A DNA stretch of 64,000 nt from Streptomyces sp. MST-110588. GTDB taxonomy: Bacteria > Actinomycetota > Actinomycetes > Streptomycetales > Streptomycetaceae. Below the pieces are notes generated by a model that had not been told where the DNA came from, ran no database searches, and saw only the letters and a list, made by a program, of their open reading frames with translations. Made by a program: the position numbers and the translations under genes. How positions within the stretch are numbered: the first letter of the stretch is position 1; each line of letters begins with the position of its first letter. This document shows, in pieces, positions 1 to 64,000 of this stretch. The DNA lies in the NCBI RefSeq assembly GCF_022695595.1, contig NZ_CP074380.1, forward strand, positions 4,376,501 to 4,440,500, given 5' to 3'.

Positions 1-630
1 CTGGTCTTCACCTCGCTCGCCGCGACCCTGCCCTTCTTCCTCCCGATGGCGATCGGGGTGATCGCGGGCGACTCCATCGCGGGCGAGGCGAGCGCCGGGA
101 CCCTGCGCTATCTGCTCGTCGCACCCGCCGGCCGTACCCGGCTGCTGCTCGTGAAGTACGCGACCACGCTCACGTTCTGCCTGGTCGGAACGCTGGTCGT
201 AGCGGTCTTCGCGCTGGTCACGGGCGCCCTGCTCTTTCCGCTCGGCGAGGTCACCCTGCTCTCGGGGAGCACGGTCTCCTTCGGCGAGGGGCTGCTGCGG
301 GCGCTGGCCATCGCGGCGGTGGTCGCCGCCTCGCTGATCGGGGTGGCGGCCGTGGGCCTGTTCGTCTCCACGCTCACCAGCAGCGGGATCGCGGCCATGG
401 CCACCACCGTCGGCCTGTTGATCACCGTACAGATCCTGGACGTCATACCGCAGTTGCACGCGATCCAGCCCTACCTCTTCCCGCACCACTGGCTGTCCTT
501 CGCGGACCTGCTGCGCGACCCGGTCTACTGGGACGGCATCCGCGACAACCTCGGGCTGCAGGCGCTGTACGCGGCCTTCTTCGGCTCGGCGGCCTGGGCG
601 CGCTTCACCGCCCGTGACATCACGGCCTGA
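1..630 (+). CDS. ABC transporter permease, ABC-2 type (5' end outside window)
   Basis: The reading frame is open from the first base, so the gene starts upstream and only about 209 C-terminal residues are seen. The visible part starts in a hydrophobic segment, followed by the stretch GDSIAGEASAGTLRYLL, which is typical of ABC-2 permeases such as the NatB/YhaP types, where this loop sits near the ATPase contact. About four further hydrophobic segments follow. The protein probably works with an ATPase encoded upstream of the window; the substrate is unknown. It ends in a convergent intergenic region shared with the aminopeptidase gene. Confidence 0.8.
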   Translation: MVFTSLAATLPFFLPMAIGVIAGDSIAGEASAGTLRYLLVAPAGRTRLLLVKYATTLTFCLVGTLVVAVFALVTGALLFPLGEVTLLSGSTVSFGEGLLRALAIAAVVAASLIGVAAVGLFVSTLTSSGIAAMATTVGLLITVQILDVIPQLHAIQPYLFPHHWLSFADLLRDPVYWDGIRDNLGLQALYAAFFGSAAWARFTARDITA

Positions 631-677
631 TGCCACGGGCGGCGGTTGCGTCACGCCTGTTAAGGACGGGTTGCGCT

Positions 678-761
678 GTACGAACCGTACGGGCCCGACC
701 GGACGGTACGAGCCGTGCAAGTCCGGCCAGACAGTACAAACCGTACGGATCTGACCGGGCG
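678..761. repeat. three imperfect 28-bp tandem repeats
   Basis: Copies begin at 678, 706 and 734, spaced exactly 28 bp. Each carries a GTACGAACCGTACGG-like core followed by a CCGACCGG-like tail. The array lies in the convergent gap between the ABC permease and the aminopeptidase. The core is partly palindromic, so it could act in termination or bind a protein; this is inference. Confidence 0.6.
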
Positions 762-768
762 AATCAGG

Positions 769-2412
<1,644 letters not shown>

Positions 2413-2420
2413 TCACCGGC

Positions 2421-3419
2421 TCACGGCTTGACGGGATCCAGGGCCGGTGCGGCCTCGGCGGTGGCGTCGTCCGCCACGGCCTTCCCGGTGGCGGCGGCGC
2501 GCGCCTGCGCCGCGACGGCGGCCAGTTCCGCCCGCCCGCGCCGGGCGGTCCGCAGCGCGTCCCAGGTCAGTACCGCCAGCGCCACCCATACGAGGGCGAA
2601 GCCCGCCCACCGCTCCGGCGGCATCTCCTCGTGGAAGACCAGCAGCCCCAGCACGAACTGGAAGGTCGGCGCGAGGTACTGCATCATCCCGAGCGTCGTC
2701 AGCGGCAGCCGTACCGCGGACGCCCCGAAGCAGATCAGCGGCAGCGCGGTGGCGATGCCGCAGCCGGCCAGCATCAGCGCCTGTCCCACGCCGCCGGTGG
2801 TGAAGCCGGACTCGCCCCGCGTACCGAGGTAGACCAGGAAGCCCAGCGCGGGGAGGAACTGGATCGCGGTCTCGGCGCTGAAGCCCTCGATGCCGTCGAG
2901 CTTGACGCCCTTCTTCAGCAGACCGTACGTGGCGAAGGTCAGCGCCAGCAGCAGCGCGATCCAGGGCACCTTGCCGTACGCGACGGTCATGACGGCCACG
3001 GCCAGCGTGCCCACGCCCACCGCCGTCCACTGCATCGGCCGCAGCCGCTCGCGCAGCACCAGAACGCCGAAGCCGATGCTGACCAGCGGGTTGATGAAGT
3101 AGCCGAGTGACGCCTCCAGGACGTGCCCGGAGTTGACCGCCCAGATGTAGATGAACCAGTTGACCGAGATGACCGTGGCGCACAGCAGGATGAGCCCCAG
3201 CCGCTTCGGCTCCCGCAGCAGTGGCCGTATCCAGGACCAGCGGCGGACGGCGGCCAGGATGATCACGGCCACCGGCAGCGACCACGCCATGCGGTGGGCC
3301 AGGATCTCCGAGGGCGCGGCGTCGGACAGCAGGTGCCAGTACAGGGGGAGCAGTCCCCACATGGTGTACGCGGTGAAGCCGTAGACGAGGCCCGTGCGCT
3401 GTTCGTTGTGCGGTTGCAA
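2421..3419 (-). CDS. rarD: EamA family transporter RarD
   Basis: A 332-residue integral membrane protein with about ten predicted helices and the RarD signature near the N terminus (GLVYGFTAYTMWGLLPLYW), followed by the paired EamA domains. RarD proteins belong to the drug/metabolite transporter superfamily; the first member was linked to chloramphenicol resistance but the natural substrate is not known. The gene stands alone on the minus strand, and the spacer to the aminopeptidase start (2167-2420) shows nothing clear. A low-complexity Arg/Ala-rich tail ends the protein. Confidence 0.88.
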   Translation of the reverse strand: MQPHNEQRTGLVYGFTAYTMWGLLPLYWHLLSDAAPSEILAHRMAWSLPVAVIILAAVRRWSWIRPLLREPKRLGLILLCATVISVNWFIYIWAVNSGHVLEASLGYFINPLVSIGFGVLVLRERLRPMQWTAVGVGTLAVAVMTVAYGKVPWIALLLALTFATYGLLKKGVKLDGIEGFSAETAIQFLPALGFLVYLGTRGESGFTTGGVGQALMLAGCGIATALPLICFGASAVRLPLTTLGMMQYLAPTFQFVLGLLVFHEEMPPERWAGFALVWVALAVLTWDALRTARRGRAELAAVAAQARAAATGKAVADDATAEAAPALDPVKP

Positions 3420-3540
3420 GGACCCGCCCTCCCCGTGGTTCTCGGTAGACGCTTCGAAAGGTAGCGCTCCGGAAGGCCGTCTGTCATGTCCGTCTTAAGT
3501 GACGGTAATGACGGGCCGGTCGTCGCAGGTGCGAACACGA

Positions 3541-3575
3541 CGGAGCCCCGCACGGCACTGCCGTACGGGGCTCCG
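3541..3575. terminator. hairpin terminator downstream of korB
   Basis: Two 17-base arms (CGGAGCCCCGCACGGCA and its complement with one mismatch) are separated by one base. The hairpin lies just after the korB stop on the minus strand and upstream of rarD. There is no long T tract, as is common in Streptomyces. Confidence 0.7.
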
Positions 3576-3606
3576 GAACGCGGCTCGGAGACAGGACTTC
3601 CGGCTT

Positions 3607-4701
3607 CTAGCCCACGACCGTCCAGGTGTCGTTGCCGGCGAGCAGCGAGGCCAGGTCGCCCTTGCCCTTCTGCTCGATGGCCGCGTCGAGCTGGTCGCTC
3701 ATCTCGGCGTCGTACACCGGGCGGTCCACGCTGCGCAGCACGCCGATGGGCGTGTGGTGCAGGGTGTCGGGGTCGGCGAGCCGGGACAGCGCGAAGGCGG
3801 TGGTCGGCGAGGGGCTGTGGGCGTCGTGGACCAGTACGCCGGCGGTACCGTGCTCGGCCACGTCGATGATCTTGAGGTCACCGGTGGCCGGGTCGCGCAC
3901 CACGCCCTTGGAGCCCAGGCCGTCCTCGGCGGGCGGGCCGAAGCGGATCGGCCGGCCGTGCTCCAGGCGGATGACGGCCTGCTCGGCCTGCTCCTTGTCC
4001 TTGAGCACCTCGAACGCGCCGTCGTTGAAGATGTTGCAGTTCTGGTAGATCTCCACCAGGGCCGTGCCGGGGTGGGCCGCCGCCTCGCGCAGCACGCTCG
4101 TCAGGTGCTTGCGGTCGGAGTCGACCGTACGGGCCACGAAGGACGCCTCGGCGCCGATCGCCAGCGAGACCGGGTTGAAGGGCGCGTCCAGCGAGCCCAT
4201 CGGCGTCGACTTGGTGATCTTGCCGACCTCGGAGGTCGGGCTGTACTGCCCCTTGGTCAGGCCGTAGATCCGGTTGTTGAACAGCAGGATCTTGAGGTTG
4301 ACGTTGCGGCGCAGGGCGTGGATGAGGTGGTTGCCGCCGATGGACAGCGCGTCGCCGTCACCGGTGACGACCCACACCGACAGGTCGCGGCGGGAGGAGG
4401 CGAGGCCGGTGGCGATGGCCGGGGCACGTCCGTGGATGGAGTGCATGCCATAGGTGTTCATGTAGTACGGGAACCGGGAGGAGCACCCGATGCCCGAGAC
4501 GAAGACGATGTTCTCCTTCGCCAGGCCGAGCTCGGGCATGAAGCCCTGCACGGCGGCGAGGATGGCGTAATCACCGCAGCCGGGGCACCAGCGCACTTCC
4601 TGGTCGGACTTGAAGTCCTTCATGGACTGCTTGGCCTCGGCCTTGGGCACCAGGGAAAGCGCCTCGATCTGCGAGGTCCCTTCCGAGATCGTCTCAGTCA
4701 T
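3607..4701 (-). CDS. korB: 2-oxoacid:ferredoxin oxidoreductase, beta subunit
   Basis: The beta subunit binds thiamine diphosphate and a 4Fe-4S cluster and, with KorA, oxidises 2-oxoacids (typically 2-oxoglutarate) to acyl-CoA while reducing ferredoxin. Visible are the cysteines of WCPGCGDY (about 38-44), GIGCSSRF (about 73) and QNCN, and the thiamine-diphosphate motif GDGDALSIGGNH followed by NNRIYGLTKG. I place the start at ATG 4701 (product 364 residues) because AAGGAGG lies just upstream. This start overlaps the korA stop by 8 bases, so translation is probably coupled. A slightly longer frame exists upstream but lacks a better ribosome site. Confidence 0.93.
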   Translation of the reverse strand: MTETISEGTSQIEALSLVPKAEAKQSMKDFKSDQEVRWCPGCGDYAILAAVQGFMPELGLAKENIVFVSGIGCSSRFPYYMNTYGMHSIHGRAPAIATGLASSRRDLSVWVVTGDGDALSIGGNHLIHALRRNVNLKILLFNNRIYGLTKGQYSPTSEVGKITKSTPMGSLDAPFNPVSLAIGAEASFVARTVDSDRKHLTSVLREAAAHPGTALVEIYQNCNIFNDGAFEVLKDKEQAEQAVIRLEHGRPIRFGPPAEDGLGSKGVVRDPATGDLKIIDVAEHGTAGVLVHDAHSPSPTTAFALSRLADPDTLHHTPIGVLRSVDRPVYDAEMSDQLDAAIEQKGKGDLASLLAGNDTWTVVG

Positions 4702-6646
4702 TGATGGCCTCCTTAAAGACCTCCGCAAGCTGCTCGGCCTTGAACGGCATCCCGCTGACCTGGGTGTGGGAGCGGGCGTCCACCAGGTACTTGGCTCGCA
4801 GCAGGGTCGCGAGCTGGCCGAGGTTCATCTCCGGCACGACCACCTTGTCGTAACGCGCCAGGATCTCGCCGAGATTCCGCGGGAAGGGGTTGAGGTGGCG
4901 CAGATGAGCCTGGGCGATCCGCTCGCCCGCGCCACGCACCCGGCGTACGGCCGCGGTGATCGGCCCGTACGTCGAACCCCAGCCCAGCACGAGCGTGGTG
5001 GCCTCGCCGGTGGGGTCCTCCACCTCGATGTCCGGCACCGCGATGCCGTCGACCTTCGCCTGGCGGGTGCGCACCATGAAGTCGTGGTTGGCCGGGTCGT
5101 AGGAGATGTTGCCGGTGCCGTCCTGCTTCTCGATGCCGCCGATGCGGTGCTCCAGGCCCGGCGTGCCCGGCACCGCCCACGGGCGGGCCAGGGTCTTGGG
5201 GTCACGCTTGTACGGCCAGAAGACCTCGGTGCCGTCCGCCAGCTCGTGGTTGAAGCCGGAGGCGAACTGCACGCGCAGGTCCGGCAGTTCGTCCATCTCG
5301 GGGATGCGCCAGGGCTCCGAGCCGTTGGCCAGGTAGCCGTCGGAGAGCAGGAAGACGGGGGTGCGGTAGGTGAGCGCGATACGGGCCGCGTCCAGCGCCG
5401 CGTCGAAGCAGTCGGCGGGGGTACGGGGCGCCACGATCGGCACCGGCGCCTCGCCGTTGCGCCCGTACATCGCCTGGAGCAGATCGGCCTGCTCGGTCTT
5501 GGTGGGCAGACCGGTGGAGGGGCCGCCGCGCTGGATGTCGACGATCAGCAGCGGCAGCTCCAGGGAGACGGCCAGGCCGATGGTCTCGGACTTCAGCGCC
5601 ACACCGGGGCCGGAGGTGGTGGTCACCGCCAGTGCGCCGCCGAAGGCCGCGCCCAGCGCCGCGCCGATGCCGGCGATCTCGTCCTCGGCCTGGAAGGTCC
5701 GCACGCCGAAGTTCTTGTGCTTGGACAGCTCGTGCAGGATGTCCGAGGCCGGAGTGATCGGGTACGAGCCCAGGTACAGCGGCAGGTCCGCCTGCCGGCT
5801 CGCGGCGATCAGACCGTAGGACAGGGCGAGGTTGCCGGAGATGTTGCGGTACGTCCCCGTCGGGAAGGCGGCGGTGGCCGGCGCGACCTCGTAGGAGACC
5901 GCGAAGTCCTCGGTGGTCTCGCCGAAGTTCCAGCCCGCCCGGAAGGCCGCCACGTTCGCCTCGGCGATCTGCGGCTTCTTGGCGAACTTCGCCCGCAGGA
6001 ACTTCTCCGTGCCCTCCGTCGGCCGGTGGTACATCCACGACAGCAGGCCCAGCGCGAACATGTTCTTGCTGCGCTCGGCCTCCTTGCGGGAGAGCCCGAA
6101 GTCCTTGAGCGCCTCGATCGTCAGCGTCGTCAGCGGCACCGGATGGACGTTGTACGCCTCCAGCGAGCCGTCCTCCAGCGGGCTGGTGGCATAGCCGACC
6201 TTCGCCATCGGGCGCTTGGTGAACTCGTCGGTGTTGACGATGATCTCCGCACCGCGCGGCACATCCGCCAGGTTCGCCTTCAGGGCGGCCGGGTTCATCG
6301 CCACCAGGACGTTCGGCGCGTCACCGGGGGTGAGGATGTCGTGGTCCGCGAAGTGGAGCTGGAAGCTGGAGACCCCGGGAAGGGTGCCGGCGGGGGCCCG
6401 GATCTCGGCGGGGAAGTTCGGCAGCGTCGACAGGTCGTTGCCGAACGACGCCGTCTCCGAGGTGAACCGGTCCCCTGTGAGCTGCATGCCGTCACCGGAG
6501 TCACCGGCGAACCGGATGATCACCCGGTCCAGGCGGCGGACCTCCTTGCCCTCACCGACCCCGCGCCCGCTGTCACCGGGAGCGGACCGCTCCCCGGCGA
6601 GCACTCCGTCGGCCTGCTCGGCTGCGCTACTGACCTGGCTGGTCAC
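4694..6646 (-). CDS. korA: 2-oxoacid:ferredoxin oxidoreductase, alpha subunit (gamma-alpha fusion)
   Basis: 650 residues, the usual size for the fused gamma-alpha form. The N-terminal gamma domain carries the motif RFAGDSGDGMQLTGDRF; the alpha domain follows with TTSGPGVALKSE and IQRGGPSTGLPTKTEQ, typical of this family. It pairs with the KorB encoded directly downstream and feeds electrons into ferredoxin. The start is GTG 6646 with an AGGGAGGT ribosome site. The gene heads a two-gene operon. The 299-bp gap upstream (6647-6945) shows no other gene or convincing promoter. Its closeness to a Nuo cluster lacking the NADH-input subunits is discussed as a finding. Confidence 0.94.
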   Translation of the reverse strand: MTSQVSSAAEQADGVLAGERSAPGDSGRGVGEGKEVRRLDRVIIRFAGDSGDGMQLTGDRFTSETASFGNDLSTLPNFPAEIRAPAGTLPGVSSFQLHFADHDILTPGDAPNVLVAMNPAALKANLADVPRGAEIIVNTDEFTKRPMAKVGYATSPLEDGSLEAYNVHPVPLTTLTIEALKDFGLSRKEAERSKNMFALGLLSWMYHRPTEGTEKFLRAKFAKKPQIAEANVAAFRAGWNFGETTEDFAVSYEVAPATAAFPTGTYRNISGNLALSYGLIAASRQADLPLYLGSYPITPASDILHELSKHKNFGVRTFQAEDEIAGIGAALGAAFGGALAVTTTSGPGVALKSETIGLAVSLELPLLIVDIQRGGPSTGLPTKTEQADLLQAMYGRNGEAPVPIVAPRTPADCFDAALDAARIALTYRTPVFLLSDGYLANGSEPWRIPEMDELPDLRVQFASGFNHELADGTEVFWPYKRDPKTLARPWAVPGTPGLEHRIGGIEKQDGTGNISYDPANHDFMVRTRQAKVDGIAVPDIEVEDPTGEATTLVLGWGSTYGPITAAVRRVRGAGERIAQAHLRHLNPFPRNLGEILARYDKVVVPEMNLGQLATLLRAKYLVDARSHTQVSGMPFKAEQLAEVFKEAIND

Positions 6647-6945
6647 TGCTTCGGACCTCCCTTGAGGCGTGGGGCATCCCCGCCGTGGACAGGGGACGAC
6701 TCAGGACGGGCCGTACCGACCGGTTGTCCCATGGCCATCGTACGTGGGTAAGGGTCCCCTTCCCTGGGTGGATCAGATGGTGGACGCAGGCGTGAGACGC
6801 CGCTGTGCCCTGGTTCGTCATGTTTAAACCGCCCCCCGGTGCCCTTTCTGTGTGACGCTCACTGCTCCGTCAATGGTTCTGGGCCCAAGGTCCCGGGCGC
6901 CCCCGGGACCACCCCCGGCCCCCTGCCCGACAAGCCGACGGAATG

Positions 6946-7617
6946 TCAGGACTTGAGATAGGTGAGTACGGCCAGGACCCGCCGGTGATCCCCGTCACTC
7001 TGCGACAGGCCCAGCTTGAGGAAGATGTTGCTGACGTGCTTCTCCACCGCACCGTCGCTCACCACCAACTGCCGCGCGACCGCGGAATTCGTCCGGCCCT
7101 CGGCCATCAGGCCCAGGACCTCCCGCTCACGCGGGGTGAGGTGGGCCAGGACGTCCTGTTTGCGGCTGCGTCCGAGCAACTGTGCGACGACCTCGGGATC
7201 GAGCGCGGTGCCGCCCTCGGCCACCCGGACCACCGCATCGACGAACTCACGCACTTCGGCTACCCGGTCCTTGAGGAGATAGCCGACGCCGCGTGTCGAA
7301 CCGGCCAGCAATTCCGTCGCGTACTGCTCCTCCACGTACTGGGACAGCACCAGCACCCCCAGCTCCGGGTGGTCCCGGCGCAGCCGCACTGCGGCCCGTA
7401 CCCCCTCGTCGGTGTGCGTCGGCGGCATCCGTACGTCCGCCACCACCACGTCCGGCAACGCGCCCTCGTCCGCCAGTTCCCCGATGACCTTGATCAGCGT
7501 GTCGCCGTCGCCCACACCCGCCACGACTTCGTGCCCACGGTCGGTCAGCAACCGTGTCAGCCCCTCCCGAAGCAGCACCGAATCCTCGGCGATGACCACC
7601 CGCACCCTGTCCTCCAC
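6946..7617 (-). CDS. NarL/FixJ family two-component response regulator
   Basis: A 223-residue regulator with a receiver domain (acidic pair in VVIAEDS, phosphoacceptor Asp61 in VVVADVRMPP, conserved Lys in GYLLKDR) and a C-terminal LuxR-type helix-turn-helix (LTPREREVLGLMAEGRTN...AVEKHVSNIFLKLGL). The frame is open further upstream, but I choose GTG 7617 because residues before it have no domain, the length then fits the family and a G-rich ribosome site precedes it. It is the only response regulator beside two sensor kinases on the same strand and is their likely partner. Confidence 0.85.
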   Translation of the reverse strand: MEDRVRVVIAEDSVLLREGLTRLLTDRGHEVVAGVGDGDTLIKVIGELADEGALPDVVVADVRMPPTHTDEGVRAAVRLRRDHPELGVLVLSQYVEEQYATELLAGSTRGVGYLLKDRVAEVREFVDAVVRVAEGGTALDPEVVAQLLGRSRKQDVLAHLTPREREVLGLMAEGRTNSAVARQLVVSDGAVEKHVSNIFLKLGLSQSDGDHRRVLAVLTYLKS

Positions 7618-8199
7618 GACTCTGAAGCCCCCCACGATCCGAAGTCCCCACCCACCCTGTGTCCCCCCAGCATCCCAGCATCCGGTTCCGACCGCGCCCG
7701 ACCGCCCACAACAGAGACATTCCCCTCCGCCCGGCCCGTCCTCCTCCCGCGCTGCCTGGCCCCCTTCCGCACGGGTGCGGACACGGAGAACGGGCGGGTA
7801 CATGGGCGCGAGTGCGTGCCGGGGCTGAATGGCCGGGCGTCCGGCCGGCCGGTGACTGAGCGGTCGGGAGTCCGGGTGGTCGGCTGGCCGGTTACGTCGG
7901 CTGGGCGTACGGATGGGGGCCGGTTACGCCGGGTGGCTGGTGGGCTGGTTGGCCGGGTGGTCGGCCAGCCGGCGGCTGGATCGGTGAGCGCGGGGCGTGG
8001 GCTGGTGGACCGGTGGCGGGTGTGAGTACGGGTCAGGAAGGACGTCGGTGCGGTGGGTGCTTACGGGTGCCGGCGAAAGTGGGGGCGACGGTGTGGGAGT
8101 GGGGTGGTGTGGGTGTGGGGGTGGTGAGGGTGCTGGTTGGGAGTCGGGTGGATGGGACGGCGTACGGATGGGGGTCGGTGGGCCGGGGCCGGCGCGGGG
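7618..8199. other. 582-bp gene-free spacer, C-rich and G-poor on the transcribed sense near the kinase stop
   Basis: This gap separates the first sensor kinase from the response regulator. No coding frame with plausible composition was seen. From about 8035 to 8170 the plus strand is G-rich and C-poor, so the minus-strand transcript is C-rich and G-poor right after the kinase stop. From about 7830 to 8000 there are loose repeats of GGCTGGCCGGTT type. A half-site of the kinase-upstream palindrome (GGGTGGGG on the minus strand) lies near 7645-7655. Confidence 0.5.
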
Positions 8200-9516
8200 T
8201 CAGACGCGCCAGGGGAGCTCGGCGGTTATCGCGGTGGGGCCGCCGGCCGGGGAGTCGATGACCAGGAGCCCGTCCACGGAGTCCAGCCGTTCGGCGAGTC
8301 CGGCCAGTCCGCTGCCGCTCTCCGCACCGGCGCCGCCCCGGCCGTTGTCCGTGACCAGGAGCGTGATCCGGTCCTCCGACCGCCACACGTCCACGGTCGC
8401 GCTGGTCGCCTGTGCATGCTTGGAGATGTTCTGGAGCAGTTCGGAGACCGTGAAGTAGGCGATGCCCTCGATCGCCGCGGCGGGCCGCTCGGGCAGGTCC
8501 ACGGTGACCTGGACGGGGACCGTGCAGCGGGCGGCCAGCGCGGAGAGCGCGGGCCCCAGGCCCCGGTCCGTGAGTATGGCCGGGTGGATACCGCGGGCCA
8601 GGTCGCGCAGTTCCTGAAGGGCCGTCTTCACCTCGCCGTGCGCCTCGTCCACCATCTTCGCCGCGGCCTGCGGGTCCTGCGCCAGCTTCTCCTTGGCGAG
8701 CCCGAGGTCCATCGCGAGCGTCACGAGCCGGGCCTGTGCCCCGTCGTGCAGGTCGCGCTCTATACGGCGCAGGTCGGCGGCGGCGGTGTCCACGACGACC
8801 CCGCGGTCCGACTCCAGTTCCGAGACCCGGCTGGCCAGGACGGAGGGTCCCAGCAGCCCATGGACCAGGAGGCGGTCCACGTACGTCAGCCCGTGGATCA
8901 CCCAGGGCCCGGCCAGGACGATCAGCAGACCGATCCCGCTGGTGAGCGCCACCTCGAACGGCGTGTCCAGGTAGAAGCTGTTGCCCGCCGTGCCGTCCCC
9001 CCATATCTGGATGCCGGGCTGGTCACCGTAGGCGGGCAGCGTCCACTTCCACAGCGGGTAGGCCAGCAGCGCCCAGCCCACCGACCAGAAGGTCAGCGAG
9101 AAGACGAAGGCGAAGAGCGCCCAGGGGAAGTGGAGCAGACAGTAGAGGAGATGCCGCCAGGAGGCACCGCTCTTCAAGACCGCGCCGACCCAGCTCATCA
9201 GGCTCTGCTTGACGGGCCGTACGGCCTGCGGGGCGGCCACGTCCTCATCGAGCAGGGCACGGGCCCGTACGCGCTCCAGGGCACCCAGGCCGCGGCAGCC
9301 GACCAGCCCCGCCGCCAGCACCGGGATACCGATGAAGGTGACCAGCAGGCCCGCACTGAGCGATATCGTCAGCAGGGCGAACGTGAACATCACTATGGCC
9401 AGCGGAAGGCTGAGGAAGAGGTAGAGGAACTCCCGCCAGATGCGTCCCGAGAACGGGGCGCGCAGCCCTACGGGCACCCGGGAGGGCTGAGGCGGGGAGG
9501 CGTGCGCGATGTCCAT
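8200..9516 (-). CDS. membrane sensor histidine kinase, HisKA_3 type (copy 1)
   Basis: 438 residues. The N-terminal half holds about five hydrophobic helices of the sensor type often found in Streptomyces kinases. The dimerisation/phosphoacceptor segment RIERDLHDGAQARL places the phosphorylated histidine at His257. The HATPase_c domain follows (N box SELLQNISKHAQ, G boxes DNGRGG and GSGLAGLAERL). It is closely related to the kinase encoded at 9830-11146, with near-identical stretches through the catalytic core, so the two arose by tandem duplication. The signal sensed is unknown. The likely partner is the NarL-type regulator downstream. Confidence 0.9.
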   Translation of the reverse strand: MDIAHASPPQPSRVPVGLRAPFSGRIWREFLYLFLSLPLAIVMFTFALLTISLSAGLLVTFIGIPVLAAGLVGCRGLGALERVRARALLDEDVAAPQAVRPVKQSLMSWVGAVLKSGASWRHLLYCLLHFPWALFAFVFSLTFWSVGWALLAYPLWKWTLPAYGDQPGIQIWGDGTAGNSFYLDTPFEVALTSGIGLLIVLAGPWVIHGLTYVDRLLVHGLLGPSVLASRVSELESDRGVVVDTAAADLRRIERDLHDGAQARLVTLAMDLGLAKEKLAQDPQAAAKMVDEAHGEVKTALQELRDLARGIHPAILTDRGLGPALSALAARCTVPVQVTVDLPERPAAAIEGIAYFTVSELLQNISKHAQATSATVDVWRSEDRITLLVTDNGRGGAGAESGSGLAGLAERLDSVDGLLVIDSPAGGPTAITAELPWRV

Positions 9517-9626
9517 CGTCTCGTCGTCCGATCTGCCAGTTCTCTGCGGGACGCGTCCCGTGCGTCCCCGTGTTTCAAGCTTCCGCCGCCGACGACGCCC
9601 GCACCATGAGGGAAAACGCAGTCTTC

Positions 9627-9646
9627 GGGTGGGGTTTTCCCCACCC
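9627..9646. promoter_or_regulatory. G/C palindrome upstream of kinase copy 1 (candidate operator)
   Basis: A perfect 8-bp inverted repeat, GGGTGGGG and CCCCACCC, around TTTT. It lies about 110-130 bp upstream of the kinase start at 9516. A near copy lies upstream of the second kinase at 11203-11221. Recurrence before two paralogous kinase genes suggests a binding site for their regulator; this is inference. Confidence 0.55.
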
Positions 9647-9730
9647 TGGGACCTGGGAGCTCTCCCCGCGACCCTTCCCTGCGCCCCATCCGGTGGGCCC
9701 CCTGTGGGCTCGCCTCCAGCCGTGAAAACA

Positions 9731-9769
9731 CCGAGGGCCTGCGCGCCATACGCGCGCAGGCCCTCTCGG
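9731..9769. terminator. terminator downstream of kinase copy 2
   Basis: Inverted repeat CCGAGGGCCTGCGCGC / GCGCGCAGGCCCTCTCGG (2-base bulge) with a short CATAC loop. It lies between the two kinases on their transcribed strand. The remaining 9517-9829 gap also holds the palindrome at 9627-9646. Confidence 0.75.
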
Positions 9770-9829
9770 TTTCTCTTCCCCGGCCCGGCTCTGCCCGGCC
9801 CCGGCTCCGGTGCCGGCCTCAGGCGGCGG

Positions 9830-11146
9830 TCAGGCGCCCGTCCGCCTGCGCCACGGCAGTTCGGCCGTCACCAGCGTCGGCCCGCCCGTGGGGGAGTCGA
9901 GCACGAAGAGCCCGTCCACCGCCCCCAGCCGCTCCGCGAGCCCGGACAGCCCGCTGCCTCCGTCCAGCCGCGCGCCGCCCCGCCCGTCGTCCCGTACCTG
10001 GATCAGCAGCCGGCCCTTGGCCCGCCACACCTCGACGGAGGCGGAACGCGCCCCGCTGTGCTTGGAGACGTTCTGAAGCAGCTCGGAGACGGTGAAGTAC
10101 GCGCTGCCCTCGATGGCCGCCGCCGGCCGTTCGGCCAGGTCGACCGAGACCTCGACCGGTACGGTGCAGCGGCCGGCCAGCGAGGTCAGCGCGGGCCCCA
10201 GGCCCCGGTCTGTCAGGATGGCCGGGTGGATGCCGCGGGCGAGGTCCCGCAGCTCCTGAAGGGCGAGCTTGACCTCGCCGTGCGCCTCGTCGACCATCTT
10301 CGCCGCCGCGTCCGGGTCTTCGAGGAGCTTCTCCTTCGCCAGGCCGAGTCCCATCGCGAGCGCCACGAGCCGGGCCTGCGCTCCGTCGTGCAGGTCGCGC
10401 TCGATGCGCCGCAGGTCGGCGGCGGCGGTGTCCACGACGACCCCGCGGTCCGACTCTAGCTCGGCGATCCGCCGCTCCAACTCGTCCGAGGGCGACAGAA
10501 GGCCGCGCACCATCGCCCGGTCCACGTTCGCCATCCCCCGTGCCAGCCACGGCAATACCGGCCACAGCAGGAGGAGTGAGACGAGCGTGACGACGAAGGT
10601 GAAAATGGCCCAAGGGAGACGGATCATTGCGTACAGGGCGTGCCGCCAGCCGACCGGGTCCTTCAGGCCCGCCCACAACCAGGGGAAGAAGCCGGGCTCC
10701 CGGGCCCGCAGCTTGCTGGGCTCCTCCACCCGTACCCGCAGCAGCGTCCGCGCCCGGGCCCGCTCCAGCTTCCCGTACTGCCGGCACGCCATCAGCCCCG
10801 TCGCCAGCAACGGCAGACCGACGACGGTGACGGAGAGCCCCAGCCCGGCGACGAGCCAGACCACGACCACGACGAACCCGGGGATGTTCACCAAGAAGTT
10901 CAGCAGCAGGTGGCTGATCTCGCGCCAGGTCCCACCGGTGAGCGCGAGCCGCGGCGGCGGCAGGACACCGTCGTCGTCGGCACCGGTTTCGGTACCGGCT
11001 TCGGCGGTGGCGTCGGAAGCGGCGTCGCGAATGCCGTCGGGCTTCGCGCTCTCGGCGTTCTTCATGGAGCCGTCCGGGACGTACGGTGCCGCGCCCGCGT
11101 CCTCGTACGGGGTGGCGGTCGCGGCGGGGTCGGGACGTACGGTCAT
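9830..11146 (-). CDS. membrane sensor histidine kinase, HisKA_3 type (copy 2)
   Basis: 438 residues, paralogous to the kinase at 8200-9516. It has a longer acidic, disordered N terminus (about 70 residues), then hydrophobic sensor helices, the phosphoacceptor segment RIERDLHDGAQARL with His252, and an HATPase_c domain (SELLQNVSKHSG, DDGRGG, GSGLSGLAERL). The strongest identity between copies is from the phosphoacceptor region onward, while the membrane halves differ. This suggests different inputs to one output. The start is ATG 11146 with GAGG upstream. A terminator follows, so it is probably transcribed separately from copy 1. Confidence 0.9.
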   Translation of the reverse strand: MTVRPDPAATATPYEDAGAAPYVPDGSMKNAESAKPDGIRDAASDATAEAGTETGADDDGVLPPPRLALTGGTWREISHLLLNFLVNIPGFVVVVVWLVAGLGLSVTVVGLPLLATGLMACRQYGKLERARARTLLRVRVEEPSKLRAREPGFFPWLWAGLKDPVGWRHALYAMIRLPWAIFTFVVTLVSLLLLWPVLPWLARGMANVDRAMVRGLLSPSDELERRIAELESDRGVVVDTAAADLRRIERDLHDGAQARLVALAMGLGLAKEKLLEDPDAAAKMVDEAHGEVKLALQELRDLARGIHPAILTDRGLGPALTSLAGRCTVPVEVSVDLAERPAAAIEGSAYFTVSELLQNVSKHSGARSASVEVWRAKGRLLIQVRDDGRGGARLDGGSGLSGLAERLGAVDGLFVLDSPTGGPTLVTAELPWRRRTGA

Positions 11147-11202
11147 GTGCCTCAGCTTGCCGGGCGCTGACCGCCGTGACCATGGGGCACGTAGGTGCGC
11201 GG

Positions 11203-11221
11203 GGGTGGGGTTTCCCCTACC
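11203..11221. promoter_or_regulatory. G/C palindrome upstream of kinase copy 2 (candidate operator)
   Basis: GGGTGGGGTTTCCCCTACC, a near copy of the palindrome at 9627-9646. It lies about 57-75 bp before the kinase start at 11146 and also within the divergent gap before the eccD-like gene. The gap 11147-11471 otherwise shows no gene. Confidence 0.5.
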
Positions 11222-11471
11222 TTCTCAGAACGCTTCGCGGCCGGGACAGTGCCCCCGTGTGCGGGAGCACGGTAGCGCGTGGAGCGGGAGGGTGCGGAGC
11301 GTCCGCGGGAGTGGACAGGCCGCGTGCCGGGAGCCGTAGGGTGATGCGGCGCAGGGTACGGGGAGAGTGAGGGACGATGGCTCGGAGGTGCGGCGGCCGG
11401 TTTCCGCAGTCGGACGACGGCCGGTTCGCGCGATCGGTTCCGGTGCGGTTCCGGTGGCGGGACGCGTCGGC

Positions 11472-13018
11472 ATGGTGAGTACGGACGTGGACACGGGCAC
11501 GGGCACGGGAATGGGCGCGGACGCGGACATGGGTACGGACATGGGCGCGGGCACGGGTACGGACCGGCGGGCCGCGCTGAGCCGGGTGGTCCTGGTCGGG
11601 GAACGGCGGCGGACCGACCTCGTACTGCCCGCCCATGAGCCCCTCGGCGTGCTGCTGCCCGACCTCCTGCGGCTGCTCGGCGCCCCGGCGGACAGCGGCT
11701 CGCTGCCGTGGCAGTTGGTCTCCTCGGACGGCGCGGTGCTGGCGCGGGACGACTCGCTCGCGTCCGCGAAGGTGCCCGACGGGACCGAACTGCGGCTCGT
11801 CAGGGGAGTGCAGCCGCTCGTACCCCCCGCGTCCGCCGAGCCCGCCATGTCGCTCGATGACGCCGCGTCGCCCGAGCCCGCCTCAGCGGCCCCGCACGCC
11901 GGCCGGTGGTGGGGCGAGCGCAGCCGGGCGTGGACGGCGGTTATGGCGAGCGTGCTGCTCTCCCTGTACGCCGGGGTGCTCGCGGGCGAGTGGTTCGGGC
12001 CCGGGCGGACCGCCCTGTGGTTCGGCGTCGCCGCGGTGCTCGCCGCGGTTGCTGCCCTGGTCGCGGGCATGGCCAGGAGAACGGCAGCCGGGACCGTGGG
12101 GACAGCCGGGACCGTGGGGACAGCCGGGACCGCGGGGACAGCCGGGACCGCGGGGGCGCGCCGACAGACCCGGTGGCGGGCGGCGCGTCGGACACCGGCG
12201 CATCGCCGCGTACGGCCCTGTTGCTGCTGGCCGGCAGCTTCGGCGTCAGCGCCTCCTGGCATGCCGCTCCGGCCGGCGCCGCCCGGGTGACGGCCGTCGG
12301 ACTGACCGTCGCGGCCGTACTCGCCCTGCTCGGGCTCCGTACGGGACCGCTCCGCGGCGGCCTCGTCGGCGCCGCCGTGGTCACGCTCGGGGCGTGTGCC
12401 TGGGGGCTGGCGCTGACCCTGACCACGCCCGCTCATACGGGCGTCGCTCTCGGCCTCGTGTCCGCCCTCGTACTGGGCCGGCTGCCGCGGCTCGCCCTGA
12501 TGGCGGCCGGTCTGACCCGGCTGGACGACCGGCGTGCGGGCCGGACGCCGGCCGGCAGGCACGGGGTGGCGACCGCCCTGGGCTCGACCCACCGCATTCT
12601 GGCGCCGGCCACGGTGGCGGTGGCATTCTCGGCGGGCGCGGCGGGGATCCTCGCGGTGCGTACGCCCGACGCCTGGTCGGTGGCCGCGGCGGTGCTGCTG
12701 TGCGTGGTGCTGTTCTCGCGGGCCCGCGCGTACCCGCTGGCCGTCGAGGTGCTGGCGGTGCTGGCGGCCGGTACGGCGGTGGGCCTGCGGGTGCTGGTGC
12801 TGTGGGCGACCGACGGCGGCGGCCCGGCGGGTGCGCTGCCGGTCCTGGGCGCGCTGGCGGTGCTGCCGCTCGCGGTGCTCTTCGTACGGCCGCCGGAGCG
12901 GGTACGGGAACGCCTGCGCCGGCTGATGAACCTGGTCGAATCGGTCGGTGTGCTGGCGTTGATCCCGGTCGCCGTTGGGGCGTTCGGGTGGTACGGCCAA
13001 CTGCTGCACGCCTTCTGA
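11472..13018 (+). CDS. EccD-like type VII secretion membrane protein, frameshifted as sequenced
   Basis: The N-terminal part (frame from ATG 11472) has a low-complexity Gly/Thr start, then a YukD/ubiquitin-like domain (RVVLVGERRRTDLVLPAHEP...LPWQLVSSDGAVL), then helices. The rest of the membrane domain continues in another frame (from about 12160 to 13018), with roughly nine further helices ending in RLMNLVESVGVLALIPVAVGAFGWYG, as in EccD. EccD forms the membrane pore region of ESX/type VII systems. The two parts join if one base is missing between about 12070 and 12175, where an 18-bp repeat array ends in a run of five Gs. The uninterrupted product would be about 515 residues. As sequenced, the first frame stops at 12290. 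Confidence 0.72.
12085..12156. repeat. four 18-bp tandem repeats inside the eccD-like gene
   Basis: Units of the form CAGCCGGGACCGTGGGGA begin at 12085, 12103, 12121 and 12139, the last two with CGCGGGG. They encode a Gly/Thr-rich linker in the upstream frame. The reading-frame change lies at or next to this array. Confidence 0.85.
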
Positions 13019-13063
13019 CCGCATCCGATCACGTTCTGAAAGAGAAGGGGCAGCGTAGCGATC

Positions 13064-14359
13064 ATGTCGGCACAGGGATCAGCTTCGGCACCGATGCCGG
13101 AAGCAGCACCGGGGTCCTCACCGGAACCGGAACCGGGGCTGGCGTCGGAGTCGGCGTCGGTGCCGGCCGCCGCACCCACGCCCGCGCCCGGCCCCGCGTA
13201 CCCGCCCCGGCCTGACTACGCGCCCGCGTCGGCCCCGGCCCCCGCTCCGGCCGTCCCGTCCCCGGCCTCACCTGTAGCCCCAACCCCCGCCCCGGCGGCT
13301 GCCCCCACTGCCCCCACTGTCTCCACTGCACCCACCCCACCCGCCCCACCCGCCCCACCCGCGCGAGGCCGCTACGGCAGGCCGCGCCTGCCCGCGCGCA
13401 CCCCCGTCTCCGTACCGCTGCTGCCGCCCGAACTGACCGCCGTGCAGCCCAAGCCCCGGCACGGCGACCCCGTCGCGCGGCGCGCCGGCCGGGCGCTGCG
13501 CCGGATGTTCGCCTCGTCCGCGGCGGCCGACACGGACGCCGTGACACGGGCCGCGTACGCCATTCAGCAGCCGGTCGCCACCGGCCGGCAGATCGCCGTG
13601 TCCAGCATCCGTGGCGGCGCGGGCAAGTCCACCGTCGCCGCCCTTCTTGCCCTCACATACGCGCACTACCGCGCCGACCCCGTGCTCGCCCTGGAGGCGG
13701 ACCCGGCGCTGGGCACACTGCCGCACCGGCTCGGCGTACGGGAGGTGCGCTGGTCGAGCAGCGATCTGGCGCAGATCGTCGACCCGTCCATGCTGATCAC
13801 CGATCTGACCGGGTATCTGCTGCCCTTCGCCGGCGGCGGCTGGCTGCTGCCCGGAAGCCAGGGCGCCATCGGCACCCGGCTGGACATCGACACGTACCGC
13901 ATCGTGATGACGTCCCTGCGGCGCTACTTCGCGACCACGGTCGTGGACTGCGAGACGCTGCCCGCCGAGGTGGCACGTGCCGCGCTGGTCACCACGCAGG
14001 CCCGGGTGCTGGTCGCCCCGGCGACCGCCGAGGGCGTGGCGTCCACCCGGTCGGTGCTGGAGTGGATGGGCGGACTGCACCGGAGCATGCTGCCGACGAC
14101 GGTGGTCGTGGTCACCCAGGCGTCCCCCGACACGGCCGTCGGCATACGTGATGCCGTGGCCCATCTGGGGGTCGGCGGCGCGGCGGTGCTCTCGCTGCCG
14201 TACGACCGCCATCTGGCGGCCGGCGGCGCGATCCGTACGGAGCTGCTGGGCGAGCGGACGCTGACGGCGGCGGCGCGGATCGCGGCCGAGGTGATGGACC
14301 GGGCGGTCTCGCGTGAGCCGGGCCGGCAGCGTACGGCGGCGGGTGACGCGGGCTCATAA
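13064..14359 (+). CDS. proline/alanine-rich MinD/ParA-like ATPase (EspI-like)
   Basis: 431 residues. The first 100 are a Pro/Ala/Ser-rich disordered region. A MinD/ParA-type P-loop domain follows, with IRGGAGKST at residues 182-190; the first signature lysine of classical MinD is replaced by Arg183. Later motifs include LALEADPALGTL and VVDCETLPAE. A proline-rich start joined to a MinD-like ATPase resembles EspI proteins of mycobacterial ESX loci. It lies 45 bp after an EccD-like gene, so the two may form one transport-related unit. No ESX substrate, EccC or mycosin gene is visible nearby. The exact function is unknown. Confidence 0.75.
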   Translation: MSAQGSASAPMPEAAPGSSPEPEPGLASESASVPAAAPTPAPGPAYPPRPDYAPASAPAPAPAVPSPASPVAPTPAPAAAPTAPTVSTAPTPPAPPAPPARGRYGRPRLPARTPVSVPLLPPELTAVQPKPRHGDPVARRAGRALRRMFASSAAADTDAVTRAAYAIQQPVATGRQIAVSSIRGGAGKSTVAALLALTYAHYRADPVLALEADPALGTLPHRLGVREVRWSSSDLAQIVDPSMLITDLTGYLLPFAGGGWLLPGSQGAIGTRLDIDTYRIVMTSLRRYFATTVVDCETLPAEVARAALVTTQARVLVAPATAEGVASTRSVLEWMGGLHRSMLPTTVVVVTQASPDTAVGIRDAVAHLGVGGAAVLSLPYDRHLAAGGAIRTELLGERTLTAAARIAAEVMDRAVSREPGRQRTAAGDAGS

Positions 14360-14696
14360 GACTGCACCGCCGGCCGCACATGACCGGCCGCATAACCGAC
14401 TGCACAGCCGGCCGCATAACCGTACGAATCGCATGACCCGCCCGTCCGCCGTGTGGCGTCCGCGCCCTTCCCGTATGCCGTCCGTGCCTTCCCTGCGGGC
14501 GTACCTGCGCGCCCTCCCCACGCAAGGGGCGAAGCCGGGACATCCTTGGCCGTGGCGTGACACGACTGCTCGCTGTGGCCGGGGCAGGGCCTAGACTCCC
14601 GTGGGTACAGATCGTCGAAGTCGTTGAACCGTCGTTGAACGCGAGCAGTCAACGCGCGAGCAGTCAACGCGAACAGTCAGGGAGCGAGGGGCGGAC
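14360..14696. other. gene-free nuo leader region with short direct repeats
   Basis: No coding frame of plausible composition. Near 14370-14425 an element like CCGGCCGCATAACCG recurs. At 14620-14640 CGTCGTTGAAC is present twice, and at 14641-14680 GCGAGCAGTCAACGC is present twice with a partial third copy. A TAGACT hexamer at 14592-14597 could be a -10 box, but no good -35 partner was found. The repeats lie immediately upstream of nuoA. Confidence 0.5.
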
Positions 14697-15098
14697 GTGC
14701 CGGACGCGACCGTACGCACCATCAGCGCCGCGGACTACTTCCAGGGCTACTCGGTCGTCGGGCTCATCGCCGTGATCGGTGTGCTCTTCGTCGCCGTGGC
14801 CTTCGGTGCCGGGCGACTGCTGCGGCCCGTGGTGCCCACGCCCGAGAAGCTGCTCACCTATGAGTGCGGAGTGGACCCGGTCGGCGAGGGCTGGGCGCAC
14901 ACCCAGGTCCGCTACTACGTCTACGCCTTCTTGTACGTCGTCTTCGCCGTCGACTCGATCTTCCTGTTCCCCTGGGCCACGATCTTCGCCGCCCCCGGCT
15001 TCGGCGGTGTCACGCTGGTGGAGATGTTCGTCTTCCTCGGCTTCCTCGCCATCGGCCTGCTCTACGCATGGAAGAAGGGCGTCCTGGAATGGACGTGA
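14697..15098 (+). CDS. nuoA: NADH-quinone oxidoreductase subunit A (second nuo cluster)
   Basis: 133 residues with three membrane helices. The conserved loop [22 protein letters not shown] contains the glutamate and cysteine typical of NuoA/ND3, the loop that moves near the quinone site of complex I. The start is GTG 14697 with GGGAGCGAGGGG just upstream; no other start fits the family N terminus. It is the first gene of a ten-gene operon, and its stop overlaps the nuoB start by 10 bases. Confidence 0.93.
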
Positions 15099-15937
15099 CG
15101 CGCACCGCCTCGAACGCGGCACAGCCGACGAACGCGACGCAAAGGACGAACGCGACCAGCGGAACGCAGATGAACGCAACGGACGCGAGTACGAGGACGG
15201 ACCTTCCCGAGCCCCGGCGCCTGGGCACGCTCGCCCGGCTGGCGCCCGAGCCGATGAAGGTGGTCCTGAACTGGGGCCGCCGCTACAGCCTGTGGGTCTT
15301 CAACTTCGGGCTGGCCTGCTGCGCCATCGAATTCATCGCCGCCTCCATGGCGCGCCACGACTTCATCCGGCTCGGCGTCATCCCCTTCGCGCCCGGCCCG
15401 CGCCAGGCCGACCTGATGATCGTCTCCGGCACGGTCACGGACAAGATGGCCCCTGCCGTCAAGCGCCTGTACGAGCAGATGCCCGAGCCGAAGTACGTGA
15501 TCTCCTTCGGCGCCTGCTCCAACTGCGGCGGCCCGTACTGGGACTCGTACGCGGTCACCAAGGGCGTCGACCAGATCATTCCGGTCGATGTCTACGTACC
15601 GGGCTGTCCGCCCCGGCCCGAAGCCCTCCTCCAGGGCATCCTCAAGCTCCAGGAGAAGATCGCCCGGGAGTCGCTGGGGGAGCGCTACGGCAACAACACC
15701 AACACCAACACCAGCACCAGCAACGGCGCCGGTAACAGTGACAACGGTGACAACAGCGGCAACGGCCGCGGCAGCAGTGGCAGAAGCAGTGTCGGGGCGC
15801 TGCGCAGCGGGCTGGTGACGCCCCCTCCGCCGCCCTCGCCCGCCAACGGGCGGCCGGAATCCACGGGACAGCCGGAGTCCACCGGGCAGCCGGAGCCCGC
15901 CGGCCTCACGGATCCGAAGGGAGCGCCCGACCAGTGA
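15089..15937 (+). CDS. nuoB: NADH-quinone oxidoreductase subunit B with low-complexity tail
   Basis: NuoB binds iron-sulfur cluster N2, the last electron carrier before quinone. Its ligand cysteines are present: the adjacent pair in LACCAIEF, one in [10 protein letters not shown] and one in VPGCPPRPE. The ATG at 15089 overlaps the nuoA stop; a GTG a few bases later is possible. The conserved domain ends near residue 200. A tail of about 80 residues rich in Asn, Thr, Ser, Gly and then Pro follows, unlike ordinary NuoB (about 160-190 residues). The tail is encoded by simple AAC/ACC/AGC repeats. Confidence 0.92.
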
Positions 15938-17202
15938 CCGAACAGCCCCAGGACGCGGCCACCCCGGACGAACCGCCGCAGGCACCGCCCGTCGGCTGGC
16001 TGCCACGCGCCGCCTCCGAGCTCTTCGGCACCGGTGCGACCGCCGAGGACGCGTACGGCCTGCTCACCGTCGACGTCCCGGCCGACGCCTGGATCGAGGC
16101 CCTGACCGTGGCCCGGGACGAACTCGGCTGCACCTACTTCGACTGGCTCAGCGCGGTCGACGAGCCCGGCACCGGCTTCCGGGTCTGCGCGCACGTCGCC
16201 GCCCTCTCGCGGCCGGGCGCGGACTCCGGCACGGAGGCCGGCGTCGGTACGGGTTCCGGCCCGGCGGCGGCCGGGGCGTCGGTGCGGCGTCTCCTCGTCC
16301 GTACGACCGTTCCGTACGAGGCTGCCGCACTGCCCACCGCCGTCGGGGTCTACGCGGGCGCGGCCTGGCACGAGCGCGAGACGCACGAGATGTTCGGCGT
16401 GGACTTCACCGGCCACCCCCACCTCGTACCGCTGCTGCTTCCCGAGAACTTCGAGGGCCACCCGCTGCGCAAGGACTTCGTACTGGCGGCGCGGGTCGCC
16501 AAGGCGTGGCCGGGGGCGAAGGAGCCCGGTGAATCCGAGCACGGTGGGCCGAAGCGCCGTCAGATGCTGCCGCCGGGCGTTCCGGACCCGAACGACTGGG
16601 GTCCGATGAAGGGACAGCTTCCGCCGGCACCGGCCCGTCCGGCCCGTGGAGCGCGTGCGGCGGGTGCGGGTGCGGGTGCCGGTGCCGGTGCCGCGGGGGC
16701 GGGCGACCGGCCCGTACGGCGTACGCGTACGGCGGGTGCGGGATCCGCGAGCCAGCGGGCCACGACCGGAGCCGAAGCCGGGGGCGGGACCGGAACCGGA
16801 GCTGGAACTGGAACAGGAACGGGAGCCGAAGCGTCGGAGCGTCCGGTACGTCCCGCGCGCCGGACCCGCAGTGTGAGTCAGGGCTCTGCCAGCCAGCGCG
16901 CCGCGGCTGCGGCCGAGGCCGAGCAGTCGCCTTCGGCTCCTGACGCGCCCAGCCGGCGCGCTTCGGACGCTCCTTGGCACCACGCCCGGCCGGCCTTCGA
17001 GGACTCCACGGAGAGCCCGGAGAGCCCGAAGACCACGGAGACCACGGAAAAGACGACCGACCGGGCCACCGAACCCGACGCCCCGAAGTCGGCCGCCGCC
17101 CCGAAGCCGGAAGCCACCAAAGCCACCGAAGACGCCCAAGCCACCAAAGACGCCCCGCAGCCCCCCGACGCCCCGAAGACAGGAGGCGAGAAGACCTCAT
17201 GA
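15934..17202 (+). CDS. nuoC: NADH-quinone oxidoreductase subunit C with long disordered tail
   Basis: The 30-kDa subunit domain occupies about residues 20-200, with the family signature [20 protein letters not shown] followed by [16 protein letters not shown]. It normally forms part of the peripheral arm next to NuoD. Here residues from about 230 to 422 are low-complexity Ala/Gly/Arg/Thr-rich sequence with acidic and Lys/Pro-rich blocks and no domain. The start GTG 15934 overlaps the nuoB stop (GTGA). NuoD does not follow and is not fused to this protein. Confidence 0.88.
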
Positions 17203-18164
17203 GCGACGCACTGGACATCGCCCTGCGCCTGATCGCCGTCTTCGTCGTCTTCCTGGTCTTCCCGCTGGTCATCGGCCAGACCGAGCACAAGGTCATGGCC
17301 CATATGCAGGGCCGTCTCGGCCCCATGTACGCCGGTGGCTTCCACGGCTGGGCCCAGCTCGTCGCCGACGGTGTGAAGTTCGCGCAGAAGGAAGACATCG
17401 TTCCGGCCGGTGCCGACCGCCGGATCTTCCAGCTCGCCCCGGCCGTGGCGCTGCTCCCGTACCTGCTGGTCCTGGTCGCCATCCCGATCGGCCCGCACAA
17501 CGCCGTGGGCCAGGCCCTGGACGCGGGCATCTTCTTCGTGCTCGCCGTGATGGGCGTCGGTGTCCTCGGCTCCCTCATGGCGGGCTGGGCCTCGGCCAAC
17601 AAGTTCTCGCTGCTGGGCGGTCTGCGTACGGCCGCGCAGCTCATGGCGTACGAGCTGCCGATGCTGCTCACCGCGGCCTCCGTCGCGATGGCCGCCGGCA
17701 CCCTCTCCCTGCCCGGCATCCTGGACGCCTTCCACTGGTGGTGGGTGCCGTGGCAGATCGTCGGCGGGCTGGTCTTCTTCACGGCCGGGCTCGCCGAACT
17801 CCAGCGACCGCCGTTCGACATGCCGGTCGCCGACTCCGAGATCATCTTCGGTGCGTACACCGAGTACACCGGCCTGCGCTTCGCGCTCTTCCTGCTCGCC
17901 GAGTACGCCGGAATCGTCGTCCTGTGCGCCCTGACCTCGGTCCTCTTCCTGGGCGGCTGGCACGGTCCCTTCGGCGCCGACGGCCTCGGCTGGCTGTGGA
18001 TGCTCCTGAAGACGGCCGTCCTCGCCTTCGGCGTCATCTGGCTGCGGGTCAGCTACCCGCGGCTGCGTGAGGACCAGCTCCAGAAGCTGGCCTGGACGGT
18101 TCTGATCCCGCTCGCTCTCGCCCAGATCGCCCTCACCGGCGTCGTCAAGGTGGTGATCTCGTAA
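17199..18164 (+). CDS. nuoH: NADH-quinone oxidoreductase subunit H
   Basis: 321 residues with about eight helices. The NuoH family regions are visible: [27 protein letters not shown], and the acidic loop [27 protein letters not shown] that lines the quinone channel. NuoH links the peripheral arm to the proton-pumping arm. The start ATG 17199 overlaps the nuoC stop (ATGA) and has AGGAGG upstream; a longer frame upstream is nuoC shadow. The stop overlaps the nuoI start (TAATG). Confidence 0.95.
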
Positions 18165-18856
18165 TGGGCATCCCCGGAAGCGGACTCGCCAAGGGCCTGG
18201 CCGTCACCCTTCGTACGATGACGAAGCGCTCGGTCACCGAGCAGTACCCGGACGTCCAGCCCGACCTGGCGCCACGCACCCGTGGCGTCATCGGGCTGTT
18301 CGAGGAGAACTGCACGGTCTGCATGCTGTGCGCGCGCGAGTGCCCGGACTGGTGCATCTACATCGACTCCCACAAGGAGACGGTGCCGCCCGCCGCCCCC
18401 GGGGGCCGCGAGCGCAGCCGTAACGTCCTGGACCGTTTCGCCATCGATTTCGCGCTGTGCATGTACTGCGGGATCTGCATCGAGGTGTGTCCTTTCGACG
18501 CGCTCTTCTGGTCCCCGGAGTTCGAGTACGCGGAGACCGACATCCACGATCTGACCCACGAGCGCGACAAGCTGCGCGAGTGGATGTGGACGGTGCCCGA
18601 GCCGCCCGCCCTGGACCCGTCGGCCGAGGAGCCCAAGGAGATCGCCGCCGCCCGCAAGGCCGCGGACAAACTCGCCGCCCAGGAAGCAGCCGAACTGGCG
18701 GCCGGACAGGCCGCCGAGCTGCCCGCCGGACAAGCCACCGGACAAGCCACCGGGCAAACACCCGGACAGGCAGCCAGCGGGCAACCCGAAGCCCAGCCCA
18801 CACCACCATCCTCACCGCAGCAGACCGCACCCCAGCCCCCCGAGGAGGAAGCGTGA
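18164..18856 (+). CDS. nuoI: NADH-quinone oxidoreductase subunit I (two 4Fe-4S ferredoxin)
   Basis: 230 residues. Two complete ferredoxin motifs are present, [12 protein letters not shown] and [12 protein letters not shown], which bind clusters N6a and N6b. The conserved domain ends near residue 165; the remainder is an Ala/Gln/Pro-rich tail with [14 protein letters not shown] repeats. The start overlaps the nuoH stop. In a complex without NuoEFG this subunit, with its two clusters, is the most likely entry point for electrons from ferredoxin; that is inference. Confidence 0.94.
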
Positions 18857-19869
18857 CGCTCGCCGCCGCCGCAACAGCAGCAGCAAGCCACAGCCACGGC
18901 TTCCTTTCGCCCACCGGTGTCGAGATCGCCTTCCTGCTCGTCGGCATCGTCACCTTGGGCGCCGCCGTCGTCACCGTCACCACCAAGCAGCTCGTGCACG
19001 CCGCCCTGTGGCTGGTCGTGGCGCTCGGCGGCATCGCCGTCGAGTACCTGCTGCTGACCGCCGAATTCATCGCCTGGGTGCAGGTGCTGATCTACGTCGG
19101 TTCCGTCGTCGTCCTCATCCTGTTCGGGCTGATGCTCACCAAGGCGCCCATCGGCCGCTCCCCGGACGCCGATTCGGGCAACCGCTGGGCCGCCCTCGCC
19201 GTGGCCCTGGCCTCCGCCGCAGCCCTGGTGTGGGTCGTCGCCGACGCGTTCCGTACGACATGGATCAACCTGGACGGCGCCGTCCAGGGCTCCTCCGAGG
19301 TGTCCGGCCGCAGCCTCTTCCAGCACTGGGTGCTCCCCTTCGAGGCGCTGTCCGTATTGCTGCTCGCCGCCCTCGTCGGCGCGATCGTCCTGTCCCGCAA
19401 ACACGGCACCGGCGACGGCCGCGGCACGGCCCACGGCAAGGCGGCGTCCCGCCGGGCCGCACCCGACGCGCCCCGGACGGCCGCCCCGACAGGCCCCGCC
19501 GCCCCGCCCGCGCCGGTGGCGCCGGCGGGGGTCCGGCCCGTGACGCGCTCCGCCGGACCGGAGAGGACCCGCGCTGATGCACCTCGCCTACCCCGCCGTT
19601 CTCGCCGTCCTCCTCTTCTGCGTCGGCCTGTACGGCGTCCTCGCCCGCCGCAACGCGATCCTGGTCCTGATGTCCGTCGAGCTGATGCTCAACGCCGTCA
19701 ACCTCAACCTCGTCGCCTTCGACGTCTGGCTGCGCGACAAGCTCCACGCGGGCCAGGCGCTGACCCTGTTCACCATCGCCGTGGCCGCCGCCGAGATCGG
19801 CATCGGTCTGGCGATCGTCCTGCTCGTCCACCGCAACCGCGGCACCTCCGACGTCGACAGGCTCCGTGA
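18853..19869 (+). CDS. nuoJ: NADH-quinone oxidoreductase subunit J; 3' end probably frameshifted
   Basis: Start GTG 18853 overlaps the nuoI stop (GTGA) and follows GAGGAGG. Residues 15-190 form the NuoJ membrane domain with about five helices ([36 protein letters not shown]). As sequenced the frame does not close before nuoK; it runs about 97 codons into nuoK, giving an Arg/Pro-rich end that is plainly a shadow. One base added near 19562 would give a stop at 19575-19577 overlapping the nuoK ATG, the pattern seen at the other junctions. The natural protein is therefore probably about 241 residues. Confidence 0.85.
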
Positions 19870-20008
19870 CCTGTCCGAAGCCACGGCCGACAGCACCAGC
19901 GGCCCCGGGGGTCCCGGCAGTATTGACGACACCGACGGCACGAACGACGCCCGGCCGGGAACCGGCCCGGGGCACCAGCGCGACCAGCAGGCGGAGGCCG
20001 CCGCGTGA
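19577..20008 (+). CDS. nuoK: NADH-quinone oxidoreductase subunit K with extended C terminus
   Basis: 143 residues, longer than the usual about 100. Three helices carry the conserved glutamates of the proton path: [12 protein letters not shown] in the second and [11 protein letters not shown] in the third. A charged Gly/Asp/Ser-rich tail follows. The ATG at 19577 is preceded by an AGAGGA-type ribosome site. The stop overlaps the nuoL GTG (GTGA). Confidence 0.93.
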
Positions 20009-22005
20009 CGACCACGACCACCGCCCTCCTCGTCCCCCTGCTGCCCTTCCTCGGGGCCGCCGCGGGCCTCTTCCTCGGCCGCCGCGCACCCGGCTTCGTA
20101 CGCCCGCTGGCCGTACTGCCGACGCTGGCCGCGACCGCCCTTGCCGTCGTCGTGGCCGTCGCGCAGGGCGGCGGTCCGGCGATCGACGCCGCCACCCAGC
20201 TCACCCCGACCGGCTCGGTACCGGTCGAACTGGCCCTGCACCTGGACGGCTTCGCCGCCCTGGCCGCCGTACTCGTCGGCGTCGTGGCCTGCTGTGTGCA
20301 GATCTACTCCACCGGCTATCTGCGCACCGACCCGCGCTACCCCTCCTACGCCGCCCTGGTGTCCCTGTTCACCTCCGCGATGCTGCTGGTCGTCTACTCC
20401 GGCGATCTGATGGTGCTGCTGGTCGGCTGGGAGATCATGGGCATCTGCTCGTACTTCCTGGTCGGCCACTACTGGGAGACCGAAGCCGCGCGCGCCGCCT
20501 CCCTCAAGGCGTTCCTGGTCACCAAGCTCGGCGACGTCCCCTTCCTGTTCGGCATCTTCGCGCTGGCCGCCGACGCCGGAACCTTCCGTATCACCGGCAT
20601 CCTGAAGGCCGTCGCCACCGGCGGCCTGGACCACCCCACTCTCGTCGCGCTCCTGCTGCTGGCCGGCGTCGCGGGCAAGTCCGCGCAGTTCCCGCTGCAC
20701 ACCTGGCTCCCCGACGCGATGGCCGGCCCGACCCCGGTCTCGGCCCTCATCCACGCCGCCACGATGGTCGCGGCCGGTGTCTACTTCGTCGCCCGGCTCC
20801 TCCCCGTCTTCGCCGCCTCCGCGGCGGCCCTGGTCGTCCTCGCCGTCATGGCCGCCGTGACCATGCTCGGCTCCGCCCTCGCCGCACTGGCCCAGGACGA
20901 CATCAAGCGCGTCCTGGCCTATTCGACGGTCGGCCAGCTCGGCTACATGACCGGCGCGCTGGCCGTCGGCGACCGCGGTGCCGCCGTCTTCCACCTCCTG
21001 TCGCACGGTGCCTTCAAGGCCCTCCTCTTCCTCGGCGCCGGCGTGATCATCCACGCCGCCGGCACCAACTCGCTCGCCGCGATGTCCCGTATGACCGGCC
21101 TGGCCCGGCGCATCCCCGACGCCTTCTGGACGATGACGGTCGCGCTCCTCGCGCTCGCCGCCGTCCCGCCGTTCGCCGGCTTCTTCTCCAAGGAAGCCGT
21201 CCTGGGTGCCGCCGAGCACGCCGCCACCGGTGACGGGCACGGCGTCCCCGGCGCCGCCGGCTGGACCGTCCTGATCGCCGGCCTGCTCACCGCCCTCCTC
21301 ACCGCCGCCTACGCGACCCGGCTGTGGCTGCTCGCCTTCCGCGGCAAGGGCGCCGGACCCGCCCCCGACCACGGCAGGCAGCCGCTGGTCATGAACGCCG
21401 TGCTGTGGGTCCTGTTCGTCCCCACCGCCGCGCTCGGCCTGGCCACCCCCTTCCTCCCCGACTGGTTCGACGGCCGCTCCCTCACCCCGACCGCCACCAC
21501 CTCCGTCCTGGGCACCGGACTCGCCCTCGTCGGCATCCTGATCACGTACGGGGCCTGGCGGCACACCACCGCGCTCGCCGCCCGTACCCCCATCGGCGCG
21601 GTCGCCGTCACCCCGGACGCCGCCCCCGCGGTCTCCGAGGAACAGGCCATCGCCACACGCCCCGCGGCCTACGGCGACAACGCCGACGCCCCCGACCCCG
21701 CGGACCCGGGCCGCCTCCTCCTCGGCCCGCTGCACCGCCACGCGGCCACCGGCTTCCACCTCGACGCCCTCTACAGCGCGCTGTTCGTACGGCCCGTACG
21801 CGCCGCTGCCGGGCTCGTCCGCTTCCTGGACCGCGAGGTCGTCGAGACCTACGTCCGTGGCGCGGCCACCGCCCCCCGCTGGCTGGGCGCGGCCGTCAGG
21901 CGCGCACAGACCGGGAACGTCCAGACCTACCTCGGCGCACTGCTCGCCGGCTCGCTCGTCCTGGCCGTCGCAGCCGTCCTCCTCTCCACGGCCACGGGAG
22001 CCTGA
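20005..22005 (+). CDS. nuoL: NADH-quinone oxidoreductase subunit L (antiporter-like)
   Basis: 666 residues, full length. The MrpA/NuoL-type region shows the conserved glutamate in [17 protein letters not shown], the lysine segment [32 protein letters not shown] and [18 protein letters not shown], residues of the proton channel. A C-terminal amphipathic region with an internal Ala/Pro-rich insert (about 530-570) and a last helix follow. It is the distal pump of the membrane arm. The start GTG overlaps the nuoK stop. Confidence 0.95.
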
Positions 22006-22007
22006 CC

Positions 22008-22166
22008 GTGCCGTACCCGCCGCCGTACACGCAGCGCACGCCGCACCCGCCGTCCGCACACCCCACGCCGTACCCGCCGTACACGCCCGGGGAAAGCGCC
22101 CCGCACCACCAGCCGACACCCCTCGTGGCCTGGCTCGCCGGAGCCGAACCCCGCAGGAGGGCCTGA
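22008..22166 (+). CDS. possible small Pro/Tyr-rich protein between nuoL and nuoM
   Basis: A 52-residue frame begins with GTG 2 bp after the nuoL stop and ends 3 bp before the nuoM start. CACGGGAG lies at ribosome-site distance upstream. The peptide starts VPYPPPYTQRTPHPP, contains a second PYPPY block and ends LVAWLAGAEPRRRA. It has no family I recognise. The tight fit between two operon genes supports translation, but the composition is biased, so it may be only spacer sequence. Confidence 0.4.
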   Translation: MPYPPPYTQRTPHPPSAHPTPYPPYTPGESAPHHQPTPLVAWLAGAEPRRRA

Positions 22167-22169
22167 CCC

Positions 22170-23879
22170 GTGAATCACACCGCTATGCAACTGCTCCTCG
22201 CGGGCATCGTCGTCCTCCCCCTCCTGGGCGCGGTCGCGGCCCTCTTCCCGGCCCGCCCCGCGCCCGGCCACGACCCCGACCGTGGCTCCGGCCGCGAGCC
22301 CCGTCCTGACTCCGGCCGTACGGTGCTGCGCCTGGGCGCCGTCCTCACCGCAGTCGTCCTGGCCGCGGCCATCACCCTGGCCGCCGGTTTCGACCACGAC
22401 CACCCGGCCAGGATGCAGGCCACCACCGACATCAGTTGGATCCCGGCGCTGGACATCCGCATCCATCTCGGCATCGACGGCATCTCGCTCCCCCTTCTCG
22501 TCCTGACCGCGCTGCTGACCTTCCTCTGCGCGCTCTACAGTTGCTTCCACATGCCCAAGGGCCCGTCCCCCAGGGCATTCGTCGCCCTGCTGCTCGTCCT
22601 GGAATCCGGCACCCTCGCCACCTTCGCCGTCCTGGACCTCGTGCTCTTCTTCCTCGCCTTCGAGATGGTCCTCATCCCGATGTACTTCCTCATCGCCCGC
22701 TGGGGTGGCGCCCAACGCGAGCGGGCCGCCTGGAAGTTCATCCTCTACACGCTGCTCGGCTCCGTCGTGATGCTGCTCGGCCTCCTCCTCATCGGCTTGA
22801 AATCCGGCACCTTCGACATGGTGGCACTCGCCACTGACAACGGCCCGAAATCCCAGCTCAGCCACACGATTCAGCTTCTGGCGGTGCTCGCCGTCGGCAT
22901 CGGACTCGCCGTCAAGGCCCCGATGTGGCCGCTGCACAGTTGGCTGCCCGACGCCCACACCGCCGCCCCCACCGTCGGCTCCGTGCTGCTGGCCGGCGTC
23001 CTGCTGAAGATGGGCACGTACGGATTCGTACGCATCGCGCTGCCCCTCGCGCCCGACGGCATGCACACCTTCGCGCCCTACCTCGCGGCCTTCGCCGCCG
23101 TGGGCATCGTCTACGGATCGCTCGCCTGCCTGGCCCTGGCCCGCAGGGGCGCCAAGGGCGACCTCAAGCGCCTGATCGCGTACAGCTCCGTCGGCCACAT
23201 GGGCTTCGTCCTGCTCGGCATCGCGACGATGACCCCCACCGGCGTCAACGGCGCCCTCTTCGCCAACATCGCCCATGGCCTGATCACCGGACTGCTCTTC
23301 TTCCTGGTCGGCGCGCTCAAGGACCGTTACGGCACCAGCGACCTCGACCAGCTCGCGGGCGGCACGGCCGGCACCGGCGCGGCCCTGTACGGCAGGGCGC
23401 CGCGGCTCGGCGGCCTGCTGGCCTTCGGGGCCGTCGCCTCGCTCGGCCTGCCCGGACTCGCCGGATTCTGGGGCGAGATGCTCACCATGTTCGGAGCGTT
23501 CCGGCCCGCGGCGGGACTCAGCCGCCCCGCCTTCCTGACGTTCATGGCCCTGGCGGGCCTGGGCACCCTGCTGACCGCCGCGTACCTGCTGGTCGTCGTA
23601 CGGCGCGTCTGCATGGGCAGCACGCCCCCGCAGGAACCGGCGGGCGCGGAGGAACCCGCAGCGGCCCCGCAGGGACCCGCATCGCCCCCGAAGGAACCCG
23701 CAGCGGCCCCGAGGCACCCCGCAGCCGCGTCGGCCCTCACCATCCCCGACATCGCCCCGTACGAATACGCGGCCTGGTCCCCCCTCGCCGCCCTCACCGT
23801 CCTCGCCGGCCTGTGGCCCGCGGCCCTCCTCGGCCTCACCGACCCGGCCGTCCAGCAGCTCCTCGGAGGCGGTAAGTGA
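22170..23879 (+). CDS. nuoM: NADH-quinone oxidoreductase subunit M (antiporter-like)
   Basis: 569 residues. Family markers are LVLFFLAFEMVLIPMYFLIARWGG (channel glutamate), KAPMWPLHSWLPDAHTAAPTVGSVLLAG and KRLIAYSSVGHMGFVLLG. The start is GTG 22170 after AGGAGG. An Ala/Pro/Glu-rich insert of about 35 residues (PQEPAGAEEP type) near residue 490 interrupts the C-terminal helices, a low-complexity addition like those in other subunits of this cluster. The stop overlaps the nuoN ATG (TGATG). Confidence 0.95.
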   Translation: MNHTAMQLLLAGIVVLPLLGAVAALFPARPAPGHDPDRGSGREPRPDSGRTVLRLGAVLTAVVLAAAITLAAGFDHDHPARMQATTDISWIPALDIRIHLGIDGISLPLLVLTALLTFLCALYSCFHMPKGPSPRAFVALLLVLESGTLATFAVLDLVLFFLAFEMVLIPMYFLIARWGGAQRERAAWKFILYTLLGSVVMLLGLLLIGLKSGTFDMVALATDNGPKSQLSHTIQLLAVLAVGIGLAVKAPMWPLHSWLPDAHTAAPTVGSVLLAGVLLKMGTYGFVRIALPLAPDGMHTFAPYLAAFAAVGIVYGSLACLALARRGAKGDLKRLIAYSSVGHMGFVLLGIATMTPTGVNGALFANIAHGLITGLLFFLVGALKDRYGTSDLDQLAGGTAGTGAALYGRAPRLGGLLAFGAVASLGLPGLAGFWGEMLTMFGAFRPAAGLSRPAFLTFMALAGLGTLLTAAYLLVVVRRVCMGSTPPQEPAGAEEPAAAPQGPASPPKEPAAAPRHPAAASALTIPDIAPYEYAAWSPLAALTVLAGLWPAALLGLTDPAVQQLLGGGK

Positions 23880-25474
23880 TGAGTACGACCGGTTCCCTGG
23901 TCCAGTCCGTCGACTGGCTCGCCATCGCCCCGCCCACCATCACCGCCGTCGTCGCGCTCGCCGTCCTGGTCGCCGACCTCTTCCTCCCCGAGGCCAGGAA
24001 ACCCCTGCTGGGCGTGGTCGCGACGGCCGGCCTGGCCCTCGCCGCGCTCAGCCTCCTCCCACTCCTGTCCGGGGACCGCCGTACGTTCTGCCTCACCGCG
24101 AAACCCGAGGTCTGCAGTTACACCGCCGACCATTTCGCCCTGATCGTGCAGTTCCTGGTGCTCGGGGGTGCCCTGCTGACCGCCCTGCTGTCCATCGACC
24201 CCATCAAGGACCACCGGCTGCCCACAGGGGAGTTCTGGTTCCTGCTGCTCTCCTCGGCGGCCGGCGCCGCGCTGCTGCCCGCCTCCCGCGACCTGGCGAC
24301 CCTCGTCATCGCCCTGGAGGTCGCCTCGCTGCCCGCCTTCGCGCTCGTAGGGATCAAGCGGGAAAACCGGCTCTCCTCCGAGGCGGCCCTGAAATTCTTC
24401 CTCTCCTCCGTGGCCGCCACCGCGGTCATGCTGCTGGGCGTCAGCTTCGTGTACGCGGCCACCGGCAGCCTCCACCTCTCCCAGGTGGCGCACGCCCTCA
24501 CCCGCCTGCCCGACCCCCAACTGGCCACCCTCGCCTCCGCGGGCGTCGCCCTGACCCTGGTCGGCTTCGCCTTCAAGACCGCCGCCGTGCCCTTCCACTT
24601 CTGGGTACCGGACACCTACGTGGGCGCGCCGCTGCCCGTCGCCGCCTACCTGTCCGTGGTCGGCAAGGCCGCCGGCTTCTCCGGCCTGATCCTCGTCACG
24701 GTCCAGGGCTTCCCCTCCTACGCGCACATCTGGGGCCCCGCCCTGGCGGTCCTGGCCGCGCTCACCATGACCGCGGGCAACGTTGCCGCGCTGCGCCAGC
24801 GCCCCGGCCGCGCGCACAGCGCCGTACGCCTGCTGGCCTGGTCCTCCGTGGCGCAGGCCGGCTACCTCTTGGTCCCGATCGCCGCCGCCGGGTACGCCGG
24901 GAACCCGGCACACGCCATCGGCTCCACCGTCGCCTACGCCCTGATGTACGCGGCCGTGAACCTCGGCGCCTTCGCCGTGGCCGCCCTCGTGGCCCGTACG
25001 AGCCCGCTCAACCGCCTGGAGGACTACCGCGGCCTGTCCGCGCGCCGCCCCCTGACCGCGCTCGCCCTCGGCTTCTTCCTGCTGTGCCTGGCGGGTCTGC
25101 CGCCGGGCGTGATCGGGCTGTTCGCCAAGGTCACGGTCTTCTCGGCGGCCGTGGACGCCGGGCTGGCCTGGCTCGCCGTCGTCATGGCCGTCAACGTGGT
25201 GATCGCGCTGTACTACTACCTCCAGTGGACGGCGCTCCTCTTCCGCCCGGCGGCCGGTGCCGCAGAGACGGCCACTGCCGGGCAGACCCCTGGCGCTCCC
25301 GGGCAGACCCCTGGCGCTCCCGGGCAGCTTCCTGCCGTGCGGCCCGCCACCGAGCACCGCCCCAAGATCCCGACACCCCTGGCCGCCGCCATCGCGCTCG
25401 CCGCCGTCCTGGGCATCGCCCTGTCCGGAGCCCCCCAACTCGTCCTGCGCTTCGCCTCAGGAGCCCTCCTGTAA
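23879..25474 (+). CDS. nuoN: NADH-quinone oxidoreductase subunit N (antiporter-like)
   Basis: 531 residues, last gene of the nuo operon. Conserved segments include LVIALEVASLPAFALVGIKRE, FKTAAVPFHFWVPDTYVGAPLPVAAYLSV and RLLAWSSVAQAGYLLVPI, the channel glutamate and lysine regions of NuoN. Between the last helices lies a GQTPGAP repeat linker encoded by 21-bp tandem repeats. I choose ATG 23879, which overlaps the nuoM stop and follows GGAGG, over the GTG one codon earlier. Confidence 0.94.
   Translation: MSTTGSLVQSVDWLAIAPPTITAVVALAVLVADLFLPEARKPLLGVVATAGLALAALSLLPLLSGDRRTFCLTAKPEVCSYTADHFALIVQFLVLGGALLTALLSIDPIKDHRLPTGEFWFLLLSSAAGAALLPASRDLATLVIALEVASLPAFALVGIKRENRLSSEAALKFFLSSVAATAVMLLGVSFVYAATGSLHLSQVAHALTRLPDPQLATLASAGVALTLVGFAFKTAAVPFHFWVPDTYVGAPLPVAAYLSVVGKAAGFSGLILVTVQGFPSYAHIWGPALAVLAALTMTAGNVAALRQRPGRAHSAVRLLAWSSVAQAGYLLVPIAAAGYAGNPAHAIGSTVAYALMYAAVNLGAFAVAALVARTSPLNRLEDYRGLSARRPLTALALGFFLLCLAGLPPGVIGLFAKVTVFSAAVDAGLAWLAVVMAVNVVIALYYYLQWTALLFRPAAGAAETATAGQTPGAPGQTPGAPGQLPAVRPATEHRPKIPTPLAAAIALAAVLGIALSGAPQLVLRFASGALL
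25280..25327. repeat. 21-bp tandem repeat inside nuoN
   Basis: Two full copies, starting at 25280 and 25301, and a partial third, encoding GQTPGAP. The repeat sits in a linker between membrane helices, so copy number changes would keep the frame. Confidence 0.85.
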
Positions 25475-25614
25475 CGCTTCACCCCCGTCGGCCGCACGCG
25501 CACCACACGCCACATCACTCGTACGGGCGTACGCCTCCTCGGCGTGCGCCCACGTGCCGCCCGCGTGCACAAGGGAACTAGCTCCCGCCATCTGGCGTTG
25601 ACCAGTAAGGGAGA

Positions 25615-25632
25615 GTCCACTGAAAAGTGGAC
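25615..25632. promoter_or_regulatory. perfect inverted repeat upstream of htpX
   Basis: GTCCACTGAAAAGTGGAC: 7-bp arms around a GAAA loop, 45 bp before the htpX GTG start. It could be an operator or an RNA hairpin; there is no T tract, so a terminator is unlikely. Confidence 0.45.
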
Positions 25633-25676
25633 GTACCAAGAGAGGTTCCCCTGCCGCACCACTTGGAGGGCGTACC

Positions 25677-26540
25677 GTGCACCGCCGGCACAACGGGCTC
25701 AGGACCGCCGTACTCCTCGGGGGACTGTCCGCACTCATCATCGTCATCGGTGGCCTCTTCGGCCGTACCGGACTGATCATCGCGGTCCTCGTGGCACTGG
25801 GCACCAACGCCTACGCCTACTGGAACAGCGACAAACTGGCGCTCAAGGCCATGCGCGCCCGCCCCGTCAGCGAATTCCAGGCACCCCAGCTCTACCGCAT
25901 GGTCCGCGAGCTCTCCACGGCCGCCCGCCAGCCCATGCCCCGCCTCTACATCTCACCCACCCAGGCCCCCAACGCCTTCGCCACCGGCCGCAACCCGCGC
26001 AACGCCGCCGTCTGCTGCACCGACGGCATCCTCCAGCTCCTGGACGAGCGGGAACTGCGCGGCGTCATCGGCCACGAACTCAGCCACGTCTACAACCGCG
26101 ACATCCTCATCTCCTCCGTGGCGGGGGCGCTCGCCTCGGTCGTGATGTTCCTGGTGAACTTCGCCTGGCTGATTCCCATAGGCCGCTCGGACGACGACGA
26201 GGGCCCCGGCATCCTGGGCATGCTCCTGATCATGATCCTCGGCCCGGTGGCGGCCTCGCTCATCCAGTTGGCCGTCAGCCGCTCCCGTGAGTACGAGGCC
26301 GACGCCTCCGGGGCCCAGCTCACCGGCGACCCGCTGGCCCTCGCCTCGGCCCTGCGCAAACTGGAGGCCGGTACGAGCCGGCTCCCGCTGCCGCCCGAAC
26401 CACGCCTCGAGACGGCCAGCCACATGATGATCGCCAACCCGTTCCGCGCGGGTGAGGGGATGGCGAAGCTCTTCTCGACGCACCCGCCGATGCGAGAACG
26501 CATCACCCGACTGGAGCAGATGGCAGGCTATCGCCCGTGA
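25677..26540 (+). CDS. htpX: HtpX-type membrane zinc metalloprotease (M48)
   Basis: 287 residues. Two N-terminal helices are followed by the M48 zinc motif [10 protein letters not shown] (His133, Glu134, His137) and a third ligand in [10 protein letters not shown]. Two more helices lie between these. HtpX proteases degrade damaged membrane proteins, with the active site in the cytoplasm. The start is GTG 25677 with TTGGAGGGC upstream. The gene follows nuoN by about 200 bp and overlaps yccF by 4 bases, so it is probably co-transcribed with yccF. Confidence 0.93.
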
Positions 26541-26929
26541 AAACGATCCTGAACCTCATCTGGCTGGTGCTCTCCGGCTTCTGGCTCTTCCTCGGTTACG
26601 CCCTGGCGGGCCTGGTGATGTGCATCCTCGTCATCACCATCCCGTGGGGCATAGCGGCCTTCCGTATCGGCGTGTACGCCCTGTGGCCCTTCGGCTATAC
26701 GACCGTCGAACGCCGCGACGCCGGCGCGGCCTCCTGCGCCGGCAACGTCATCTGGCTCGTTCTGGCGGGCTGGTGGCTGGCGCTGGGCCACATCGTCACC
26801 GGCCTCCTGCTGTGCGTGACGATCATCGGCATCCCCTTCGGCATCGCCAACTTCAAGCTGATCCCGGTCTCCCTCGTCCCCCTCGGCCGCGAAATCGTCC
26901 GCACCGACGAACCCTTCGCCGCCCGCTGA
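26537..26929 (+). CDS. YccF domain-containing inner membrane protein
   Basis: 130 residues containing two YccF repeats, each a helix pair with the motif (N/I)WL-V-GFW...TIPWGIA and [14 protein letters not shown]. YccF proteins are small integral membrane proteins of unknown function. The GTG start overlaps the htpX stop (GTGA), and the two genes likely act in membrane quality control together; the functional link is inference. Confidence 0.88.
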
Positions 26930-27123
26930 CCCCACTCGCCGCCCCCACTCACCACCCCACCGCCGACTCCCCTCGGGCCCCCACCCGGCCCCAGCCCCCG
27001 GCCGGGTCCCGGCAGACCCCGAAAAGCCGACGAGGCGGCACGCCGCAGCGCCCGCCCCGCCCGTCCGGCAACCGCCGAACCGTGTTCCTCAAATGTGCTG
27101 ATCCTTAAAGCCGGAACCGCCCA

Positions 27124-27612
27124 CTACCGGTAGTTCACGAACTGGATCGCAAAGTCCAGGTCCTTGCCCTTCAGGAGCTGCTGCACCGCCTGGAGGTCGT
27201 CCCGGCTCTTGGAGCTGACCCGCAGCTCATCGCCCTGCACCTGCGCCTTGACGCCCTTCGGGCCCTCGTCGCGGATGATCTTGGCGACCTTCTTGGCGTT
27301 CTCCTGCGAGATGCCCTCCTGGATGGAGGCGAAGATCTTGTACTCCTTGCCGGAGGGCTGCGGCTCACCCGCCTCCAGCGCCTTCAGCGAGATCCCGCGC
27401 TTGACCAGCTTGGACTGGAAGATGTCGAGGACAGCCTTCACCCGCTCCTCGGCGTTGGCCCGCATCTCGATCTTCTCGCCCGACCACGCGATCGACGCGC
27501 CCACGCCCTTGAAGTCATAGCGCTGCGAGATCTCCTTGGCGGCCTGGTTGAGGGCGTTGTCGACCTCCTGCCGCTCGACCTTCGAGACGATGTCGAAACT
27601 GGAGTCGGCCAT
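27124..27612 (-). CDS. yajQ: YajQ family cyclic-di-GMP/nucleotide-binding protein
   Basis: 162 residues, the normal YajQ length. It begins [20 protein letters not shown] and ends [12 protein letters not shown], both diagnostic. YajQ proteins have two ferredoxin-like folds; some members bind cyclic di-GMP and modulate transcription factors. The ATG at 27612 has GAGGAG upstream; the frame extends further but without similarity. It faces yccF across a 194-bp convergent gap and diverges from tRNA-Tyr. Confidence 0.93.
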
Positions 27613-27798
27613 CTTGAGTTGGCTCCTCGTACGTAGATCCGTCAGGGGTACGGCCCATCTGGGACCGCCCCGCAAGCCTAGCCACCTCCCCGTGATCAAG
27701 CCGTGAACAACCGAGTGGCGAACCACCCCCAGCCATCGGGTATGGTTTACGTCGTTGCCACGGAGCACCGCACAGCGGATCTTCTGGCAGCCATCCCA

Positions 27799-27880
27799 GG
27801 CGGTGTGCCCGAGCGGCCAAAGGGAGCAGACTGTAAATCTGCCGGCTCAGCCTTCCCAGGTTCGAATCCTGGCGCCGCCA
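27799..27880 (+). tRNA. tRNA-Tyr (GUA)
   Basis: 82-nt class II tRNA. The acceptor pairs GGCGGTG with CGCCGCC, the anticodon loop is CTGTAAA giving GUA, there is a long variable arm, and the T arm is CCAGG-TTCGAAT-CCTGG. The discriminator is A; CCA is not encoded. The gene is intact and is followed at once by a strong terminator. Confidence 0.96.
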
Positions 27881-27888
27881 CAGGAGAG

Positions 27889-27940
27889 AAAACGGCTCCT
27901 GATCTGCATTCATGCAGATCAGGAGCCGTTTTGTTGTGTT
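27889..27940 (+). terminator. intrinsic terminator after tRNA-Tyr
   Basis: Perfect 20-base arms (AAAACGGCTCCTGATCTGCA and complement) around a 4-base loop, followed by TTGTTGTGTTTTC. It is one of the clearest T-tailed terminators in the window. Confidence 0.93.
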
Positions 27941-28038
27941 TTCGGCGGCTTGGCTGCTGCCGCGTCCCCGTCCCGTCCCCCGTCCTCCGCCCCACGTTGC
28001 GCGGGGCGGAGGACGGGCTGCTCGTTCGGTGGTCCTCG

Positions 28039-28704
28039 TCAGTCCGGCGTCGTGGCGGCTCCCACCGCGTCTTCGACGGGTGTGGCGCCGGTGATGAGTT
28101 CCAGGGTGCGGCCGGCCGTGGCCGGTTCGCGGAGGAGGGCGGCCAGGACGGCTGCCACGTCGTCGCGGGGGACCTCGCCGCGGCCGGTGGCCGGGGCGAG
28201 GTTCACGCGGCCGGTGCCGGGGGCGTCGGTCAGGCGGCCGGGGCGCAGGATCGTCCAGTCCAGGCCGGTGGTGGCCCGTACGTGGGCGTCCGCGGCGCCC
28301 TTCGCGCGCAGGTAGGCGGCGAAGACCGGGTCGGTGTCCGCCGGCGGCTCGCTGTCGGCGCCCATCGACGAGACCATCAGGAAGCGCCGGGCGCCGGCCG
28401 CCTCTGCCGCGTCCGTGAACAGGGCCGCGGCGTCGCGGTCCACGGTCGCCTTGCGTTCGATGCCGCTGCCCGGGCCCGCGCCTGCCGCGAAGACCGCGGC
28501 GTCGGCGCCTTCCAGGTGGCGTACGACGTCCTTCAGGGAGGCCGCCTCCAGGTCGCAGACGACCGGTTCGGCTCCCGCGGCCAGCAGGTCGCCGGCCTGT
28601 TCGGGCCGGCGGATGATGCCGGCGACTTCGTCCCCGCGCCCGGCGAGCAGCCGCTCCAGCCGAAGCGCGATCTGTCCATGTCCTCCTGCGATGACAATGC
28701 GCAT
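28039..28704 (-). CDS. NAD(P)H-binding SDR family protein (NmrA/YwnB-like)
   Basis: 221 residues of an atypical short-chain dehydrogenase. The N-terminal nucleotide-binding loop is MRIVIAGGHGQIALRL (GGxGxxA type), and later motifs include FAAGAGPGSG, RFLMVSSMGAD and LDWTILRPGRLT. Such proteins act as NAD(P)H-dependent reductases or redox sensors; the substrate is not predictable. The ATG at 28704 fits the fold start. It lies downstream of the amidohydrolase on the same strand, separated by a polypurine/polypyrimidine tract. Confidence 0.88.
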   Translation of the reverse strand: MRIVIAGGHGQIALRLERLLAGRGDEVAGIIRRPEQAGDLLAAGAEPVVCDLEAASLKDVVRHLEGADAAVFAAGAGPGSGIERKATVDRDAAALFTDAAEAAGARRFLMVSSMGADSEPPADTDPVFAAYLRAKGAADAHVRATTGLDWTILRPGRLTDAPGTGRVNLAPATGRGEVPRDDVAAVLAALLREPATAGRTLELITGATPVEDAVGAATTPD

Positions 28705-28770
28705 GATCCCGACCGTACGCCCATGCGGCGCCGGCCACCGCCGGGGCGGCGTGAACGGGACGGGAAGAGC

Positions 28771-28846
28771 GGGGGAGGGGGAGAGGGTAGGGGAGGGGGA
28801 GAGGGGGAAAGGGGAGGGGAAGAGGTTGGGGAGGAGGAGGGGGGAA
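28771..28846. repeat. polypurine tract (G-rich on plus strand)
   Basis: About 75 bases are almost pure purine, with many runs of 3-6 G such as GGGGGAGGGGGAGAGGG. The minus-strand transcript is therefore C-rich and nearly G-free just after the amidohydrolase stop. It could form G-quadruplex DNA or serve as a Rho loading site. Confidence 0.8.
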
Positions 28847-28879
28847 TGTGGGCTTGGTCGGGCGGCCGGCCCGGTGGGG

Positions 28880-30150
28880 TCAGCGTTGGGACTGGCGGGG
28901 CAGGTCCAGTGCCACCGTCGCCGCCGAGTCGCAGTATTCGCGTACGGCGCTGGTGCGGGCCACGACCCGGCCCCGGTGGACCACGATCCGGCTGTACGCC
29001 AGGGAGAGCACGCCCGCGATCCGCTCGCCGCGTACCGCCAGGAGTTCGGCCGGGAAGCCCGCCTCGACCCGTACCTCGGGGAGGCCGAGGGTGGCGCGGG
29101 CCGCGGAGCTGACCGCCTCGTACGCCGTCTGCGGTGCGGCCTCTCCTGTGGAGGCCAGGAGATACGCGGCCTCCAGGGGGTCACCGCGCCCCACCGGGTT
29201 CGCCGGGTCGCGCAGGGCGCCGCTGCCCGCCGTCACGCGCACGCCGGCCGCCCGCAGCAGCCGTACCGGCGCCGTGCGGACCGGCTCGTGGCCGTACCGT
29301 TCCAGGCCCGTGCAACCGCCCTGGGGCAGGCTGACGACCGTGACCCCGGCCGCCGCGAGCTGTTCGGCGGCCCGCGCCGCCGTCTCCCGGGGCAGCCGCG
29401 CCAGGCCGGCGCACGGGCCGATGGTGACGCCGGGGCGCAGCCCGCCGGCCATGGCCGCCAGCCGGGCCAGTCTGGCCGGGTCCTCGCCGTCCGTGTGCAG
29501 GTCCACGGGGCAGCCCTGCTCGGCCGCGATCTCCAGTACGGCTTCGGCGTACCCCGCCGGGTCCGGGTCCAGGTCCGGACAGCCGCCGACGACCCCGGCG
29601 CCCATCTTCACGGCGTCCCGCAGCATCGCCAGCCCGTCCGCGCCCGCGACCCCGGTCAGCAGCCGCGGCACCGCGACCGCCGTCATGTCGGCCAGCCCGT
29701 TCAGCGCGCGCCGCGCCTGGAGGACGGCTTCCAGGGACCGCAGGCCCTGTACGTCGCCGATGCGTACGTGGGTGCGCAACGCCGTTGCTCCGTGGCCGAG
29801 TTGGAGCAGCGCGGCTTCTGTCGTCCGCCGCTGTACGTCCTCGGGGCGGCGGAGGCGGGGCCGGGCTGATCCGCCGTCAGGGCGGTGTCGCAGTGCGCGT
29901 GCGGCTCGGCGGGGGCCGGCAGCAGCAGGTAGCCGGCGAGGTCCACCCGCCCGCCGCGCGGGTCCAGGCTGCCCGCCGTGCCGACCGCTTCGATACGGCC
30001 GCGGGAGAGCCGTACGTCCACGGTGCGGCCGTCGGCGAGCCGGGCGTCGCACAGGACCAGGGCGCCGGGGTCGGGCCCGGTGCCGCCGGCGTCGCGCTCG
30101 TTGCGCTCGGGCCCGGAGGGCCGGGGCTGCCCCGGACTGCTGTCGGACAT
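28880..30150 (-). CDS. amidohydrolase (cytosine deaminase-like), frameshifted as sequenced
   Basis: The N-terminal part, from ATG 30150 with GAGGAG upstream, has the beta-sandwich start and the metal motif AEPHAHCDTAL. The rest of the barrel (TEAALLQLGHGATALRTHVRIG, CPVDLHTDGED, TAGSGALRDPANPVGRGDPLEAAYLL) continues in another frame to 28880. The parts join if one base is missing in the GGGG run at 29843-29846, giving about 423 residues. The family hydrolyses amino or amide groups on rings; HxH and the later His/Asp positions are present. As sequenced, translation from 30150 stops at 29701. Confidence 0.78.
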
Positions 30151-30342
30151 CGCGCTCCTCGAAGGCCGGGGTGTGCATGATCGCGCAGCGTGGTCCGAGC
30201 CTAGGGGGCGCGCCGGGGAGATCCCGGGGAGCTTCGCGCAGGCGCGAAATAGTCGTACCGGTGTGGTTCCAGAGGCTGCTGCGGCGGAGCTGCGATACGG
30301 ATTTCACCTTTGGCGGCAGGCCGTGTAATGTCTTCATCGCTC

Positions 30343-30415
30343 GCCCCAATAGCTCAGTCGGCAGAGCGTCTCCATGGTAAGGAGAAGGTCTACGGTTCGA
30401 TTCCGTATTGGGGCT
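30343..30415 (+). tRNA. tRNA-Thr (GGU)
   Basis: 73 nt. The acceptor pairs GCCCCAA with TTGGGGC, the anticodon stem TCTCC/GGAGA encloses ATGGTAA giving GGU, and the T arm is TACGG-TTCGATT-CCGTA. It is followed by a CTCGCC-TTCG-GGCGAG hairpin at 30429-30446 before tRNA-Met. Confidence 0.95.
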
Positions 30416-30460
30416 CTGGTGTGAGGTGTCTCGCCTTCGGGCGAGATCCCTTCGCATCGC

Positions 30461-30533
30461 AGCGGTGTAGCTCAGTCGGTAGAGCAAGCGGCTCATAATC
30501 GCTGTGTCACCGGTTCAAGTCCGGTCACCGCTA
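30461..30533 (+). tRNA. tRNA-Met (CAU), elongator type
   Basis: 73 nt. The acceptor pairs AGCGGTG with CACCGCT, and the anticodon loop CTCATAA gives CAU. The anticodon stem AGCGG/TCGCT lacks the three G-C pairs of initiator tRNA and the 1-72 pair is A-T, so this is not the initiator. A tRNA-Ile2 with modified CAU cannot be fully excluded, but the position next to tRNA-Thr and rpmG matches metT of other actinomycetes. Confidence 0.93.
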
Positions 30534-30538
30534 CTGAC

Positions 30539-30576
30539 AGTAGCCGATTGTGGGGTCGGTCCTTCGATCGGCTACT
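30539..30576. terminator. inverted repeat between tRNA-Met and rpmG
   Basis: 10-bp perfect arms AGTAGCCGAT / ATCGGCTACT with an 18-base spacer. It may be a weak terminator or processing signal for the tRNAs. The second arm overlaps a TACTCT hexamer that could be the rpmG -10 box. Confidence 0.4.
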
Positions 30577-30621
30577 CTTCTATGCGTTCACCTGTCCGTC
30601 CGTCCGTCAAGGAGCACTCAC

Positions 30622-30786
30622 GTGGCTGCCACCGACGTCCGCCCGAAGATCACGCTGGCCTGCGTGGAGTGCAAGGAGCGGAACTACATCACCAAGAAGA
30701 ACCGGCGCAACGACCCGGACCGTCTTGAGATGAAGAAGCACTGCCCCCGTTGCAACTCGCACACCGCGCACCGCGAGACGCGATAA
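30622..30786 (+). CDS. rpmG: 50S ribosomal protein L33
   Basis: 54 residues, [20 protein letters not shown] at the start, with two CxxC pairs (CVEC and CPRC), so this is the zinc-binding form. Some actinomycetes carry a second, cysteine-free L33 used in zinc starvation. The start is GTG 30622 with AAGGAG upstream. A strong hairpin follows, so the gene is a short unit after the tRNAs. Confidence 0.95.
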
Positions 30787-30797
30787 CACAGGCTCGT

Positions 30798-30836
30798 CCG
30801 CGAGGCCGTCCCCAGCTCCTGGGGGCGGCCTCGCGG
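30798..30836. terminator. terminator after rpmG
   Basis: Inverted repeat with arms CCGCGAGGCCGTCCCC and GGGGGCGGCCTCGCGG around AGCTCCT, with one mismatch. It separates rpmG from the dehydratase genes. Confidence 0.75.
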
Positions 30837-30915
30837 CGTTGTATCACTGTGCAGCACCCGCGCATCACCGATTCCCCGCTTGTCACCGCACCAGTCACAG
30901 GGAGGTTGCGAACCC

Positions 30916-31428
30916 ATGGCGCTCGACCAGTCCTTTGTCGGGCGGACCTACCCGCCCACATCTCGCTACGAGGTCGGCCGGGAGAAGATCCGCGAATTCG
31001 CCGAGGCGATCGGTGACGACAACCCGGCGTACACCGACATCGAGGCGGCCAAGGCGCTCGGGCACCCCGATGTGATCGCCCCGCCGACTTTTGTGTTCGC
31101 CATCACTTTCAAGGCGGCGGGACAGGTCGTGGCGGACCCGCAGCTCGGACTCGATTACAGCCGGGTGGTGCACGGCGATCAGAAGTTCGCTTATACCCGG
31201 CCGGTACGCGCCGGGGACCGGCTGAGCGTGACCTCCACCATCGAGTCGGTCAAATCACTGGCGGGCAACGACATCCTCGACATCCGCGGCGAGGTGCACG
31301 ACGAGGCGGGTGAGCACGTGGTGACCGCTTTCACCAAGCTGGTGGCGCGCGCCGCCGAAACCGTGCCCGCCGCCGAAAGCGTGCCTGCCGCCGAGAAGGC
31401 GCCGGCCGCCGGGACCGAGGGAGCGTGA
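30916..31428 (+). CDS. MaoC-like N-terminal hot-dog dehydratase subunit (HadA-like)
   Basis: 170 residues with the FAS1-type/MaoC N-terminal domain: FVGRTYPPTSRYEVGREKIR, then AIGDDNPAYTD and DVIAPPTFVF. In mycobacteria the equivalent HadA is the non-catalytic partner that binds long acyl chains in 3-hydroxyacyl-ACP dehydratase. The C terminus is an Ala/Glu/Pro repeat (VPAAESVPAAEKAPAA). The start ATG 30916 follows AGGGAGG. The next gene starts one base after the stop, so the two form a heterodimer operon. Confidence 0.88.
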   Translation: MALDQSFVGRTYPPTSRYEVGREKIREFAEAIGDDNPAYTDIEAAKALGHPDVIAPPTFVFAITFKAAGQVVADPQLGLDYSRVVHGDQKFAYTRPVRAGDRLSVTSTIESVKSLAGNDILDIRGEVHDEAGEHVVTAFTKLVARAAETVPAAESVPAAEKAPAAGTEGA

Positions 31429-31429
31429 G

Positions 31430-31864
31430 ATGACCGCGAAGATTTCTTATGACGACGTCGAGGTCGGCACCGAACTGCCGGCCCGCTCTTTTCCCGTGAC
31501 CCGCGCCACCCTCGTCCGCTACGCGGGCGCCTCCGGCGACTTCAACCCCATCCACTGGAACGAGAGGTTCGCCAAGGAGGTGGGCCTCCCGGACGTGATC
31601 GCGCACGGCATGTTCACCATGGCCGAGGCGATCAGGGTCGTGACGGACTGGACCGGTGACCCGGGCGCCGTCGCCGAGTACGGCGTGCGCTTCACCAAGC
31701 CCGTGGTCGTCCCCGACGACGACACCGGCGCGCTGATCGAGGTCAGCGCCAAGGTCGCCGCCAAGCTGGACGACCAGGCCCGTACGGTACGGGTCGACCT
31801 CACCGCGACGAGCGCGGGCAACAAGGTGCTGGGCATGTCCCGCGCCGTGGTCCGCCTGGCCTGA
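31430..31864 (+). CDS. MaoC family dehydratase catalytic subunit (HadB-like)
   Basis: 144 residues, single hot-dog domain. The hydratase catalytic motif GDFNPIHWNERFAKEVGLPD contains the Asp and His that remove water from 3-hydroxyacyl thioesters. It pairs with the HadA-like protein upstream. The gene order rpmG-hadA-hadB near secE/nusG is shared with mycobacteria, although Streptomyces make no mycolic acids, so the substrate here is probably a general or branched fatty acyl chain. Confidence 0.9.
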   Translation: MTAKISYDDVEVGTELPARSFPVTRATLVRYAGASGDFNPIHWNERFAKEVGLPDVIAHGMFTMAEAIRVVTDWTGDPGAVAEYGVRFTKPVVVPDDDTGALIEVSAKVAAKLDDQARTVRVDLTATSAGNKVLGMSRAVVRLA

Positions 31865-32019
31865 GCCGACCGCGGGGGCCTGAGCCGGCCGTGGGGCCTG
31901 CTCAGGCTTCGGGGCCTGCTCAGGCCCTGGGACCTGCCGGGCGGCGGCCGGAGCCACCGCCCGGCAGGCCGCATTCCGTGCCCGCAGGCACCCCGCACCG
32001 GCCCGGAAACCCCCGAAGC

Positions 32020-32025
32020 TACGCT
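32020..32025 (+). promoter_or_regulatory. candidate -10 box of a leaderless murB transcript
   Basis: TACGCT lies 7 bases before the murB GTG, so transcription would begin at or next to the start codon. No ribosome site is visible upstream. A convincing -35 was not found, as is common for extended or GC-rich promoters. Confidence 0.45.
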
Positions 32026-32032
32026 GGGACGC

Positions 32033-33088
32033 GTGCAGGAACTCCACAACGCTCCCCTCGCCCCCCTGACCACCTTCCGCCTCGGCGGACCGGCGACCCG
32101 GCTCGTCACCGCCACCACGGACGACGAGATCGTCGCGGTGGTCCGCGAGGCCGATGACGCGGGGATCCCGCTGCTGATCATCGGCGGCGGAAGCAACCTC
32201 GTCATCGGGGACCGGGGCTTCGACGGCACGGTCCTGCGCATCGCCACCCGCGGCTTCGAGCTGGACGGTACGTCCCTGCGCCTGGCCGCCGGCGAGAACT
32301 GGTCCGACGCGGTGGCCCGTACCGTAGAAGCGGGGCTGGCGGGCATCGAGTGCCTGGCCGGCATCCCGGGCTCCGCCGGAGCCACACCGATCCAGAACGT
32401 TGGCGCGTACGGACAGGAAGTGTCCGCGACCATCACCGAAGTGATCGCGTACGACCGTCGCGCGGACGAGATCGTGACGATTCCGAACGCCGACTGTGCC
32501 TTCTCCTACCGGCACAGCCGCTTCAAGCAGGACCCGGCCCGCTTCGTCGTCCTGCGCGTCCACTTCGAGCTGGAGGACGCCGGCGGTCTGTCCGCGCCCA
32601 TCAAGTACCCGGAGACCGCCCGTACGCTCGGCGTCGAAGCCGGTGACCGGGTGCCCGCCGCCACCGCCCGCGAGACCGTCCTCAAGCTGCGCTCCGGCAA
32701 GGGCATGGTCCTGGACCCCGAGGACCACGACACCTGGTCGGCCGGGTCCTTCTTCACCAACCCCGTCCTGACCGCCGACGCCTTCGAGACCTTCCTGGCC
32801 CGCGTCCAGGAGCGGCTCGGCGCCGACGTCGCACCGCCCGCGTTCCCGGCGGGAGAGGGGCTGGTCAAGACCTCCGCGGCCTGGCTCATCGACAAGGCCG
32901 GCTTCACCAAGGGATACGGCGGCGGCCCGGCCCGGATCTCCACCAAGCACACCCTCGCGCTCACCAACCGCGGCACAGCCACCACCGAGGACCTGCTCGC
33001 CCTGGCCCGCGAGGTCCGCGAGGGGGTCCACGCGGCCTTCGGCGTCACTCTCGTCAACGAGCCGGTGACGGTCGGCGTCAGCCTGTAG
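32033..33088 (+). CDS. murB: UDP-N-acetylenolpyruvoylglucosamine reductase
   Basis: 351 residues. MurB reduces UDP-GlcNAc-enolpyruvate to UDP-MurNAc using FAD and NADPH in the cytoplasm. Visible are the FAD-binding segments LLIIGGGSNLVIGDRGF and GIPGSAGATPIQNVGAYGQE, the catalytic serine in WSAGSFFTNPV and the C-terminal glutamate in LVNEPVTVGV. The start GTG 32033 has no ribosome site and a -10-like TACGCT lies 7 bases upstream. The upstream spacer 31865-32032 contains repeated GGGCCTGCTCAGGC-like hairpins. Confidence 0.95.
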   Translation: MQELHNAPLAPLTTFRLGGPATRLVTATTDDEIVAVVREADDAGIPLLIIGGGSNLVIGDRGFDGTVLRIATRGFELDGTSLRLAAGENWSDAVARTVEAGLAGIECLAGIPGSAGATPIQNVGAYGQEVSATITEVIAYDRRADEIVTIPNADCAFSYRHSRFKQDPARFVVLRVHFELEDAGGLSAPIKYPETARTLGVEAGDRVPAATARETVLKLRSGKGMVLDPEDHDTWSAGSFFTNPVLTADAFETFLARVQERLGADVAPPAFPAGEGLVKTSAAWLIDKAGFTKGYGGGPARISTKHTLALTNRGTATTEDLLALAREVREGVHAAFGVTLVNEPVTVGVSL

Positions 33089-34220
33089 GCCGGCGGCCGG
33101 GGGACTTGAGCGGTCCCTCGGCCACGGCCCGGCAGACGGGGCGGGTCCGCAGCCAATACGAGCGGACGGCGAGCAGCAGCGCGCCGCCGTAGACGGCGAA
33201 GGCACCGACCCCCGTCCAGCACACGAGCAGGAAGTCCGGTATGGAGGGGAAGTCGCCGGGGCGTACGGCCACCACGCCGGCCGACGCCAGGGCGGTGTAG
33301 CCAGTGCCCAGCACCCCGTACGGCGCGAGCGTGGCGGAGCCGACGAGGGCCGGGGCGAGCGGCAGCCAGCGCGGCACCGGCTTGCCGCCCAGGAAGGGCG
33401 TCCAGCGCGGGAAGACCTGGCCCCAGGGCCGGACCAGGCCGAAGAGCAGGAACACGCCGAGCGCGGCGAGCAGCGCGGTGGCGTCCAGCCCCCAGGACTC
33501 CAGAGTGAGCCACAGCCCGGAGGCGCCGTTGCGCTCATAGGCGGCGCGCATGTGCGTACCGCTCACCCCGGCGAAGGTCCCGCCGAGCGCCCAGATGGTC
33601 TTCATGGCCGCGTACGGGAGGAAGGCAGCCGTCCCGGCGTACGCGGCGATCCGCACCCCGCGCGGGGCCACGGACGGCTCCGGGCGGACCGTCGCCCGGT
33701 GCGGCCCGCCGCAGTGCGGGCACCCGGCGGCGCGGTGGGCGCGGGCGGTGGCGGCCAGGAGGACCGCGCCGAGCATGCTCAGCGCGTGGTGGACGGCCCC
33801 GGCGGCACTGTCGACGGGCTGGCCGACGAGCAGCGCGAGCACGTCCATCAGCAGGCCGAACGCGGAGACCAGGCACAGGGCGCAGGCCGCCCACAGCACG
33901 GCACGGGCGGTCCGTACCAGCGCCCGGGGACGGCCGGCCCGCCCACCGGCCGCACCACGGGAACCGCTGGCACCATCGGCAACGACCACACCACCGGCAC
34001 CAGCCGCCGCGCATGCGGCCACCGCCACCACGAGCCACCCCCACACGCCCGGCGCGGCATCCGGCCCCCTACGGAAGAGCGGGGTGCCCGTCAGGGCGCA
34101 GGCCAGGCCGAACCCGCCGTAGCCCACGGCCCAGCCGAGCACCGCCCGTCCCGCCCCATGCGGCCCCCGGCGCCGCCACGCGCGCCGGACCGTCTCCGTC
34201 GTTCTCGCAGCATCGATCAC
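33078..34220 (-). CDS. uncharacterised integral membrane protein
   Basis: 380 residues with about nine hydrophobic segments and an Arg-rich cytoplasmic start. One loop carries a CPHCGGPHR motif that may bind zinc. I recognise no named family, though similar proteins are frequent in Streptomyces. The 3' end overlaps the murB 3' end by 11 bp in convergent orientation. The spacer upstream (34221-34472) contains nothing I can identify apart from the 14-bp repeats next to add. Confidence 0.72.
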   Translation of the reverse strand: MIDAARTTETVRRAWRRRGPHGAGRAVLGWAVGYGGFGLACALTGTPLFRRGPDAAPGVWGWLVVAVAACAAAGAGGVVVADGASGSRGAAGGRAGRPRALVRTARAVLWAACALCLVSAFGLLMDVLALLVGQPVDSAAGAVHHALSMLGAVLLAATARAHRAAGCPHCGGPHRATVRPEPSVAPRGVRIAAYAGTAAFLPYAAMKTIWALGGTFAGVSGTHMRAAYERNGASGLWLTLESWGLDATALLAALGVFLLFGLVRPWGQVFPRWTPFLGGKPVPRWLPLAPALVGSATLAPYGVLGTGYTALASAGVVAVRPGDFPSIPDFLLVCWTGVGAFAVYGGALLLAVRSYWLRTRPVCRAVAEGPLKSPGRRPTG

Positions 34221-34444
34221 GATCCGAACGTCGCACCGGTCCCCGGCGGGCGACGTCCCTCACCGGGACGATCTGCCTCCCCCGTACGGACGGTCTCCTC
34301 CCCGTCCGGGGGATGACGTCCGTGGGATGCCGTCCGGGAGATGACGGCCCGCTCCCGTCCTCGGCCGCTCCCAGGCGCCCCGCAGGCGCACGCGCGCTCA
34401 CCGGCGCCGGACGCCGGCCCCCGCCGCCCTGCCCCGAACCCCCC

Positions 34445-34486
34445 TCACTCCTACCCCGTCACTCCTGCCCCGTCACTCCTGCCCCG
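34445..34486. repeat. three 14-bp tandem repeats at the add stop codon
   Basis: Units like TCACTCCTGCCCCG start at 34445, 34459 and 34473. The third contains the add stop codon (TCA on the plus strand), so the repeat adds spare copies of the gene end. Confidence 0.8.
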
Positions 34487-35528
34487 GCCCGCCCAGCCAG
34501 TCGTCGATCCCCGCCAGCAGCCGCTCCCGGACGTCCCGCGGCGCCCGCGATCCGCGCACCGACTGGCGGGCCAGCTCGGCCAGCTCGGTGTCCGTGAAAC
34601 CGTGGATCTCGCGCGCTATCTCGTACTGCGCGGCCAGCCGCGCCCCGAAGAGCAGCGGGTCGTCCGCGCCCAGCGCCATCGGCACCCCGGCCTCGAAGAA
34701 CGTCCGCAGCGGTACGTCCTCCTGCTTCCCGTAGACGCCCAGCGCCACGTTCGACGTCGGGCACACCTCGCAGGTCACCCCGCGCTCGGCCAGCCGCCGC
34801 AGCAGCGCCGGGTCCTCCGCCGCCCGTACGCCGTGCCCGACCCGGCCCGCGTGCAGGTCGTCCAGGCAGTCCCGTACGCTCGCGGGCCCCGCCAGCTCAC
34901 CGCCGTGCGGCGCGGCCAGCAGCCCGCCCTCGCGTGCGATGGCGAACGCCCGGTCGAAGTCCCGGGCCAGGCCCCGGCGCTCGTCGTTGGAGAGCCCGAA
35001 GCCGATCACGCCCCGGTCGGCGTAGCGGACGGCCAGCCGTGCCAGCGTCCGGGCGTCCAGGGGGTGCTTCATACGGTTGGCCGCGATCAGGACGCGGATG
35101 CCCAGGCCCGTCTCGCGCGAGGCGGTGCGCACCGCGTCCAGGATGATCTCCAGCGCGGGGATCAGCCCGCCCAGCCGGGGCGCGTACGAGGTGGGGTCGA
35201 CCTGGATCTCCAGCCACCCCGAGCCGTCCCGTACGTCCTCCTCGGCCGCCTCGCGCACCAGCCGCTGGATGTCCTCGGGGGAGCGCAGGCACGAGCGCGC
35301 GATGTCGTACAGCCGCTGGAAACGGAACCAGCCGCGCTCGTCGGTGGCCCGCAGCTCGGGCGGCGCACCGCCCTTGAGGGCCTCCGGGAGGTGGACGCCG
35401 TACTTGTCGGCCAGCTCCAGCAGGGTCGAGGGCCGCATCGACCCGGTGAAGTGCAGGTGCAGATGGGCTTTGGGCAGTCGCCGCAGATCGCGGCCGGGGA
35501 CACCGTCACGGGCAAGAACACGCTCCAT
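34473..35528 (-). CDS. add: adenosine deaminase
   Basis: 351 residues. The enzyme converts adenosine to inosine in purine salvage. Zinc and catalytic motifs are visible: PKAHLHLHFTGSM (His22/His24 region), AAPHGGEL (metal His and catalytic Glu), VGHGVRA and MALGADDPLLFG. The frame is open upstream to 35846, but I choose ATG 35528 because the domain begins there. The ribosome site is weak. Transcribed away from murB and downstream of aspC on the same strand, with a terminator between. Confidence 0.92.
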   Translation of the reverse strand: MERVLARDGVPGRDLRRLPKAHLHLHFTGSMRPSTLLELADKYGVHLPEALKGGAPPELRATDERGWFRFQRLYDIARSCLRSPEDIQRLVREAAEEDVRDGSGWLEIQVDPTSYAPRLGGLIPALEIILDAVRTASRETGLGIRVLIAANRMKHPLDARTLARLAVRYADRGVIGFGLSNDERRGLARDFDRAFAIAREGGLLAAPHGGELAGPASVRDCLDDLHAGRVGHGVRAAEDPALLRRLAERGVTCEVCPTSNVALGVYGKQEDVPLRTFFEAGVPMALGADDPLLFGARLAAQYEIAREIHGFTDTELAELARQSVRGSRAPRDVRERLLAGIDDWLGGPGQE

Positions 35529-35601
35529 CCCAAGATCCTGCCGTACGCACCGCCTGCCCCGGTAGGCCCGGCCCCGAACGAAGTCCCTGCCGAAAGCACT
35601 T

Positions 35602-35631
35602 GCGGGCCCCGGGGAAGTCCCCGGAGCCCGC
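35602..35631. terminator. terminator downstream of aspC
   Basis: Hairpin with 14-base arms GCGGGCCCCGGGGA and TCCCCGGAGCCCGC, one mismatch and a two-base loop. It lies just after the aspC stop on the minus strand. Confidence 0.72.
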
Positions 35632-35703
35632 CCGTGGCGCTGACCACGTATGCGTACGTCTCGGTGTGCCCGGAGTGCCCGGAGCGCCCGGACCGAGCCG
35701 GAT

Positions 35704-36942
35704 CTACGCCTTGGCCTCCGCCAGCAGCTTCTGGATCCGCGACACGCCCTCGACCAGGTCCTCGTCCCCGAGCGCGTACGAAAGCCGCAGGTAGCCCGGC
35801 GTGCCGAACGCCTCACCCGGCACCACCGCGACCTCGGCCTCCTCAAGGATCACCGCGGCCAGCTCCACGCTGGTCTGCGGGCGCTTCCCGCGGATCTCCT
35901 TGCCGAGCAGGCCCTTGACCGAGGGGTAGGCGTAGAACGCGCCCTCGGGTTCGGGGCACAGGACGCCGTCGATCTCGTTGAGCATCCGCACGATGGTCCT
36001 GCGCCGCCGGTCGAAGGCGCTCTTCATCTCCTCGACGGCGCTCAGGTCACCGGAGACGGCCGCGATCGCCGCCACCTGCGCCACGTTGGAGACGTTGGAG
36101 GTGGCGTGCGACTGGAGGTTCGCCGCGGCCTTGATGACGTCCTTGGGGCCGATGGCCCAGCCCACCCGCCAGCCGGTCATCGCGTACGTCTTGGCGACAC
36201 CGTTGACCACGATGCACTTGTCGCGCAGCTCCGGCACGACCACCGGGAGCGAGGAGAACTCGGTGTCCCCGTAGACCAGGTGCTCGTAGATCTCGTCCGT
36301 CAGCACCCACAGGCCGTGCTCGGCGGCCCAGCGGCCGACCGCCTCGACCTGCTCGCGCGGGTAGACCGCGCCGGTCGGGTTGGACGGCGAGACGAACAGC
36401 AGCACCTTCGTACGGTCCGTACGGGCCGCCTCCAGTTGCTCCACGGTCACCCGGTAGCCGGTCGTCTCGTCCGCGACGACCTCGACCGGAACGCCGCCCG
36501 CCAGCCGGATCGACTCCGGGTAGGTGGTCCAGTACGGGGCCGGGACGATGACCTCGTCGCCCGGGTCCAGGATCGCCGCGAACGCCTCGTAGATGGCCTG
36601 CTTGCCGCCGTTGGTGACCAGGACGTTCGCGGCCTCGACCTCGTACCCGGAGTCCCGCAGCGTCTTCGCGGCGATCGCGGCCTTCAGCTCGGGCAGACCG
36701 CCGGCGGGGGAGTAGCGGTGGTTCTTCGGGTCGCGGCAGGCCTCGACGGCGGCCTCGACGATGTAACCGGGCGTGGGGAAGTCCGGCTCGCCCGCGCCGA
36801 AGCCGATCACCGGGCGCCCGGTGGCCTTGAGGGCCTTGGCCTTGGCGTCGACGGCGAGGGTCGCGGACTCCGAGATCGACCCGATGCGGGCCGAGACCCG
36901 GCGGTCGGTGGGGGACTGTGCGGGAGGGGTAGCAGCGCTCAT
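35704..36942 (-). CDS. aspC: aspartate aminotransferase (pyridoxal phosphate, class I)
   Basis: 412 residues. It transfers the amino group between aspartate and 2-oxoglutarate. Visible are [46 protein letters not shown], the pyridoxal-lysine segment [16 protein letters not shown] and the C-terminal [12 protein letters not shown]. The ATG at 36942 matches the family N terminus; a frame 12 codons longer lacks support. It diverges from tRNA-Trp/secE. Confidence 0.94.
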
Positions 36943-37258
36943 ACATGCATCGTCCCAGACCTCCCGGGGGGCCGGCACAGGGGTTTGCGTGGTCCGGTGT
37001 GTGGGACGGAGCTGTCCGGATCATGGATCGTGGGTGGTCCGGCGCAGGCGTTCGAACGGCTCGGCGCGAGAGCCGGGACGGCCCGGAACAGAGGTCCGAA
37101 CGTCCCGGAACAGGGGTTCGCGGGCACCACCTCGGAGCTTTCTGTTCGACGCCCGGCCGCGAAGCACGTACACTCGCTGACCGTTGGCTCCCGACAAGCC
37201 GCCGACCTTTGCGCACCTGGTGTGGCGGGGCGGATGCGGTAGGTTGGGGGAACCACAA
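36943..37258. other. divergent spacer between aspC and tRNA-Trp
   Basis: 316 bp without a plausible gene. It must hold the promoters for aspC (minus) and tRNA-Trp/secE (plus), but I could not assign convincing boxes. Short repeats of GGAACAGGGGTTCGC type occur between 36970 and 37125. Confidence 0.5.
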
Positions 37259-37331
37259 AGGGTCGTAGCTCAATTGGTAGAGCACTGGTCTCCAAAACCA
37301 GCGGTTGGGGGTTCAAGTCCCTCCGGCCCTG
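37259..37331 (+). tRNA. tRNA-Trp (CCA)
   Basis: 73 nt. The acceptor pairs AGGGTCG with CGGCCCT, the anticodon stem CTGGT/ACCAG encloses CTCCAAA giving CCA, and the T arm is GGGGG-TTCAAGT-CCCTC. It lies 110 bp upstream of secE, the arrangement usual in actinomycetes. Confidence 0.96.
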
Positions 37332-37440
37332 CTACACGCACTTCTTCACCAAGGTGCGTGCACGCGTACGTACTGAAATGCACCGCCGTGCGGCTCTACC
37401 GGGCGCGGCACGGCCACGACCCGGATTCAGGTGAGGACGA

Positions 37441-37737
37441 GTGACGGACGCCCTGGGCTCCATCGACATGCCTGAGCGCGGTCGTTCCGAGGACGACACC
37501 TCGGAGTCCAAGAAGAAGCCCCGCCGCGGTGGCAAGCGCGGAAAGAAGGGCCCTTTCGCGCGTCTCGCGCTCTTCTACCGGCAGATCATCGCGGAGCTCC
37601 GCAAGGTCGTTTGGCCGACTCGAAACCAACTGTCGACGTACACCACCGTGGTGATCGTCTTCGTTCTCATCATCATCGGTCTCGTAACCGTGATTGACTG
37701 GGGAATCAACGAGGCCGTCAAGTACGTCTTCGGCTGA
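37441..37737 (+). CDS. secE: preprotein translocase subunit SecE
   Basis: 98 residues. A lysine/arginine-rich cytoplasmic region is followed by the SecE signature FYRQIIAELRKVVWPTRNQL and one C-terminal transmembrane helix. SecE clamps SecY in the translocon. The start is GTG 37441 with a GTGAGGAC ribosome site. It is followed 72 bp later by nusG. Confidence 0.96.
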   Translation: MTDALGSIDMPERGRSEDDTSESKKKPRRGGKRGKKGPFARLALFYRQIIAELRKVVWPTRNQLSTYTTVVIVFVLIIIGLVTVIDWGINEAVKYVFG

Positions 37738-37809
37738 TCCCGCGAAGGGTGCCTCCGCCGGGGGCCTCTTTGCATGTTCAACCCCTTGAAGCCAGGAAGA
37801 AGCAGCCAA

Positions 37810-38754
37810 GTGTCTGACCCGAACCTGAACGACGCCGCCGAGCCCGTCGCGGCCGAAGAGGCCGACGTTGACGCGGCTGCCCCGGCCGAGGTCGCGGGCG
37901 ACACGGCGTCCGCCGAGGACAGCGGCGCGCAGGAGACCGTCGGGAGCGCCGACGGCGCCGACGCGTCCGGCACCGAGGACACCGAGGACGACGCTGCCGG
38001 TGAGGCCGGCGAGGACGCCGGACTGACCGCCGACGAGGACGAGTCCGGTGAGGACGCCGTCGCGGAGGAGTCCGGTGAGGACGCCGTCGCGGAGGAGTCC
38101 GACGCCGACGCGCAGGAGGCGCCGGAGCAGGAGGCGGTCGACCCGGTCGCCGCCCTGCGCGAGGAGCTGCGCACCCTCCCCGGTGAGTGGTACGTCATCC
38201 ACACCTACGCCGGTTACGAGAACCGCGTGAAGACCAACCTCGAACAGCGCGCCGTCTCGCTGAACGTCGAGGACTACATCTTCCAGGCCGAGGTGCCGCA
38301 GGAAGAGGTCGTCCAGATCAAGAACGGTGACCGCCGCACGGTCCGCCAGAACAAGCTCCCCGGCTACGTGCTGGTGCGCATGGACCTGACGAACGAGTCC
38401 TGGGGCGTGGTGCGCAACACGCCGGGCGTCACCGGCTTCGTGGGCAACGCCTACGACCCGTACCCGCTGACCCTGGACGAGATCGTCAAGATGCTCGCCC
38501 CGGAGGCCGAGGAGAAGGCCGCCAAGGAGGCCGCCGAGGCCGAGGGCAAGCCGGCGCCGTCCCGCAAGGTCGAGGTCCAGGTGCTGGACTTCGAGGTGGG
38601 CGACTCCGTCACCGTCACCGACGGCCCGTTCGCCACGCTGCAGGCGACGATCAACGAGATCAACGCCGACTCCAAGAAGGTCAAGGGCCTGGTGGAGATC
38701 TTCGGCCGCGAGACCCCGGTCGAGCTGAGCTTCGACCAGATCCAGAAGAACTGA
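37810..38754 (+). CDS. nusG: transcription termination/antitermination factor NusG
   Basis: 314 residues. The first about 110 are a strongly acidic Ala/Glu/Asp extension typical of Streptomyces NusG; the NGN domain starts at [22 protein letters not shown] and a KOW domain ends the protein ([22 protein letters not shown]). NusG binds RNA polymerase and couples it to Rho or ribosomes. The start is GTG 37810; the ATG 12 codons upstream is less likely. A 27-bp tandem repeat lies in the acidic region. Confidence 0.95.
38041..38094. repeat. 27-bp tandem repeat in the acidic region of nusG
   Basis: Two exact copies beginning at 38041 and 38068, each encoding ESGEDAVAE. The repeat is in frame and extends the disordered acidic N terminus. 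Confidence 0.9.
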
Positions 38755-38781
38755 GGTTCTTCGGACCACCAGCTACCGGCC

Positions 38782-38825
38782 AGGTCAGGCGGGCTTTCAC
38801 AGCCCTCCTGACCTGCTCGGTTTTT
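38782..38825 (+). terminator. terminator between nusG and rplK
   Basis: Arms AGGTCAGGCGGGCT and AGCCCTCCTGACCT (one mismatch) around TTCAC, followed by GCTCGG and five Ts. It separates secE-nusG from the rplK-rplA unit. Confidence 0.85.
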
Positions 38826-38851
38826 GGCCGCACGGTTATACCCGTTATCGT
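38824..38851 (+). promoter_or_regulatory. possible rplK promoter
   Basis: TTGGCC (38824-38829), a 16-bp spacer, then TATCGT (38846-38851), about 70 bp before the rplK start. It overlaps the T tract of the nusG terminator, which suits a new transcription start. Confidence 0.4.
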
Positions 38852-38922
38852 TGTGCGGTATGCCTCCATCCGGATGTCCGGATCGCGAGGCGAAAAACCT
38901 CTCACTAGGACCCGGAGAGAGC

Positions 38923-39357
38923 ATGCCTCCCAAGAAGAAGAAGGTCACGGGGCTTATCAAGCTCCAGATCCAGGCCGGTGCCGCGAACCCGGCCCCGCCG
39001 GTCGGCCCCGCGCTGGGTCAGCACGGCGTCAACATCATGGAGTTCTGCAAGGCCTACAACGCCGCGACCGAGTCGCAGCGTGGCATGGTCGTGCCGGTGG
39101 AGATCACGGTCTACGAGGACCGTTCCTTCACCTTCGTCACCAAGACCCCGCCGGCCGCGAAGCTCATCCTGAAGGCCGCGGGCGTGGAGAAGGGCTCCGG
39201 CGAGCCGCACAAGACCAAGGTCGCGAAGATCACCAACGCGCAGGTCCGCGAGATCGCCACCACCAAGATGCCCGACCTGAACGCCAACGACCTGGACGCC
39301 GCCGCGAAGATCATCGCCGGCACCGCCCGTTCCATGGGCATCACGGTCGAGGGCTGA
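38923..39357 (+). CDS. rplK: 50S ribosomal protein L11
   Basis: 144 residues. The N terminus [20 protein letters not shown] and the segment [22 protein letters not shown] are diagnostic. L11 forms the GTPase-associated centre and is the target of thiostrepton and the activator of RelA. ATG 38923 follows CCGGAGAGAG. rplA follows after 82 bp, the usual L11 operon. Confidence 0.97.
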
Positions 39358-39439
39358 CCTCAGCCTCGTACGGCATTCCGTGGCAGGGCCAGGCGCTGGC
39401 CCGTACCACGACTCCACCTCCACAACTTCAGGAGCAGAA

Positions 39440-40156
39440 GTGAAGCGCAGCAAGACTCTTCGCAACGCGGACGCGAAGATCGACCGGGAGCGTCAGTACG
39501 CCCCGCTCGAGGCCGTCCGTCTCGCCAAGGAAACCTCCACGACCAAGTTCGACGCGACCGTCGAGGTCGCCATGCGTCTGGGTGTCGACCCGCGCAAGGC
39601 CGACCAGATGGTCCGTGGCACCGTGAACCTTCCGCACGGCACCGGTAAGACCGCCCGGGTCCTGGTCTTCGCGACCGGCGACCGTGCTGCAGCCGCGGAA
39701 GCCGCGGGCGCCGACATCGTCGGCTCCGACGAACTGATCGACGAGGTCGCCAAGGGCCGCCTGGACTTCGACGCCGTCGTCGCCACGCCGGACCTCATGG
39801 GCAAGGTCGGCCGCCTGGGCCGCGTGCTCGGTCCCCGTGGTCTGATGCCGAACCCGAAGACCGGCACCGTCACCCCGGACGTCGCCAAGGCTGTCACCGA
39901 CATCAAGGGCGGCAAGATCGAGTTCCGCGTGGACAAGCACGCGAACCTCCACTTCATCATCGGCAAGGCCTCCTTCGACGACGCCAAGCTGGTGGAGAAC
40001 TACGCCGCGGCGCTGGAGGAGATCACCCGTCTGAAGCCGTCCGCCGCCAAGGGCCGCTACATCAAGAAGGCCACCATCACCACCACGATGGGCCCCGGCG
40101 TCCCGGTCGACCCCAACCGCACCCGCAACCTCCTCGTCGAGGAGGAGGCCGTCTGA
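39440..40156 (+). CDS. rplA: 50S ribosomal protein L1
   Basis: 238 residues starting [18 protein letters not shown] and containing [20 protein letters not shown]1 forms the mobile stalk at the ribosomal E site and in many bacteria represses its own operon by binding the leader. The start is GTG 39440 with an AGGAGCAGA ribosome site. A strong terminator follows. Confidence 0.97.
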
Positions 40157-40200
40157 TCGCCTGATCGACGCCTCGCGGCGCGGTGACGCATCGCACACGG

Positions 40201-40245
40201 GCCGGACCCCGCACCTCCCTGGAGGGCGGGGTCCGGCTTATTTGT
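40201..40245 (+). terminator. terminator after rplA
   Basis: Perfect 12-bp arms GCCGGACCCCGC / GCGGGGTCCGGC with an inner CCTCC/GGAGG pairing, followed by TTATTTGT. Confidence 0.9.
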
Positions 40246-40311
40246 ATGGTTGAACATCAGGCCAGTGCACTACTGTGCGTGGTCATCAACGGATCTAGCT
40301 ATGGGGCGGGA

Positions 40312-41241
40312 ATGAAGAGCACCATCGTGCGGCGCACCGGTATCTCCCTCGCGGCGGTGGCCGTGCTGGCCGGGGCGACGGCCTGTGACGGCGGGTCGGA
40401 CAAGGCCGACGGCAAGAAGGGCGGTTCCGAGGCCCGTACGGCGATGCAGGTCATCAACGCCGCCTTCAAGAAGACCTCGGCCGCCAAGTCGGCGAAGGTC
40501 GACATGACGATGACGATGCCGGGTGCCGCCTCCAAGGGTGGCGGCACGACGAAGATGAGCGGCGTCATGGGCTGGGACCCGACGGTCATGGACATGAACG
40601 TGGACATGTCGGCTTCTCCGGCCGCCGGTGGCAAGACGCCCCCGAAGTCGCGCGTGCTCATGGTCGACAACGTCATGTACGCGAGCATGGACCCGGCCGC
40701 CATGGCCGGCGCCGGCAAGGAGCTGGCCGGCAAGAAGTGGCTGAAGATCGACATGCTGGCCGCCGCCAGGCAGTCCGGCAACCAGCAGCTCATGAAGCAG
40801 ATGACCGCCGGCCTGGACGCCAACCAGGACCCGGCCAAGCAGCTCGGGATGCTCATCGGCTCGCCCAGCATCAAGCACGTGGGCTCCGAGAAGGTCAACG
40901 GACAGGACGCCGAGCACTACAAGGGCCACCTCACCATCGAGGAGGCGACCAAGCTCAACAAGGACAACGGGCTCAGCGCCGAGGACCGCCAGAAGCTCGT
41001 GGAGGGCGCCAAGAAGGCGGGCATCAAGGGCTACGACCTGGAGGTCTGGGTCAATGGCGAGGACTACCCCGTGAAGATGACCATGGGCATGGACTCGCCC
41101 AAGGGGATGACCAACATCACGGCGAACTACTCCGACTACGGCGCCAAGGCGTCGGTGCAGGCCCCGCCGGCCAATGAGACGCTCGACCTCGTCAAGATGC
41201 TCAAGGACCTGCAGAAGGCCAAGGGCGGCACCACCGCCTGA
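40312..41241 (+). CDS. putative lipoprotein (LppX/LprAFG-like)
   Basis: 309 residues. A signal sequence (MKSTIVRRTGISLAAVAVLAG) ends at Cys25 in the stretch GATACDGG, a loose lipobox. The mature part is Lys/Met-rich, with MTMTMPGAASKGGG and RVLMVDNVMYASMDP; it resembles the LppX_LprAFG fold that holds lipids in mycobacteria, but I am not certain. It is predicted to sit on the outer face of the membrane. The start ATG 40312 follows GGGGCGGGA. It is an insertion between rplA and rplJ flanked by terminators on both sides. Confidence 0.78.
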   Translation: MKSTIVRRTGISLAAVAVLAGATACDGGSDKADGKKGGSEARTAMQVINAAFKKTSAAKSAKVDMTMTMPGAASKGGGTTKMSGVMGWDPTVMDMNVDMSASPAAGGKTPPKSRVLMVDNVMYASMDPAAMAGAGKELAGKKWLKIDMLAAARQSGNQQLMKQMTAGLDANQDPAKQLGMLIGSPSIKHVGSEKVNGQDAEHYKGHLTIEEATKLNKDNGLSAEDRQKLVEGAKKAGIKGYDLEVWVNGEDYPVKMTMGMDSPKGMTNITANYSDYGAKASVQAPPANETLDLVKMLKDLQKAKGGTTA

Positions 41242-41281
41242 TCGAGCCGTCCAGGGAAGCCCTCTTGAGGGAGCCGCCCGG

Positions 41282-41304
41282 CTGAGCCCCCTCAGGGGGC
41301 TCAG
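41282..41304 (+). terminator. terminator after the lipoprotein gene
   Basis: Perfect arms CTGAGCCCCC and GGGGGCTCAG around a TCA loop, 40 bp after the lipoprotein stop and just upstream of the rplJ promoter. Confidence 0.8.
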
Positions 41305-41312
41305 TGACGGAT

Positions 41313-41342
41313 TTGCCGGTTCGCGGGCCGTTCGCGTACCGT
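41313..41342 (+). promoter_or_regulatory. possible rplJL promoter
   Basis: TTGCCG (41313-41318), 18-bp spacer, TACCGT (41337-41342). It would give a leader of about 210 nt before rplJ, long enough for the L10-binding leader known for this operon. Confidence 0.45.
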
Positions 41343-41344
41343 AT

Positions 41345-41560
41345 CCAGGAAGCCAAAGACCGCTGGTTGTCTCTGTGCGCTCCTACCGAGCACGCAGTGG
41401 CCGAAGGATCCGCTAGCTGCGGACGGCCTGCGCAGGCATGTGAGGAAGGACTCCCGGATTTCCCTCCGGTCGAGTTGAGCCCCGTGCGCCTGCGCCGGGG
41501 CGTTTGTTTTGCCCAGCCCCTTCTGCGCGGTCCTCATCACCCGGAAGGAGGCCGAGGCTC
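41345..41560 (+). promoter_or_regulatory. rplJ leader with attenuator-like hairpin
   Basis: In many bacteria the L10-L12 complex binds the rplJ leader and controls the operon. Here the leader contains a CGGATTTCCCTCCGGTCG segment, then a GCCCCG...CGGGGC hairpin (41481-41503) followed by GTTTGTTTT, which looks like an intrinsic terminator, and then the rplJ ribosome site GGAAGGAGG. This fits attenuation. The assignment as an L10 leader rests on position and partial features. No gene lies in 41242-41560. Confidence 0.5.
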
Positions 41561-42112
41561 ATGGCGAGGCCCGACAAGGTCGCAGCCGTCGAGGAGATCG
41601 CGGACAAGTTCCGCAACTCCAACGCCGCTGTTGTGACCGCGTACACCGGACTTACCGTTGCGCAGCTCAAGGAGCTGCGTCGTTCGCTCGGTGACAACGC
41701 TCAGTACCGTGTGGTGAAGAACACGCTGACCAAGATTGCGGCCAATGAGGCCGGGATCCAGCTGGACGAGCACCTCAAGGGCTCGACCGCTGTCGCCTTC
41801 GTGACCGGTGACCCGGTCGAGGCGGCGAAGGGTCTTCGTGACTTCGCCAAGGAGAACCCGAATCTCGTCATCCAGGGCGGTGTCCTTGATGGCAAGGCGC
41901 TGTCCGCCGACGAGATCAAGAAGCTTGCGGACCTCGAGTCCCGCGAGGTTCTGCTCGCCAAGCTGGCGGGTGCCATGAAGGGCAAGCAGTCCCAGGCTGC
42001 CGCGCTCTTCCAGGCCCTGCCGTCGAAGTTCGTCCGCACCGCGGAGGCTCTTCGGGCGAAGGTCGAGCAGGGCGGTGCCGGTACGCCGGCTCCCGCCGAG
42101 GCTGCGGAGTAA
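41561..42112 (+). CDS. rplJ: 50S ribosomal protein L10
   Basis: 183 residues beginning [20 protein letters not shown], with [20 protein letters not shown] and [13 protein letters not shown], standard L10 sequence. L10 anchors the L7/L12 stalk. ATG 41561 is chosen because a strong GGAAGGAGG precedes it; an upstream frame of 19 codons lacks this. rplL follows after 81 bp. Confidence 0.97.
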
Positions 42113-42193
42113 TCCACCTCGCAGTCCAGCGGGCCCGTACGCCCGCCGAAATGTACATCCGGCACCAGCCGAATTAGTGGAAGGACCGCCACC

Positions 42194-42583
42194 ATGGCGA
42201 AGCTCACCCAGGACGAACTGCTCGCCCAGTTCGAGGGCATGACCCTCATCGAGCTCTCCGAGTTCGTGAAGGCGTTCGAGGAGAAGTTCGACGTCACCGC
42301 TGCCGCCCCGACCGCCGTCGTCGCCGCCGGCCCCGCCGGTGGTGCCGGTGACGCCGCCGCCGCCGAGGAGAAGGACGAGTTCGACGTCATCCTCACCGGT
42401 GCGGGCGACAAGAAGATCCAGGTCATCAAGGTCGTGCGTGAGCTGACCTCCCTGGGTCTGAAGGAGGCCAAGGACCTCGTCGACGGCACCCCGAAGCCGG
42501 TCCTCGAGAAGGTCGCCAAGGACGCCGCGGACAAGGCCGCCGAGGCCCTCAAGGGCGCCGGCGCCTCCGTCGAGGTCAAGTGA
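42194..42583 (+). CDS. rplL: 50S ribosomal protein L7/L12
   Basis: 129 residues. The N-terminal dimerisation helix ([20 protein letters not shown]), Ala/Pro-rich hinge and C-terminal factor-binding domain ([37 protein letters not shown]) are all present. It recruits translation GTPases to the ribosome. The gene is followed by an attenuator-like hairpin before rpoB. Confidence 0.97.
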
Positions 42584-42647
42584 CCTCACGAGTCTCGCGA
42601 CTCGCCCCCTGAAGGGGGTCCGGGGCCCGGCCCCGGGATGAACACAG

Positions 42648-42683
42648 CCAAGGGCGATCACCCATGCGGGTGGTCGCCCTTGG
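42648..42683 (+). terminator. hairpin between rplL and rpoB
   Basis: Perfect 16-base arms CCAAGGGCGATCACCC / GGGTGGTCGCCCTTGG around ATGC. No T tract follows. It probably acts as a partial terminator or RNA-processing site that lowers readthrough into rpoB. Confidence 0.75.
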
Positions 42684-43030
42684 GCGTTCATGGGACGGCT
42701 GCGTTGCCTTGGGGCGGAGTGCGAGTATGGTGATCTTCGTTGCCCGGCCGTACACCCCGTGACGATCAGCCCAGGGGTGGGGGGCCCTTGACGAACCGCA
42801 CGCAGCGCGCAATTCTCAGGACGCGACGTCGGAGCGATCCGTAAGTCCGAGGCATGGATCGCCGACGAAGAGGGAAGCATCGGTGTGCGCCTCTGGCGCA
42901 CGGCTTGCGGCAGGCGTTGGGTTTGGGCGTTGAGAAGAACAACGAGGGGTTCCTCCGTCCCGGAGGTGGCCGCCTCCCGGAGGGAGAAGATCGGTATCAC
43001 GGTGCTGAGCCGGTCCCCGGAAGCTCGCTC

Positions 43031-43059
43031 TGGACATCAGTGTGCCAAGTGGCTACACT
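43031..43059 (+). promoter_or_regulatory. rpoBC promoter
   Basis: TGGACA (43031-43036), a 17-bp spacer and TACACT (43054-43059) match the vegetative HrdB-type consensus well. Transcription would start near 43066, giving a leader of about 155 nt before the rpoB TTG. Confidence 0.7.
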
Positions 43060-43221
43060 GACCCTTTGCGCTGCCTGTTAGCTGCTCCCTGCCCGTCACC
43101 AGGGGCATACCCGAGCTTGAGCACTGCTGGATGAACCGCCCTGACCTGGGCTTTCCCTCGGTGTGACCGGTTCGGGACCGGTACGCGCGTAGTGAGTCCG
43201 AGCCCTCGGAAGGACCCCCTC

Positions 43222-46704
<3,483 letters not shown>

Positions 46705-46828
46705 CGGGTCTGGCCGGAGCTCCCCCGGGAGCTCCGGTCTCCCCCATGGCCCCCTCGGCATGGGGAGACCCCCATCCGGACCCCCAGACCATGATTGAGA
46801 CTCGACCCTGAAAGAGGGATTGACGACA

Positions 46829-50728
<3,900 letters not shown>

Positions 50729-50748
50729 TCCTTGGCATGTGCCGTGCG

Positions 50749-50782
50749 CGGGGCGGTCACCTCTTCGGAGGTGGCCGCCCCG
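50749..50782 (+). terminator. terminator after rpoC
   Basis: 15-base arms CGGGGCGGTCACCTC and GAGGTGGCCGCCCCG (one G-T pair) around a stable TTCG loop, 20 bp after the rpoC stop. Confidence 0.85.
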
Positions 50783-50955
50783 CGGCGTTCGTCGTGGCAG
50801 TCGTCGTGGCAATCGGGGCCCCTGGTGCCCCATACGGACCCTGAAGCATTACTGTGGTCCGGCAGGAGCCCCGAGGTTGACCGGGAACCGTGTGCTCTCC
50901 TGAGACGTTCTGATTGTTGGGTGCAGTGTCCGGTTCGTTGGGGGAGGTGCCACAC

Positions 50956-51489
50956 GTGGCGTTCCAGCCGTGGCAGGGCGGTCAGCCCGCTCAGGGGCCG
51001 ATCGGCGCGCCGGCGATGCGCGCCTCGCACGCCGACCGCGAGCGCGCGGTCGACGTGCTCAAGGCCGGGTTCGCCGAGGGCCGGCTCGCGCAGCCGGAGT
51101 ACGAGCAGCGCATGACCCGTGCCTACCAGGCGCAGACCCACGCCGAGCTGCAGATGATCGTCTCCGACCTGCCGCAGGGCCCGGTGCCGCAGGCGGCCTT
51201 CACCCCCCGCCCGCAGGTGCCGGCGACCTTCATGCCGATGGCCCCGCCCGTGACCACCAACGCCAGCTCGACCGGCGCGCTGGTCTGCGGGATCCTGGCG
51301 CCGTTCACGATGGGGGTGACGGCGATACCCGCGGTCATCCTGGGGCACAAGGCGCGCGCGGAGATCCGTCGTACGGGTGAGGGCGGGGACGGCCAGGCGG
51401 TGGCCGGGCTGGTCCTGGGCTGGATGGGGATCGCCGGCTGGGCCATGTTCCTGCTGTTCATGATGCTGATAGCCGTCGCGAGCGTGTGA
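50956..51489 (+). CDS. DUF1707 and DUF4190 domain membrane protein
   Basis: 177 residues. The DUF1707 domain is clear (MRASHADRERAVDVLKAGFAEGRLAQPEYEQRM...DLP), followed by a Pro-rich linker and a DUF4190 two-helix membrane domain (ALVCGILAPFTMGVTAIPAVILGHKA...GLVLGWMGIAGW). Function unknown; such proteins are common in actinomycetes. I choose GTG 50956 because GGGGGAGGTG lies upstream. It is a single gene between rpoC and rpsL. Confidence 0.88.
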   Translation: MAFQPWQGGQPAQGPIGAPAMRASHADRERAVDVLKAGFAEGRLAQPEYEQRMTRAYQAQTHAELQMIVSDLPQGPVPQAAFTPRPQVPATFMPMAPPVTTNASSTGALVCGILAPFTMGVTAIPAVILGHKARAEIRRTGEGGDGQAVAGLVLGWMGIAGWAMFLLFMMLIAVASV

Positions 51490-51608
51490 GCGGACCGGGC
51501 CGGGACCCGCCGCGAAAGGGGTGGCGTTCTTCCGTACGGTGACGTATCCCACTACGGTGTCGGCAGCGCCGCACGGAGTCCGGCGTGTCCTTCGCGTGTG
51601 CATTTGTT

Positions 51609-51637
51609 TTGACCGCAGCCCATGCGGTAGGTACGCT
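51609..51637 (+). promoter_or_regulatory. str operon (rpsL) promoter
   Basis: TTGACC (51609-51614), 17-bp spacer, TACGCT (51632-51637): a strong vegetative promoter. It predicts a leader of about 190 nt before rpsL. Confidence 0.75.
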
Positions 51638-51754
51638 CTGACCTTGTGCCTGGGGTGTCCTCGGTCTGCCGTGCGTGCACTTGTCCGTACATAAGCCGGG
51701 TCTCGACACCGCAATCCGCAGCCGTACTCGTTCCAGCGAGGGGTCCGCGGCATT

Positions 51755-51780
51755 CGACACACCCGACCGCGTGGGTCGGA
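51755..51780 (+). promoter_or_regulatory. leader element shared with the S10 operon (rpsL copy)
   Basis: The core CCCGACCGCGTGGGTCGG folds as a CCGACC-GCGTG-GGTCGG hairpin and is preceded by CGACACA. The same element, differing at one base, lies 76-102 bp upstream of rpsJ (63764-63790). It begins about 77 bp before the rpsL GTG. The remaining leader (51490-51831) shows no gene. Confidence 0.7.
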
Positions 51781-51831
51781 GAAGTTCCAGGTTAGCTTTA
51801 CCGAGACTGGCACACAGAAACCGGAGAAACG

Positions 51832-52203
51832 GTGCCTACGATCCAGCAGCTGGTCCGCAAGGGCCGGCAGGACAAGGTCGAGAAGAACAAGACGCCCGCA
51901 CTGGAGGGTTCGCCCCAGCGCCGCGGCGTCTGCACGCGTGTGTTCACGACCACCCCGAAGAAGCCGAACTCGGCCCTGCGTAAGGTCGCGCGTGTGCGTC
52001 TGACCAGCGGGATCGAGGTCACCGCTTACATTCCGGGTGAGGGCCACAACCTGCAGGAGCACTCGATCGTGCTCGTGCGTGGCGGCCGTGTGAAGGACCT
52101 TCCGGGTGTTCGCTACAAGATCATCCGAGGCTCCCTCGACACGCAGGGCGTCAAGAACCGCAAGCAGGCTCGCAGCCGCTACGGCGCCAAGAAGGAGAAG
52201 TAA
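51832..52203 (+). CDS. rpsL: 30S ribosomal protein S12
   Basis: 123 residues, [20 protein letters not shown] to [12 protein letters not shown]12 guards decoding accuracy. The streptomycin-resistance positions are wild type: Lys in [13 protein letters not shown] and Lys in [13 protein letters not shown] start; AACCGGAGAAACG upstream serves as ribosome site. First gene of the str operon, with rpsG 2 bp downstream. Confidence 0.98.
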
Positions 52204-52205
52204 GA

Positions 52206-52676
52206 ATGCCTCGTAAGGGCCCCGCCCCGAAGCGCCCGGTCATCATTGACCCGGTCTACAGCTCTCCTCTGGTGACCTCCCTCATCAACAAGGTCCTGCT
52301 GAACGGCAAGCGCTCCACCGCCGAGCGCATCGTTTACGGTGCCATGGAGGGTCTGCGCGAGAAGACCGGCAACGACCCGGTCATCACGCTCAAGCGCGCG
52401 CTGGAGAACATCAAGCCGACCCTTGAGGTCAAGTCCCGCCGTGTCGGTGGCGCCACCTACCAGGTGCCGGTCGAGGTCAAGCCCGGCCGCGCCTCCACCC
52501 TCGCGCTGCGCTGGCTCGTGGGCTACTCCCGCGCCCGCCGCGAGAAGACCATGACCGAGCGCCTCATGAACGAGCTGCTGGACGCCTCCAACGGCCTCGG
52601 CGCTTCGGTCAAGAAGCGCGAGGACACCCACAAGATGGCCGAGTCCAACAAGGCCTTCGCGCACTACCGCTGGTAG
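52206..52676 (+). CDS. rpsG: 30S ribosomal protein S7
   Basis: 156 residues beginning [20 protein letters not shown] and ending [10 protein letters not shown]7 nucleates assembly of the 30S head and in E. coli represses the str operon. It starts two bases after the rpsL stop, and its ribosome site lies in the rpsL end (AAGGAGAAG). Confidence 0.98.
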
Positions 52677-52715
52677 TCGCTACCCACATCGAGACCGAGA
52701 GAAGATTGAGCCACT

Positions 52716-54836
<2,121 letters not shown>

Positions 54837-54880
54837 GTCCGGCTCTCACGAGTCGGAACACGCTTTAGGCTTGACACCGT

Positions 54881-54923
54881 CTGCCGGGGACGCCGCCGCG
54901 TCCCGTGGGGAGGTCCCCGGCAG
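54881..54923. promoter_or_regulatory. long hairpin in the fusA-tuf1 spacer
   Basis: Perfect 10-bp arms CTGCCGGGGA / TCCCCGGCAG with a GC-rich 23-base interior. It follows a TTGACA hexamer (54871-54876), which could be the -35 of a tuf1 promoter, though no clear -10 box was found. Streptomyces tuf1 is known to have its own promoter in this spacer. Confidence 0.4.
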
Positions 54924-54994
54924 CCGGCACCCCAGCAAAGATCACCTGGCGCCGATGAGTAAGGCGTACAGAACCACTCCACAGGAGGACCCCA

Positions 54995-56187
<1,193 letters not shown>

Positions 56188-56227
56188 TCACCTGACGGTT
56201 TGACCTGGTAGCTCGCAGAGCTGCTCA

Positions 56228-56267
56228 AGAAGGGCCCCGTACACCTTTGGGTGTACGGGGCCCTTCT
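56228..56267 (+). terminator. terminator after tuf1
   Basis: Nearly perfect arms of about 18 bases (AGAAGGGCCCCGTACACC and complement) around TTT. It closes the str operon before the convergent M4 protease gene. Confidence 0.88.
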
Positions 56268-56387
56268 GCTGTGCTCCGCCGATGTTCGACGCCGATGTCC
56301 GGCTGTCGTCACGCCGTGTGCGGTTACGGCTGACGGCTGACGGTCGTACGAGCGTACGTCCGTCAGCCGTCGCGGGCCGTGCTGTCT

Positions 56388-58004
56388 CTACTTGACGTTG
56401 ATCGCGGTCCAGGCCGCCGCGACCGTCTTGTACGCGGCGCTGTTCTTGCCGTACAGGTCGGCCGCCGCCTTCAGCGTGCCGGTCCGGGCCTTGGCGTAGT
56501 TGGTGGTCGAGGTGAAGTACCGGGTCAGGGCGCGGAACCAGATCTTCTGCGCCTTGTCGCGGCCGATGCCGGTGACCTTCTTCTTGTTGTAGGTCGGGCT
56601 GTCGTACTTCACACCGTTGATCGTCTTCTTGCCGCTGCCCTCGGCCAGCAGGTAGAAGAAGTGGTTCGCCGGGCCCGAGGAGTAGTGGACGTCGTTGTTG
56701 CCCAGCGAGGAGGACCAGTAGTCCTTGGACGCGCCGTCCTTGGAGGGCTTGTCCATGTAGCGCAGCGGCGTACCGTCACCGTTGATGTTGATCTTCTCGC
56801 CGATGAGGTAGTCGCCTTTGTCGCTGGCGTTCTTGGCGAAGAACTCGGTCGCCGTGCCGAAGATGTCGGACGTCGCCTCGTTCAGGCCGCCGGACTCGCC
56901 GCTGTAGTTCAGCTTGGCGGTGGCCGAGGTGACGCCGTGGGTCATCTCGTGGGCAGCCACGTCCAGCGAGGTCAGCGGGTTCTTGTTGCCCGCGCCGTCG
57001 CCGTACGTCATGCAGAAGCAGTCGTCCGACCAGAAGGCGTTGACGTAGTCGTTGCTGAAGTGGACGCGGCTGTAGGCGCCCTTGCCGTCGCCGCGGATGC
57101 CGTTGCGGCCCAGCACCTTCTTGTAGAAGTCGAAGGTGACCGCCGCGCCGTAGTGCGCGTCCACGCCCGCGGTCTGGCGCCCGCCGCCCCACTTGTCGTC
57201 GGCGTCGGTGTAGAGGGTGCCGGTGCCCTCCTCGCGCTGCTTCATGTCGTACGTCTTGTGGCCGCCGCGCGCCTTGTCGGTCAGGCTGTACTTGCCGCCG
57301 CTCTTGGTCGTGGACAGCGGGACCTTGCCGCTGTACCGGCTGGTGCCGGTACCGGTCTCGATCGCCTCGTTCTGGAAGAGCTTCTTGCCCGTCTTCGCGT
57401 CGGTGATGACGTGGAGCTGGCTGGGCGTGCCGTCCTTCTGCGCGCCGGTGACGACGGTCTCGTACGCGAGGACCGGCTTGCCCGTGGCGGCCCAGATCAC
57501 CTTGCGCGGCGCGTCCGTGGCGGCGCTGGAGGTCCTCTCGGCGGCAGCCGCGGCCAGCGCCGACTTCTTCGCGCTGTCGGCCGGCCGCTGAGCCTGGGTG
57601 GAGGGCACGGATATCTTGGCGTCGGTCGCCTTGTCGACCGTACGCGTGCCGTCGGTCTTCTCGTGGACGACCAGGTCCCCGCCGAGCACCGGAAGGCCGG
57701 CGAACGTGCGCTCGTAGCGCGTGTGCACCGTGCCGTCCGCGTCCTTGACGACGTCGCGGGCGACCAGCTTCTCCTTGCCGCCCAGACCGATCTCGTCGGC
57801 CGTCGCCGCGGCGCCCGCCTGCGCGCTCTGGAGCGCGCTTACACGCTGCGAGGCGGACAGCGCGACGGTCTCCGCGGCGCTCTCACGCTCGGGCGTGGCG
57901 GTCGCCGATCCCGTCTGGACGGCCACCGCGACCATCGCGGCGGAGGCGACCAGGGCGGTGGCGCGAAGGGTGTTCTTGCGGGGGGTGAAGGTCATGCGTC
58001 TCAA
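56388..58004 (-). CDS. secreted M4 family neutral metalloprotease (thermolysin-like)
   Basis: 538 residues as a pre-pro-enzyme. A signal peptide (FTPRKNTLRATALVASAAMVA) is followed by an FTP/PepSY propeptide and a catalytic domain with the zinc motif HEMTH (His352, His356) and Glu376 in GGLNEATSD. The catalytic-histidine region VHYSSGPANHFFYLLA is present. It is exported and degrades extracellular protein. I choose TTG 58004 because AGGAGA lies 6 bases upstream; ATG 57995, three codons later, would have a poorly spaced site. Convergent with tuf1. Confidence 0.93.
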   Translation of the reverse strand: MRRMTFTPRKNTLRATALVASAAMVAVAVQTGSATATPERESAAETVALSASQRVSALQSAQAGAAATADEIGLGGKEKLVARDVVKDADGTVHTRYERTFAGLPVLGGDLVVHEKTDGTRTVDKATDAKISVPSTQAQRPADSAKKSALAAAAAERTSSAATDAPRKVIWAATGKPVLAYETVVTGAQKDGTPSQLHVITDAKTGKKLFQNEAIETGTGTSRYSGKVPLSTTKSGGKYSLTDKARGGHKTYDMKQREEGTGTLYTDADDKWGGGRQTAGVDAHYGAAVTFDFYKKVLGRNGIRGDGKGAYSRVHFSNDYVNAFWSDDCFCMTYGDGAGNKNPLTSLDVAAHEMTHGVTSATAKLNYSGESGGLNEATSDIFGTATEFFAKNASDKGDYLIGEKININGDGTPLRYMDKPSKDGASKDYWSSSLGNNDVHYSSGPANHFFYLLAEGSGKKTINGVKYDSPTYNKKKVTGIGRDKAQKIWFRALTRYFTSTTNYAKARTGTLKAAADLYGKNSAAYKTVAAAWTAINVK

Positions 58005-58294
58005 CTCTGTCTCCTAGCGCGGTCCGCATGGGCACGGCCCGCATGAGGGGACAGGCGGTCCTTGGGGACCACCTGGTGATGCAGGAGTGAATCGAGAGGA
58101 GAGTGCCAGTTATTGATCGCTTGCGACAGGTGTGCAACAAGAATTTGACAAGCAGTTTGACAATGTCCGATTACTCGTAAATGCCTTGACGCAGCCCGCC
58201 GTTCATGCAGGTGAGGCGCTACGGCCCCGGAATCCTTGCTTCAACGGTTTCCGCAGCGCCCGGACGGCGGAGGCCGACGAGCCGGCGGCCCCGG

Positions 58295-59434
58295 TCAGGT
58301 GTGGGCGAACTGAGGGGCGGGGACAGGGCGCGAGTCGCGAGCGTGATGGGAGTCGCGGGCGGTACGGGAGTCGCGGGCGGGACGGGAGTCGCGATCGGGA
58401 CGGTATGGACGGACCTTCAGGCGCTCGGCGGTGCTCCGCGTCCCTGTCTCCGTGCCCGCCACTGCCGTGGCCCCGGCCCCCGCGTCGCCCCGGCAGTCGC
58501 GGCAGCGTCCCGCCTGCGGGGCCCGGAAGGCGCGCTCGCAGCCGTCGCAGGTCTGGAGAGGATCGGGCCGTACGTCCTGCGAGGCGGCCGGTACGGGACC
58601 GGGCGGGATCGCTGGCGGGAGGAGGGCGGTGAGCCGGTGGGCGAGGAAACCCGCCGGGTGGCGCAGCTCCTGCGGAAGCCCGGCGGTCAGCGTGCGCCGT
58701 ACGGCCTCCGGAGCCGCCCCGCGCTCCAGCCAGGCGGCCACGGCCGGGGCGAGCCGGTGGACTTCTCGTACGGACAGCAGCAGGCGCGGCTCCTCGCACC
58801 GCAGATTCGCCAGCAGCGCGAGGGCCGTCGACTCCTGCCCGGCGGAGGCGGTACGCGGCCGGGGGAGCGGCGCCGCCGCACGAGGGACAGCGGGCGCGGC
58901 GGCGACGGCCGGTACCGGTTCCGAAGGCGCCGTAACGTCCTGACCATCCTCCAAGTCGCCGTCAACAGTGGGCGAGGTAGCTGCCGAGGCAGACGCCCCG
59001 CACCCCACTGCATCGGCGCCGACGGCACGGTCTGCGTCACCCGCGAGGGCCTCGCGGGCCCGGCGGGCGCGAGTGGCCTTCGGATCGTTGTACGAGTACG
59101 TGACCGTGTGGATCCTCCCGTCCGCGCCCCGCTCACGGGCCCGCTCGATGAACCCGTGCGACTCCAGCAACCGCATGGCGGCGGCCACCCGTGCACGTCC
59201 CTCGGGGAACCTCTCGGCGAGTTCACGGACGCTGACCGAGGCTCCGTCCGGCAGCGACTGGATGTACGTCGCCAGCCCGATCGCGAGCGCCGACAGCTCC
59301 TTGTGCTGGGCGAGCTGATTGCCGACGATCGTGTAACCCGAGCGCTGGGTCTCGGTCACCTTGCACAGCCCCCTCCGGATTCCTCGGACTGCGCACATGG
59401 CGCGCGAGGGGGCACTAAGCTGCTGCTCACCCAT
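58295..59434 (-). CDS. winged-helix DNA-binding protein with C-terminal zinc ribbon
   Basis: 379 residues. The first 110 form a winged-helix domain of the MarR/replication-initiator type found in many Streptomyces proteins (HKELSALAIGLATYIQSLPD, SVRELAERFPEGRARVAAAMRLLESHGFIERAR). A disordered Ala/Pro region follows, then a helical region, a CxxC...CxxC zinc ribbon (TCDGCERAF...CRDCRGD) and a repeated RDSRPA tail. I choose ATG 59434, where similarity starts. The role is probably regulatory. The tail repeats are encoded by 18-bp tandem repeats. Nothing clear lies in 58005-58294. Confidence 0.78.
   Translation of the reverse strand: MGEQQLSAPSRAMCAVRGIRRGLCKVTETQRSGYTIVGNQLAQHKELSALAIGLATYIQSLPDGASVSVRELAERFPEGRARVAAAMRLLESHGFIERARERGADGRIHTVTYSYNDPKATRARRAREALAGDADRAVGADAVGCGASASAATSPTVDGDLEDGQDVTAPSEPVPAVAAAPAVPRAAAPLPRPRTASAGQESTALALLANLRCEEPRLLLSVREVHRLAPAVAAWLERGAAPEAVRRTLTAGLPQELRHPAGFLAHRLTALLPPAIPPGPVPAASQDVRPDPLQTCDGCERAFRAPQAGRCRDCRGDAGAGATAVAGTETGTRSTAERLKVRPYRPDRDSRPARDSRTARDSHHARDSRPVPAPQFAHT
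58330..58401. repeat. four 18-bp tandem repeats in the winged-helix gene
   Basis: Units like GGGAGTCGCGGGCGGGAC begin at 58330, 58348, 58366 and 58384 on the plus strand. On the coding strand they give repeated RDSRPA/RDSRTA/RDSHHA near the C terminus. Confidence 0.85.
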
Positions 59435-59722
59435 CAGGAAGCCTCTTCTTCCTCGGTGGTCAGGCCCTCGATCGGGATTGCCGTCCCGGCCGGGGGCCGT
59501 CGCATGTCTGTCGCATGTCTGCGAGTTGTCTCTCGCCGCCGACCCTGCCGCGCCGAACCCGCTCCACGCCAGCTTTCCCACTCGCAATCACCCAAGCGAG
59601 TGACGGCAGGGACGGCAGGGCCGGGTTGGGTACTTTCCCCTGGTTACTGGGTCTTTTACGTCCCGACGCACCGGCCCCCGGCCCCCCGGCCCCCGGTCAC
59701 GGCTCTCCGCCCCCACCCACCC

Positions 59723-60178
59723 TCAACAAACCATCTCCGCCCACACCGTCTTGCACGGCGCCGGCCCCCACACCGTCCCCCACCGCTCCGCGAACGCCCC
59801 GACGAGAAGCAGCCCCCGCCCGGCCTCCCCGTCCCCCGGAGCCCGCGGAACCGGCATCCGGTCACCCCGCGCGTCCGTGACCTCCACCCGCACCAGACGC
59901 CCGTTCGCCCGTACGACGAGCCGGAAGTCCCGCCCCGCCACCCGCCCGTGCGACGCGGCGTTCGAGGCCAACTCGGCCACGACCTGCTCCACCGCCTCGT
60001 GAGGCAGTCCCCAGGACCGCAGTTGCTCCACGGCGAGCAACCGCGCCAGCCGAGCGCCACGCCGCGTGGCGGATAGCTGTACCCAGAACTGGCGGACGGC
60101 GGATGCTTTTGCGGATTCCGAAGTGGCCAGACTGCCCTGACCGGCAATTTCTTGGTTCACATCACTCAGCGTGTCCAT
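59723..60178 (-). CDS. HATPase_c (RsbW/SpoIIAB-like) ATP-binding regulatory protein
   Basis: 151 residues with the anti-sigma-type kinase fold. The N box ELASNAASHG, G1 box TDARGDRMP and GRGLLLVGAFAERWG are visible. Such short proteins are abundant in Streptomyces and often sit next to XRE/DUF397 genes. ATG 60178 begins the conserved part. It is divergent from the XRE gene, with a 106-bp shared promoter region. Confidence 0.87.
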   Translation of the reverse strand: MDTLSDVNQEIAGQGSLATSESAKASAVRQFWVQLSATRRGARLARLLAVEQLRSWGLPHEAVEQVVAELASNAASHGRVAGRDFRLVVRANGRLVRVEVTDARGDRMPVPRAPGDGEAGRGLLLVGAFAERWGTVWGPAPCKTVWAEMVC

Positions 60179-60284
60179 CCCTGCGTACGCTGCCCAGTGA
60201 CGACGCCCGCACACACGGTGACTGTCCGGCCGCGACTCGCGACTGTCCGGCCTGTCCACCGTGACGCTATGGAGGTGGCTGCGC

Positions 60285-61157
60285 ATGAGCACCAGTGATG
60301 GCGGCAAGGACTACACGACTGACGGAGCGGACGAACCCGACTGGGAACCGGCCGACGACGACTCCGGCGCGGTGATCGCGGCGGTCGGCCGACAGATCAA
60401 GCTCTGGAGAGAGGCGGCGGGCCTGAGCCAACCCGAGTTCGGCGCGACGATCGGCTACGGCGAGGACCTGGTCTACAAGGTCGAGGCGGGTAAACGCATC
60501 CCGAGACCGGAGTTCCTGGACCGCGCCGACAAGGTCCTCGGCGCCGCCGGCAAGCTCGCCGCCATGAAGAAGGACGTAGCGGAGGCCCGCTACCCCAAGA
60601 AGGTCCGCGACCTGGCCCGCCTGGAGGCCGACGCGGTCGAGCTCGGTGTGTACGGCAACCACAACATGCACGGGCTGTTGCAGACGGAGGAGTACGCGCG
60701 GGCGCTCTTTGAGATGCGCCGTCCCGCCTACACGGCGGACGAGATCGAACGCTACGTGGCGGCTCGCATGCGACGCCAGGAGATCCTTCAGCGGCATCCC
60801 TTCGCGATGCTGACATTCGTCCAGGAAGAGGTGACGCTACGGCGACCGATCGGGGGCAGAATGGTGCTGTACCGGCAGCTCGAACACCTGCTGGAACTTG
60901 GGAAGTTGAGGCACGTCGAAATCCAGGTGATGCCTACGCAATGCGAGGAACATGCTGGGATGGGCGGCGAGCTCCAACTGCTGAAGTTCAACGACGGTAC
61001 TGCGGTGGGGCACTGGGAAAGCCAGCTCTCCAGCCGCTTGATCTCCAATCCCAAGGATCTCCGGATCCTTGAGCTGCGGTATGGAATCATCCGGGCCCAG
61101 GCTCTCACCCCACGGGAGTCATTGGCTTTCATCGAGAAAGTACTGGGAGAGACATGA
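60285..61157 (+). CDS. XRE family regulator with DUF5753 domain (WhiJ-like)
   Basis: 290 residues. The helix-turn-helix lies at about 35-90 (IKLWREAAGLSQPEFGATIGYGEDLVYKVEAGKRIPRPEF). The DUF5753 domain follows (YGNHNMHGLLQTEEYARAL...GRMVLYRQLEHLLELG...VQVMP-like IQVMPTQCEEHAGMGG). ATG 60285 is chosen because GGAGGTGG lies just upstream. The stop overlaps the first DUF397 gene (ATGA). The WhiJ family of S. coelicolor has the same organisation and influences sporulation. Confidence 0.92.
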   Translation: MSTSDGGKDYTTDGADEPDWEPADDDSGAVIAAVGRQIKLWREAAGLSQPEFGATIGYGEDLVYKVEAGKRIPRPEFLDRADKVLGAAGKLAAMKKDVAEARYPKKVRDLARLEADAVELGVYGNHNMHGLLQTEEYARALFEMRRPAYTADEIERYVAARMRRQEILQRHPFAMLTFVQEEVTLRRPIGGRMVLYRQLEHLLELGKLRHVEIQVMPTQCEEHAGMGGELQLLKFNDGTAVGHWESQLSSRLISNPKDLRILELRYGIIRAQALTPRESLAFIEKVLGET

Positions 61158-61360
61158 CCCTCAAGCCCGTTCCCGCTACGGCTCCCGCGCTGGAGTGGTT
61201 CAAGAGCAGCTACAGCAGCAACGACGGTCCTGCATGTGTTGAGGTGGCTGCCACTCCCGGCACCGTGCACGTGCGCGACTCCAAGGACCCGGGCGGGCCT
61301 CGCCTCGGCTTCGCGCCGGGCACCTGGAGTGCCTTCGTGGCGTACGCGTCAGAGGTCTGA
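61154..61360 (+). CDS. DUF397 domain protein (copy 1)
   Basis: 68 residues, ALEWFKSSYSSNDGPACVEV then VHVRDSKDPGGPRLGF, the DUF397 hallmark. Small DUF397 proteins are encoded beside WhiJ-type XRE regulators and are thought to modulate them. The ATG overlaps the XRE stop by 4 bases, so expression is coupled. Confidence 0.93.
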   Translation: MTLKPVPATAPALEWFKSSYSSNDGPACVEVAATPGTVHVRDSKDPGGPRLGFAPGTWSAFVAYASEV

Positions 61361-61375
61361 TCCCCAAGGAGAGAC

Positions 61376-61573
61376 ATGGCAACCCGGCCAGCTCCCGCGC
61401 TGGAGTGGTTCAAGAGCAGCTACAGCACCAACGACGGCCCCGAGTGCGTCGAGGTAGCCGCCACCCCAAGCGCGATTAATGTCCGCGACTCCAAGGACCC
61501 GGGCGGACCTCACCTCCGCTTCGCTCGTGATGCCTGGGCCGGGTTCCTCTCGTACGTGTCAACTCACGTCTGA
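61376..61573 (+). CDS. DUF397 domain protein (copy 2)
   Basis: 65 residues, clearly a duplicate of copy 1 (ALEWFKSSYSTNDGPECVEV, INVRDSKDPGGPHLRF). It begins 15 bp after copy 1, with AAGGAGAGAC upstream. The C-terminal third differs more between copies, suggesting some divergence of partner surface. Confidence 0.92.
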   Translation: MATRPAPALEWFKSSYSTNDGPECVEVAATPSAINVRDSKDPGGPHLRFARDAWAGFLSYVSTHV

Positions 61574-61650
61574 CTCCGGGGCAATAGCATGGGTGAGCCG
61601 GCACGCACCTCGTGGTGAGGGCGTGACCTTCTTCCTTCAGGAGTGACGCC

Positions 61651-62076
61651 ATGCTGCGCACCATGTTCAAGTCCAAGATCCACCGTGCCACCGTGACGCA
61701 GGCGGACCTGCACTACGTCGGGTCGGTGACGGTGGACGCCGACCTGCTGGACGCCGCCGATCTGCTGCCCGGCGAACTGGTCCACATCGTCGACATCACC
61801 AACGGGGCACGCCTGGAGACGTACATCATCGAGGGGGAGCGCGGCTCCGGGATCATCGGCATCAACGGTGCCGCCGCCCACCTGGTGCACCCCGGTGACC
61901 TGGTGATCCTCATCAGCTACGCCCAGGTCGAGGACGCCGAGGCCCGTACGCTGCGCCCGCGCGTGGTCCACGTGGACGCGGCGAACCACATCGTGGGTAC
62001 CGGCTCCGACGCCTCGGAGCCGGTACCGGGCGGTGACGCCGTACGCGGCCCGGGGGCGGTGGCTTCGGCGGGATGA
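61651..62076 (+). CDS. panD: aspartate 1-decarboxylase
   Basis: 141 residues. PanD makes beta-alanine for pantothenate and coenzyme A. It is made as a proenzyme that cleaves itself at Gly24-Ser25 (HYVGSVTVD), creating a pyruvoyl group; this site, Lys and Tyr residues ([18 protein letters not shown]) and the [15 protein letters not shown] segment are all present. ATG 61651 follows AGGAGTGACGCC. It sits away from panBC, beside the XRE/DUF397 group. The last codons encode a perfect 14-bp hairpin. Confidence 0.95.
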
Positions 62077-62241
62077 GCTGAGCCAGACGGCCAGGAGGCA
62101 GGGACTCGGGGGACAGGCGGAATACGCGGGTTACGCGGGGTCTGACGGCCGTCAATGGCGTACGGGTGTTCTCGTCCCAACGGGTGGTGTCGGGACGTAT
62201 GCGGGGAGCGCCGGTACGTAGCAAGGCCACGATCTTGGGCC

Positions 62242-62838
62242 ATGGACGACATCACGACGGACGAACCGCAGCGGCCGTGGGCCGTGCCGCCGCCGGGTGG
62301 GTATGGCGTCGAGGAGTTCTTCGGTCTGCCGGGGCTGCCGCGACACGCCGAGTTGATCGACGGGGGTGTCGTGGTCGCGGCTCCGCGGCGGGCGTTCGAC
62401 TCGGTGGCGCAGTCGCTGCTGTGGGACGGGCTGCGGCGGACGGCGCCGGGCCACCTGCGGGTGCGTGGCGACATGGCTGTGGTGCTGGGGGACCGCGATG
62501 TGCTGGAACCGGATGTTCTCGTGGTGCGGGCCGTGGGCGCGTGGGATCCCCGGCGGGACCGGTATGACGTCGCGGACGTCGTGCTCGCGGGGGAGGTGAT
62601 CTCGCCGGATTCGGAGAGGCGGGACCGGAAGATCAAGCCGGGGAAGTACGCGCGGGCGGGGATTCCGTACTTCTGGCTGGTGGAGATGGTGGGGGAGGAC
62701 GACCATGCGGCGGTGCACACGTACGAGCTGGATGCGGTGACGCAGAGCTACGGCGTTACGGGCGTCCATCACCAGCGGCTGAAGACCACGGTGCCGTACG
62801 CCATCGACATCGACCTGACGCAGATCTACGACGCATGA
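62242..62838 (+). CDS. Uma2 (DUF820) family restriction-endonuclease-like protein, copy 1
   Basis: 198 residues with the PD-(D/E)xK fold pattern of the Uma2 family: LIDGGVVVAAP, the acidic strand EPDVLVV, EVISPDSERRDRKIKPGKYARAGIPYFWLVE. Uma2 proteins are putative nucleases present in many copies in actinomycetes and cyanobacteria, with unknown targets. ATG 62242 has only a weak ribosome site. The next gene is a paralogue. Confidence 0.85.
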   Translation: MDDITTDEPQRPWAVPPPGGYGVEEFFGLPGLPRHAELIDGGVVVAAPRRAFDSVAQSLLWDGLRRTAPGHLRVRGDMAVVLGDRDVLEPDVLVVRAVGAWDPRRDRYDVADVVLAGEVISPDSERRDRKIKPGKYARAGIPYFWLVEMVGEDDHAAVHTYELDAVTQSYGVTGVHHQRLKTTVPYAIDIDLTQIYDA

Positions 62839-62880
62839 GCAGCGGGTACCGGGTCCACGGTCTCGACCATGGGAGGAATC

Positions 62881-63471
62881 ATGACTGCCGAACTGCAGCA
62901 CCCGGGGCCCGTGCCGCCGTCGGGCGGCTGCACCGTGGACGACCTGTTCAGCCTGCCCGGCCTCCCGCCGCACACCGAGCTGATCGACGGGAGCCTGGTC
63001 TTCAGGAGTCCGCAGCGGATCTTTCGCTCCAGAGCGTTGTTCCTGCTGGAAGCCGGGCTGCAACGAACCGTGCCGGATCGTCTCTGGGTGATGCGGGAGA
63101 TGACCGTCGTGCTCGGTCCCCGTAATGCTCCGGAGCCGGATCTCCTGGTGGTGCGTGGCGAAGCGGTGTCCGGCGGGAGTCAGACCAGGTTCGAGGCTGC
63201 GGACGTGGTGCTCGCGGTGGAGGTGGTCTCACCGGACTCGCGGGAGCGGGATCGGGAGACCAAGCCGGGAAAGTACGCGAGAGCGGGGATTCCGCACTTC
63301 TGGCTGGTGGAGATGGCGGGGGAGGACGAGCATCCGGCGGTGCACACGTACGAGCTGGATGCGGTTGCGAAGAGTTACTGCCTTACGGGGATCTATCATC
63401 AACGGTTGAAGGTGAGTGTTCCCTTTACCATTGATGTTGATCTGACGCAGATCTACCGGACGCGGCCGTGA
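62881..63471 (+). CDS. Uma2 (DUF820) family restriction-endonuclease-like protein, copy 2
   Basis: 196 residues, paralogous to copy 1 along its whole length (ELIDGSLVF, EPDLLVV, EVVSPDSRERDRETKPGKYARAGIPHFWLVE). ATG 62881 follows GGGAGGAATC, better than the ATG four codons upstream. The pair is a tandem duplication at the edge of the accessory slot, just before the S10 operon. Confidence 0.87.
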   Translation: MTAELQHPGPVPPSGGCTVDDLFSLPGLPPHTELIDGSLVFRSPQRIFRSRALFLLEAGLQRTVPDRLWVMREMTVVLGPRNAPEPDLLVVRGEAVSGGSQTRFEAADVVLAVEVVSPDSRERDRETKPGKYARAGIPHFWLVEMAGEDEHPAVHTYELDAVAKSYCLTGIYHQRLKVSVPFTIDVDLTQIYRTRP

Positions 63472-63865
63472 CCTCGGCCATGCGCCGCTGACGAGCCGGT
63501 GTACGATCACCGGCTCGATTGGCATCGGGTCGGCATGCTATGGCACACTGTCCAGGTTGCTCGGTTGAGTGCCGATGCTGCGCGCCTCCCGCCGGGAGGA
63601 CTGGAAGCGAGTCCCAGGTATTCGTCGTTCCTCATCAGGGGCGGAAGTACGGGAATCTTCCGGGAAGCGTGAGCGGGGTACCAGCCAGGCGCCCGGTGGG
63701 TGTCCTGCCCCCACACACTCCTTCTTGAAGGATCTCCCCTGTGGAGATTTACGGGAAGGGGTGCGACACGCCCGACCGCGTGGGTCGGAGGCAGGCGGGT
63801 GCTCCTCGCGGAGCACGGCGCACCGGGTCCCAGAGCGTTACGAGAGACAGGACTACTGAGTAGCC
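63472..63865 (+). other. S10 operon promoter/leader region
   Basis: 394 bp with no gene. It should contain the S10 operon promoter; a TATGGC hexamer near 63539 is a possible -10 but its -35 spacing is poor. The leader holds the shared element at 63764-63790 and a GTGCTCC-TCGC-GGAGCAC hairpin at 63799-63816. Confidence 0.55.
63764..63790 (+). promoter_or_regulatory. leader element shared with the str operon (rpsJ copy)
   Basis: Same CCCGACCGCGTGGGTCGG core and CGACAC prefix as the rpsL leader element at 51755-51780, differing at one position. It lies about 76 bp before the rpsJ ATG, the same distance as in rpsL. Confidence 0.7.
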
Positions 63866-64000
63866 ATGGCGGGACAGAAGATCCGCATCCGGCTCAAGGC
63901 CTACGACCACGAGGTCATCGACAGCTCGGCGAAGAAGATCGTCGAGACGGTGACCCGCACTGGTGCGTCGGTCGCGGGCCCGGTGCCGCTGCCCACTGAG
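63866..64000 (+). CDS. rpsJ: 30S ribosomal protein S10 (3' end outside window)
   Basis: The first 45 residues are visible: [20 protein letters not shown] then [20 protein letters not shown], diagnostic for S10. It opens the S10 ribosomal protein operon. S10 is also NusE, the antitermination partner of NusB and NusG. ATG 63866 has only a weak ribosome site nearby (GAGAGACAGGA). Confidence 0.97.

Follow-up and report, generated by a model that had tools for sequence, protein, structure and literature searches.

The window, a stretch of 64,000 nt from Streptomyces sp. MST-110588 (contig NZ_CP074380.1), carries the str operon, headed by rpsL, and the start of the S10 operon, headed by rpsJ, each gene preceded by a copy of one short element (Table 1). 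A 26-base element before both genes had been described in the first-pass annotation and was found at both places, with one mismatch (A/G, position 7 of CGACACr...) across 27 nt including a trailing AG; the consensus of both copies is CGACACrCCCGACCGCGTGGGTCGG. The equal spacing of about 76 bp that had been claimed was wrong: the first base of the element lies 77 nt before the start codon of rpsL (GTG, 51832) and 102 nt before that of rpsJ (ATG, 63866), 78 nt being the distance from the end of the rpsJ copy to the start codon. The surrounding leaders, described as unrelated, are essentially so, apart from a short similar stretch that is visible by eye near the start codon in both.

Table 1. Elements, promoter and genes at the heads of the str and S10 operons (window coordinates). 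G000 is the window's own genome, R1 a covariance model of the element (see below).
Feature	Position	Strand	Basis
rpsL promoter TTGACC-17-TACGCT, 117 nt upstream of element	51609..51637	+	promoter pattern; aligned in 11 Streptomyces-family genomes
Element before rpsL, CGACACACCCGACCGCGTGGGTCGG	51755..51779	+	sequence; R1 41 bits at G000:C1:4428254-4428280
GACACACC, agrees with published WhiA core GAYACRCY	51756..51763	+	sequence; PMC11701221, PMC3781837
Central four bases ACCG, rpsL copy	51766..51769	+	variable among out-of-class relatives
Right half CGTGGGTCGG, rpsL copy; candidate auxiliary contact	51770..51779	+	conservation; auxiliary-motif idea from PMC11701221
rpsL (S12), first gene of str operon, GTG start	51832..52203	+	PF00164 match in G000
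Element before rpsJ, CGACACGCCCGACCGCGTGGGTCGG	63764..63788	+	sequence; R1 45 bits at G000:C1:4440263-4440289
GACACGCC, agrees with published WhiA core GAYACRCY	63765..63772	+	sequence; PMC11701221, PMC3781837
Central four bases ACCG, rpsJ copy	63775..63778	+	comparison with out-of-class relatives
Right half CGTGGGTCGG, rpsJ copy; candidate auxiliary contact	63779..63788	+	conservation; PMC11701221
rpsJ (S10), first gene of S10 operon, continues past window end	63866..64000	+	full 102 aa from locus L002; PF00338 match in G000

Only the two copies in the window contain the 18-nt core of the element, and the whole 7.9 Mb genome likewise has just two perfect matches to it, plus three places with two mismatches. 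When up to three mismatches were allowed, 18 of 100 shuffles also gave two matches, so that such a pair is not rare; its significance comes from conservation in other genomes and not from the window count alone. Two further observations were made between the operon heads. The tuf gene (EF-Tu, from 54995) has a frame shift near 56038, probably a sequence error, which puts about the last 50 residues in another frame, and positions 59435-59678 of the minus strand gave an Rfam match to the Streptomyces sRNA scr4677 (RF02673, 78.2 bits).

Distribution and position of the element

The pattern was scanned with up to two mismatches over 198 genomes of the phylum. Matches were obtained in 17, namely every class member of the sample (17/17); among the 29 matches listed, rpsL or rpsJ lay directly downstream in 27 and neither gene in two (L013, L034). 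The covariance model R1 was built from 66 distinct element copies, and its search of relatives, which the first-pass annotation had proposed as a check, found exactly two matches of at least 35.7 bits in 20 of 21 genomes (G000 and relatives; gene context checked in G000 only), the next best match scoring 31.1 bits. The single genome with no strong copies was a 79% complete assembly. Over the 198 phylum genomes (E 0.001), R1 matched in 19, of which 17 were class members; in the two others (G118, G124) the matches were weak, with neither rpsL nor rpsJ nearby. When named GTDB genomes were scanned for an exact pattern without regard to genes, at least 119 matches were obtained. Among the 119 listed, the start codon of rpsJ followed 78 after 59-193 nt and that of rpsL followed 39 after 64-161 nt, and the remaining two reached a contig end after 32 and 37 nt. 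The element precedes the same ribosomal operons in nearly all actinomycete genomes examined.

Leaders were read in 107 class genomes, hand-picked for family spread out of 124 with an rpsL or rpsJ match (213 leaders; 107 rpsL, 106 rpsJ). The element was called where at least 19 of 25 positions matched, a threshold that favours conserved positions, and was present at that level in 96 rpsL and 60 rpsJ leaders (156 copies); 57 leaders fell below it (11 rpsL, 46 rpsJ). The two operons were compared in the 106 genomes with both leaders read, which are related, so the counts are not independent. Where rpsJ followed tuf by 350 nt or less, the element stood before rpsL in 55 of 55 genomes and additionally before rpsJ in 11. 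With a gap of more than 350 and less than 900 nt it stood before rpsJ in 15 of 16 and before rpsL in 14 of 16, and where no tuf was found within 900 nt of rpsJ the numbers were 34 and 26 of 35, respectively. On the assumption that adjoining operons are co-transcribed, 104 of the 106 genomes have a copy ahead of the S10 operon, either directly or at the head of the str operon next to it. The two exceptions (G273 and G302, of one family) have the full element before neither gene; GACACGCCCGGGTTG or GACACGCCCGGGTTT is found 346-352 nt before rpsJ, with the core retained and the right part altered; GACACGCCCGGGTT stands at -352 and -346 relative to rpsJ. In that family (f80), all four rpsJ upstream regions (G264, G273, G282, G302) carry GACACGCCCGGGTT, 346-448 nt before rpsJ, and the right part at these sites is unlike the class motif.

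Promoters were sought by a strict sigma-70-like pattern (TTGACn, 16-19 nt, TAnnnT), which preceded the element in 72 of 96 rpsL leaders (26 families), compared with 0 of 96 in a reverse-strand control. Promoter and element were separated by a median of 120 nt (range 21-199 nt) in these leaders, and the rpsL copy lies within the transcribed leader in sense orientation. Before rpsJ, transcription start is less certain because the strict pattern fits only 5 of 60 leaders. Across leaders the distance from the first base of the element to the start codon is 46-253 nt. A family of small genomes (f72, 1.1-2.2 Mb) gave a model match in 45 of 61 genomes (37 of 44 better assemblies), and its rpsL leaders were readable at 26 of 30 loci. 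In one genus of this family (five loci, L292-L296), about 23 nt separate the -10 box from the element and 22-23 nt the element from the start codon. Of the rpsL leaders L299-L320 of the family, many carry CTGCTCTTTT or a close variant after the -10 box, a sequence that we take to resemble the boxA antitermination site. GTGCCTG was enriched across families in the 150 nt upstream of the rpsL element (family-weighted 11.9 of 30), and the k-mers downstream of it were mostly ribosome-binding-like purine runs.

WhiA as the candidate regulator

We read the element as a conserved, extended DNA operator of WhiA at the S10 operon and usually also at the str operon, with a probability of about 0.8. The target rpsJ is already known; binding of WhiA at rpsL is predicted. 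Both window copies fit the GACAC / GAYACRCY core. GACACrCC is present in 151 of 156 class copies (four of the remainder start with AACAC and one has GACAT), a single row departs from ACAC-r-CCCG, and the right half, CGkGGGTCGG, is conserved downstream of the core. A whiA gene (PF02650) was found in 127 of 128 class genomes, G000 included, and the G000 protein has the three WhiA Pfam domains (WhiA_N, LAGLIDADG_WhiA and HTH_WhiA). The solved chains closest to it are 8dy7_I and 8dy9_I, both named WhiA, in structures that are presumably RNA-polymerase complexes.

In M. gallisepticum, WhiA binds GAYACRCY in the promoter of the rpsJ operon, represses the operon and senses ATP, and touches an auxiliary motif downstream of the core via its endonuclease-like domain (PMC11701221). 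According to that study, most of the species with whiA that it examined have the core ahead of the rpsJ operon, as found here, and some clades have their own motif downstream of it. The right part differs, being GTTGT in M. gallisepticum and CGkGGGTCGG here. In Mollicutes, 22-40 nt separate the transcription start from the WhiA site downstream of it (PMC11701221), and the element is likewise downstream of the rpsL promoter.

In S. venezuelae, a WhiA ChIP-seq peak was reported 75 bp before the rpsJ start codon (adjusted P 4.5e-11 in vegetative growth, 8.0e-6 at midsporulation), and rpsJ and other translation targets were lower in the whiA mutant (PMC3781837). Both the rpsJ target and the GACAC motif are shared with the element. 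In 11 Streptomyces-family genomes, all other than S. venezuelae, the element centre was located 71, 71, 73, 74, 74, 76, 76, 76, 81, 89 and 91 bp before rpsJ (median 76 bp), against 75 bp for the peak; in S. narbonensis the distance was 73 bp. ChIP peaks are coarse in position. Since GACACrCC matches the DNA core of WhiA and the published peak agrees in position with the rpsJ copy, a DNA regulator is favoured over an RNA site.

Several points were counted against this assignment or limit it. The rpsJ row of PMC3781837 lacks a value for sporulation onset, the stage at which WhiA does most of its binding. GACAC has 15,116 copies on both strands in S. venezuelae (PMC3781837), so the core alone proves little. 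In family f72, AACAC replaces GACAC in 9 of 26 rpsL copies. For infA and rpsH, which are also on the ChIP list, no GAYACRCY was found on either strand in the 19.9 kb from rpsJ onward in G000, nor was GACAC or GTGTC found in the 300 nt preceding infA. The gene rpsL does not occur in the main texts of PMC11701221 and PMC3781837, and neither the rpsL site nor the 24-bp extended motif was found in the texts searched; searches by leader terms and by the letters of the element retrieved no paper.

Relatives outside the class were sought in 45 rpsL upstream regions (25 best-scoring loci and 20 hand-picked, from 115 genomes with a match). GAYACRCCCG-N4-CGKGG (15 bases) was matched at 13-15 of 15 positions in 12 of them, from families f23, f37, f44, f13, f36 and f17 (shuffle frequencies 0 to 0.04); the other 33 scored 12 or less. 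The central four bases vary freely in the 12. GAYAC is kept in four (three of f23, one of f37), and two f23 genomes and one f37 genome have GATACGCCCG-N4-CGTGG before rpsL, with a C/T change that the core permits. The remaining eight keep CCCG-N4-CGTG but have GGAAC, GGGAC, GAAAC or TAAAC in place of GAYAC, and this weighs most heavily against reading the site as a plain WhiA core; CCCG-N4-CGTG could be an older contact or the contact of another protein. GAYACRCY alone was present in 4 of the 45 regions, where about two are expected from shuffles. Among 27 out-of-class regions upstream of rpsJ, several of which are short, two had it.

These eight relatives speak for the operator of another DNA-binding protein, one that cooperates with WhiA, such as a WhiB-type partner, or has a site overlapping a WhiA core; WhiA and WhiB are mutually required for target binding in S. 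venezuelae (PMC4850268). Within the class, however, no part of the element is more constant than the left one, and GACAC was the only motif found in the WhiB study, as far as the consulted part of PMC4850268 goes. We consider such a protein an unlikely explanation.

RNA structure and transcription elongation as alternatives

The element had been called a conserved hairpin. Its 6-bp stem, CCGACC/GGTCGG, can form (rpsL copy -11.8 kcal/mol, z -2.1; rpsJ copy z -0.4) but is not conserved as pairing. Covariation was tested for three foldings with 66 of the 99 distinct copies. In the proposed stem, 76.5% of cells were paired, compared with a shuffled mean of 77.1, leaving about 24% unpaired, and the compensatory changes expected there came to one cell only, no better than shuffles. 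An alternative 4-bp stem, CCCG/CG(k)GG with one bulged base, was 98% paired; three of its pairs are invariant and the fourth differs solely through unpaired cells, and it is uninformative because its pairs hardly vary. In the unbulged form of this stem, position 18 is G in 102 rows and T in 54 while its partner C9 is invariant. The hairpin was rejected on these results, the proposed stem showing no compensation and the two alternative foldings either hardly varying or failing to pair throughout. They remove support for an RNA stem and would not alone prove a DNA site.

No Rfam family matched the element above its gathering score. Likeness to rRNA, in terms of sequence only, was not above shuffles in the readable 3201 bases of one G000 rRNA operon (55 of 60 shuffles reached the observed score) or in E. 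coli 16S and 23S rRNA. The E. coli molecules were used because a 16S family search of G000 gave no match, compared with 13 matches for 23S; in the G000 rRNA operon region, 2400 of 5601 bases are N. Mimicry of rRNA as a ribosomal-protein site was rejected since the similarity was not above shuffles. As proposed earlier, a regulator shared by the str and S10 operons fits the evidence, while its action through an RNA hairpin or ribosomal-protein site found no compensation, Rfam match or rRNA likeness behind it.

Feedback on both operons by a ribosomal protein that binds the mRNA hairpin, perhaps L4, S10 or another product of the S10 operon, would account for a sense-strand element transcribed from the rpsL promoter, for its retention by the S10 operon where the operons separate and the str operon sometimes lacks it, and for the 98% pairing of the bulged stem. 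It is improbable in view of the stem data, the empty Rfam and rRNA searches and the ChIP evidence of a DNA-binding protein at the rpsJ spot (PMC3781837), and feedback by an S10-operon protein through mRNA was dropped in favour of WhiA. Described ribosomal-protein leader RNAs (PMC7247131, PMC11109978) are likewise found in leaders of ribosomal operons, but they are structured RNAs, whereas the element has no covariation, and the rpsJ motif of PMC11109978 comes from Peptostreptococcaceae. Separately, the Streptomyces rpsJ leader has a second conserved, foldable region upstream of the element (63585-63665), where a hairpin (CTCCC-GGGAG) can form as well as a long helix. At least five pairs of the long helix have both sides changed in some of 35 sequences (consensus fold, without a shuffle control). 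Rfam gave no match for this region, a possible genuine ribosomal leader RNA.

A signal to elongating RNA polymerase in two long operons, for anti-pausing or antitermination and independent of WhiA, would suit the free spacing of the element to promoter and start codon, its place at operon heads and the sufficiency of a single copy in most genomes with rpsJ close behind tuf, but is very improbable, as agreement with the WhiA core and with the ChIP peak would then be coincidence and we know of no elongation factor with a recognition sequence like this element.

Site layout and possible meaning for growth control

For the WhiA operator, the layout of the site was examined from its four-base centre towards both ends. 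Left and right sides are complementary at six of the first seven positions in 65-100% of rows, the fifth position being the exception, and complementarity around this centre is 0.68, compared with 0.60 or less for any neighbouring centre. Targets of LAGLIDADG endonucleases consist of two imperfect half-sites that flank an uncontacted four-base centre, and we infer that WhiA uses a similar two-half-site layout. WhiA would recognise the left part, GACACrCC, through its HTH domain and contact the conserved right part, CGkGGGTCGG, through its HEN domain. WhiA at both sites would make the output of S12, S7, EF-G, EF-Tu and the proteins of the S10 operon depend on growth phase or energy state. WhiA is a repressor of the rpsJ operon in Mycoplasma (PMC11701221), and rpsJ expression is lower without WhiA in S. 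venezuelae (PMC3781837); with an activator in one species and a repressor in another, WhiA may act in either direction here.

Specificity of WhiA beyond the very common GACAC is called open in the parts of PMC3781837 and PMC4850268 drawn on; no motif beyond GACAC was found in PMC3781837, whose authors presume further specificity determinants, whereas a 24-bp motif is described here. Marking two ribosomal operons across the class, this motif offers a concrete candidate site for WhiA specificity. A further reading, which we hold tentatively and at somewhat less than even odds, is that control of the S10 and str operons is the ancestral, near-universal task of WhiA in actinomycetes, to which sporulation was added later, and that its dead endonuclease domain supplies the specificity beyond GACAC through LAGLIDADG-type half-sites, ACrCCCG/CGkGGGT. 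WhiA is known mainly as a sporulation regulator. The motif is also present in the small-genome family f72, which we assume to be non-sporulating and in which some rpsL leaders are little more than the element. Its class-wide presence suggests an older function of WhiA, that of fitting translation capacity to growth.
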